Shown in pieces: positions 1 through 34,588 of a stretch of 34,588 nt of DNA. Made by a program: the position numbers and the translations under genes. Source of the stretch: Clostridia bacterium (lineage in GTDB: Bacteria; Bacillota; Clostridia; Oscillospirales; Acutalibacteraceae). A model generated the notes under the pieces. The model ran no database searches. It was not told where the DNA came from and saw only the letters and a list, made by a program, of their open reading frames with translations. The stretch spans positions 1 through 34,588 of the forward strand of contig JAFURT010000019.1 in NCBI GenBank assembly GCA_017471765.1, in the 5' to 3' direction. Position 1 is the first letter of the stretch. Each line of letters starts with the position of its first letter.

Positions 1-617
1 TGACCAAGTTCGTGATGGAAGAGGGCGTGACCTATCTGGGATGGGCTGCTCTGTTCGGCTGCTCCAGCCTGACCGACGTGTCCATCCCCGAGACCATCAC
101 CGGTGGCAACATCGCTACCTGGGCGTTTGGTGCATGTACCAGCCTGGAGAGCATCGAGTTGCCCTCCAAGCTGACCAACCTGAAGAAGCGCACCTTCTCC
201 GGCTGTACCAGCCTGAAGAGCATTGAGTTGCCCGAGACCGTTACGACCCTGGGCGACCGTGTGTTCATCGGCTGTACGGCTCTGGAGAGCGTGAAGCTGT
301 CGAACATCACCAAGATCGATGTGCAGACCTTCAACAACTGCCCGAAGCTGCAGAGCATCACCATCCCCGAGACGGTGACCAGTATCGGCAGCCTGGCGTT
401 CCGTCTGAACGAGAGCCTGAAGACTGTCTACATCGATTCTGCCACCATCGCCGCTGGCCTGACCGGCAATGCGGTGTACGGCAACATGATCAAGTGGGCA
501 GAGACCATCGCGATCCGTTCCGACATCACGAACGTGCCCAGCTATGTGACCTCCAACTACAAGACGGTTGGTTCTGTCACCGTCGACGGCGTGGAGTATG
601 TCACCTATAGCAAGTAA
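1..617 (+). CDS. BspA-like leucine-rich-repeat protein, 3' part
   Basis: The reading frame is open from base 3, so the 5' end lies outside the window. About 204 residues are visible. They contain at least five tandem copies of the LRR_5/BspA pattern, with cores such as LTNLKKRTFSGCTSLKSIEL and repeated IPETVTSIG-type strands. This family forms solenoids that are normally secreted or surface-exposed and act in adhesion or binding in gut and oral bacteria. The last 60 residues diverge from the repeat and end in VEYVTYSK without a visible sorting motif. Attachment, if any, must lie in the missing N-terminal part. Codon use favours CTG, ACC and CGT as in the highly expressed genes here. A strong terminator follows. 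The family call is secure; the ligand is unknown. Confidence 0.85.
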   Translation, partial: TKFVMEEGVTYLGWAALFGCSSLTDVSIPETITGGNIATWAFGACTSLESIELPSKLTNLKKRTFSGCTSLKSIELPETVTTLGDRVFIGCTALESVKLSNITKIDVQTFNNCPKLQSITIPETVTSIGSLAFRLNESLKTVYIDSATIAAGLTGNAVYGNMIKWAETIAIRSDITNVPSYVTSNYKTVGSVTVDGVEYVTYSK

Positions 618-641
618 GCAAAATCAAATTTAGCAAAAAAC

Positions 642-678
642 GAGGGCTGTGGATTCATCCACAGCCCTCTCTTGTATT
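642..678 (+). terminator. Intrinsic terminator of the LRR gene
   Basis: GAGGGCTGTGGA (642-653), loop TTCA and TCCACAGCCCTC (658-669) form a perfect 12-bp stem followed by a T-rich tail, 25 bases after the stop codon. Confidence 0.9.
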
Positions 679-793
679 GCTTTGATTGAAAGAAGGCAGA
701 AGCTTCACTAAGACAGGAGGTTTTTAACCAAACCAAGGATAATATGAAAGACCGTATGGTGGCGTGTAATCAATGCGCGCAAATAGAAAAAGC

Positions 794-833
794 CAAAGAA
801 AAACACCACCTAATCAGGTGGTGTTTTTCTTTG
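794..833 (-). terminator. Hairpin terminator downstream of the GNAT gene
   Basis: A perfect 18-bp inverted repeat (794-811 and 816-833) with a 4-base loop and an A/T-rich outer stem could work in both directions. On the minus strand it lies behind the acetyltransferase gene, separated from it by the 51-bp repeat element. The stretch 679-793 between the two terminators contains no convincing gene. Confidence 0.8.
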
Positions 834-881
834 GGAGTTTTGAACTTAATGACACGAATGAAATTGTGCCTGAAAACTGAG
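831..881. repeat. 51-bp 3'-end element, copy A
   Basis: This segment matches 1621-1670 in 51 aligned columns with three substitutions and one single-base indel. Its core GACACGAATGAAATTGTGCC is itself an imperfect palindrome. It sits between the GNAT stop codon and the gene's terminator hairpin, as copy B does for the next gene. Confidence 0.8.
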
Positions 882-884
882 GAT

Positions 885-1445
885 TTATTTATTAATTTTC
901 CACTCACTTCTTAAAATACCGTAGTCTGCTATATCAACAAATTTACCTGTTGAGGTTTTAAAATATTCTCGTTTAGTTCCCTCGTAAGTCATACCACATT
1001 TTTGAGCGACCTTACCCGAACCAGGATTTTCAACAGCATGAGATATGCCCACACGATTAACACCTATTTCAGAAAACAGATAATCAATAACTGCTTTTGC
1101 TGCCTCTGACATAAATCCTTTATTCCAATAAGAATAACCCAAACAATAACCAAGTTCAGCATATTCGCACTTATCACTGATTCGAACAACACTTATTGAA
1201 CCAATTGCTTTTTCGTCAAATTGAATAACCCAATTATATGTTTTTATATTGTCATATGCTCCAACCCAACCCTCTAATAATTGCCTTGTCGCATCTGCTG
1301 ATTCGTGTGGTTGCCAAGTCAAAAAACGAGTTACTTTTTGATCGTTTGCCCAGTTAAAAAACATATCATTAGCATCATCAACCGTAAATCTGCGTAAAAC
1401 TAATCTATCAGTATATAAATTTTGTGTGCCTTTGTGTGTTAGCAT
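885..1445 (-). CDS. GNAT family N-acetyltransferase (RimJ/RimL type)
   Basis: The protein has 186 residues, normal for the Acetyltransf_3 group that acetylates N-terminal or small amino groups using acetyl-CoA. The N-terminal TDRLVLRRFTVDDANDMF is the family signature. A middle block resembles the acetyl-CoA binding region (ELGYCLGYSYWNKGFMSEA), and AVENPGSGKVAQKCGM matches the usual N.aS..v..K.Gm motif near the C-terminus. The start has GGTGA about 7 bases upstream and an extended -10 promoter at 1468-1496. The gene is clearly AT-rich compared with the GC-rich core genes, stands alone with its own promoter and terminator, and looks acquired. The substrate is unknown; GNAT proteins on such cassettes sometimes give antibiotic or toxin resistance, but nothing here shows that. 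Confidence 0.88.
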   Translation of the reverse strand: MLTHKGTQNLYTDRLVLRRFTVDDANDMFFNWANDQKVTRFLTWQPHESADATRQLLEGWVGAYDNIKTYNWVIQFDEKAIGSISVVRISDKCEYAELGYCLGYSYWNKGFMSEAAKAVIDYLFSEIGVNRVGISHAVENPGSGKVAQKCGMTYEGTKREYFKTSTGKFVDIADYGILRSEWKINK

Positions 1446-1467
1446 TTATCATCACCGCCTTGGGTGT

Positions 1468-1496
1468 ATTATAGCATAAAAGCGACGGTGGCGCAA
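1468..1496 (-). promoter_or_regulatory. Promoter of the GNAT gene
   Basis: Minus strand: -35 TTGCGC (1491-1496), 17-bp spacer, -10 TATAAT (1468-1473) with TATGC before it (extended -10). The sequence CTTTTATGCTATAATA also occurs in the promoter of the 1684-2064 gene. Confidence 0.8.
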
Positions 1497-1500
1497 TACT

Positions 1501-1624
1501 TCTTCACTATTCACTATTACTTCTTACTTTCCAAAAATCCCGTTCAAAAATTTTTTAGTGAAAAGTGAAGAGTGAATAGGTAATAAGTAAAAATCCCGCC
1601 CACTTTCGTGAACGGGATTTTTGG
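1501..1624. repeat. Composite inverted repeat between two AT-rich genes
   Basis: CCAAAAATCCCGTTC (1531-1545) is a perfect inverted repeat of 1610-1624. The block 1501-1530 (CACTATTACTTCTTACTT) is roughly mirrored by 1560-1588. A similar TTCACTATT...TACTTCTTACTT string recurs at 12836-12864 in an unrelated gap, so this is a dispersed repeat family. Confidence 0.7.
1589..1622 (-). terminator. Terminator of the small AT-rich gene
   Basis: AAAAATCCCG (1589-1598) pairs with CGGGATTTTT (1613-1622) around an inner CAC/GTG pair. On the minus strand it follows the 1684-2064 gene and copy B of the 51-bp element and ends in a T run. Confidence 0.75.
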
Positions 1625-1670
1625 GTGTTTTGAACTTAGTGACACGAATGAAATGTGCCTGAAAACCGAG
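1621..1670. repeat. 51-bp 3'-end element, copy B
   Basis: This second copy of the element at 831-881 has the same orientation and the same position, between the stop codon of a minus-strand AT-rich gene and its terminator. A weaker relative (AATGTGCCTaAAA core) lies at 31741-31775 behind the small membrane protein gene. Confidence 0.8.
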
Positions 1671-1683
1671 AAAACAATAAGAT

Positions 1684-2064
1684 TTATAACACAACTTTTT
1701 TGTGCGGTATGTTTTGTTCAACTTTTTCAAAAAACTTTCTACCCTTACTGTCAACCGACCAAAAAGCGATATACTTAGTTTCACCCGAAGAAGATGTATA
1801 AGTAATAACCGAAAACCATTTTACTGCATTCGTTTCTGAGGTGTTTACAGGATTGTTATGATATTTGCCCATAAAATTCGTCTCAGGCATATAATCAATG
1901 TTGTTGATTTGATTATATGATAATCTAATATCCGTTGTATCGTTTTTGAATAAAACATTTTCATCTTCTATAAATGCTTTACAAGGAAAATCTTGCTTAA
2001 ACCCTATAAGTCCTTCATAATGCATTAAAACAACTTCATTTATATCCTTTTTCTTAAAAAACAT
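1684..2064 (-). CDS. Small protein of unknown function
   Basis: I do not recognise the family. The protein has 126 residues, starts MFFKKKDINEV and has no signal peptide or membrane segment. It is rich in alternating beta-type stretches (FIEDENVLFKND, IRLSYNQINNIDYM, WFSVITYTSS), which would fit a PH-like or GRAM-like fold; that is only inference. The ATG at 2064 is chosen over the upstream ATG at 2136 because it has AAGGA at the right spacing (2073-2077) and because a strong promoter, with its -10 at 2098-2103, lies between the two. The gene is AT-rich, sits between the hairpin array and copy B of the 51-bp element, and shares promoter style with the neighbouring GNAT gene. Confidence 0.7.
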   Translation of the reverse strand: MFFKKKDINEVVLMHYEGLIGFKQDFPCKAFIEDENVLFKNDTTDIRLSYNQINNIDYMPETNFMGKYHNNPVNTSETNAVKWFSVITYTSSSGETKYIAFWSVDSKGRKFFEKVEQNIPHKKVVL

Positions 2065-2097
2065 AGTAAAATTCCTTTCAAATAAATTATATGTTAT

Positions 2098-2126
2098 ATT
2101 ATAGCATAAAAGCGGATATAAATCAA
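2098..2126 (-). promoter_or_regulatory. Promoter at the edge of hairpin array 1
   Basis: Minus strand: -35 TTGATT (2121-2126), 17-bp spacer, -10 TATAAT (2098-2103) with TATGC extension. The -35 overlaps the first hairpin of the array (2124-2138), so a cruciform there would affect promoter access. Confidence 0.8.
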
Positions 2127-2312
2127 TGCGAAGCATTGTATATCATCAATTCCGTAAGGAATTGCATATCATCGACTTCGTAAGAAGTTGTATATCATCA
2201 AGCCGACGGTTTTTTATGCACACCTAAAGGTGTGATGAGATACAAATGCGACTTGTCGCATTTGATGATATACACGCTATTGCGTGATGATATACCAAGC
2301 CTGTCGGCTTGG
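2124..2312. repeat. Hairpin array 1 (eight stem units with flipped linkers)
   Basis: Units: CAATGC/GCATTG (2124-2138), CAATTCC/GGAATTG (2147-2164), CGACTTC/GAAGTTG with one wobble (2173-2190), a lone half unit CAAGCCGACGG (2199-2209), CACACCT/AGGTGTG (2219-2234), AAATGCGAC/GTCGCATTT (2244-2263), CACGC/GCGTG (2273-2286) and CCAAGCC/GGCTTGG (2295-2312). Linkers on the left read TATATCATC; those on the right read GATGATATAC, the reverse complement, so the array is a quasi-palindrome that flips around 2210-2218. The half unit pairs with CTGTCGGCTTG at 2301-2311 with one mismatch. The tRNA-Asn terminator lies directly to the right. Confidence 0.85.
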
Positions 2313-2315
2313 ATA

Positions 2316-2349
2316 AAAAAACACTCGTTCTTTTGAACGAGTGTTTTTT
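2316..2349 (-). terminator. Terminator of the tRNA/5S operon
   Basis: AAAAAACACTCGTTC (2316-2330), loop TTTT and GAACGAGTGTTTTTT (2335-2349). On the minus strand the stem begins right at the CCA end of tRNA-Asn and closes with a T run. Confidence 0.9.
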
Positions 2350-2424
2350 GGCTGCTCCTGTCAGGCTCGAACTGACGACATCATGATTAACAGTCATGCG
2401 CTCTACCGACTGAGCTAAGGAGCA
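2349..2424 (-). tRNA. tRNA-Asn (GTT)
   Basis: The cloverleaf reads from 2424 to the encoded CCA at 2349. The acceptor stem is TGCTCCT/AGGAGCA, the anticodon loop CTGTTAA gives GTT, and the T-arm contains GTTCGAGCC. It is the last gene of the minus-strand Lys-Glu-5S-Asn operon. Confidence 0.93.
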
Positions 2425-2430
2425 ATGTTT

Positions 2431-2452
2431 GCCTCCACCGTGAGGTGGAGGC
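2431..2452. other. Hairpin between 5S rRNA and tRNA-Asn
   Basis: GCCTCCACC (2431-2439), 4-base loop, GGTGGAGGC (2444-2452): a perfect 9-bp stem. No T run follows in the direction of transcription, so a processing signal is more likely than a terminator. Confidence 0.6.
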
Positions 2453-2458
2453 ATGGGT

Positions 2459-2575
2459 GTTGGCGCCTACCTATCTTACCAGGCCGCTTCCAGCCAAGTA
2501 TTTTCGGCACAAGTGAGCTTAACTGCCGTGTTCGGGATGGGAACGGGTGTACCCTCACCGTCATCAGCACCAACT
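2459..2575 (-). rRNA. rrf: 5S ribosomal RNA
   Basis: The minus strand carries the conserved 5S blocks: GTGAGGGTACACCCGTTCCC near the 5' end, then CCGAACACGGCAGTTAAGC, then GGGAGG-equivalent loop sequence and a 3' end complementary to the 5' end (TTGGTG/CGCCAA). The length of about 117 is normal. It lies between tRNA-Glu (2 bases upstream) and tRNA-Asn, with no 16S or 23S gene in the window, so this is a 5S copy in a tRNA operon. Ends are placed by pairing and may be off by a few bases. Confidence 0.9.
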
Positions 2576-2576
2576 G

Positions 2577-2652
2577 TGGTGACCCGTAGCGGATTCGAAC
2601 CGCTGTTGCCGGCGTGAGAGGCCGGAGTCTTAGGCCACTTGACCAACGGGCC
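2577..2652 (-). tRNA. tRNA-Glu (CTC)
   Basis: Reads from 2652 to the encoded CCA at 2577. The acceptor stem is GGCCCGT/ACGGGTC, the anticodon loop CCTCTCA gives CTC, and the T-loop is GGTTCGAATCC. The CTC isoacceptor complements a GC-rich genome that uses GAG heavily. Confidence 0.92.
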
Positions 2653-2657
2653 GTATA

Positions 2658-2733
2658 TGGTGCACCTCCAGGGACTCGAACCCTGGACACCCTGATTAAG
2701 AGTCAGGTGCTCTACCAACTGAGCTAGAGGTGC
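2658..2733 (-). tRNA. tRNA-Lys (CTT)
   Basis: Reads from 2733 to the encoded CCA at 2658. The acceptor stem is GCACCTC/GAGGTGC, the anticodon loop CTCTTAA gives CTT, and the T-arm contains GGGTTCGAGTCCC. It is the first gene of the stable-RNA operon, about 30 bases after its promoter. Confidence 0.92.
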
Positions 2734-2765
2734 TTGTCACCACGGCTTTCGCAAACCGCTTGACT

Positions 2766-2794
2766 ATAATACACTATGTCCGACGATTTGTCAA
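2766..2794 (-). promoter_or_regulatory. Promoter of the tRNA/5S operon
   Basis: Minus strand: consensus -35 TTGACA (2789-2794), 17-bp spacer, -10 TATTAT (2766-2771). Confidence 0.88.
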
Positions 2795-2829
2795 GTCCTA
2801 ATTTGAAATTTTTTAAAATTATTTTTCTT

Positions 2830-3441
2830 TTACCGAAAGAAGCTGAAAAGGCGTTCAAACCATTCTATCACTTTGAATTTCACTACGTACCGATCGCCCC
2901 CCTCTACCAGCGTCTGTCCACCGGCTCCAAGCACATCTGCCATGGTGCGTCGGTCTGCCGCCGCTCCGGCGCAGAGGGGCGGGTATACCACACACCACCA
3001 GTTGCGTCCGGCTCCCGCTCCGATGGTGATACGGACAGCATCATACATTCCGGCCGGCAGGGTGACGGTGTCGTACTGCCGGGTGGTGAAATACATCCGG
3101 CACAGCTCCACCGCTACGGGGTAGTTATATCCGGCAGAGGCGACCGTCTGTGCGGCTACTTCCTCCAGTCGGGGGAGGGAAGCCTCAGCCAACACCAAGG
3201 CCTCTTCGGCATCGGTGGCGCTGTCCAGCCAGCCGGCGGCGGCCTCCACAACCGCATCCCGTACCTGTAGCTTCAGCGCCTGGTCCTCCTCATTGTCGGA
3301 GTGTGCCAGGATGTGCAGCCGCACCACACTGCTCCGCACCTCCTCACAGGTCCCGTACAGGCCGCAAAGTGACAGCAGTACACATAGCACAAAGCCGCCG
3401 GTGGCCGCTTGTAGCCAGCGCCGTTTCATTCCGTAAAGCAT
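2830..3441 (-). CDS. spoIIR: Stage II sporulation protein R
   Basis: SpoIIR is secreted from the forespore and activates the membrane protease SpoIIGA, which processes pro-sigma-E in the mother cell. The 203-residue protein has an N-terminal membrane/signal segment (about residues 10-30), then the family blocks VRLHILAHSDNEEDQALKLQ and, near the C-terminus, GRNWWCVVYPPLC and a final KVIEWFERLF. Length and order match the family. The ATG at 3441 is taken; the ATG at 3429 is an alternative. Its ribosome binding region (AAAGGGCGG) lies in the 3' arm of the ispE terminator hairpin. The gene follows ispE on the same strand. Confidence 0.93.
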   Translation of the reverse strand: MLYGMKRRWLQAATGGFVLCVLLSLCGLYGTCEEVRSSVVRLHILAHSDNEEDQALKLQVRDAVVEAAAGWLDSATDAEEALVLAEASLPRLEEVAAQTVASAGYNYPVAVELCRMYFTTRQYDTVTLPAGMYDAVRITIGAGAGRNWWCVVYPPLCAGAAADRRTMADVLGAGGQTLVEGGDRYVVKFKVIEWFERLFSFFR

Positions 3442-3446
3442 AGTAA

Positions 3447-3490
3447 AAAACCGCCCTTTCTGCTCTTGTGATGGCAGTATGGGCGGTTTT
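3447..3490 (-). terminator. Hairpin between ispE and spoIIR
   Basis: AAAACCGCCC (3447-3456) pairs with GGGCGGTTTT (3481-3490) across a 24-base loop. On the minus strand it follows the ispE stop and ends in a T run, but its 3' arm also carries the spoIIR ribosome binding region. Confidence 0.7.
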
Positions 3491-3498
3491 GCGAGACT

Positions 3499-4362
3499 TT
3501 ATTCAGAGAAAATTTCTACGCCGGAGCAGGGGCGGCAAAGGAAGACCGTGGGCCAGCCCTGTTTCAGACGGGCGGCACAGGCTTCTGCCTGCTCCCGGTT
3601 GGCAAAGACGGCAAATACCGCCGAGCCACTGCCGGTCATCCGACTGCACAGGGGAGAGAAGGCGTCCATTGTCTGCCGGATAGCCTGCACCCCCGGCAAA
3701 GCGGTGACCTCCTCAAAGACGTTGACCGCTTGCGCACATACCGCCGGCAGGTTGCCTGCGGCAATCGCATTTAATGCTTTGTCGTGGTCGGGGTGGCGCA
3801 GACAGCTTGCCCGGTCAATGGCGGCATAGGCCTCTGCGGTGGACACACCTTCATCCGGCTTGGCTACCACGATGTAGCAATCCGGCAGGGGCAAGAGGGG
3901 CTGTAAGCCCTCTCCGATGCCGGTGACGAAGGCGGTACCGCCCAGTACGCAAAAGGGCACATCTGCCCCCACCTGCACACCAATGGCGCAGAGCTTTTCT
4001 GCGGAAAGCCGAGTGTCATACAGCCGGTTCAGTGCCCACAGGGCAGCGGCGGCATCGGCGCTACCGCCTCCCATACCGGCCTGCTGGGGGATGGTCTTTT
4101 CCAGCGTCATGGCCACACCGCCGGCGATTCCGGTCTCCCGGAAAAAGGCCCGGGCGGCTTTGTATGCGGTGTTTTTTTCGGTGGGGCAGGGGTCGCCGCC
4201 AACAACCGTAAGGGTGATTTCCTCCGCCCGTATGGCCGTGAGGGTGTCATACCGGTCTACCGTTTGCATGATGCTTTCCAGCAGATGGTAGCCATCTGCT
4301 CGGGTACCGACTACGTCCAGGGTCAGGTTGAGCTTTGCCGGCGCCTTCACCGTTACTTGCAT
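3499..4362 (-). CDS. ispE: 4-(cytidine 5'-diphospho)-2-C-methyl-D-erythritol kinase
   Basis: IspE phosphorylates CDP-methylerythritol at the 2-hydroxyl with ATP in the non-mevalonate (MEP) isoprenoid pathway. The protein has 287 residues, as usual. It shows APAKLNLTL with the catalytic Lys10, the GHMP glycine loop PQQAGMGGGSADAAAAL, the second catalytic block GADVPFC and the C-terminal SRMTGSGSAVFAVF. The ATG at 4362 is chosen because GGAGGAG lies just upstream, inside the end of the aminotransferase gene. The longer in-frame start has no such site and would add a tail not seen in the family. It overlaps the upstream gene by 10 bases. Confidence 0.95.
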   Translation of the reverse strand: MQVTVKAPAKLNLTLDVVGTRADGYHLLESIMQTVDRYDTLTAIRAEEITLTVVGGDPCPTEKNTAYKAARAFFRETGIAGGVAMTLEKTIPQQAGMGGGSADAAAALWALNRLYDTRLSAEKLCAIGVQVGADVPFCVLGGTAFVTGIGEGLQPLLPLPDCYIVVAKPDEGVSTAEAYAAIDRASCLRHPDHDKALNAIAAGNLPAVCAQAVNVFEEVTALPGVQAIRQTMDAFSPLCSRMTGSGSAVFAVFANREQAEACAARLKQGWPTVFLCRPCSGVEIFSE

Positions 4363-5528
4363 AGACCGTTCTCCTCCAAAAAGGCGTGGATGCGCTCCAG
4401 TGCCTCGGTGATGTGCTTGACAGAATAGCAATAGGAAATACGGATGAAGCCCTCGCCGCAATCCCCAAAGGCGTTACCCGGTATCACAGCCACGTGCTTT
4501 TCCGTCAGCAGGCGGTGGCAGAATTCCTCCGAAGTCATGCCGGTGGACCGGATGGAGGGGAATACATAAAAGGCCCCCTCTGGCTCAAAACAGGTCAGCC
4601 CCATGCGGTTGAGTGCGTCCACAATAAGACGGCGACGCATATCGTATTCCTCCCGCATGTGCAACACATCTTCATCCCCGTTTTCCAGCGCCTCGATGGC
4701 GGCGTGCTGGGCGGTGGTGGGGGCGCACATGATAGCGTATTGGTGTAGCTTGGTGAGCAGTTTCATCACCGGAGCAGGGCCGCAGGCATACCCCAGACGC
4801 CACCCGGTCATGGCAAAGGCTTTGGAGAAGCCGCTGACCAGTAGCGTGCGCTCCTGCATCCCCGGCAGGGAGGCGATGCTCACATGCTCCCGGCCGTAGG
4901 TCAGCTCGCTGTATATCTCATCCGACAGCACCATAATGTCCGTGCCCCGGAGCACATCCGCCAGTTCCTCCAGCTCCTCCCGGGGCATGATGGCGCCGGT
5001 GGGGTTGTTGGGGAAGGGCAGGACGAGTAGCTTGGTGTGAGGGGTGATAGCGGCCCGAACGGTTTCGGCTTTCAGCCGGAAGGCGTCCTCCGCCCGGGTG
5101 GTCAGCGGCACAGGCGTGGCGCCGGTCAGGCGGGTCAGCGGGTCATAGCAGACGAAGCTGGGCTCCGGGATGAGCACCTCGTCGCCGGGGGAGAGAAGGG
5201 CGCGCAGACACAGGTCGATGGCCTCACTGCCGCCGACGGTGACAAGAATTTCGGTTTTCGGGTCATAGGTGACGCCATCATGCCGTGCCACATAGGCGGC
5301 GATGGCCTCCCGCAACCGCAACAGGCCGGCGTTGGGGCTGTACCAGGTGCGCCCCTTTTCCAGCGTGTGGATGGCGGTCTGCCGGATGTGCCAGGGGGTG
5401 GCGAAATCCGGCTCGCCCACCGACAGGGAGATGACATCCTCCATCTCGGCGGCGATATCAAAGAATTTCCGGATGCCGGAGGGCTTCAGCTCCGCCAGTG
5501 TCCGGTTCAGCAGTTTATCATAGTTCAT
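4353..5528 (-). CDS. PLP-dependent class I/II aminotransferase (AspC/PatA type)
   Basis: This cytoplasmic enzyme moves an amino group between an amino acid and a 2-oxo acid through pyridoxal phosphate. It has 391 residues. Fold-type I landmarks are present: SPNAGLLRLREAI near residue 64, PNNPTG (173-178), SDEIY with the PLP-binding Asp203, and SGFSKAFAMTGWRLG with the Schiff-base Lys236. A C-terminal FIRISYC supplies the carboxylate-binding Arg. The substrate cannot be fixed; aspartate, aromatic amino acids or N-acetyl-diaminopimelate are possible. Its ATG overlaps the stop of the Lrp-family gene by 4 bases (ATGA), and ispE follows with a 10-base overlap, so the three are co-transcribed. An Lrp-aminotransferase pair suggests amino-acid-responsive control. 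Confidence 0.92.
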   Translation of the reverse strand: MNYDKLLNRTLAELKPSGIRKFFDIAAEMEDVISLSVGEPDFATPWHIRQTAIHTLEKGRTWYSPNAGLLRLREAIAAYVARHDGVTYDPKTEILVTVGGSEAIDLCLRALLSPGDEVLIPEPSFVCYDPLTRLTGATPVPLTTRAEDAFRLKAETVRAAITPHTKLLVLPFPNNPTGAIMPREELEELADVLRGTDIMVLSDEIYSELTYGREHVSIASLPGMQERTLLVSGFSKAFAMTGWRLGYACGPAPVMKLLTKLHQYAIMCAPTTAQHAAIEALENGDEDVLHMREEYDMRRRLIVDALNRMGLTCFEPEGAFYVFPSIRSTGMTSEEFCHRLLTEKHVAVIPGNAFGDCGEGFIRISYCYSVKHITEALERIHAFLEENGLCK

Positions 5529-5998
5529 ACCTGGCCTCGCTCGTCCTTTTCTTCGTTGGTGAACAGCACGCCCCGTTCTTTGTACCGTTTCAGCACAAAA
5601 TGGGTGGCGGTGGACAGCACACCGTCCAGCGGAGACAGCCGTTTGGCCACAAACATGGCTACATCCTTAAAAGAACGGCCGGTGATGATAACAGACAGGT
5701 CATAGCCGCCGGACATCAGCGAAACACTTTCCACCTCGTCAAAGCTCATGATGATTTCTGCGATGCCGTCGAAGCCGGTCTCCTTGGAGGGGGCAATCTT
5801 CAGATTGATTTCCGCCGTCACCAGCTCCCGGTCGGTTTTGTCCCAGTCCACCAGCGCCTGGTATCCCCGGATTACGCCGGCTTTCTCCAATGTAGCGATG
5901 CGTTCGGCCACATCAGCCTCCGTGGTGTTCAGCATGGCCGCCAGCTGTGCATTCGTCAGCCGGGCATCCTTGGCCAGTATTTTCAGTAGCTTATCCAT
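5525..5998 (-). CDS. Lrp/AsnC family transcriptional regulator
   Basis: The protein has 157 residues. An N-terminal winged HTH (residues 1-60, TNAQLAAMLNTTEADVAERI) is followed by an AsnC-type RAM ligand-binding domain (about 65-140, with SVSLMSGGYDLSVIITG containing the family glycine turn). Such proteins form dimers or octamers that sense amino acids. It is the first gene of the operon with the aminotransferase and ispE (4-base overlap). AAGGAGGAAGG lies upstream of the ATG and a good sigma-A promoter at 6032-6060. It probably controls its own operon. Confidence 0.92.
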   Translation of the reverse strand: MDKLLKILAKDARLTNAQLAAMLNTTEADVAERIATLEKAGVIRGYQALVDWDKTDRELVTAEINLKIAPSKETGFDGIAEIIMSFDEVESVSLMSGGYDLSVIITGRSFKDVAMFVAKRLSPLDGVLSTATHFVLKRYKERGVLFTNEEKDERGQV

Positions 5999-6031
5999 TG
6001 TCCTTCCTCCTTAGAAGTCTTTATTTAATTC

Positions 6032-6060
6032 AGTATACAGGAATCTATCGCGTTATACAA
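6032..6060 (-). promoter_or_regulatory. Promoter of the Lrp-aminotransferase-ispE operon
   Basis: Minus strand: -35 TTGTAT (6055-6060), 17-bp spacer, -10 TATACT (6032-6037), about 35 bases before the Lrp start codon. Confidence 0.82.
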
Positions 6061-6090
6061 GCTTTTTTGTAAGTTTAGGGAATAAAAAAA

Positions 6091-6118
6091 CTTCCCCGTG
6101 CCGAAAAACACGGCATGG
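6091..6118 (-). terminator. Terminator after the DUF896 gene
   Basis: CTTCCCCgTGCCG and its near-complement around an A-rich loop (6091 to about 6123), followed on the minus strand by seven T residues. It separates the DUF896 gene from the Lrp operon promoter. Confidence 0.85.
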
Positions 6119-6140
6119 GGAAGACTGTAGCAGGAAAATA

Positions 6141-6359
6141 TCAGCTAATATGGCCGCCGGTCTTTCGGGTGGGCTTGATGCGGTTGCCCTCTTTATCGAC
6201 GATGACGGTGTTATCCAGCTGAGCAGTCAGGCTGGCCCGGAAGGCCGCTACGTATTCTGCACGCAGGACTTTTTGCTCGGCGGCCTCCTCGGCCGTCAGA
6301 CCTACGGTTTTACTTTTTTTGGCCAGTTCGTTGATACGGTCGATCTTTTTCTGTTCCAT
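6141..6359 (-). CDS. DUF896 domain protein (YnzC-like)
   Basis: The small basic cytoplasmic protein has 72 residues. It has the family pattern IDRINELAKKSKT...LTAEEAAEQKVLRAEYVAAFR followed by a short tail containing VVDKEGN-type sequence (VIVDKEGNRIKPT). DUF896 proteins form a helical hairpin; the Bacillus member YnzC has no settled role, though some are SOS-linked. It is the last gene before a terminator, 11 bases after the deacetylase stop, with AGGAG upstream of its ATG. Confidence 0.9.
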   Translation of the reverse strand: MEQKKIDRINELAKKSKTVGLTAEEAAEQKVLRAEYVAAFRASLTAQLDNTVIVDKEGNRIKPTRKTGGHIS

Positions 6360-6370
6360 GGTGTTCTCCT

Positions 6371-7282
6371 TTAGTGTGTCCGGGCGGCATCGGCGGCCCG
6401 GAAAATGGGGGTAAAATACGTAGCGCTGTTACTGCCGGCCGGGCGCAGGTATCGCCCCAGCCCCCACAGGCAGGCCGGATCACGGGTGACCGTGTTCAGC
6501 CGCCCCTCGCAGGTGAGGGTAGCGGAGAAGCCCAGCTCCTCCAGCACCGGGATGGCCTCCCGGCTCATGGCGCCGAAGGGATAGGTAAAGGTGGTGGGGG
6601 TCACGCCGGCCTGTTCCGTCAGCATGGCCTGGGCCTTGGACAGGTCATCCTTCAGGGTGGCGTGGTACTGGGCGAGGGTTTCCTTCGCCAGTTTCAGAGT
6701 GCCCTTGCGCTGACCGGCCTTGTTTTTGTGCATATCATAGCTGTGGTTCTGGATTTCAAGCACGCCGCTGTCTGCCATCTCCCGGAGCTGTGCCCAGGTG
6801 ACATGGGAGTATAGCACCCGGTCAGCCTCCGCCGGGTCGTTGGAGTAAAATTCTGACCAGGCCACCACCGGGGACAGCACTGCCCGCATACCGTACTGTT
6901 TCAGCAGAGGATAGGCGTAAGCGTAGTTGTTGTAGTAGCCGTCATCAAAGGTGAGTATAATGGGCTTTTCCGGCAGGTCTGTCCCATCCCGGACATAGGC
7001 CAGCAGGTCAGCCATCACCACGGTGGTATAGCCGGCCTCCCGGATATAGGCAAGGTCGCTCTCGAACAGTGCCGGAGAGATGACATACTGCCCCTGTCTG
7101 TCAGCATCCTTCAGGATACCGTGGTACATGATAATCGGTATGACCACCCGGTCGGCGGTAGCGACGGTTTGGGTAGCCTGCAGAGCGGTGCCGGCAAAAC
7201 CAATGGTGGCTAACAGCAGCAGTAAGGCGGCCATGGCGGCCAGCCGCCGGTATCCGGCCCGGACAGCGAAAACACGGTACAT
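6371..7282 (-). CDS. Polysaccharide deacetylase (NodB domain), membrane-anchored or secreted
   Basis: The NodB domain removes N-acetyl groups from cell-surface or peptidoglycan sugars, outside the membrane. The protein has 303 residues. A hydrophobic segment at 14-34 serves as signal or anchor. The motifs follow in order: IIMYHGI (50-56), TFDDG with Asp113/Asp114 (base and metal), NHSYDMH with metal ligands His180 and His185, and YPFGA. The start is placed at ATG 7282 because GGAGGG lies 6 bases upstream; ATG 7288 is too close to that site, and the long in-frame extension upstream is Pro/Trp-rich shadow sequence. The MYHGI-type N-terminus resembles sporulation or cell-wall deacetylases of Firmicutes. 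Substrate unproven. Confidence 0.9.
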   Translation of the reverse strand: MYRVFAVRAGYRRLAAMAALLLLLATIGFAGTALQATQTVATADRVVIPIIMYHGILKDADRQGQYVISPALFESDLAYIREAGYTTVVMADLLAYVRDGTDLPEKPIILTFDDGYYNNYAYAYPLLKQYGMRAVLSPVVAWSEFYSNDPAEADRVLYSHVTWAQLREMADSGVLEIQNHSYDMHKNKAGQRKGTLKLAKETLAQYHATLKDDLSKAQAMLTEQAGVTPTTFTYPFGAMSREAIPVLEELGFSATLTCEGRLNTVTRDPACLWGLGRYLRPAGSNSATYFTPIFRAADAARTH

Positions 7283-7346
7283 TTCCATCCCTCCCTGCTT
7301 CAATATAAGCGGCAAGGGGGGAGAATATGCCGATGGCGGCAGAAAA

Positions 7347-7373
7347 GGCGGCTGACCTTTTTGGACAGCCGCC
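7347..7373 (-). terminator. Hairpin terminator after rmuC
   Basis: GGCGGCTG (7347-7354) and CAGCCGCC (7366-7373) around an 11-base loop. On the minus strand TTTTC follows. It is just downstream of the rmuC stop. Confidence 0.75.
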
Positions 7374-7382
7374 AGGGGATGG

Positions 7383-8624
7383 TCAGGAGATGTCGGCAGG
7401 CTCGGCGGATTCGCCGTCCTCCAGCAGGGCGGTAGCTTCGCCCTCCGACAGGCTGGTGATGCTGGCCAGCTTCCGCTGAATCTGCCGGGTGCGGACGCCC
7501 ACCAGCTTGTCCAGCTCGTTGCCGGCCTGTTCCAGCCGTTGCTGGGCGGCGGCAACTACGTTGCCGAACTTATCAAACTCAGTTTTGACAGCCCCCAACA
7601 GCTTCCATACCTCGCCGGAGCGCTTCTGGATGGCCAGGGTCTTGAAGCCCATCTGCAGGCTGTTAAGCAGGGCGGCCATGGTGGTGGGGCCGGCGATGTT
7701 CACGTGGTAGTCCCGTTGCAGAATTTCAATCAGACCACGGCGCACTACCTCGGCGTACAGTCCCTCCACCGGCAGGAACATAATGCCGAAATCGGTGGTG
7801 TAGGGGGGCGCTACGTACTTGTCCCGGATATCCTTGGCAAAGCTGCGGATACGCTGTTCCAGCACACTGCCGGCGGCCTTGACCTGCTCGGCATCGCCGG
7901 CGTCGTAGGCGTCCAGCAGTTGGGTATAGGCGTCGGCCGGGAATTTGGCGTCGATGGGCAACCACACCGTGCCCTCATCGCTACCCGGCAGTTTTACGGC
8001 AAATTCCACGTAGTGGGTACTGCCCGGCCGGGTCTTGACATTGGCCTCGTATTGCTCCGGAGCCAAAATCTGCTCCAGGATGGCTCCCAGCTGCACCTCG
8101 CCCAGTACGCCCCGGGTCTTGACGTTGGACAGCACACGCTTCAGGTCGCCTACGCCGGTGGCCAGGGTCTTCATTTCGCCCAGGCCGGCATACACCTGCT
8201 CCAGCCGGTCATTCACCAGCTGGAAGGACTGGCTGATGCGGTCGTTAAGGGTCTTTTGCAGTTTTTCGTCCACCGTCTGGCGCATCTGCTCCAGCTGGCG
8301 GTTGTTTTCCTGCCGGATGCCGTCCAGCTGTCCCGTCACCGACCGGCGGATGTTCTCCAGGCTCTCGGTGATGGCGGTGTTGGCATTGCCCTGGGCGGTG
8401 AGCAGAACCTGGCTCATGTTTTGCACCGTCTGCTGTACCGCCTGGTTGCTCTCCTGGCGGCTGGCACGAAGCTCCTCCACCAGGTCTTTCTGCAGTTTGT
8501 CCAGCTGCTCCTTGACCAGCTGGCTGTCCTCCTGTCGCCGCCGCAGACCGGCCAGCTGGCCCAGGATGACCACCGCCAGCCCCAACAGGACAAGCCCCAG
8601 ACCAATCAGAATGTAGTCTGTCAT
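7383..8624 (-). CDS. rmuC: DNA recombination protein RmuC
   Basis: RmuC-family proteins limit DNA inversions at short inverted repeats in E. coli and have a PD-(D/E)XK-like nuclease fold. The protein has 413 residues. It has an N-terminal membrane helix (residues 4-24), a long coiled coil (about 30-150, rich in Gln, Glu and Leu) and the C-terminal RmuC domain with VKTRGVLGEVQLGAILEQIL, WLPIDAKFPADAY, GIMFLPVEGLYAEV and GPTTMAALLNSLQMGF. All hallmark blocks are present. It follows the DUF624 gene by 12 bases and is closed by a hairpin. Confidence 0.94.
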   Translation of the reverse strand: MTDYILIGLGLVLLGLAVVILGQLAGLRRRQEDSQLVKEQLDKLQKDLVEELRASRQESNQAVQQTVQNMSQVLLTAQGNANTAITESLENIRRSVTGQLDGIRQENNRQLEQMRQTVDEKLQKTLNDRISQSFQLVNDRLEQVYAGLGEMKTLATGVGDLKRVLSNVKTRGVLGEVQLGAILEQILAPEQYEANVKTRPGSTHYVEFAVKLPGSDEGTVWLPIDAKFPADAYTQLLDAYDAGDAEQVKAAGSVLEQRIRSFAKDIRDKYVAPPYTTDFGIMFLPVEGLYAEVVRRGLIEILQRDYHVNIAGPTTMAALLNSLQMGFKTLAIQKRSGEVWKLLGAVKTEFDKFGNVVAAAQQRLEQAGNELDKLVGVRTRQIQRKLASITSLSEGEATALLEDGESAEPADIS

Positions 8625-8636
8625 GGTGTATCCCTC

Positions 8637-9641
8637 TTATATCGTGTCGTCATCGTCGGTGTTTTGCTGTTGTACCCGGCGATTGAAGCGGCGCATCTCC
8701 TGCTCGCTGTACTGCTTGGGGATGTTGACCGGCTCCTGGATGATGCGCTCGTCGCTGAATACCGGCTCGGCGGCCTCTTTTTCCTCGGGGGTGGCAGGCG
8801 CTGTCTCCTCTACCTCCAGGTTGAGATCCAGCCGGGCCTGCTTGTCCGCATTGGGGTTATCCTTGTAGTAGGGGTCGATCATCAGCTTCTTAATCTGGGG
8901 GAAGATGCAGTACTGGATGAGGAAGGACCGGAACGCCGGCACCAGCAGAATCCACAGCACCACCACCAGCACGATGGTCAGCGCATAGGGGATAAGCAGG
9001 AAGGTGCCAATAAGCATGGTGTAGACCAAAATCAGCACCAAGGAAATGAGCAGGTTTTGCTTGAGCCCCACCACAGCGAACAGAAAAGCATTCTTGTAGA
9101 TCTGGCCGGTCTTCAGCTTGAAGGTGACCGTGAGGAAGGGGATATAATACTTCATCCACGTAAACAGGATATAGCCCAGCAGGGTACAGCCCATGGACAG
9201 ATAGTCCATAAAGCCGGGATTTAGCGCCTCTATCTCGATATTGGACATATCCACACCCAGCAGAGCATACAGGCCGGGATACATAGCCAGCGCATAGAAA
9301 AGGAAATTGAACACCATCACCAGGGTGACCACCGTGTTGATAAAGCCGATGAGGAAGGCCTGTCCCCGGTTTTTCTTGATGGTCTCAAAGAAATCCTCCT
9401 TGATAAAGGCGTGCTTCTGCCGGGAGAAGTTGCGGGTGATGAAGGTCAGGCCCGCATCCGCCCAGCCGCGGGTGATGATCGGGAGGTTCACCAGACTCCA
9501 CAGCAGACCGGCCACCATCAAGCTCCAGAATTTCCGCCCATAGATTTCAAAAAATACCACGAACGAGCGCTTTTTCGGCTCGTTTTTGGAAACGCCTGGT
9601 CCCTCTTTTGTCACGTCAAATAATCCGAAAAATCCTGCCAA
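8637..9641 (-). CDS. DUF624 (YesL-like) membrane protein
   Basis: About 334 residues. The N-terminus AGFFGLFDVTKEGPGVSKNE and the KRSFVVFFEIYGRKFW block match the DUF624 family, found beside sugar-uptake genes in Firmicutes. Five or six membrane helices fill residues 40-250, followed by an acidic cytoplasmic tail ending in DDDDTI. I place the start at TTG 9641: AAGGAG lies 9 bases upstream, and family members begin at exactly this (M)AG.FGLFD sequence. The ATG at 9692 would read through the ribosome binding site. No sugar transporter sits beside it here. Function unknown. Confidence 0.85.
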   Translation of the reverse strand: MAGFFGLFDVTKEGPGVSKNEPKKRSFVVFFEIYGRKFWSLMVAGLLWSLVNLPIITRGWADAGLTFITRNFSRQKHAFIKEDFFETIKKNRGQAFLIGFINTVVTLVMVFNFLFYALAMYPGLYALLGVDMSNIEIEALNPGFMDYLSMGCTLLGYILFTWMKYYIPFLTVTFKLKTGQIYKNAFLFAVVGLKQNLLISLVLILVYTMLIGTFLLIPYALTIVLVVVLWILLVPAFRSFLIQYCIFPQIKKLMIDPYYKDNPNADKQARLDLNLEVEETAPATPEEKEAAEPVFSDERIIQEPVNIPKQYSEQEMRRFNRRVQQQNTDDDDTI

Positions 9642-9669
9642 TGTTTTCCACTCCTTAAGTGTTGTAAGA

Positions 9670-10287
9670 TTACGGTAACAGGCCGCCGGCAACCCGGCGC
9701 AGTAGTACGTCAGCCAGGCCGATCACAGCGGCCACCGCCAAAAACAGCAGATACCGCAGGGTATACAGCCGGAAGCCGGCCCATAGCCCCTCGCCCCGGT
9801 CACTGCCGGGTAGCAGTTGGCGGCTCAGCACGGTGGACAGCCGCAGGCTCTCCGCCGCTGCCGCCACCAGCACGGCGGCTGTCAGCAAGCCGTAGGGTAA
9901 GATTACTGCGGCTACAGCTATCACGCCTGCCTGCCCCATGGTGTAGTAATGGGCCTCCGTCAGCCCCAGCCCCAGCCCATACAGCAGGGGGACCAGTAGG
10001 ATGAAGGGGGCTCCGCAGGCCCACAGGCCCAGCAGATACAGCCCTCCCAGCAGCAGGACGGCCGAAAACAGCCGTGTCCCCAGCGCCGGGAAGAAATCGT
10101 CGGTGACCGCCGGCACCCGCAACAGGGCATCCAGCGAGTCACTGGCCGGGGTGAGAGTCAGGTAGACCAGCACCCCCAGCACGGCACCGGCCAAAAACAA
10201 TCCCGCAAAGGGGAACAGCCGGCGGTTTTCGGCACAAAAGCTCTTGATTTCCCGCTTGCGGCGGGTGGTTGTCCGTTTCATGTCCAT
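9670..10287 (-). CDS. SpoIIM-like membrane protein
   Basis: The protein has 205 residues, with a basic N-terminus (KRTTTRRKREIKSF) and five hydrophobic segments at about 26-45, 71-90, 93-118, 121-147 and 178-200. The layout and the block GLYLLGLWACGAPFILLVPLLYG followed by a Gly-rich turn resemble stage II sporulation protein M of Clostridia, which works with SpoIID and SpoIIP in septal peptidoglycan removal during engulfment. Sequence conservation in this family is low, so the name rests on topology and that one block. It lies 28 bases upstream of the DUF624 gene. Confidence 0.6.
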   Translation of the reverse strand: MDMKRTTTRRKREIKSFCAENRRLFPFAGLFLAGAVLGVLVYLTLTPASDSLDALLRVPAVTDDFFPALGTRLFSAVLLLGGLYLLGLWACGAPFILLVPLLYGLGLGLTEAHYYTMGQAGVIAVAAVILPYGLLTAAVLVAAAAESLRLSTVLSRQLLPGSDRGEGLWAGFRLYTLRYLLFLAVAAVIGLADVLLRRVAGGLLP

Positions 10288-10336
10288 TCCTCCCTTGCCC
10301 CACTATATGCGGGGGCGGCGAGGAATAGAACAAAAA

Positions 10337-10378
10337 ACAGCGGAACGGGACGGCCGATGGCCAGACCAGCTCCGCTGT
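10337..10378 (-). terminator. Terminator after the TIGR04086 gene
   Basis: ACAGCGGA (10337-10344) pairs with TCCGCTGT (10371-10378); an inner GGCCGATGGCC palindrome lies in the loop. A T run follows on the minus strand. Confidence 0.8.
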
Positions 10379-10382
10379 CCAT

Positions 10383-10781
10383 TCAGCGTTTGCGTCGGTT
10401 TACGCCCAGCACGCCGCCCAGGGCACCGGCCAGGGTAAGCACAGCCAGCTTGATGACCGCCAGGCTGCCACTGACACCGGTTGCACGGGCAATCCCTGCC
10501 AGCAAAAGAACAAAAAACAGAATAAGTCCGCAGACAAGTCCCAGCACAAGGCCGTTTTTCTTCGCTGTCAGTGCGGCGGCCAACCCGGCGGCGAAAGCGC
10601 CTGCACCGGCGGCGGCGATAGCCATAGGGGTGATTGCCACCCGGGGAACATCCACCGACCGGACAAGCAGTGCCATCATCAGCAACAGCAGAGTGCCGGT
10701 CAGCACCCCCACGCATAATCCAACCAGCACCGGCCGCAGCCAGCGCTGCAAAAATGTCTGAGAACGGTCTTGCCCTTTCAT
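10383..10781 (-). CDS. TIGR04086 family membrane protein
   Basis: The protein has 132 residues and four predicted membrane helices (about 15-38, 45-68, 74-98 and 104-126) with a short basic C-terminus (NRRKR). The pattern of Gly/Ala-rich helices and its place directly after yajC match TIGR04086, a family common in sporulating Clostridia with no known function. The start at ATG 10781 is supported by GGGAGGA 6 bases upstream; the ATG at 10844 lies in the intergenic part and has no such site. Terminator directly downstream. Confidence 0.8.
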   Translation of the reverse strand: MKGQDRSQTFLQRWLRPVLVGLCVGVLTGTLLLLMMALLVRSVDVPRVAITPMAIAAAGAGAFAAGLAAALTAKKNGLVLGLVCGLILFFVLLLAGIARATGVSGSLAVIKLAVLTLAGALGGVLGVNRRKR

Positions 10782-10869
10782 CCCATATCCTCCCTGTGTA
10801 GTATAGCCGGGTGGCATCAGCCCCCGGCTATACAAGGTATGCACCGGGCAGTGGGATTATGCCGACCGA

Positions 10870-11277
10870 TCAGATATCGTCATCGTCGTCATCGTCGTCG
10901 ATGGGATCGTCATGCTTGGTCTCCACCGACTGGATGGCCCACTTCTTGAACTGCATCTTGGTGCGGTCTACGCCGGACTCGATGGTCACGGTGTCGTCCT
11001 TGATGTTGACCACACGGCCGCAGATGCCGCCGATGGTGGTCAGCTCGTCGCCCACACGCAGGTTATTGCGCATCTTCTGCTCTTCCTTCTGCTTCTTCTG
11101 CTGGGGACGGATCATCAGGAAGTACATCACCACAAACACCAACACCAGCATGATGATGGAGCCGTACTGATAGAAGAAAGCGGCAAAGCCGGAAATCTCC
11201 TGCGTGGCATCCGTAGCACCGGTGGTGCCGGTACCGGTCTGGGCGGTCAGCCGGATGATGTTAGACAAAAAATTCAT
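10870..11277 (-). CDS. yajC: Preprotein translocase subunit YajC
   Basis: YajC is an accessory membrane protein of the Sec translocon that binds SecDF. The protein has 135 residues. A single membrane helix (about 37-58, GSIIMLVLVFVVMYFLMIRP) is followed by the family signature PQQKKQKEEQKMRNNLRVGDELTTIGGICGRV. The C-terminal tail is unusual, a run of aspartates (DDPIDDDDDDDDI) encoded by short GAC/GAT codon repeats. It is downstream of tgt on the same strand, an order seen widely (queA-tgt-yajC), but has its own promoter at 11311-11339. Confidence 0.95.
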   Translation of the reverse strand: MNFLSNIIRLTAQTGTGTTGATDATQEISGFAAFFYQYGSIIMLVLVFVVMYFLMIRPQQKKQKEEQKMRNNLRVGDELTTIGGICGRVVNIKDDTVTIESGVDRTKMQFKKWAIQSVETKHDDPIDDDDDDDDI

Positions 11278-11310
11278 AGATAAAACCCTCCATTAAAAAT
11301 ATCTCTATAC

Positions 11311-11339
11311 ATTATAAAGGCAAACCCGGAAAAGTGCAA
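11311..11339 (-). promoter_or_regulatory. Promoter of yajC
   Basis: Minus strand: -35 TTGCAC (11334-11339), 17-bp spacer, -10 TATAAT (11311-11316). A GAGGG ribosome binding site follows before the yajC ATG at 11277. Confidence 0.85.
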
Positions 11340-11342
11340 GCC

Positions 11343-11483
11343 TTTTTCACAGCGGTGTGAAAAATTTACAAATTGTTTATATCCGTAGGGCGGTTTAGCC
11401 TCCCTCAGAGAGGGCGTGAAGCCTGCACAGTTCCTTCGTAGGGGCGAACTGTGTTCGCCCGTTTTCGGGGCGGGGCAAACCGC
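11343..11483. repeat. Gap between tgt and yajC with palindromic repeats
   Basis: TTTTTCAC...GTGAAAAA (about 11344-11366) is a weak hairpin behind tgt. At 11437-11462, TCGTAGGGGCGAAC TGT GTTCGCCCG is a GC-rich palindrome. It matches the frame of the palindrome at 12709-12735 (TCGTAGGGGCGGATG...CATCCGCCCG), so it belongs to a dispersed repeat family. Confidence 0.65.
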
Positions 11484-12864
<1,381 letters not shown>

Positions 12865-12868
<4 letters not shown>

Positions 12869-12884
12869 CCTTTATAGGATGAGC
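12865..12884 (-). terminator. Hairpin at the end of queA
   Basis: CTCATCC / GGATGAG with a 6-base loop, overlapping the last codons and stop of queA. No T run follows, so termination here is doubtful. Confidence 0.4.
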
Positions 12885-13897
12885 ATCGCGTCGCCGAAGC
12901 TGAAAAAGCGGTACTTTTCCTCCACGGCGTGCTTGTAGGCAGCCATGGTGTGGTCATACCCCGCCAGGGCGGACACCAGCATGATGAGGGTGCTCTCCGG
13001 CAGGTGGAAGTTGGTAATCAGCCCATCCAGCACCTGAAATTGGTAGCCGGGATAGATGAAAATCTCCGTCCAGCCGTCAGCGGGCTTGACGATACCGTCG
13101 GTGAGCCCCACGCTCTCCAGCGTGCGGCAGGAGGTGGTGCCCACCCCGATGACCCGACCGCCCCGGGCCCGGGTGCGGTTGATGACCTCGGCCGTCTCCG
13201 CCGACAGTTCATAATGCTCGGCGTGCATCTTGTGGTTTTCCACTACGTCCTCCTTCACCGGACGGAAGGTGCCCAGTCCCACATGGAGGGTAACAAAGGC
13301 TACCTCTACCCCTTTTGCCCGCACCTCGTCCAGCAGAGCCGGGGTGAAATGTAGGCCGGCGGTAGGGGCGGCGGCAGAGCCCAGCTCCCGGGAATAGACG
13401 GTTTGATACCGTTCGCCGTTTTCCAGCCGCTTCTTGATATAAGGGGGGAGGGGCATCTGCCCGATTTGCTCTAGCACGTGGTAGAAATTGCCCTCGTAGA
13501 CAAACTTGACCAGCCGGTTGCCCCCCTCTAAAATCTCCAGCACCGTGGCGGTGAGCAGCCCCTCGCCAAAGGTCAGCTCGTCTCCCGGCTTTGCCCGGCG
13601 ACCGGGGCCGGCCAGCACCTCCCAGGTATCATTCCCGTGGGGGGTAAGCAATAACAGCTCCACATTGGCGCCGGTGGCGGCACGTTTGCCGAGAAGCCGG
13701 GCAGGCAGTACCCGGCTGTCGTTGAGGATCAGGCAGTCACCAGGGCGCAAAGCCTCCAGCACATCCCGGAAGGTGCCATCCTGCATGGCACCGGTATGCT
13801 TGTCCAGCATCAGCAGACGGCTGGCATCCCGGGGCTCGATGGGCTCCTGGGCGATGAGTTCTTCCGGCAGGTCATAATAAAAATCGCTTTTCAGCAT
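12872..13897 (-). CDS. queA: S-adenosylmethionine:tRNA ribosyltransferase-isomerase
   Basis: QueA transfers and isomerises the ribosyl moiety of SAM to preQ1-tRNA, giving epoxyqueuosine. The protein has 341 residues, full length. It begins [26 protein letters not shown], the classic N-terminus. It has [33 protein letters not shown] and the C-terminal [17 protein letters not shown]. It lies upstream of tgt on the same strand, separated by about 260 bases of repeats, and has its own promoter at 14006-14034. Confidence 0.97.
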
Positions 13898-13939
13898 AGA
13901 TAAAACCCTAACTTTCTATGAATTACCGGCCCGGCGTTA

Positions 13940-13968
13940 TTGACAACCGTTCCGGAATAGAGTAAAAT
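13940..13968 (+). promoter_or_regulatory. Promoter of asd-dapA-dapB
   Basis: -35 TTGACA (13940-13945), 17-bp spacer, -10 TAAAAT (13963-13968). It lies downstream of the queA promoter on the opposite strand, so the two divergent transcripts overlap over tens of bases. The leader to asd is about 110 bases; I see no lysine-riboswitch signature in it. Confidence 0.8.
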
Positions 13969-14005
13969 AGGGGCGTAAAAACGGCGCCCTCTGTCTATCC
14001 CATTC

Positions 14006-14034
14006 ATTATATAGTATTGACAGCGGATTTTCAA
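14006..14034 (-). promoter_or_regulatory. Promoter of queA
   Basis: Minus strand: -35 TTGAAA (14029-14034), 17-bp spacer, -10 TATAAT (14006-14011). Confidence 0.82.
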
Positions 14035-14084
14035 CGGTTTTTTACGGAAACCGGTGGATTTGCCGAAAAAAGGAGATATGAAAT

Positions 14085-15167
14085 ATGGCAAACAAGACGT
14101 ATCGTGTAGGCGTAGTAGGTTGTACCGGCATGGTGGGCCAGCGGTTTCTGACCTTGCTGGACGGCCATCCCTGGTTTACTGTGACGGCTCTGGCGGCCAG
14201 CCCCCGTTCTGCCGGCAAGACCTATGAGGAAGCCGTGGGCAACCGTTGGGCGATGACCGCTCCCATGCCGGAGGCAGTCAAAGGTATGACCGTGCTGGAT
14301 GCCTCCCATGTGGAGGAGGTTGCCGCCCTGGTGGATTTTGTGTTCTGCGCCGTGGATATGCCCAAGGCGGAGATTCGTGCCCTGGAGGAGGCCTACGCCA
14401 AGGCGGAGTGCCCCGTGGTGTCCAACAACAGTGCTCACCGTGGCACCCCCGATGTGCCGATGATTATCCCGGAGCTCAACTGGCAGCATGAGGAGATCAT
14501 CCACGACCAGCGGAAGCGCCTGGGCACCAAGCGTGGCTTTGTGGCGGTCAAGTCCAACTGCTCCCTGCAGAGCTATGTGCCCGCCCTGTATCCGCTGAAT
14601 GAGTTCGGCGTGAAGGATGTGCTGGTAACCACCTATCAGGCCATTTCCGGTGCCGGCAAGACCTTCGAGCGCTGGCCGGAGATGGTGGACAACGTCATCC
14701 CCTACATCGGCGGCGAGGAGGAGAAGTCCGAGCAGGAGCCGCTGAAGATTTGGGGTACCATCAAGGATGGCGTCATCGAGAACGCCACCACCCCGGCATT
14801 CACCGCCCAGTGTCTGCGTGTGCCGGTGAGCGACGGCCATTTTGCCGCCGTGTTTGTCCGGTTTGAGAACAAGCCCACCAAGGAGCAGATCATTGAGAAG
14901 TGGAACAGCTTCTCCGGCCGTCCTCAGGCGCTGGCGCTGCCCTCTGCCCCCAAGCAGTTCCTCAAGTATTTTGAGGAGGACAATATGCCCCAGACCAAGC
15001 TGTGCCGTGACCTGGAGGGGGGCATGACCGTGTCCCTGGGCCGTCTGCGTGAGGACAGCCAGTATGACTACAAGTTCGTGGGTCTGTCCCACAACACGCT
15101 GCGCGGTGCTGCCGGCGGTGCGGTACTGCTGGCCGAGCTGCTGTGCGCCGATGGGTATATGGACTGA
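14085..15167 (+). CDS. asd: Aspartate-semialdehyde dehydrogenase
   Basis: Asd reduces aspartyl phosphate to aspartate semialdehyde with NADPH, the branch point to lysine/diaminopimelate, threonine and methionine. The protein has 360 residues. The nucleotide-binding GCTGMVGQ is at residues 12-19, SNNSAHR follows in the phosphate site, and the catalytic cysteine is Cys159 in KSNCSLQ. SGAGKTFE takes the place of the usual SG.G..G block. Length and motifs fit the archaeal/fungal-like Asd subtype found in many anaerobes. AAAGGAG precedes the ATG. It is followed 55 bases later by dapA and then dapB. Confidence 0.95.
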   Translation: MANKTYRVGVVGCTGMVGQRFLTLLDGHPWFTVTALAASPRSAGKTYEEAVGNRWAMTAPMPEAVKGMTVLDASHVEEVAALVDFVFCAVDMPKAEIRALEEAYAKAECPVVSNNSAHRGTPDVPMIIPELNWQHEEIIHDQRKRLGTKRGFVAVKSNCSLQSYVPALYPLNEFGVKDVLVTTYQAISGAGKTFERWPEMVDNVIPYIGGEEEKSEQEPLKIWGTIKDGVIENATTPAFTAQCLRVPVSDGHFAAVFVRFENKPTKEQIIEKWNSFSGRPQALALPSAPKQFLKYFEEDNMPQTKLCRDLEGGMTVSLGRLREDSQYDYKFVGLSHNTLRGAAGGAVLLAELLCADGYMD

Positions 15168-15222
15168 GTTTTCTGTATACAATAGATAGAACTGACATAT
15201 TTGCAGAAAGGTGGTCGATAGT

Positions 15223-16113
15223 ATGGAAAAAAAGCCGATCTTTACCGGCTCCGGCGTGGCGCTGGTGACCCCTATGCTGCCGGATGGCAGTATACACTTC
15301 AGCAGGCTGGAAGAATTGGTGGACTGGCACGTGGCGCAGGGCAGTGACGCCCTGATTATCTGCGGCACCACCGGCGAGGCACCCACCCTGAAGATGGAGG
15401 AGCACCTGGAGGCGATTCGGGTGGCTGTCTGTCGGGCGGCGGGCCGTATCCCGGTCATCGCCGGCACCGGCTCCAACGACACCGACCACTGCATCAACTC
15501 CTGCCGGGAGGCGAAGCGGCTGGGGGCAGACGGTCTGTTGCTGGTCACCCCTTACTATAACAAGACCTCCCAGCGTGGACTCATCGCCCACTACACTACG
15601 GTGGCGGCCGCTACCGACCTGCCGCTGATTTTGTACAACGTACCCTCCCGCACCGGCGTGGACATCAAGCCGGAGACGGCGGCGACGCTGTACCGGGATG
15701 TGGATACCGTGGTGGGTCTTAAGCAGGCGAACGGCGACTTGTCCTCGGTGGCCAAGCTGGCGGCGCTGTGTGATATTCCCGTTTATTCCGGCAACGACGA
15801 CCAGATCGTCCCCATTATGTCGCTGGGCGGTTTGGGTGTCATCACCGTACTGGGCAATGTGGTGCCCGCCTTAGTGCACGACTTATGTGCCGCCGGGCTG
15901 GCCGGGGATTTTGCTACTGCCCGCCGTTTACAGCTGGATTGGCTGGATTTGGCCAATGGGCTGTTCACCGACGTCAACCCCGTCCCCGTCAAGGCGGCGA
16001 TGAACGCCATGGGTATGGCGGTGGGTGAGTGCCGTCTGCCCCTGTATCCCATGGAGGAGCAGGCGCTGGAAGCGCTCAAGGCGGTGCTTCGCCGCCACCA
16101 ACTGATTCAGTAA
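15223..16113 (+). CDS. dapA: 4-hydroxy-tetrahydrodipicolinate synthase
   Basis: DapA condenses pyruvate with aspartate semialdehyde, the first committed step to diaminopimelate and lysine. The protein has 296 residues in a TIM barrel. The pyruvate pocket CGTTGEAPTL is at about 47-56, Tyr138 lies in LILYNVPSRTGVD, and the Schiff-base lysine is Lys167 in VGLKQANGD. The ATG at 15223 is chosen because AAAGGTGG sits 8 bases upstream; the GTG at 15211 is inside that site. It is the middle gene of asd-dapA-dapB. Confidence 0.97.
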   Translation: MEKKPIFTGSGVALVTPMLPDGSIHFSRLEELVDWHVAQGSDALIICGTTGEAPTLKMEEHLEAIRVAVCRAAGRIPVIAGTGSNDTDHCINSCREAKRLGADGLLLVTPYYNKTSQRGLIAHYTTVAAATDLPLILYNVPSRTGVDIKPETAATLYRDVDTVVGLKQANGDLSSVAKLAALCDIPVYSGNDDQIVPIMSLGGLGVITVLGNVVPALVHDLCAAGLAGDFATARRLQLDWLDLANGLFTDVNPVPVKAAMNAMGMAVGECRLPLYPMEEQALEALKAVLRRHQLIQ

Positions 16114-16126
16114 GGAGTTTTTTACT

Positions 16127-16876
16127 ATGCGTATTTTGCTCAATGGTTGTATGGGCCGCATGGGTCATGCCGTGGCCGCCTTGGCGGCACAGCGTGGCGA
16201 TACCGTGGCCGCCGGCGTGGATGTGGCAAGCGGTGAGGCCGCATTTCCCATCTATGCCTCTCCGGCCGCTGTCACCGAGGCGGTGGATGCGGTCATCGAC
16301 TTTTCCTCCCCGGCCGCCTTGGCAGAGGAGCTGGCTTATGTGACCGAAAAAGGCCTGCCGCTGGTGTTGTGCACCACCGGTCTTTCCGAGGAGCAGCTGG
16401 CGGCGGTGAAGGATGCCGCTACCAAGGTGCCGGTGTTTTTCAGCAGTAATATGAGCCTTGGCGTGGCGGTGCTGTCTGCCCTGACCAAAAAGGCCGCCGC
16501 GGTGCTGGGAGATACCTTTGATATCGAAATCGTGGAGATGCACCACAACCAGAAGCTGGACGCCCCCTCCGGCACTGCCCTGATGCTGGCGGAGGCCGCC
16601 CGTGCCGGGCTTGCCTACGAGCCGGAATACACCTACGACCGCCACACCCGCCGGCAAAAGCGGGATAAGAAGGAGATTGGCATTGCTTCTCTCCGGGGCG
16701 GCACGGTGGTGGGAGAGCACAGTGTGCTGTTTGCCGGTGAGCAGGAGGTCATCACCCTGTCCCACTCTGCCCAGTCCCGCAGTGTGTTTGCCGGTGGCGC
16801 ACTGACCGCCGCCAAGTTCCTGGTGGGCAAGCCTGCCGGTCTGTACAGCATGGAGGATATCCTGACGGATATTTAA
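16127..16876 (+). CDS. dapB: 4-hydroxy-tetrahydrodipicolinate reductase
   Basis: DapB reduces the product of DapA with NAD(P)H. The protein has 249 residues. It has an N-terminal Rossmann motif NGCMGRMGHAV (residues 4-14), IDFSSP in the cofactor site and the signature EIVEMHHNQKLDAPSGTAL with the catalytic His139/His140 and Lys143. AAGGAG lies about 9 bases upstream of the ATG, 13 bases after dapA. The operon supplies peptidoglycan diaminopimelate and lysine, and in sporulating species dipicolinate. Confidence 0.97.
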   Translation: MRILLNGCMGRMGHAVAALAAQRGDTVAAGVDVASGEAAFPIYASPAAVTEAVDAVIDFSSPAALAEELAYVTEKGLPLVLCTTGLSEEQLAAVKDAATKVPVFFSSNMSLGVAVLSALTKKAAAVLGDTFDIEIVEMHHNQKLDAPSGTALMLAEAARAGLAYEPEYTYDRHTRRQKRDKKEIGIASLRGGTVVGEHSVLFAGEQEVITLSHSAQSRSVFAGGALTAAKFLVGKPAGLYSMEDILTDI

Positions 16877-16886
16877 GGTGAAAAGA

Positions 16887-18104
16887 ATGGTAAAACGACC
16901 GCTTTTTTGTATGCTTGTGTGGGGGATGTGCATTTTTTTGCTCGCCGGTTGTGCGGGCAATGTGGCCATTGACGGGCCGCTTATAACTTCTGCAAATATA
17001 AGCACGACAACCACCGCTTCTGCCTTGCCCTCTTCAACCACAACCACCGAAGAGGCAAACACATCCGTCAGCGGCACGTCGTCCACTGCCACGATTGACG
17101 CCACCCAAGCAACAACCGCCCCGAAAACCACTGTCCCAACCGCAAAACCGACAACCACCGCAACCACATCGTCTGCAACAAAAGCCACCACGCTCACCAC
17201 CACGACCACTGCGGACTCGAATTCCGCTACGGTCAACGGTAAGGTGTATGCGGTGGGGGACACCATCTCCTATACGGTGATGGTGAAAACGGCTGAAAAT
17301 TACGGAACGGTGAAGATTGGCATCCGATGTGTACAGAAAGGGCTGGAAATACCGGAAGGCACGTTCCAGAAGCAGAATCAGGCGGTGATGAAAAACATCG
17401 GGATCGGGCGTTTGGGAACTATGCCGGAGGAGACCGTTGGGCAAAACGGCTTCGTTATGACTACCAACAAGGGATATGCCCTCGACGCACCTTATGCCGG
17501 GTATGCCGGCCTCTTATGGTTTTATGAAACCACCAATTACGATTATGACAGCCTGTCTTATCGGGAAATCGACTGCTCCAAGGGCGTGGCCTTGTTTACG
17601 ATTGCCTTAAAAATCACCAAGCCCGGGGAATACCGGGTGGAGTGCATGGAATATCCCCAAAAGAGCCGCACAGACTTGACTGTGTGGGGCGAAATAACTA
17701 AAATAACCCAAAAGGAGCTGAGCGCTATGGAAGAAAAGCAAGTGCTGTGGAAAGACCGCAAGCGCACCCTGTTTGGTCTGCCGCTGTCTTTTACGGTCTA
17801 TGAGCTGACGGCGGAAAAATTGCTGATCACCACCGGTCTGTTCAATCTGCGTGAGGAGGAGATCCGGCTGTATCGCATCGTGGATGTAACCCTCAAGCGC
17901 TCCTTCGGGGAGCGCCTGTTCGGGCTGGGCACCATTCATTGCTGTTCGGCTGACCGTACCGCACCGGATTTTGACATCCAGCGTATCAAGCACTCCCGGG
18001 AGGTTAAGGAACAGCTCTCCGAGCTGATTGAGGCGGAGCGCATGGCTAAGCGTGTGTCCAGCCGGGAGTTTTTGGATGATGACCAGGAAGGCTGTGACCT
18101 GTAA
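16887..18104 (+). CDS. Lipoprotein with a C-terminal bacterial PH domain (in-frame fusion)
   Basis: One open frame joins two units. Residues 1-21 are a lipoprotein signal ending in the lipobox LLAGC. Residues about 25-110 are a Thr/Ala/Ser-rich linker of the kind that spans the cell wall. Residues about 112-275 form an all-beta domain (VNGKVYAVGDTISYTVMVKT...) that I cannot assign. The last 125 residues, from MEEKQVLWKDRKRT, are a typical stand-alone bacterial PH domain (LYRIVDVTLKRSFGERLFG, GTIHCCSADRTAPDFDI). An AAGGAG lies 9 bases before that internal Met (ATG near 17728), so the PH protein may also be made alone in the cytoplasm. The ATG at 16887 fits the AAGGTG site better than the GTG at 16878. 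It follows dapB by 10 bases. Confidence 0.75.
   Translation: MVKRPLFCMLVWGMCIFLLAGCAGNVAIDGPLITSANISTTTTASALPSSTTTTEEANTSVSGTSSTATIDATQATTAPKTTVPTAKPTTTATTSSATKATTLTTTTTADSNSATVNGKVYAVGDTISYTVMVKTAENYGTVKIGIRCVQKGLEIPEGTFQKQNQAVMKNIGIGRLGTMPEETVGQNGFVMTTNKGYALDAPYAGYAGLLWFYETTNYDYDSLSYREIDCSKGVALFTIALKITKPGEYRVECMEYPQKSRTDLTVWGEITKITQKELSAMEEKQVLWKDRKRTLFGLPLSFTVYELTAEKLLITTGLFNLREEEIRLYRIVDVTLKRSFGERLFGLGTIHCCSADRTAPDFDIQRIKHSREVKEQLSELIEAERMAKRVSSREFLDDDQEGCDL
17728..18104 (+). other. Possible internal translation start: PH-domain protein alone
   Basis: AAAAGGAG followed 9 bases later by ATG (near 17728) begins a 125-residue protein that looks like the usual free-standing PH-domain protein of related Clostridia. 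It is in frame with the lipoprotein, so both forms are possible. Confidence 0.55.
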
Positions 18105-18124
18105 GCCTATCCGGATAAAAAAGC

Positions 18125-18165
18125 AAGGCCGTCTGTCGGAGTATTCCCACAGACGGCCTTTTCTC
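18125..18165. terminator. Bidirectional terminator
   Basis: AAGGCCGTCTGT (18125-18136) pairs perfectly with ACAGACGGCCTT (18149-18160). It has T-rich flanks on the plus side and serves the convergent lipoprotein-PH gene and GH-like gene. Confidence 0.85.
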
Positions 18166-18166
18166 T

Positions 18167-19669
18167 TTATTTCACCACAAATTCAATAATCTTCACATCA
18201 CCGGGGGCAATCTCCACCGTCTGCACCTTGGTGGCAGGCAAGGCGGTGTCGGACACCCATTCACTGGCGGCGGTCACATCCCCCTCGCCGGTGTAGGTAA
18301 CGGTAACGGTGCGTGTGCCGGCGGAATCAAACACAGCGTCGCTGTCCCAAGGCTTTACCACACCGTTATTGTTAATCAGTGTCACCACAATTCCCCGGTC
18401 GTTCCGGTTAACGATGGTTTCCACATCGCCGTCCACGGTCACCGGGAGAAGGTCGCAGAGCAGGGCGGGGAGAATATCTTTCAGTTCTTCCACCTTGTCG
18501 TAGCGGATGACTCGCCCCTTGCCCTCGGGGAAGGCAGGGAACGCCTCGGCGTACATGGCATGAAGCAACAGCGTGCCGCCGTTTGCCACATACTCCATAT
18601 ACTTCTGCTTGTCTTGGTCGGAGAAGGCAATATCTCCGGCCAGAATAAGCGCCGGGTAGTCAGCCAGCACCGCCGGGTCGGCCTCGTGGGTGAGCACATC
18701 GAACACATCCCCATAGGGGGCGGTTATCTGCTGGCCTACGCTTTCCATGGGCCAGGTGGAATAGGCGGTGGAATACACCGTCTGGAACAGGTCGTTGATC
18801 ATCCGGTCACCGGCGGTCTGAGGCAACGCCTCAAATACCAGATGTTCCTCTTTCCAGTGGCCATAGGGCAGGCCGTGGTCGTGGTTCAGCACCAGGGCAA
18901 TCGGCACGATGGTTTCTCCCCTGTCGGGGTGACGGCACACAAAATCGTAGAAATCCCGGTTGACCTCGCCGTGGGGGGACAGCTTGTAGTATCCATCCGC
19001 CTCGAGCTCCGGGTAGAAGGAGCTTTCACCGCCCCCTTCGTTGATGAGCCACTGGGCTCCCGACATGTAGATGAGGTAGTACCCCCGGCGGCACTGGTTG
19101 ATGCCCTGCCCCGACACAGGGGTCAGGCTTTTTCTCCGTCGGGCATGAGAGAAGAAGTCGGGGTCGCCACTGTAGTTGACCATCCCCAGCCAGTTCCACA
19201 GGCTGTAATCCACAAACCAGGCGGATACATTGCCCAGCCCCCGGCTCTTATCATACTGCTTGGCCGCCCCTCGGGTGAAGGCGACGGACAGGTTATACAC
19301 GCTCACGTTGGCGCCCAGCTCACAGCCGATGTAGTCATACCCCATCTCGGCGGTGTAGTGCTGCCAGCGGGTGTAGCTTTCCATCGCCGCCCAGGGGTGG
19401 GGCTTGCCGCCATTCCCCTCTCTCAGCCAGCCACGCACCACCTCCAGCGCTTCCTGCCGGGTCTTTGGTGCGGCATTTTTCATAATTTCCTCCCCGATGA
19501 GGTGGTTGCTGGGCCACTCGTAGTGCTCTACCTCATGAGGAAAATTATTGCCGGTGTCGCCCAGCCGCCGTGCCTCAATGGAGGCAGCGATGAGCGCCGG
19601 GTCATACACGTGTTTGTACAAAATCTGAATTTGAACGGTAAAATCCCGTCCGTTGCCAAAGCCAAGCAT
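18167..19669 (-). CDS. Uncharacterised glycoside-hydrolase-like protein
   Basis: 500 residues with no signal peptide. The N-terminal two thirds looks like part of a TIM-barrel hydrolase: NNFPHEVEHYEWP, EALEVVRGWLREG, YTRWQHYTAEMGYDYIGCELG with acidic residues, and GYYLIYMSGAQWLINEGGGESSF. Residues from about 330 resemble the beta-galactosidase-trimerisation/GATase-like domain (GDVFDVLTHEADPAVLADYPALILAGD, then NGGTLLL). A beta-sandwich-like end follows (RTVTVTYTGEGDVT). The start is unclear: ATG 19669 with GGGGTG 6 bases upstream, or GTG 19678. A stop codon lies just upstream of both, so the usual secreted N-terminus and the first barrel strands may be missing. I cannot name a family or substrate. 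Confidence 0.65.
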   Translation of the reverse strand: MLGFGNGRDFTVQIQILYKHVYDPALIAASIEARRLGDTGNNFPHEVEHYEWPSNHLIGEEIMKNAAPKTRQEALEVVRGWLREGNGGKPHPWAAMESYTRWQHYTAEMGYDYIGCELGANVSVYNLSVAFTRGAAKQYDKSRGLGNVSAWFVDYSLWNWLGMVNYSGDPDFFSHARRRKSLTPVSGQGINQCRRGYYLIYMSGAQWLINEGGGESSFYPELEADGYYKLSPHGEVNRDFYDFVCRHPDRGETIVPIALVLNHDHGLPYGHWKEEHLVFEALPQTAGDRMINDLFQTVYSTAYSTWPMESVGQQITAPYGDVFDVLTHEADPAVLADYPALILAGDIAFSDQDKQKYMEYVANGGTLLLHAMYAEAFPAFPEGKGRVIRYDKVEELKDILPALLCDLLPVTVDGDVETIVNRNDRGIVVTLINNNGVVKPWDSDAVFDSAGTRTVTVTYTGEGDVTAASEWVSDTALPATKVQTVEIAPGDVKIIEFVVK

Positions 19670-19753
19670 GGCTGACACCCCTTTTTGTTTTTTTGGAAAT
19701 CAACTATAGGTAATTGATACTCTTTTTTGCTTGATTTGTCAAGGAAACCCTTG

Positions 19754-19793
19754 AAAAAAGCCCACTGCACAGGGTTGTATGCCGGCAGCGGGC
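19754..19793 (-). terminator. Terminator after the Dabb gene
   Basis: GCCCACTG (19760-19767) pairs with CAGCGGGC (19786-19793, one G-T). On the minus strand it ends in six T residues. Confidence 0.8.
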
Positions 19794-19801
19794 TCAAGGG
19801 C

Positions 19802-20098
19802 TTATTCCACGACAAAATCCAAACAACTGCGTGCCGCTGTGTAGGGGCGCACCAGCGTGTTTGCCACCTCGACGTGAGCAGGATGGACGGCGTACGCCTT
19901 CAGCGCCGCCTCATCCTCCAGCAGGGTATCCAGCATGACATCCGCATTGGAGGAGGGCAGTCCACCATAGTAGACGTGTGCTTCCAGCAACCCGGGCACC
20001 TGTCCTACCAGTCCCTCGATACCGGTTTTGATGCCGGCCTTGATTTCCTCGGTGTTGTATTCTTCTTTCAGTTTCCATAGGATGACGTGTCTGACCAT
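19802..20098 (-). CDS. Dabb (stress-responsive A/B barrel) family protein
   Basis: The small cytoplasmic protein has 98 residues and the Dabb pattern: N-terminal MVRHVILWKLKEE, central IEGLVGQVPGLLEAHVYYG and C-terminal YAVHPAHVEVANTLVRP. The family forms dimeric ferredoxin-like barrels. Plant members are stress-induced and bacterial ones often have no known reaction. AAAGGAG lies upstream of the ATG. It stands alone between two terminators. Confidence 0.9.
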   Translation of the reverse strand: MVRHVILWKLKEEYNTEEIKAGIKTGIEGLVGQVPGLLEAHVYYGGLPSSNADVMLDTLLEDEAALKAYAVHPAHVEVANTLVRPYTAARSCLDFVVE

Positions 20099-20153
20099 GT
20101 GCTTGACTCCTTTCCGTTTTTCTTAATTGTACGCCCAAAAGCTCTCCGTGTAA

Positions 20154-20185
20154 AGAGAAAAACCGCCGTGTGGCGGTTTTTCTCT
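20154..20185 (-). terminator. Terminator of the metallophosphoesterase gene
   Basis: AGAGAAAAACCGCC (20154-20167), loop GTGT, GGCGGTTTTTCTCT (20172-20185): a perfect 14-bp stem, 5 bases after the stop. Confidence 0.9.
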
Positions 20186-20189
20186 GGAT

Positions 20190-21611
20190 TTATTTCTGCG
20201 ATTTACGCCGTAGCAGGATCACCACAATCGCCCCGGCCACGATAAGAACGCCTCCTCCGGCGATGAACGGCCACACAGGGCGGTCAGATGGAGGAGCAAC
20301 CGGCCCGGATGCTGCTGTAGTGGTGACGGTGGCACCCGTCTCTTCTTTGCTCAGGGAGGTAGAGGGGGTGCTGTCCATTTGGCTAACATCTCCGGCAGTG
20401 GTGTTTCCGGTGGAGATGTTCCCAGCAGTGGCGGATGGATCGGCGGTCGCCCCTGCCGTAGCGGCGGTCGTCGCGACTCCTTCGGGCTGGCTAGTGGCGG
20501 ATGTCTGGACGGCACCGGCGCCAGTAGTGGTTGTATCGGCGACGGTGGCCTTTTGTGTGGTGCCGGCGGTGGGCTTCTGCACAGCGACCGGCACATCATC
20601 GGTGACGCTGACCTTACGGGGGGAAGCATACACCGTCGGGTTACCCTCCAGATTGGCGTTCGGGTCGTTGACTCCTTTGGCTTTCAGGTTATACAGTCCG
20701 GCGGCAGAATACCGGGATACGGTCACCTCATTGCCGGAAATTTTGAACGCTGTCATAGTCAAATCCGTACCGGCGCCGGGATACAAGGGCCCATAATACC
20801 CCACATACCCGGCGTTCATGTAGGTAAAATTCAACGTTTCTGTCTTGTAGTCGGTTCTGCTACACTGAGCTATGTTTATGGAGTCCCCCTTCTTCAGGTA
20901 GATGGCGGAGCCACCCAGATAATCATCATAGCCGTTGGCGTGGTTGTGACCGAAGAGGAAAAAGATGTTCAGCCCCTTGCCGGCGGCTTCGTTGATGACG
21001 TCAAACAGCAGGTTGCCGTTGCAGGAACCACAGTTTTTGTTCATGGTTCGGCGGTTGAAGTGCAGGGGTAAGTGAGAGATAATAAATATCGGCTTATTAA
21101 ACCCGGCCTGTAGCTTTTCATCCAGATAAGTCTTTAGCTTGCCGGCCGTTCTTGATACGGTGTATTCGTTGCTGTAGAGCCACGGATAGTCGTTTTCATG
21201 GATGACGTACGTTCCGTAGGCGCCGCTTTTGGGGTCATTGTTGCCGCTGGGGCTGAGCCCCTCCAAGCCGATCTCGTCGTGGTTACCCTTGGCGAATACC
21301 ATGTGGCCGTCTTTGTCGACAATCTGATTGACAGCCCGTGTCAGCACCTTGATGTCGTTGGGCAGACCTACCTCGATGTTGTAATCTCCACAGCAGAAAA
21401 AGCCGTCCGCCTGGGTGATGCCGTCAGCTACCATAGCATCCAGAATGGCGGTCACCTGCTTGCGGCCGCCGATGGCATAGTCCGTCGACTGGAAGTCGGA
21501 GCAAGCGATGATGGTGATGTCCTCTGTCGCCGCTACCACGGGGAATACCGGCATCAGGCTTAATAGCAGGCACAGACACAGTCCTACGAGCCAAAAGGAT
21601 TTTCTTCGCAT
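20190..21611 (-). CDS. Surface-anchored calcineurin-like metallophosphoesterase
   Basis: 473 residues. A signal peptide (about 1-28, ending VVAATE) is followed by the two-metal phosphoesterase core: CSDFQ (Asp39; Gln41 where the classic motif has His), CGD (Asp76), GNHDE (109-113), ISHLPLH and FGHNHANG. A Thr/Ala-rich linker (about 345-440) crosses the cell wall, and a C-terminal hydrophobic segment with RRK after it anchors the protein. It therefore works outside the membrane. The substrate may be a nucleotide, phospholipid or phosphosugar; nothing decides this. The ATG at 21611 has GGAGGG 7 bases upstream. The neighbouring lipoprotein gene has a similar Thr-rich linker. Confidence 0.88.
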   Translation of the reverse strand: MRRKSFWLVGLCLCLLLSLMPVFPVVAATEDITIIACSDFQSTDYAIGGRKQVTAILDAMVADGITQADGFFCCGDYNIEVGLPNDIKVLTRAVNQIVDKDGHMVFAKGNHDEIGLEGLSPSGNNDPKSGAYGTYVIHENDYPWLYSNEYTVSRTAGKLKTYLDEKLQAGFNKPIFIISHLPLHFNRRTMNKNCGSCNGNLLFDVINEAAGKGLNIFFLFGHNHANGYDDYLGGSAIYLKKGDSINIAQCSRTDYKTETLNFTYMNAGYVGYYGPLYPGAGTDLTMTAFKISGNEVTVSRYSAAGLYNLKAKGVNDPNANLEGNPTVYASPRKVSVTDDVPVAVQKPTAGTTQKATVADTTTTGAGAVQTSATSQPEGVATTAATAGATADPSATAGNISTGNTTAGDVSQMDSTPSTSLSKEETGATVTTTAASGPVAPPSDRPVWPFIAGGGVLIVAGAIVVILLRRKSQK

Positions 21612-21640
21612 GAGTATCCCTCCTTCATTTTCATGACAGA

Positions 21641-21669
21641 AATATAGCATAAAAGCCAAATAGGGACAA
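21641..21669 (-). promoter_or_regulatory. Promoter of the metallophosphoesterase gene
   Basis: Minus strand: -35 TTGTCC (21664-21669), 17-bp spacer, -10 TATATT (21641-21646) with TATGC extension. The CTTTTATGCTATA block is the same as in the promoters at 1468 and 2098. Confidence 0.7.
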
Positions 21670-21769
21670 GGAAAAACTAAAAGTTAATTAAAAAACACAT
21701 TTTTTGGCGTTAAAAACACATAGTGCGTGTGGCAAAGAACAAAGAAGTGAAAAAACGAAAAATTAGCAC

Positions 21770-21798
21770 TTTCCTATTCGCTTGGAATGTGGTACAAT
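21770..21798 (+). promoter_or_regulatory. Promoter of the DUF4830 gene
   Basis: -10 TACAAT (21793-21798) with TGG just before it (extended -10); weak -35 TTTCCT at 21770-21775 with a 17-bp spacer. The AT-rich gap 21670-21769 shows nothing else. Confidence 0.6.
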
Positions 21799-21883
21799 AG
21801 TAAAGATACAGTAGAGCATTCCTCCGACCCTTTAGCATATGTTCCCTGTATTGTGCATATCTATGCCACAAGGAGTGATGACA

Positions 21884-22396
21884 ATGTTTGTGGTATCGAT
21901 GAAGACGACTCGCCCGCGGATGAGCTTTACCGCCGCCGTGGTGGGGATTTTGCTGGTCACGGTGTTCACCCTGGCCGGGCGGCAGGATGCCCTGCGCACA
22001 CAGGCGTCTGCCACAGGGGCGGACGACAGCAGCCGGGTGGCCTATCTGCAGGCGCTGGGCTACGAGGTGGAGACGCAGCCGGTGGCGGTGCAGGAGGTGC
22101 TCATCCCGGCTGACAGCGACCCCGTATTCACGGCGTACAACGCTTTGCAGACGGCGGCCGGGCAGGACCTGACCCCCTATTGTGGCCGGCGGGTAAAATG
22201 CTGGACATATACCGTGACCAATTATCCCGGAGAAGAGCCGGTACAGGCACACATGTATGTATATAAAGATCAAATTATCGGTGGGGACATCTCTTCTGCT
22301 GTGCAGGGTGGGTTCAGCCATGGGCTGACCGCTTTAGCGGTGGGGCAGACACAGATGCCGCCCACCACAGGAGAGACGAATGGACAGGTTGGATAA
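21884..22396 (+). CDS. DUF4830 domain protein, membrane-anchored
   Basis: 170 residues. A signal or anchor helix at about 14-32 (FTAAVVGILLVTVFTLAG) is followed by the DUF4830 domain: RVAYLQALGYEVETQPV, EVLIPADSDPVFTAYNALQ, then a beta-rich part with YTVTNYPGEE and VYKDQIIGGDI. The domain is found mainly in Oscillospirales and has no known role. The ATG at 21884 has AAGGAG 8 bases upstream; the earlier ATG at 21839 does not. The 3' end overlaps the pseudouridine synthase gene by 17 bases, so the two are coupled. Confidence 0.82.
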   Translation: MFVVSMKTTRPRMSFTAAVVGILLVTVFTLAGRQDALRTQASATGADDSSRVAYLQALGYEVETQPVAVQEVLIPADSDPVFTAYNALQTAAGQDLTPYCGRRVKCWTYTVTNYPGEEPVQAHMYVYKDQIIGGDISSAVQGGFSHGLTALAVGQTQMPPTTGETNGQVG

Positions 22397-23099
22397 AATT
22401 ATCTGCTCTCAGACCACCCTCACCCGCACAGAGGCGGGGCGGCTGATTAAGATCGGCCGGGTGACGGTGGATGGCAAGGTGTGCAAGCAGGCTTCCACCA
22501 AGTGGGACCCTGCCACCCACGCCATCGTGGTGGATGGCAAACCGCTGAGCTATGCAGAAAATATATACTGGATGTTGAATAAGCCGGCGGGTATACTCTG
22601 TGTATCCCGTGACCCCAAGGCGCCCACGGTGATTGACCTGCTTCCGGAGGAGGCACGCCGCCGTGGGCTGTTCCCGGCGGGCCGGTTGGACAAGGATACC
22701 CACGGCCTGGTGCTCATTACCGATGATGGCACCCTGGCTCATGACATCTTGTCCCCTCGCCACCATATTCCTAAGACGTACCGGGCGGTGCTGGACAAGC
22801 CTCTCACCGCAGAGGCGGCCCAGGCGTTCCGTGACGGCCCCACGCTGGAGGATGGCACCCAGTGCCTGCCTGCCCGGGTGCAGGTGCTGGAGGAGGGGGA
22901 AAACCCGCTGGTGGAAGTGGTCATCTATGAAGGAAAATTCCACCAAATCAAGCGGATGTTTGCCGCTGTTGGCTGTCATGTCACGTGGCTCAAGCGGATC
23001 GCCATGGGCGGCCTTATATTGGACGAAACCCTGGCCGAAGGGGAGAGCCGCCCACTCACCGAACAAGAGATAACCAGCATAATGAACGAAAAAAAGTAG
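22380..23099 (+). CDS. RsuA-family rRNA pseudouridine synthase
   Basis: It isomerises a uridine in rRNA to pseudouridine. The protein has 239 residues. An N-terminal S4 RNA-binding domain (2-60: RLDKIICSQTTLTRTEAGRLIKIGRVTVDGK) is followed by the catalytic domain with PAGRLDKDTHGLVLITDDG, in which Asp104 is the catalytic residue, and KTYRAVL and EGKFHQIKRMFAAVG motifs. This fits 16S rRNA U516 synthase (RsuA) or its paralogues; the target base is not certain. It begins inside the end of the DUF4830 gene. Confidence 0.93.
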   Translation: MDRLDKIICSQTTLTRTEAGRLIKIGRVTVDGKVCKQASTKWDPATHAIVVDGKPLSYAENIYWMLNKPAGILCVSRDPKAPTVIDLLPEEARRRGLFPAGRLDKDTHGLVLITDDGTLAHDILSPRHHIPKTYRAVLDKPLTAEAAQAFRDGPTLEDGTQCLPARVQVLEEGENPLVEVVIYEGKFHQIKRMFAAVGCHVTWLKRIAMGGLILDETLAEGESRPLTEQEITSIMNEKK

Positions 23100-23173
23100 C
23101 ATTTTTCGACAATGTGTCGGTGGTGTATAAATTTTCCCTAATTTCCGTCCTGAAAGTTTGTATACTTTGGGTA

Positions 23174-23202
23174 TGGCTAATTTCAGCAAACCGTGGTATA
23201 GT
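23174..23202 (+). promoter_or_regulatory. Probable promoter of the sugar ABC ATPase gene
   Basis: -10 TATAGT (23197-23202) with TGG before it; -35 TGGCTA is weak. The leader to the ATG at 23279 is about 70 bases and AT-rich. Confidence 0.5.
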
Positions 23203-23278
23203 ATCTACTGTAAGAAATTGCCCGATTGTGGCATTTCCGAGGTCGAAAAACATATTTTGTATGGAGGTTTAGATTCTT

Positions 23279-24421
23279 ATGGCAGGTCTTTCTTTAAAGC
23301 ACATTTATAAGAAGTACCCCGGCGGCGTTGTGGCCGTTTCGGACTTCAACCTGGAAATCAAGGACAAAGAGTTCATCATCATGGTCGGTCCTTCCGGCTG
23401 TGGTAAGTCCACCACCCTGCGTATGATCGCCGGTCTGGAGGAGATCTCCTCCGGTGAGCTGTACATTGGCGACCGTCTGGTCAACGACGTAGCTCCCAAG
23501 GACCGTGATATCGCCATGGTGTTCCAGAACTACGCTCTGTATCCCCACATGACCGTGTTTGATAACATGGCTTTCGGTCTGAAGCTGCGCAAGACTCCTA
23601 AGGATGAGATCAAGCGCCGCGTTGAGGAGGCCGCCCGCATTCTGGATATCGCTCACCTGCTGGACCGTAAGCCGAAGGCTCTGTCCGGTGGTCAGCGTCA
23701 GCGTGTGGCTCTGGGTCGTGCTATCGTCCGTGAGCCCAAGGTCTTCCTGCTGGACGAGCCGCTGTCCAACCTGGATGCTAAGCTGCGTGCCCAGATGCGT
23801 ACCGAGCTGTCCAAGCTGCATCAGCGCCTGGGTACCACCTTCATTTACGTTACCCACGACCAGACCGAGGCTATGACCATGGGCGACCGCATCGTGGTTA
23901 TGAAGGACGGTCTGATTCAGCAGGTGGATACGCCCCAGCATCTGTATGACCTGCCCTGCAACATGTTCGTTGCCGGCTTCATTGGTAGCCCCCAGATGAA
24001 CTTCATCGAGTCTGTCATCGTCAAAGAGGGCGACAAGTATCTGGTGGAGTTCGGCTCCGAGGATACCAAGACCCGCCGTGGCGTGAAGTACCGCATCCCC
24101 CTGCCGGCCGCCAAGGTCGAGGGCAAGGGCCTGGACGAGTACGTAGGCAAGGAAGTTATCATGGGTATCCGTCCTGAGGATGTCCACGACGAGCCTCGTC
24201 TGTTGGAGGAGTTCGCTGATTGTAAGGTTACCGCCAACGTGGAAGTGACCGAAATGATGGGTGCCGAGACTTTCCTGTATGTTAATGTGGAAGGCTTCGA
24301 TTTCACCGCTCGTGTGGAGCCCACCTCCACCGCTCACCCCGGTGACACCATCGAGATTGCTTTGGAGAACACCAAGATTCACCTGTTCGACAAAGAGACC
24401 GAGCGCACCATCTGCAACTAA
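23279..24421 (+). CDS. Sugar ABC transporter ATP-binding protein (UgpC/MsmX type)
   Basis: 380 residues. It is the cytoplasmic ATPase that drives carbohydrate importers. Walker A GPSGCGKST is at 37-45, the Q-loop is in VFQNYALYPHMTV, the signature LSGGQ at 135-139, Walker B LLDEP ends around Glu160, and the switch His is in YVTHDQTEA. The C-terminal third is a TOBE-type regulatory domain (MGIRPEDVHDEP). No permease or binding protein is next to it, as for MsmX-type ATPases that serve several transporters. Codon use is strongly biased to GGT, CGT and CTG, like dnaK, suggesting high expression. Own promoter and terminator. Confidence 0.93.
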   Translation: MAGLSLKHIYKKYPGGVVAVSDFNLEIKDKEFIIMVGPSGCGKSTTLRMIAGLEEISSGELYIGDRLVNDVAPKDRDIAMVFQNYALYPHMTVFDNMAFGLKLRKTPKDEIKRRVEEAARILDIAHLLDRKPKALSGGQRQRVALGRAIVREPKVFLLDEPLSNLDAKLRAQMRTELSKLHQRLGTTFIYVTHDQTEAMTMGDRIVVMKDGLIQQVDTPQHLYDLPCNMFVAGFIGSPQMNFIESVIVKEGDKYLVEFGSEDTKTRRGVKYRIPLPAAKVEGKGLDEYVGKEVIMGIRPEDVHDEPRLLEEFADCKVTANVEVTEMMGAETFLYVNVEGFDFTARVEPTSTAHPGDTIEIALENTKIHLFDKETERTICN

Positions 24422-24430
24422 TTGTTTTAA

Positions 24431-24465
24431 AAAGCGCCCACTGTCTGCGGATAGTGGGCGTTTTT
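24431..24465 (+). terminator. Terminator of the sugar ATPase gene
   Basis: AAAAGCGCCCACT pairs with AGTGGGCGTTTTT across a 10-base loop; a T run ends it, 10 bases after the stop. Confidence 0.9.
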
Positions 24466-24470
24466 GCAGA

Positions 24471-24510
24471 AAAAAGCACGCCACGCAATCTTTGCGTGGC
24501 GTGCTTTTTT
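24471..24510 (-). terminator. Terminator of the dockerin gene
   Basis: AAAAAAGCACGCCACGCA and its perfect complement around a 4-base loop (24471-24510). On the minus strand it ends in a T run, just past the stop at 24518. Confidence 0.9.
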
Positions 24511-24517
24511 GATGAGT

Positions 24518-25105
24518 TTACGGCTTCCACTGCGTCCAGTAGGAGGTACGGCTGCCGGTAAAGGTAACGGTGGCGGTACCTGCCGGAAGGGCTACCGCCC
24601 GGGTGACGGTGGCGTGACAGCCTACATACCCCAGATGGAGAGTGCCGGTGGTCAGAATAGCGCCATCGGCATCCCGGCACTGGTAGGTGATGGTGGAGCT
24701 TTCATCGGTAACCCAGGTGGCGGATCGATTATAAAAGGTAAAATAGGCGTTGCCGCCTGCCGATGACGCATCGGTCAACTGGATGCGCCCTTTGCCGTCC
24801 GGGTCGTACCCCAGCTCCGGGAATTGGATGGCCGACTCTGCCGCCGGGAGGGGATAGTCCTCCGGCAGAAGGGTGTGATACAGCAGGTAAACGGCGTCCG
24901 CTTGGCTGATTTCGCCGTCGCCGGTGTAATCGGCCGCTTGGGAGAGGGGGTATTCGGTGGGCAGGAGGGTGTGGTAGAGCAGATAGACCGCATCGTCGCT
25001 ATCCAGCCGGTTGTTTTCGTCCAGATCGCCCGGCGTGGCGGCCACACAGGGCAGACAGAGCAGAATAAGCAACCCTAAACACAGGGCAAGCCGCTTTATA
25101 GGCAC
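24518..25105 (-). CDS. Secreted protein with dockerin type I repeats
   Basis: 195 residues. A signal peptide (about 1-22, CLGLLILLCLPCVAA) is followed by two calcium-binding dockerin F-hand repeats: GDLDENNRLDSDDAVYLL and GDGEISQADAVYLL, each followed by YHTLLP. Both keep the Asp/Asn ligand pattern. Residues 90-195 form a beta-rich domain (ITYQCRDADGAIL, TATVTFTGS). Dockerins bind cohesins in cellulosome-type assemblies, but the DAVYLLYHTLLP variant is also common in Ruminococcaceae proteins without a cellulosome. I choose GTG 25105 because AAAGGAGG lies 8 bases upstream; the ATG at 25189 would add a tail before the signal peptide. Confidence 0.82.
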   Translation of the reverse strand: MPIKRLALCLGLLILLCLPCVAATPGDLDENNRLDSDDAVYLLYHTLLPTEYPLSQAADYTGDGEISQADAVYLLYHTLLPEDYPLPAAESAIQFPELGYDPDGKGRIQLTDASSAGGNAYFTFYNRSATWVTDESSTITYQCRDADGAILTTGTLHLGYVGCHATVTRAVALPAGTATVTFTGSRTSYWTQWKP

Positions 25106-25165
25106 AGACGCTCCCTCCTTTTGCTTTTGCCCACAGTATACCACGCTTTTTATCGGAATACAAGA

Positions 25166-25198
25166 GAAAACCCTTTTGCCGGGTGGCAAAAGGGTTTT
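25166..25198 (-). terminator. Terminator after the 25202-25444 gene
   Basis: AAAACCCTTTTGCC, loop GGGT, GGCAAAAGGGTTTT: a perfect 14-bp stem directly behind the stop codon. Confidence 0.9.
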
Positions 25199-25201
25199 GC
25201 G

Positions 25202-25444
25202 TCAATCTCTGTACAGATTCATGCGGAATAGACGGGACTCGTCGTCCTTGTCCTCGCAGACGATGGTGGCCTCGGCGATAACGCCCTGGCCCAAAGCGCC
25301 GGACAGCACCAAAAGCTGAGTCAGACGGCTCTTCAGGTTGAGCACATCCCCCTCTGCGGTGTGCATATACACCTCACCGTTGGTGGTGGCCACAAACTCC
25401 ATGAGCTTGTTAAAGTCGAAATCGTGAATCTGGATACCTGCCAT
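25202..25444 (-). CDS. Small conserved protein of unknown function
   Basis: 80 residues, cytoplasmic, starting MAGIQIHDFDFNKLMEFVATTNGEVYMHTAEGD and containing NLKSRLTQLLVLSGAL. I have seen proteins of this size and pattern (F...V..c.g.V.l.t.eGD..NLKS.L.Q) in Clostridia, where they are sometimes misnamed poly(A) polymerase; no function is known. AGGAGG precedes the ATG. It has its own terminator and lies divergent to the heat-shock operon. Confidence 0.72.
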   Translation of the reverse strand: MAGIQIHDFDFNKLMEFVATTNGEVYMHTAEGDVLNLKSRLTQLLVLSGALGQGVIAEATIVCEDKDDESRLFRMNLYRD

Positions 25445-25611
25445 GTGATTTACCTCCTTGTTGGTATGCTGTTGCGTATATAAGGAATATCCTCATAAGT
25501 ATAGTATACCGAATTTCTGCACAAGATACAAGAGGAAACGGAAAAATTTTACGGTATAAAGCGATTTTTCGGAAAATGTGGGAAGGTTAACAAAGAATTC
25601 ACAAATACCTC

Positions 25612-25640
25612 TTGACAGTTGGCAAAAAGCGTGTTAATCT
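25612..25640 (+). promoter_or_regulatory. Heat-shock operon promoter
   Basis: -35 TTGACA (25612-25617), 17-bp spacer, -10 TAATCT (25635-25640). CIRCE starts 4 bases after the -10, so bound HrcA would block initiation. Confidence 0.88.
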
Positions 25641-25644
25641 ATAT

Positions 25645-25671
25645 TTAGCACTCAGAGGTGTAGAGTGCTAA
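25645..25671 (+). promoter_or_regulatory. CIRCE operator
   Basis: TTAGCACTC (25645-25653), 9-base spacer, GAGTGCTAA (25663-25671): the perfect consensus HrcA-binding inverted repeat. Confidence 0.98.
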
Positions 25672-25699
25672 TTAAGAAAAATCCAAAGGAGGAAGCCCC

Positions 25700-26743
25700 A
25701 TGGAGCTGGATTTCCGCAAGTGTCGTATTCTCGCCGCCATTGTGGAGGAGTACATCGACTCCGGCGAGCCGGTAGGCTCCAAGTTCCTGGCAGAGCAGTT
25801 GGGCAACTGTGTTTCCTCCGCAACCATCCGCAACGATATGGCCGCCCTGACGGTAGCCGGCTATCTGGAACAGCCCCACACCTCGGCAGGGCGCCTGCCT
25901 ACGGCCAAGGCGATCCGCCTGTACATCGAGCAGTTGATGGATCGCCGCCCCCTGACCTTGCAGGATCGGGTGGATATGAACACACTGCTGTCGGCGGCTT
26001 CGGGAGATGCTTCCCGGCTGTTGGAGGACACCTGCCGGGCACTGGCCGATATTACCGGCCTGGCGACGGTGGCCTCCCGACCGGAGCGGGTGGGTACCTG
26101 TATCAGCCGCATTGATGTGATGCAGATGTCCCCCCGGAACATGGCGGTAGTGCTGGCCCAGGATAACGGCTTCCTCCGCACCCGGATGTGCCGCTGTCAG
26201 CGGGATATTCCCAGCAAGGTGACGGTAGCACTGGCCGAGTATATGTCCCGGCGTTTTTTGGGGCAGCCCCTCACGACGGTGACCATCACCGCGATGCAGG
26301 AGATTCTGCTGGAGCTGGGGGAGGCCGGGTTGGCCGTAGCCCCCATCTTATCCGCCTTTTACGAGCTGGCGCTGGAGTGCGCCGAGGCCCGCCTGGCGGT
26401 GGCCGGACAGATGAACCTGCTACGGCATCCCGCCTATCCTCTGGACAGAGCCCGGGCGCTTATCGGCTTTCTCAACGATCGCCAGCAGGTACGTGACCTG
26501 CTGGAGCCGTCGGTGACAGGCATCCGTGTCCTGCTGGGCCGGGAGTGGCACCCCTCCCTGGAGGGTTCCGTGATGTTGCTGGTGCCCTATATGCTGGGCG
26601 ACCGGGGACAGGGCACCATCGGTGTGGTTGGCCCGGAGCGCATGAACTACGCTGACGTGATCCCCCGCATCCAGTATTTTGCCACCGCTCTGGGGCAGAT
26701 GCTGGGCGATCTGTTTGAAGAAAGCAGTGCATTAGACATATAA
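25700..26743 (+). CDS. hrcA: Heat-inducible transcription repressor HrcA
   Basis: HrcA binds CIRCE and is kept active by GroEL, so unfolded protein relieves repression. The protein has 347 residues. An N-terminal winged HTH (LDFRKCRILAAIVEEYIDSGEPVGSKFLAEQ, SSATIRNDMAALTVAGYLEQPHTSAGRLPT) is followed by the GAF-like dimer region and a C-terminal block GTIGVVGPERMNYADVIPRI, the family signature. AAAGGAGGAAG precedes the ATG. It is the first gene of hrcA-grpE-dnaK-dnaJ and is itself CIRCE-controlled. Confidence 0.97.
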   Translation: MELDFRKCRILAAIVEEYIDSGEPVGSKFLAEQLGNCVSSATIRNDMAALTVAGYLEQPHTSAGRLPTAKAIRLYIEQLMDRRPLTLQDRVDMNTLLSAASGDASRLLEDTCRALADITGLATVASRPERVGTCISRIDVMQMSPRNMAVVLAQDNGFLRTRMCRCQRDIPSKVTVALAEYMSRRFLGQPLTTVTITAMQEILLELGEAGLAVAPILSAFYELALECAEARLAVAGQMNLLRHPAYPLDRARALIGFLNDRQQVRDLLEPSVTGIRVLLGREWHPSLEGSVMLLVPYMLGDRGQGTIGVVGPERMNYADVIPRIQYFATALGQMLGDLFEESSALDI

Positions 26744-26764
26744 CCGTAACAGGAGGTCATTCCC

Positions 26765-27334
26765 ATGGAAAACGAGAAGAACACCACCCCCGCCCCGGAA
26801 GAAACGGCGGCGCAGGACGTGGCACAGGAAACCGCAGAATCCCCTGCGGCAGAGCCGGATAAGAAAGCGAAAAAGCAGGCGAAGGTTGCTGACCTGGAAG
26901 CTAAGCTGGAGGCGGCCGAGACGGAGCTGGCCGCTGTGAAAGACCAGTATCAGCGTATGCTGGCGGAATACGCCAACTACAAGCGCCGCACCGAGCAGGA
27001 AAAAGAGCAGATCGGTGCCTTTACCAAGGCGGAATTGCTCACCGGCCTGCTCACCAGCGTGGATAACATGGAAAAGGCCATTGCCGCTCCGGCGACCGGC
27101 GACTACAAGACCGGCGTGGATTTGGTGCTTCGGCAGTTCCTGGAGGCACTGCAAAAGCTGGGCCTGGAAGCGGTTGGTGTAGAGGGTGAGCCCTTCGACC
27201 CCAATGTGCACAATGCGGTGATGCGGGAGGACGCTGACGGCGTAGAGCCGGATACCGTCACTGCTGTGTTCCAGAAGGGCTACAAGCTGGGCGACCGTGT
27301 TTTGCGCCCGGCAATGGTAAAGGTTGCTAATTAA
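26765..27334 (+). CDS. grpE: Nucleotide exchange factor GrpE
   Basis: GrpE releases ADP from DnaK. The protein has 189 residues. An acidic disordered N-terminus (about 1-40) precedes a long coiled coil (about 40-90, KKQAKVADLEAKLEAAETELAAVKDQ) and the C-terminal beta domain with VGVEGEPFDPNVHNAVMRE and TAVFQKGYKLGDRVLRPAMVKV, the family signature. It starts 21 bases after hrcA with AGGAGG upstream. Confidence 0.96.
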   Translation: MENEKNTTPAPEETAAQDVAQETAESPAAEPDKKAKKQAKVADLEAKLEAAETELAAVKDQYQRMLAEYANYKRRTEQEKEQIGAFTKAELLTGLLTSVDNMEKAIAAPATGDYKTGVDLVLRQFLEALQKLGLEAVGVEGEPFDPNVHNAVMREDADGVEPDTVTAVFQKGYKLGDRVLRPAMVKVAN

Positions 27335-27360
27335 GGAGCTACTCCTTTTAGACATATTTT
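27333..27360 (+). terminator. Weak hairpin between grpE and dnaK
   Basis: AAGGAG / CTCCTT with a 3-base loop, then a T-rich run after a few bases. It is too weak for a full terminator but could give partial attenuation or RNA processing. Confidence 0.3.
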
Positions 27361-27404
27361 TTACACACATTCACTATTGTATTATTGTATGGAGGTAATG
27401 AAAA

Positions 27405-29237
27405 ATGGCAAAGATTATTGGTATTGACTTGGGCACCACCAACTCTTGTGTGGCTGTCATCGAGGGCGGCGAGGCCGTCGTTATCCCTAACGCAGAGGGC
27501 GCCCGCACCACCCCGTCTGTGGTGGCGTTCAAGAAGGACGGCGAGCGTGTGGTAGGCCGTGTGGCCAAGCAGTCCGCTGTGTCTGCTCCCGACCGTACGG
27601 TGTCTTCCATCAAGCGTGACATGGGCACTGACAAGAAGGTGACCATCGACGGCAAGGCGTATACTCCTCAGGAGATCTCCGCTATGATCCTGCAGAAGCT
27701 GAAGCAGGATGCCGAGGCCTATCTGGGCGACACCGTCACCGAGGCGGTTATCACCGTGCCGGCTTACTTCACGGATGCCCAGCGTCAGGCCACCAAGGAC
27801 GCCGGTAAGATTGCCGGCATGGAGGTCAAGCGTATCATCAACGAGCCTACCGCTGCGGCGCTGGCGTATGGTATCGACAAGGAGTCCGACCAGAAGATCA
27901 TGGTGTACGACCTGGGCGGCGGCACCTTTGACGTGTCCATCATCGAGATGGGCGACGGCGTGCAGGAGGTGCTGGCTACGGCCGGTAACAACCGCCTGGG
28001 CGGCGACGATTTCGACAACGCTATTGTCAACTGGCTGTTGGCCGGCTTTAAGGCAGAGACCGGTATCGACCTGTCCGGCGACAAGGTAGCGGTACAGCGT
28101 CTGCGTGAGGCGGCTGAGAAGGCGAAGATCGAGCTGTCCGGCTCTACCACCGCCAACATCAACCTGCCCTTTATCACGGCGATTATCAACGACAGCGGCG
28201 CCACCGAGCCCAAGCACCTGGATATGACCCTCACCCGGGCCAAGTTCAACGAGCTGACCGCTTCTCTGGTAGAGGCCACCATGGGCCCGGTACGCCAGGC
28301 GCTGTCCGATTCCGGCCTGTCCGCTTCGCAGGTTGACAAGGTTCTGCTGGTGGGTGGTTCCACCCGTATTCCGGCGGTGCAGGAGGCTATCCAGAAGTTC
28401 ATGGGCAAGGAGCCCTTCAAGGGCATTAACCCCGACGAGTGCGTGGCTATGGGTGCGGCTCTGCAGGGCGGCGTGCTGGGCGGCGAGGTCAAGGGCCTGT
28501 TGCTGCTGGATGTTACCCCCCTGTCTCTGGGCGTGGAGACTATGGGCGGCGTGATGACCAAGGTCATCGACCGCAACACCACCATCCCCACCAAGAAGAG
28601 CCAGATTTTCTCCACCGCCGCTGACAACCAGCCCTCCGTTGAGGTGCATGTGTTGCAGGGTGAGCGTGAGTTTGCCCGGGATAACAAGACCCTGGGTATG
28701 TTCCACCTGGATGGCATTGCTCCCGCCCGCCGTGGCGTGCCCCAGATTGAGGTCACCTTTGATATCGACGCCAACGGCATCGTGAACGTGTCTGCCAAGG
28801 ATTTGGGCACCGGCCGTGAGCAGCACATCACCATCACCTCCAACACCAACATGTCCAAGGAGGATGTGGAGAAGGCTGTCCGTGAGGCGGAGCAGTACGC
28901 CAGCGAGGATAAGGCACGCCGTGAGGCGGTGGACACCCGCAACAACGCTGACCAGATGGTCTATCAGACCGAGAAGACCCTGGAAGAGATGGGCGACAAG
29001 CTGGATGCCGCTGACAAGGCTGACCTGCAGGCGAAGGCAGATGAGCTGAAGGAAGCCCTGAAGGGAGAGGACATCGAGGCCATCAAGGCGAAGCAGGAGG
29101 AGCTGACCAAGGCCTTCTATGCGGTCAGCGAGAAGCTGTACCAGCAGGCGGCACCCCAGGGTGACCCCAACGGCCCGGCTCCGGATGGCGGTGCGGCTCC
29201 CGACAGCGACGGCTACTACACCGGCAACGTGCAGTAA
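27405..29237 (+). CDS. dnaK: Chaperone DnaK (Hsp70)
   Basis: ATP-driven chaperone of unfolded proteins. The protein has 610 residues. The ATPase domain opens with [15 protein letters not shown] and has [13 protein letters not shown] and [12 protein letters not shown]. The short interdomain linker [13 protein letters not shown] is followed by the substrate-binding domain (ATP-free beta part to about 490) and a helical lid. The C-terminus ends [13 protein letters not shown], not the acidic EVVDD-type tail usual in Firmicutes. AGGAGG precedes the ATG. GrpE and DnaJ, its partners, flank it. Confidence 0.98.
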
Positions 29238-29341
29238 GGCCGCATCGGCTTGAAGAACCGGTTTCTACCGTCGATACCTGAGGATGACCTTGCAGTCATT
29301 CTCCCAGAATTTGTGTTGACCAAGCTTTAATCAGGCTGCTG

Positions 29342-29365
29342 CCGCCCGACGGTTTCGTCGGGCGG
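29342..29365 (+). other. Hairpin between dnaK and dnaJ
   Basis: CCGCCCGACG (29342-29351), loop GTTT, CGTCGGGCGG (29356-29365): a perfect 10-bp GC stem with no T run. It more likely marks RNA processing or stability than termination. The 155-base gap holds no gene. Confidence 0.6.
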
Positions 29366-29392
29366 TATAGCCGATTTTGAAGGAGTTTTCCT

Positions 29393-30535
29393 ATGGCAGA
29401 TAAGCGGGATTTTTACGAGGTGCTGGGCGTGCAGAAAGGCGCCTCGGAAGATGAAATCAAGAAAGCCTATCGCAAGATGGCAAAGCAATACCACCCGGAC
29501 CTGCACCCCGGCGATGCAGAAGCAGAAGCACGGTTCAAAGAAGTGGGCGAAGCCTATGAGGTGCTGTCCGATCCGCAGAAAAAAGCCCGGTACGACCAGT
29601 ACGGCCATGCCGGCGTGGACCCCAATTTCGGCGCCGGCGCCGGTGGCTGGGGCAGTGCGGATGTGGATTTCGGCGATATCGGGGATATTTTCTCGTCTAT
29701 TTTCGGCGGCTTCGGCGGCGGTACACGGCGGCAGAACCCCAACGCTCCTCGCCGGGGCACGGATGCCGGTGCGACGGTGATTCTGTCCTTTGACGAGGCG
29801 GCCAAGGGGTGCAAAAAGGATGTGCCGGTTACCCGCATCACCACCTGCGGTGACTGTAACGGCAGCGGTGCTAAGGCCGGCACCAGCCCCACCACCTGCC
29901 CGGAGTGCGGCGGCGTGGGCCAGGTCACCCGGCAACAGCGCACCCCCTTCGGCGTGATGCAGACCCAGTCGGCCTGCCCCCGTTGTCAGGGCCGAGGGCG
30001 TATCATTGAGACACCCTGCCCCTCCTGCGGCGGTCAGGGCCGTGTGCGGCGGACGGAGCAGGTGGGTATCAACATACCTGCCGGTATCGACGACGGCCAG
30101 GTCATTAACATTCCCGGCCGTGGTAACGCCGGTACCAACGGCGGCCCCGCCGGAGACCTGCAGGTGCAGGTATCGGTGCGCCCTCACCCCTTGTTTGAAC
30201 GGGACGGCTATAATATCTGGTACGAGCTGCCCATCACCTATGCCCAGGCTTGCCTTGGCGCCGAGGTGGATATCCCCACTCTGGATGGCCGCATGAGTTA
30301 TTCTATCAAGGAGGGTACCCAGCCCGGTGATGTGTTGCGTGTAAAGGGTAAGGGTATCCCCTACCTCAACGGCCGGGGCACCGGCGACTTGCTGCTGAAA
30401 ATCGTGGTGGAGGTTCCCAAGAATCTTACCTCCGAGCAGAAAAAGCTGCTGCGTGAGTTCGAGGAAGCCACCGGGGATAAGAATTATCAAAAGCGTAAGA
30501 CCTTTTTTGAGAAGATCAAAAAAGGATTTACCTGA
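29393..30535 (+). CDS. dnaJ: Chaperone DnaJ (Hsp40)
   Basis: DnaJ delivers substrates to DnaK and stimulates its ATPase. The protein has 380 residues. The J domain (about 4-70) has the HPD motif in YHPDLHPG, followed by a Gly/Phe-rich segment ([10 protein letters not shown]). Four zinc-binding CxxCxGxG motifs follow ([32 protein letters not shown]), then the C-terminal beta domains ([21 protein letters not shown]). AAGGAG precedes the ATG. Last gene of the operon. Confidence 0.98.
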
Positions 30536-30587
30536 TTTTCATCACCTATTTGTATTATGTTTCTATAAATATACAGACTGTAATAAA

Positions 30588-30619
30588 AACGGCCACCGCC
30601 AGATACGGCGGTGGCCGTT
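30588..30619. terminator. Bidirectional terminator after dnaJ
   Basis: AACGGCCACCGCC (30588-30600) pairs with GGCGGTGGCCGTT (30607-30619). It serves dnaJ and, with the A run on its left, the convergent DUF6514 gene. Confidence 0.85.
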
Positions 30620-30622
30620 CGA

Positions 30623-30838
30623 CTATAGGCAATCGTAAATCACATCCTCCAGATGAATAGGCTCGACCTGCTCCCGGGTACACAACCGGCAGATGTGTTC
30701 TACCACCGCCCGGTCGGTAAATACATCCGGCCGAAGGAACAGAAATTGCTGTCCTTGATACACGGCGATACCATAGGTAAGGAAAGGACCTGTATCTGCA
30801 TAAAATTGAGTGGCTTCTACCGGACGATAGTGATACAT
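30623..30838 (-). CDS. DUF6514 family protein
   Basis: 71 residues, cytoplasmic. It begins MYHYRPVEATQFY, has TYGIAVYQG and the ending DRAVVEHICRLCTREQVEPIHLEDVIYDCL, the DUF6514 pattern (a YGI block and a P.HL.DVI end). Function unknown. The start is ATG 30838: GGGGAG lies 9 bases upstream, and the TTG at 30859 is upstream of that site. The gene is divergent from the XRE regulator gene and its promoter overlaps palindromes that are probable binding sites of that regulator. Confidence 0.82.
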   Translation of the reverse strand: MYHYRPVEATQFYADTGPFLTYGIAVYQGQQFLFLRPDVFTDRAVVEHICRLCTREQVEPIHLEDVIYDCL

Positions 30839-30860
30839 ACCGCAAATCTCCCCTTCCAAT

Positions 30861-30893
30861 CTGCACGAAACGTGGATTACACAGTTCGTGCAG
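30861..30893. promoter_or_regulatory. Operator-like inverted repeat in the DUF6514 leader
   Basis: CTGCACGAA (30861-30869) and TTCGTGCAG (30885-30893), a perfect 9-bp inverted repeat with a 15-base gap, just after the DUF6514 -10. The left half also contains CACGAAACGTG. Confidence 0.75.
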
Positions 30894-30897
30894 AGCG

Positions 30898-30926
30898 ATT
30901 ATACACCAGTAGTAAGAAAATGTCAA
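30898..30926 (-). promoter_or_regulatory. Promoter of the DUF6514 gene
   Basis: Minus strand: consensus -35 TTGACA (30921-30926), 17-bp spacer, consensus -10 TATAAT (30898-30903). A perfect promoter in front of a probable operator suggests tight repression. Confidence 0.9.
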
Positions 30927-30933
30927 GCCAAAA

Positions 30934-30950
30934 TTGCACAATACGTGCAA
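30934..30950. promoter_or_regulatory. Operator-like palindrome between divergent promoters
   Basis: TTGCAC AATAC GTGCAA lies between the two -35 boxes. Its GCAC/GTGC arms match those of 30861-30893, so one regulator could bind all these sites. Confidence 0.72.
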
Positions 30951-30955
30951 TCATG

Positions 30956-30984
30956 TTGACTTTTTTACGGTCTGTGCATATACT
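30956..30984 (+). promoter_or_regulatory. Promoter of the XRE regulator gene
   Basis: -35 TTGACT (30956-30961), 17-bp spacer, -10 TATACT (30979-30984). Confidence 0.85.
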
Positions 30985-31009
30985 GTAGGCAAAGGATGGA
31001 GGTGAGCAG

Positions 31010-31480
31010 ATGGCTCAATTTCGGGATGTTTTGCGTGAGCTGCGCAAGCGGCGAGGGCTGACCCAGCAGATGCTTGCGGAGCAGTTGGGCATTTCCTTCA
31101 GCACGGTTAGCATGTATGAACGGGGCAACCGCTGTCCGGACATGGAGATGCTGGGGCGCATTGCCGATTTTTTTGGTGTGTCTGTGGATTACCTTCATGG
31201 CAAGGCTGTCTCTCCCGCCGCAGAGGGCCGGACCGGGCAGAGTTCGATGGAAGCAGTACTGGCACGGCTGAAAGAACGCTATGGGGTTACGCCGGAGGTT
31301 TTGTTGAGTATGGATGATACTAGCGGAGGCAGGTACAGCTTGGCTGATTCTTCGGCCATTCAGCCGCCGCCACCCGCCGACCGTCTTACCCCCCACGAGA
31401 GGGCGGTGCTGGCTGCGTACCGCCAGAAGCCGGAGGTGCAACCGTTCGTGGATAAGCTGTTGGATGTGAAGAAAGAATAG
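31010..31480 (+). CDS. XRE-family HTH transcriptional regulator
   Basis: 156 residues. The N-terminal Cro/C1-type HTH (about 5-62) has LRELRKRRGLTQQMLAEQLGI followed by STVSMYERGNRCPDME and ends FFGVSVDYLHG. The remaining 90 residues have no motif I recognise; a helical C-terminus (ERAVLAAYRQKPEVQPFVDKLLDV) may be a dimerisation part. GGAGGTGA precedes the ATG. It faces the DUF6514 gene across about 170 bases with shared GCAC/GTGC palindromes, so autoregulation and control of DUF6514 are likely. Confidence 0.9.
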   Translation: MAQFRDVLRELRKRRGLTQQMLAEQLGISFSTVSMYERGNRCPDMEMLGRIADFFGVSVDYLHGKAVSPAAEGRTGQSSMEAVLARLKERYGVTPEVLLSMDDTSGGRYSLADSSAIQPPPPADRLTPHERAVLAAYRQKPEVQPFVDKLLDVKKE

Positions 31481-31505
31481 CCGATATTTTAACAAGAATA
31501 CAGAG

Positions 31506-31536
31506 AAAGCCTGTGGCCGATGCGACAGGCTTTTTT
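31506..31536 (+). terminator. Terminator of the XRE gene
   Basis: AAAGCCTGT (31506-31514) pairs with ACAGGCTTT (31525-31533), followed by a T run. Confidence 0.88.
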
Positions 31537-31767
31537 ATGTGCGGAATTTCATGGTTAATTTCTGTTGCCTTTCAGCGGCCAAAACGAGCGAAATTACTCA
31601 ACAGTCATGTAGATGGTGAGCGTAAAGTGCCAGTGCCTCGGCAATCGGTTTAGCACGGGGACAAAAAGAAAAACGCCTTGAAGGATAAAACCTTCAAGGC
31701 GTTTTTTTGGCGAAAGAGCGACTAAAAGTAGTGTAAATGGGGGTAAAAACGACCAAAAGTAATGTGC
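31537..31767. other. Gap with a terminator hairpin and a short direct repeat
   Basis: No gene seen. AAACGCCTTGAAGG (31671-31684) and CCTTCAAGGCGTTT (31691-31704) form a perfect 14-bp terminator facing both ways; on the minus strand it serves the 31768-32091 gene. CGACTAAAAGTAGTGT (31719-31734) and CGACCAAAAGTAATGT (31750-31765) form an imperfect direct repeat with a 31-base period. The second runs into GTGCCTAAAA, which resembles the core of the 51-bp elements at 831 and 1621. The part 31560-31660 is unexplained. Confidence 0.6.
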
Positions 31768-32091
31768 CTAAAATCTACTTCCGATATAGTACATGCCATA
31801 AATCAAAATAAAGTTTTCAATCAATCCCAACACAGACAACAGGATTCCTATCCATGCTCGTTTTAGCTTTATCTTTATTATACCATGCACAATTCCAAGC
31901 AAGCCAAAAGTTGGACTAATAAACAAAGGTAAAAGTGAACAAATAAGTATCCACTGCGGAATAATATCGTAGCTGAATAACCCCATACCTATTCCAAAAA
32001 ACCATATCCAAGACCAAAGCAAAGTAAATACGATCAAAGGAAGCGGAGATGCAACAGCAATAATTCCGGTCACAAGTGGCTTATTCTTCAT
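31768..32091 (-). CDS. Small four-helix membrane protein
   Basis: 107 residues, four hydrophobic segments (about 8-38, 43-65, 68-76 and 82-103) joined by short loops with KIKLKRAW before the last one. The spacing and the GLLGIVHGIIKIKLKRAWIG block resemble small DUF4190-like membrane proteins; function unknown. Its ATG overlaps the stop of the four-helix-bundle gene (ATGA, 32088-32091), a sign of coupled translation. The gene is AT-rich, and the sequence behind it has features of the 51-bp elements. Confidence 0.7.
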   Translation of the reverse strand: MKNKPLVTGIIAVASPLPLIVFTLLWSWIWFFGIGMGLFSYDIIPQWILICSLLPLFISPTFGLLGIVHGIIKIKLKRAWIGILLSVLGLIENFILIYGMYYIGSRF

Positions 32092-32440
32092 TTTGCATTC
32101 TCCTTTGCGGTTCTGCAGGATGCGATCAAGAGTCTGCGAATATTCCCACAGAGTTTTTCTGCATACTGATATTGGGCGATATCTATTCTTTTGGTTTCAT
32201 ACATTAATTCGAGCCAATAGCTGGTTTCGTTAGATTCCTTCAAAGCGATTTCCAGTTTTGCTACAAAATCTTTCTTACTCTGTGCGTACTGTGCTTCGTG
32301 AATATTGGCTCCAACGGATGTACCTGCTCTTGCAAGCTGATGGTCATATAAGAGCTTTTCGGTGCAGTTACACCGTCAACAAGATTAACAATAGCAACCG
32401 CAAATTCAAAAGATAAGTCAAGTAATTTGTTTTCGGACAT
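32088..32440 (-). pseudogene. S23/Avd-like four-helix-bundle protein, frameshifted
   Basis: The start at ATG 32440 has AAGAAGGTG upstream and a consensus promoter. The first frame gives MSENKLLDLSFEFAVAIVNLVDG, the usual N-terminus of the TIGR02436 four-helix-bundle family. Around 32365-32380 (TGTAACTGCACCGAAAAGC) the match jumps to another frame, which continues EKLLYDHQLARAGTSVGANI, then AQYAQSKKDFVAKLEIALKE and SYWLELMYETKRIDIAQYQY, to the stop at 32088-32090. A single-base change explains both halves; a sequencing error or programmed shift is not excluded. Relatives include the S23 protein of 23S rRNA intervening sequences and the Avd subunit of diversity-generating retroelements, both RNA binding. 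No reverse transcriptase is present here. Confidence 0.82.
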
Positions 32441-32462
32441 AAACACACCTTCTTTCAACAGC

Positions 32463-32491
32463 ATTATATCATAAAATGTTATGTTTTTCAA
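32463..32491 (-). promoter_or_regulatory. Promoter at the edge of hairpin array 2
   Basis: Minus strand: -35 TTGAAA (32486-32491), 17-bp spacer, consensus -10 TATAAT (32463-32468). The -35 is 5 bases from the last hairpin of the array, the same arrangement as at 2098-2138. Confidence 0.85.
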
Positions 32492-32495
32492 TGAT

Positions 32496-32656
32496 ATATC
32501 GCTGGCGCGATATGATATACGGCTTGCGCCGCATGATATATTTGCGTTGCAAATATGATATAATATCCGTTCCTTCATATGCCGAAGGCATATATCATCC
32601 ACCGAAGGTGGATATCATATCGAAGATATATCACCCGTTCCGACAGGAACGGATAT
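32496..32656. repeat. Hairpin array 2 (eight stem units with flipped linkers)
   Basis: Units: ATATCGC/GCGATAT (32496-32513), CGGC/GCCG (32520-32531), ATATTTGC/GCAAATAT (32538-32556), lone half unit ATATCCGTTCC (32563-32573), ATATGCC/GGCATAT (32577-32593), TCCACC/GGTGGA (32598-32612), ATATC/GATAT (32617-32629) and CCGTTCC/GGAACGG (32635-32652). Left linkers read TGATATA and right ones TATATCA, the reverse of array 1. The half unit is perfectly complementary over 11 bases to GGAACGGATAT (32646-32656), part of the outermost hairpin. A tRNA terminator follows at once. Confidence 0.85.
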
Positions 32657-32660
32657 CATT

Positions 32661-32702
32661 GAAAAAAGTCACCTTTGTCAGTAGACAAAAGTGACTTTTT
32701 TC
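32661..32702 (-). terminator. Terminator behind the tRNA-Ser fragment
   Basis: GAAAAAAGTCACcTTTGTC, 4-base loop, GACAAAAGTGACTTTTTTC (about 32661-32702). On the minus strand it starts just after the tRNA CCA end and closes with a T run. Confidence 0.88.
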
Positions 32703-32703
32703 T

Positions 32704-32765
32704 TGGCGGAGAGTTAGGGATTCGAACCCTAGGTGAGTTTCCCCACACAGCATTTCGAGTCCGCA
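32704..32765 (-). pseudogene. 3' half of tRNA-Ser (CGA)
   Basis: The minus strand reads anticodon loop CTCGAAA (anticodon CGA), 3' anticodon arm TGCTG, a long serine-type variable arm (GTGGGGAAACTCAC, 32732-32750), T-arm GGGTTCGAATCCC and an acceptor end with CCA at 32704. Upstream of the anticodon loop the sequence (CTGCGGA) no longer pairs with TGCTG, and there is no D-arm or 5' acceptor strand. The gene is cut in the anticodon loop, the usual crossover position of tyrosine integrases. An intact copy is expected at the far end of the element. Confidence 0.85.
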
Positions 32766-32771
32766 GTGCAA
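32745..32771. other. Attachment-site-like junction, copy 1
   Basis: Minus strand CTGCGGACTCGAAAT at the break point of tRNA-Ser. It shares CTGCGGAYTCGAAAT with 32998-33017. Confidence 0.65.
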
Positions 32772-32856
32772 AATGGAAGTCAACAGAAAAAATCGGACTT
32801 TAACGCACTTTATTTACCTACTCCGCAAAATTGCCGAACAGCAACCGTTCTCTACT

Positions 32857-32885
32857 ATTATAACCTCTATTCGAACTCTTTACAA
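32857..32885 (-). promoter_or_regulatory. Possible promoter facing the tRNA-Ser fragment
   Basis: Minus strand: -35 TTGTAA (32880-32885), 17-bp spacer, -10 TATAAT (32857-32862). It points towards the tRNA fragment and array 2; whether it is active is not known. Confidence 0.5.
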
Positions 32886-32994
32886 GACCCGATTTTTCAA
32901 GAGAAATGGTGGAGAGAAAGCCGATAACCACAAGTCGAACCGTTGCAAAAAGCCTTATATATCAAGGGTTTTCGGCGGTTGTGCTCCAATGTCG

Positions 32995-33020
32995 CAAGCG
33001 GATTTCGAATCCGCAGAGTA
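32995..33020. other. Attachment-site-like palindrome, copy 2
   Basis: GCGGATTTCGAATCCGC is a perfect anticodon-arm-like palindrome (stem GCGGA/TCCGC, loop with CGA on the minus strand). It repeats the core of copy 1 in the same orientation about 250 bases away. The sequences to the right of both copies are loosely alike (GGAAGTC...AGAAA), as if two element ends were stacked. No gene is seen between them. Confidence 0.55.
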
Positions 33021-33185
33021 AATTTGAAGATATGGGAAGTCGGGAGAAAGTAAAAGCAGATAGCAGCAAATGATATTCGTTGTAAAATCAATGGTTTCCA
33101 AGGCTAAAACCGAAAAAAGCCTTGAAAAATGGGTCGATTTGAACCCACGAAAATCGGGGTGTTTGGAGGTCGTTTTTCAGCCAAA

Positions 33186-33245
33186 ACGAGAGAAAATGGA
33201 GAGAAAAATACCCCGTTGGAGAGAAAAATGGAGAGAAAAAAAGAG
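33186..33245. repeat. GGAGAGAAAA direct repeats
   Basis: Four copies of GAGAGAAAA in one orientation (starting near 33188, 33199, 33219 and 33231), plus a GGAGAGAAAG near 32911. Short direct repeats next to an attachment site are typical arm-type sites for integrase or excisionase. Confidence 0.65.
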
Positions 33246-33339
33246 AGATAATAACCGCATAAATACTGCGGTTTTCGACACTACGAAGTTTAGCAAATGG
33301 CTATGCCGTTGACCAATCATTACATAATGAGGTGTAGCT

Positions 33340-33918
33340 ATGGAACAGATAACCATTGAATTTTTGAGAACTACATATCCCGAAGAAATCACCAAGGATC
33401 AGTTTTATAGGATATGTCACATCAGCAAAAAAACCGCATCGTATCTTTTGGAAAGCGGTATCGTCCCCTGCCGGAACAGCGGCAAGAAAACACGGAAATA
33501 TAAAATCCTTCTTACAGACGTTATCCATTACCTTAAACAACGGGAACTTGACCCCTTGATTTTTAAGGCACCCGAAAATTATTACAAGAACGGGTACGGT
33601 GAACGCCCCCTCGGATTACGGGCGGTGAAGCTATCAGAGGTTCGCAAAGACCACCTACGGGATGTATTTGCAAAGCAAATCTCTCGTTATGATGATGTAA
33701 TCACTCCCGATGAGGTTGCGGAAATCCTTGGATACACCACCAAGACGGTTGCCGAATGGTGCTTAAAGGGCGAACTAAAGTCTTTCCTAATATACAATAG
33801 GTGTAAAATTCCGAAGGAGTATCTGCTTGACTTTATGATCTCGGAGCGTTGCTTGATGATTGTACGCAAGTCGGCAAAGCACAAACAGATGCTTGAGGAT
33901 GCTCTAAAAAAAGTATAG
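33340..33918 (+). CDS. Two-HTH excisionase-like DNA-binding protein
   Basis: 192 residues. Two segments have the MerR/excisionase-type winged helix pattern: residues about 20-65 (ITKDQFYRICHISKKTASYLLESG...RKYKILLTDVIHYL) and about 125-168 (ITPDEVAEILGYTTKTVAEWCLKGELKSF...IPKEYLLDFM). The second is the clearer one. Such proteins direct excision or regulate integrative elements. GAGGTG precedes the ATG. The gene is AT-rich and sits about 95 bases from the GGAGAGAAAA repeats, its likely targets. No integrase gene is in the window; it may be at the other end. Confidence 0.75.
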   Translation: MEQITIEFLRTTYPEEITKDQFYRICHISKKTASYLLESGIVPCRNSGKKTRKYKILLTDVIHYLKQRELDPLIFKAPENYYKNGYGERPLGLRAVKLSEVRKDHLRDVFAKQISRYDDVITPDEVAEILGYTTKTVAEWCLKGELKSFLIYNRCKIPKEYLLDFMISERCLMIVRKSAKHKQMLEDALKKV

Positions 33919-33995
33919 TGCGAATGTCAAATTTGCACATTGGAGCTTTAAGAGCGATTTTGCTACACTATTATTGAAAGGAAGGTGCAAAAGCA

Positions 33996-34286
33996 TTGAA
34001 AAACTTTATAGAAGAATTTTACTACGGCAATATTGAGCCGCAGGGACGAAGCAAAAAGCAAAGTCCAGCCGCCAAAAAGGAGTTTGACCTATTAACGAAG
34101 AACGAGGAACTGCTGACACAGGCACTTACCGACGAAAACAAGAAACTGTTTCTTGACTATGTAAATGCTTGGGGTGTTGTGAACGGCGAGTCCACCGCCG
34201 ATAGCTTTGCAGTTGGTTTTCGTTTAGGAGCTGCCTTTGTGTACGACACCTTTGTAGCAGGTTCAATCCCTACATACGACAAGTAA
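33996..34286 (+). CDS. DUF6809 family protein
   Basis: 96 residues, cytoplasmic and helical. MKNFIEEFYYGNIEPQGRS and the later FLDYVNAWGVVNGESTADSFAVGFRLGA match DUF6809, a small family common on integrative conjugative elements and prophages of gut Firmicutes; function unknown. It starts with TTG 33996, 8 bases after AAGGAAGGTG; no ATG suits better. It is followed 11 bases later by another small gene. Confidence 0.8.
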   Translation: MKNFIEEFYYGNIEPQGRSKKQSPAAKKEFDLLTKNEELLTQALTDENKKLFLDYVNAWGVVNGESTADSFAVGFRLGAAFVYDTFVAGSIPTYDK

Positions 34287-34297
34287 AGGAGCAGAGT

Positions 34298-34465
34298 ATG
34301 AAAAACAAGCGATATATGTATTTAGATAGCGTACAACACAGCACCTTGCTCCGCTGCCTTGTGGAGTTTAAGAACGACCTTGTTCGTCAAGGCAGAACCG
34401 CCGATATAGTGGACGAGGTAATCCTTAAAGTGATGAACGCTCCCGTAAAAAAGTTAAGAGTATGA
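34298..34465 (+). CDS. Small protein of the integrative element
   Basis: 55 residues (MKNKRYMYLDSVQHSTLLRC ... to VKKLRV). AAAGGAGCAG lies just before the ATG and the DUF6809 gene ends 11 bases upstream, so the two form an operon. The LLRCLVEFKNDLVRQGR...DIVDEVILKVMNA pattern is often seen in short proteins beside DUF6809 on mobile elements. No function known. Terminator 16 bases after the stop. Confidence 0.75.
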   Translation: MKNKRYMYLDSVQHSTLLRCLVEFKNDLVRQGRTADIVDEVILKVMNAPVKKLRV

Positions 34466-34480
34466 CCTACATAACCGCAC

Positions 34481-34513
34481 AGCCGCTTATTCCAAAAGAA
34501 TAGGCGGCTTTTT
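34481..34513 (+). terminator. Terminator of the DUF6809 operon
   Basis: AGCCGCTTATTC (34481-34492), loop CAAAA, GAATAGGCGGCT (34498-34509), then T residues. Confidence 0.9.
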
Positions 34514-34578
34514 CTATTCCCCTACATAGCCGATCATTCGCCGTGGTCGGCTAAATCTGTGTAAAGGAGGACACGCAA

Positions 34579-34588
34579 ATGGCGAAAA
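34579..34588 (+). CDS. Start of the next gene (cut by the window end)
   Basis: AAAGGAGG lies 8 bases before an ATG at 34579 (ATG GCG AAA A). The first codons read M-A-K. Nothing can be said of the product. Confidence 0.6.

Follow-up and report, generated by a model that had tools for sequence, protein, structure and literature searches.

A hairpin array at the CCA end of a tRNA gene as the putative front region of a small mobile cassette related to S23 elements

The hairpin array near the right end of the window, by which is meant the whole 34,588-nucleotide stretch analysed here (Clostridia bacterium assembly GCA_017471765.1, contig JAFURT010000019.1), is on balance probably the front (cis) region of a small mobile cassette at a tRNA CCA end and a tRNA-end variant of the S23 element. 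The original prediction, made from the letters alone, had described this array (array 2) and a similar one about 30 kb away (array 1) as two cases of a recurring element, perhaps mobile and targeted to the 3' side of tRNA terminators. Beyond that prediction, half of the array is the Rfam family Gut-1 and the adjoining gene is an S23/IVP gene. In addition, the inverted linkers between the hairpins are similar to the inverted 7-bp repeats found on either side of S23 genes across the phylum. The features are collected in Table 1.

Table 1. Features of the two array loci in the window, given in window coordinates
Feature	Position	Strand	Basis
Array 2, seven hairpins and a lone half unit	32,496-32,661	minus (tRNA to gene direction)	sequence
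3' half of tRNA-Ser(CGA) with CCA end, abutted by the unit	32704..~32764	-	sequence; isotype is the authors' reading
H0, terminator-like palindrome, 19-nt arms, 95% complementary	32661..32702	-	inverted-repeat search
A domain: H1 32635-32652, H2 32617-32629, H3 32597-32613; TGATAT-type linkers	32597..32652	-	sequence and Gut-1 model
Hairpin H4	32577..32593	-	sequence
Lone half unit, pairing with the H1 arm (32645-32656) over 12 bp	32563..32574	-	inverted-repeat search
B domain: H5 32538-32556, H6 32520-32531, H7 32496-32513; inverted linkers	32496..32556	-	sequence
Promoter: TTGAAA (32,486-32,491), 17-bp spacer, TATAAT (32,463-32,468)	32463..32491	-	sequence
S23/23S_rRNA_IVP four-helix-bundle gene, frameshifted; start codon 32438-32440, left limit approximate	32098..32440	-	PF05635 32124-32366, E 9.1e-20
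H0 of array 1, directly after tRNA-Asn (2349-2424)	2313..2349	-	ARAGORN, sequence
Array 1, plan of array 2, different stems, opposite linker polarity	2116..2320	-	sequence, array finder
Array 1 cargo gene, 126 aa, no Pfam family	1684..2064	-	translation, Pfam
R motif (right-end motif) 3' of the array 1 cargo gene	1620..1671	-	sequence
Front end of next unit: terminator followed by 7-bp repeats in two opposed sets without intervening hairpins	1490..1619	-	sequence
Second cargo gene, GNAT acetyltransferase	885..1445	-	PF13302, E 3.6e-36
R motif 3' of the second cargo gene	830..881	-	sequence

A structural array finder, which requires hairpins and a linker inverted at mid-array and nothing else, recovers exactly two arrays from the window, at 2,124-2,349 and 32,496-32,689. 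As had been described, each consists of seven hairpins and a half unit, the TGATATA linkers switch orientation at mid-array, the stems of the two arrays are unrelated, and the linker polarity relative to the tRNA is reversed between them; the -35 box of the gene promoter of array 2 also coincides with the array end. The half unit pairs with the outermost hairpin as claimed, over 12 bp rather than 11. A terminator hairpin is present on the tRNA side as well, next to the 3' half of a tRNA, and this hairpin (H0) is probably the element's own rather than a terminator of the tRNA; ARAGORN called no tRNA behind array 2. TGATATA occurs 14 times in the window compared with 1.94 expected, a count reached in 0 of 100 shuffles, and the folding z-scores of array 2 are -5.9 and -7.6 on its two strands. 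In the region beyond the array (32704-34588), the tRNA-Ser(CGA) looks cut at the anticodon and an HTH_17 protein is encoded at 33340-33918; given these two observations, another integrated element may lie there.

Array 1, located behind tRNA-Asn with a half unit of 9 bp, opens a tandem series in the order tRNA-Asn, array 1, gene, R motif, heptamer spacer, GNAT gene and R motif. Cargo promoters at 1450-1490 of the window and in three other loci (L208, L163 and L216) have a common CACCGCTTTTATGCTATAATACAC...GGCGGTGAT-like sequence, in which CACCGC and GGCGGTG form an inverted repeat that is perhaps a common operator.

The covariance model of Gut-1 (RF01706) matches the A half of array 2 (32587-32661) with 64.8 bits against a cut-off of 50, and a second, opposed match of 34.7 bits, under the cut-off, lies at 32474-32544 on the plus strand. 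The genome from which the window comes holds 17 Gut-1 matches, 14 of which form seven opposed pairs, two halves per element. Whereas the Rfam entry holds a single half and is typed as sRNA, the array has two opposed halves, and the Gut-1 RNA is one half of the symmetric array element. Gut-1 matches were found in 34 of 60 genomes (the own genome and 59 relatives), above the cut-off in 27 and with up to 48 matches per genome; 14 control genomes gave one match, in E. coli, below the cut-off. The family is described as known only from the human gut in the available text of PMC2864571, and a search of the open-access literature for 'Gut-1 RNA' gave no match. The array finder returned 136 matches in 285 loci, 99 of them unique, and none in 418,552 bases of shuffled versions of 120 sequences, in agreement with the prediction of a real, recurring element. 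The linkers observed include TGATAT, TGAAAT, GTGATAT, ATGTAATC, ATGATGT, GTGAAGT, GTTATAT and AACATC. A scan of viral contigs with the A-end pattern gave 0, and a distant blastn search of the plasmid collection with the array region gave no match. Several contigs of the own genome (C11, C13, C16, C19, C31, C32, C33 and C35 of G000) end in or near arrays, and array copy numbers are therefore probably undercounted.

The rule that a half unit pairs with the end hairpin holds beyond the window. In 92 of the 99 arrays, an arm of the end hairpin pairs over 8-16 nt, mostly 11, with a remote segment that has no partner nearby, the distance between them being mostly 80-86 nt. A pairing of 9 nt or more is reached by 90 of 92 block pairs within one array, a figure that is partly due to selection, compared with 493 of 5318 for blocks of different families and 6 of 460 for shuffled ones. 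A single word of one family makes up 42 of the 92 pairs, and at least 6 of the pairs chosen by the program (L004 at 722, L041, L049, L146, L156 at 2068 and L277 at 11610) are not pairs of H1 and half unit. Distinct paired words number 37, so that the pairing is conserved while its sequence differs between families. The arrays were oriented by which arm has a local partner, the half unit alone having proved ambiguous. In an alignment of 13 array 2 relatives that counts the window's array among them, 97.6% of the cells at hairpin positions are paired (one row, G025, was miscut and misses the first 17 columns), and double changes number 39 compared with 11.0 in shuffles, none of 500 shuffles reaching that number. 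The long-range stem of this family is 12 bp long, is kept in 96.6% and varies little, so that it shows little covariation. On the tRNA-sense strand G-T mismatches exceed A-C mismatches, 18:6 and 22:11, among 44 distinct of 49 complete family sequences; these sequences are related, and the excess gives a mere hint that the structure may act on that strand.

These properties bear on the reading of the array as a stand-alone noncoding RNA, Gut-1 itself, in which the hairpins would be a transcribed structured RNA and the tRNA neighbourhood would result from cotranscription. The Gut-1 match above the cut-off and the strong covariation would be expected of such an RNA, which could also tolerate G-T pairs on the tRNA-sense strand. 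However, the Gut-1 model covers only half of a symmetric element, and most matches in the own genome come in opposed pairs. Moreover, a terminator before the array and a promoter after it imply that the neighbouring transcripts should exclude it, and both linker and stem sequences vary freely among families, so that this reading is an unlikely one.

The linkage of the cassette to tRNA ends was counted in one family gathered from the species-genome collection by the exact A-end pattern. The 99 stretches obtained have titles of metagenome-assembled genomes or uncultured bacteria named Clostridia, Clostridiales, Oscillospiraceae, Eubacterium, Ruminococcus or bacterium, and their stated source is nearly always the ruminant or deer gut. 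These 99 loci contain 105 elements, of which 9 lie too close to a contig end, leaving 96 with 110 bp upstream. An intact tRNA or tmRNA precedes 55 of the 96 elements, CCA and an A-run precede 26, and 15 have neither. Of these 26, 17 keep at least 16 nt of a tRNA 3' end. Not every array is thus at a tRNA end, the other 24 of the 96 elements being without a recognisable one; several of the latter follow the right end of another unit. In a null set of CCA and A-run sites, 22 of 911 reach 16 nt of a tRNA 3' end, and 16 of these 22 are near-whole tRNA ends. A tRNA or tmRNA within 150 bp upstream lies on the same strand in 39 of 80 oriented arrays and on the opposite strand in 0 of 80, and within 150 bp after the far end one is found in 0 of 80; this count dropped 7 of 99 arrays of unclear orientation and 12 of 92 with less than 250 bp upstream. 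The predicted targeting accordingly stands as a link to tRNA 3' ends in fixed orientation, with the correction that the junction is the tRNA CCA and that the terminator seems to travel with the array.

Two side observations concern copies of tRNA ends. In L209, L203, L156 and L069, reading by eye shows two copies of the tRNA 3' end, one inverted and one direct and separated by a spacer, downstream of both the tRNA and the terminator of that tRNA. At L088 2286-5818, a full tRNA-Arg(CCT) and another 3' half of it enclose an array and two genes, one membrane-protein-like and one sigma-70-type, and no integrase was recognised among the ORFs listed there.

Given its place at tRNA 3' ends and 3' fragments, the array could also be the arm-site or attachment region of integrative elements that enter tRNA 3' ends by means of a tyrosine recombinase, the 7-mers being arm sites of an integrase. 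The two tRNA-Arg 3' ends about 2.9 kb apart and the repetition of 7-mers at a 21-22 bp spacing in one half of array 2 would suit this arrangement. Against it, arm sites need no palindromes with compensatory change, and reading the units by eye brought up no recognisable integrase. Only three matches to the tyrosine recombinase family (PF00589) are present in the own genome (78.6% complete), and the fetched array loci have none. An integrase origin of the array thus has a low probability.

The extent of the proposed cassette was deduced from its ends. Among 85 elements, H0 was parsed in 82 and both ends in 16, and 80 of the 99 pattern loci were used for comparing H0 recurrence. The H0 stems fall into 19 kinds among 74 (8 of the 82 gave no stem), the commonest occurring 22 times, and the same few H0 sequences turn up after a wide range of tRNAs. 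No two of the 16 sequences parsed beyond the far end are alike, and two of the 16 are the H0 of the unit that comes next. Since H0 recurs while the far-end sequences differ, it is H0 that most likely belongs to the unit, and the terminator beyond the far end would be that of the target. Units were seen in two forms, one consisting of an array and a right-end segment and the other of an array, a promoter, a cargo gene and a right-end motif. The cargo genes encode GNAT, NUDIX, Zn-ribbon, sigma-70-type and four-helix-bundle proteins and, by our reading of translations, probably HAD and membrane proteins. The R motif occurs in 7 of 40 genomes, and a reversed control pattern in none. Integron cassettes are likewise short, each with a single small gene that varies and a motif at its right end, and stand in tandem at an anchor. 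The array unit differs from them in being anchored at a tRNA 3' end and in having a promoter and an array, and none of the three PF00589 matches of the own genome lies in a fetched array locus. Its right-end motif, read by eye, seems to depart from the box order of attC, the boxes pointing the wrong way, and its identification with attC was dropped.

Mobility had been suggested as a possibility. One tRNA-Arg(CCT) gene, whose neighbour we read as ParB-like, is followed by an array of the array 1 type in the own genome and by a different array and linker, an H0 known from other genera and a HAD-like gene in a congener (G008). In seven other congeners (G009, G006, G007, G002, G001, G004 and G005) no array was seen within 330 bp after this tRNA. 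The array finder agreed on these seven but also missed the G008 array, and the contig of G003 yielded no tRNA at this locus. The closest comparison is that with G009, G006 and G007, because the other four have a different tRNA-Arg(CCT) sequence. Presence and absence at one orthologous tRNA among congeneric species support the suggested mobility, although a comparison between species is no proof of transposition, and no empty site was found at the level of strains; to judge from its distribution, the array would be mobile. REP and BIME elements are extragenic palindromes arranged in head-to-head groups, the REP/RAYT kind combining a conserved palindrome and tetranucleotide tag with a RAYT transposase. 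They differ from the array in that its stems, by eye, differ among themselves, the linkers and the pairing being conserved instead of a palindrome sequence. That the array is an immobile insulator or terminator block of this kind, selected at tRNA ends, is improbable, since its constant position between terminator and promoter in the loci read is outweighed by presence, absence and replacement at one tRNA, by the recurrence of one H0 and array at many tRNAs and past the right ends of other units, and by the link to S23.

The S23 link rests on several comparisons. An intact S23 gene stands behind another array of the own genome (L142 630-977, PF05635 E 5e-26), and its protein matches PDB 2rld (E 9.4e-23). 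Among 60 genomes, 25 have both Gut-1 and PF05635, 9 Gut-1 alone, 5 PF05635 alone and 21 neither, giving p 6e-5 for co-occurrence without correction for kinship. Repeats were sought around 60 S23 loci, one best-scoring locus per genome, 30 from the order (drawn from 76 matches) and 30 from the phylum. Repeated words or 7-bp repeats precede 24 of the 30 order-level and 16 of the 30 phylum-level genes, compared with 5 of 59 control ORFs taken from these loci; by the same test 14 of the 30 phylum-level genes lack them. Strict runs of period 7 precede 19 of the 60 S23 genes and 2 of 59 control ORFs, and runs at periods 5, 6, 8, 9 and 10 precede 0 of 60. A linker score of 5 is reached by 15 of 28 S23 genes and, in these array-rich loci, by 151 of 1200 windows placed at random. 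In the phylum set the repeats come back in inverted form behind the stop codon: of 29 S23 genes (one of the 30, with an N run, was omitted), 16 reach a flank-matching score that is attained by none of 32 other ORFs and by 16 of 841 mismatched pairs. The order-level loci read mostly have no inverted copy after the S23 stop, L121 and L122 being exceptions, and in the window both halves of the inverted repeat precede the S23 gene and none flanks its far side. Intermediate forms, in which heptamers face inverted heptamers without hairpins, occur before S23 genes and at ~1,490-1,619 in the window. By eye, L301, L304 and L294 have gene-less heptamers facing inverted heptamers that adjoin full S23 genes, and L301 has an apparent remnant of the start of an S23 gene, as in internally deleted elements.

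S23 genes also lie inside structured RNA genes. One is placed inside 23S rRNA by cmscan in L302, and by eye also in L308, L313 and L314. In L311 (1229-2003), cmscan matches the RNase P RNA model over its full length across 775 nt, and this RNA gene contains an S23 gene flanked by inverted heptamers. Nearly identical S23 copies, flanks included, occur three times in G115, twice in G174 and twice in G239; these sets are read as rRNA-operon copies because their flanks are near-identical and alike across genomes, and element ends were not obtainable by comparing them.

The intervening sequences (IVSs) of 23S rRNA with an S23p/IVP ORF, described in the available text of PMC4990558 from Leptospira, Coxiella and others, share the PF05635 protein with the array unit and resemble it in heptamers before the ORF, inverted repeats and insertion at structured RNA genes. 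In Coxiella, three GACAGAT heptamers precede the S23 frame, and the same text reports that S23 proteins have no known function, that the origin of IVSs is unclear, that earlier authors proposed IVSs to be mobile and that an S23 protein of Xanthomonas forms a ring of five four-helix bundles (PMC4990558). 23S_rRNA_IVP is also named in 16S and 23S rRNA insertions of CPR bacteria in the text available from PMC11270868. The array unit, unlike these, lies at tRNA or tmRNA 3' ends and not inside rRNA, has both halves of the repeat before the gene with hairpins between the repeats, and has its own terminator and promoter, other cargo and tandem arrangement. We judge array 2 to be a variant related to S23 intervening sequences and do not file it as one, because two of the tested features were found and two, rRNA location and repeats on both sides, were not. 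In the titles and the beginnings of abstracts in the open-access literature, we found neither a link of S23 genes with heptamers beyond Coxiella nor a description of hairpin cassettes at tRNA ends.

Several observations weigh against the cassette. No transposase, circle or strain-level empty site was found; many cassettes lack S23, and 9 of the 34 genomes with Gut-1 have no PF05635 match. The S23 gene in the window is frameshifted, with repeats upstream only, a quarter of the counted elements (24 of 96) are off tRNA ends, and some half-unit pairs are off target. The lack of the A-end pattern in viral contigs, the scarcity of PF00589 matches in the own genome, the near-constant long-range stem of the array 2 family and the phylum-level S23 genes without repeats count on the same side.

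The cassette would be a unit in the order H0 terminator, hairpin array, promoter, one or more cargo genes and right-end motif, inserted where a tRNA gene ends in CCA; insertion may spare the tRNA because H0 would end the tRNA transcript. The array may derive from the inverted heptamer repeats that flank S23 genes of 23S rRNA IVSs, the linkers being S23-element repeats, set in two opposed halves and since separated by hairpins. The half unit would let the outer arm pair across half the array, and hairpins and half unit together would give a folded two-domain structure on either strand. S23 would be the ancestral cargo, a putative linker-binding protein acting on the folded DNA or RNA during movement or processing, and cassettes with GNAT, NUDIX, Zn-ribbon or other genes would be derivatives moved in trans. 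The anatomy and recurrence of the array, its orientation and link to tRNA ends, the half-unit pairing with its covariation, the association with S23 genes and heptamers and the presence or absence among species are observations, whereas actual transposition, the membership of H0 in the unit, S23 as the binder and the ancestry from S23 elements are our deductions. A bolder and rather doubtful extension is a distinct cassette system of gut Clostridia, in which units with a standard terminator, a head-to-head hairpin array, a standard promoter and cargo would travel in folded form, as RNA or single-stranded DNA. S23 pentamers on the heptamer linkers would guide them into the CCA ends of tRNAs and into tRNA-like right ends of units already in place, building tandem arrays at tRNA loci without a conventional integrase.

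The association of S23 with inverted heptamers across the phylum, with RNase P RNA, with tRNA 3' ends and with Gut-1 arrays provides defined sequences for tests of binding, processing and movement. An RNA family of Rfam would be recast as half of a DNA cassette, and such cassettes may be a source of small accessory genes in gut bacteria.
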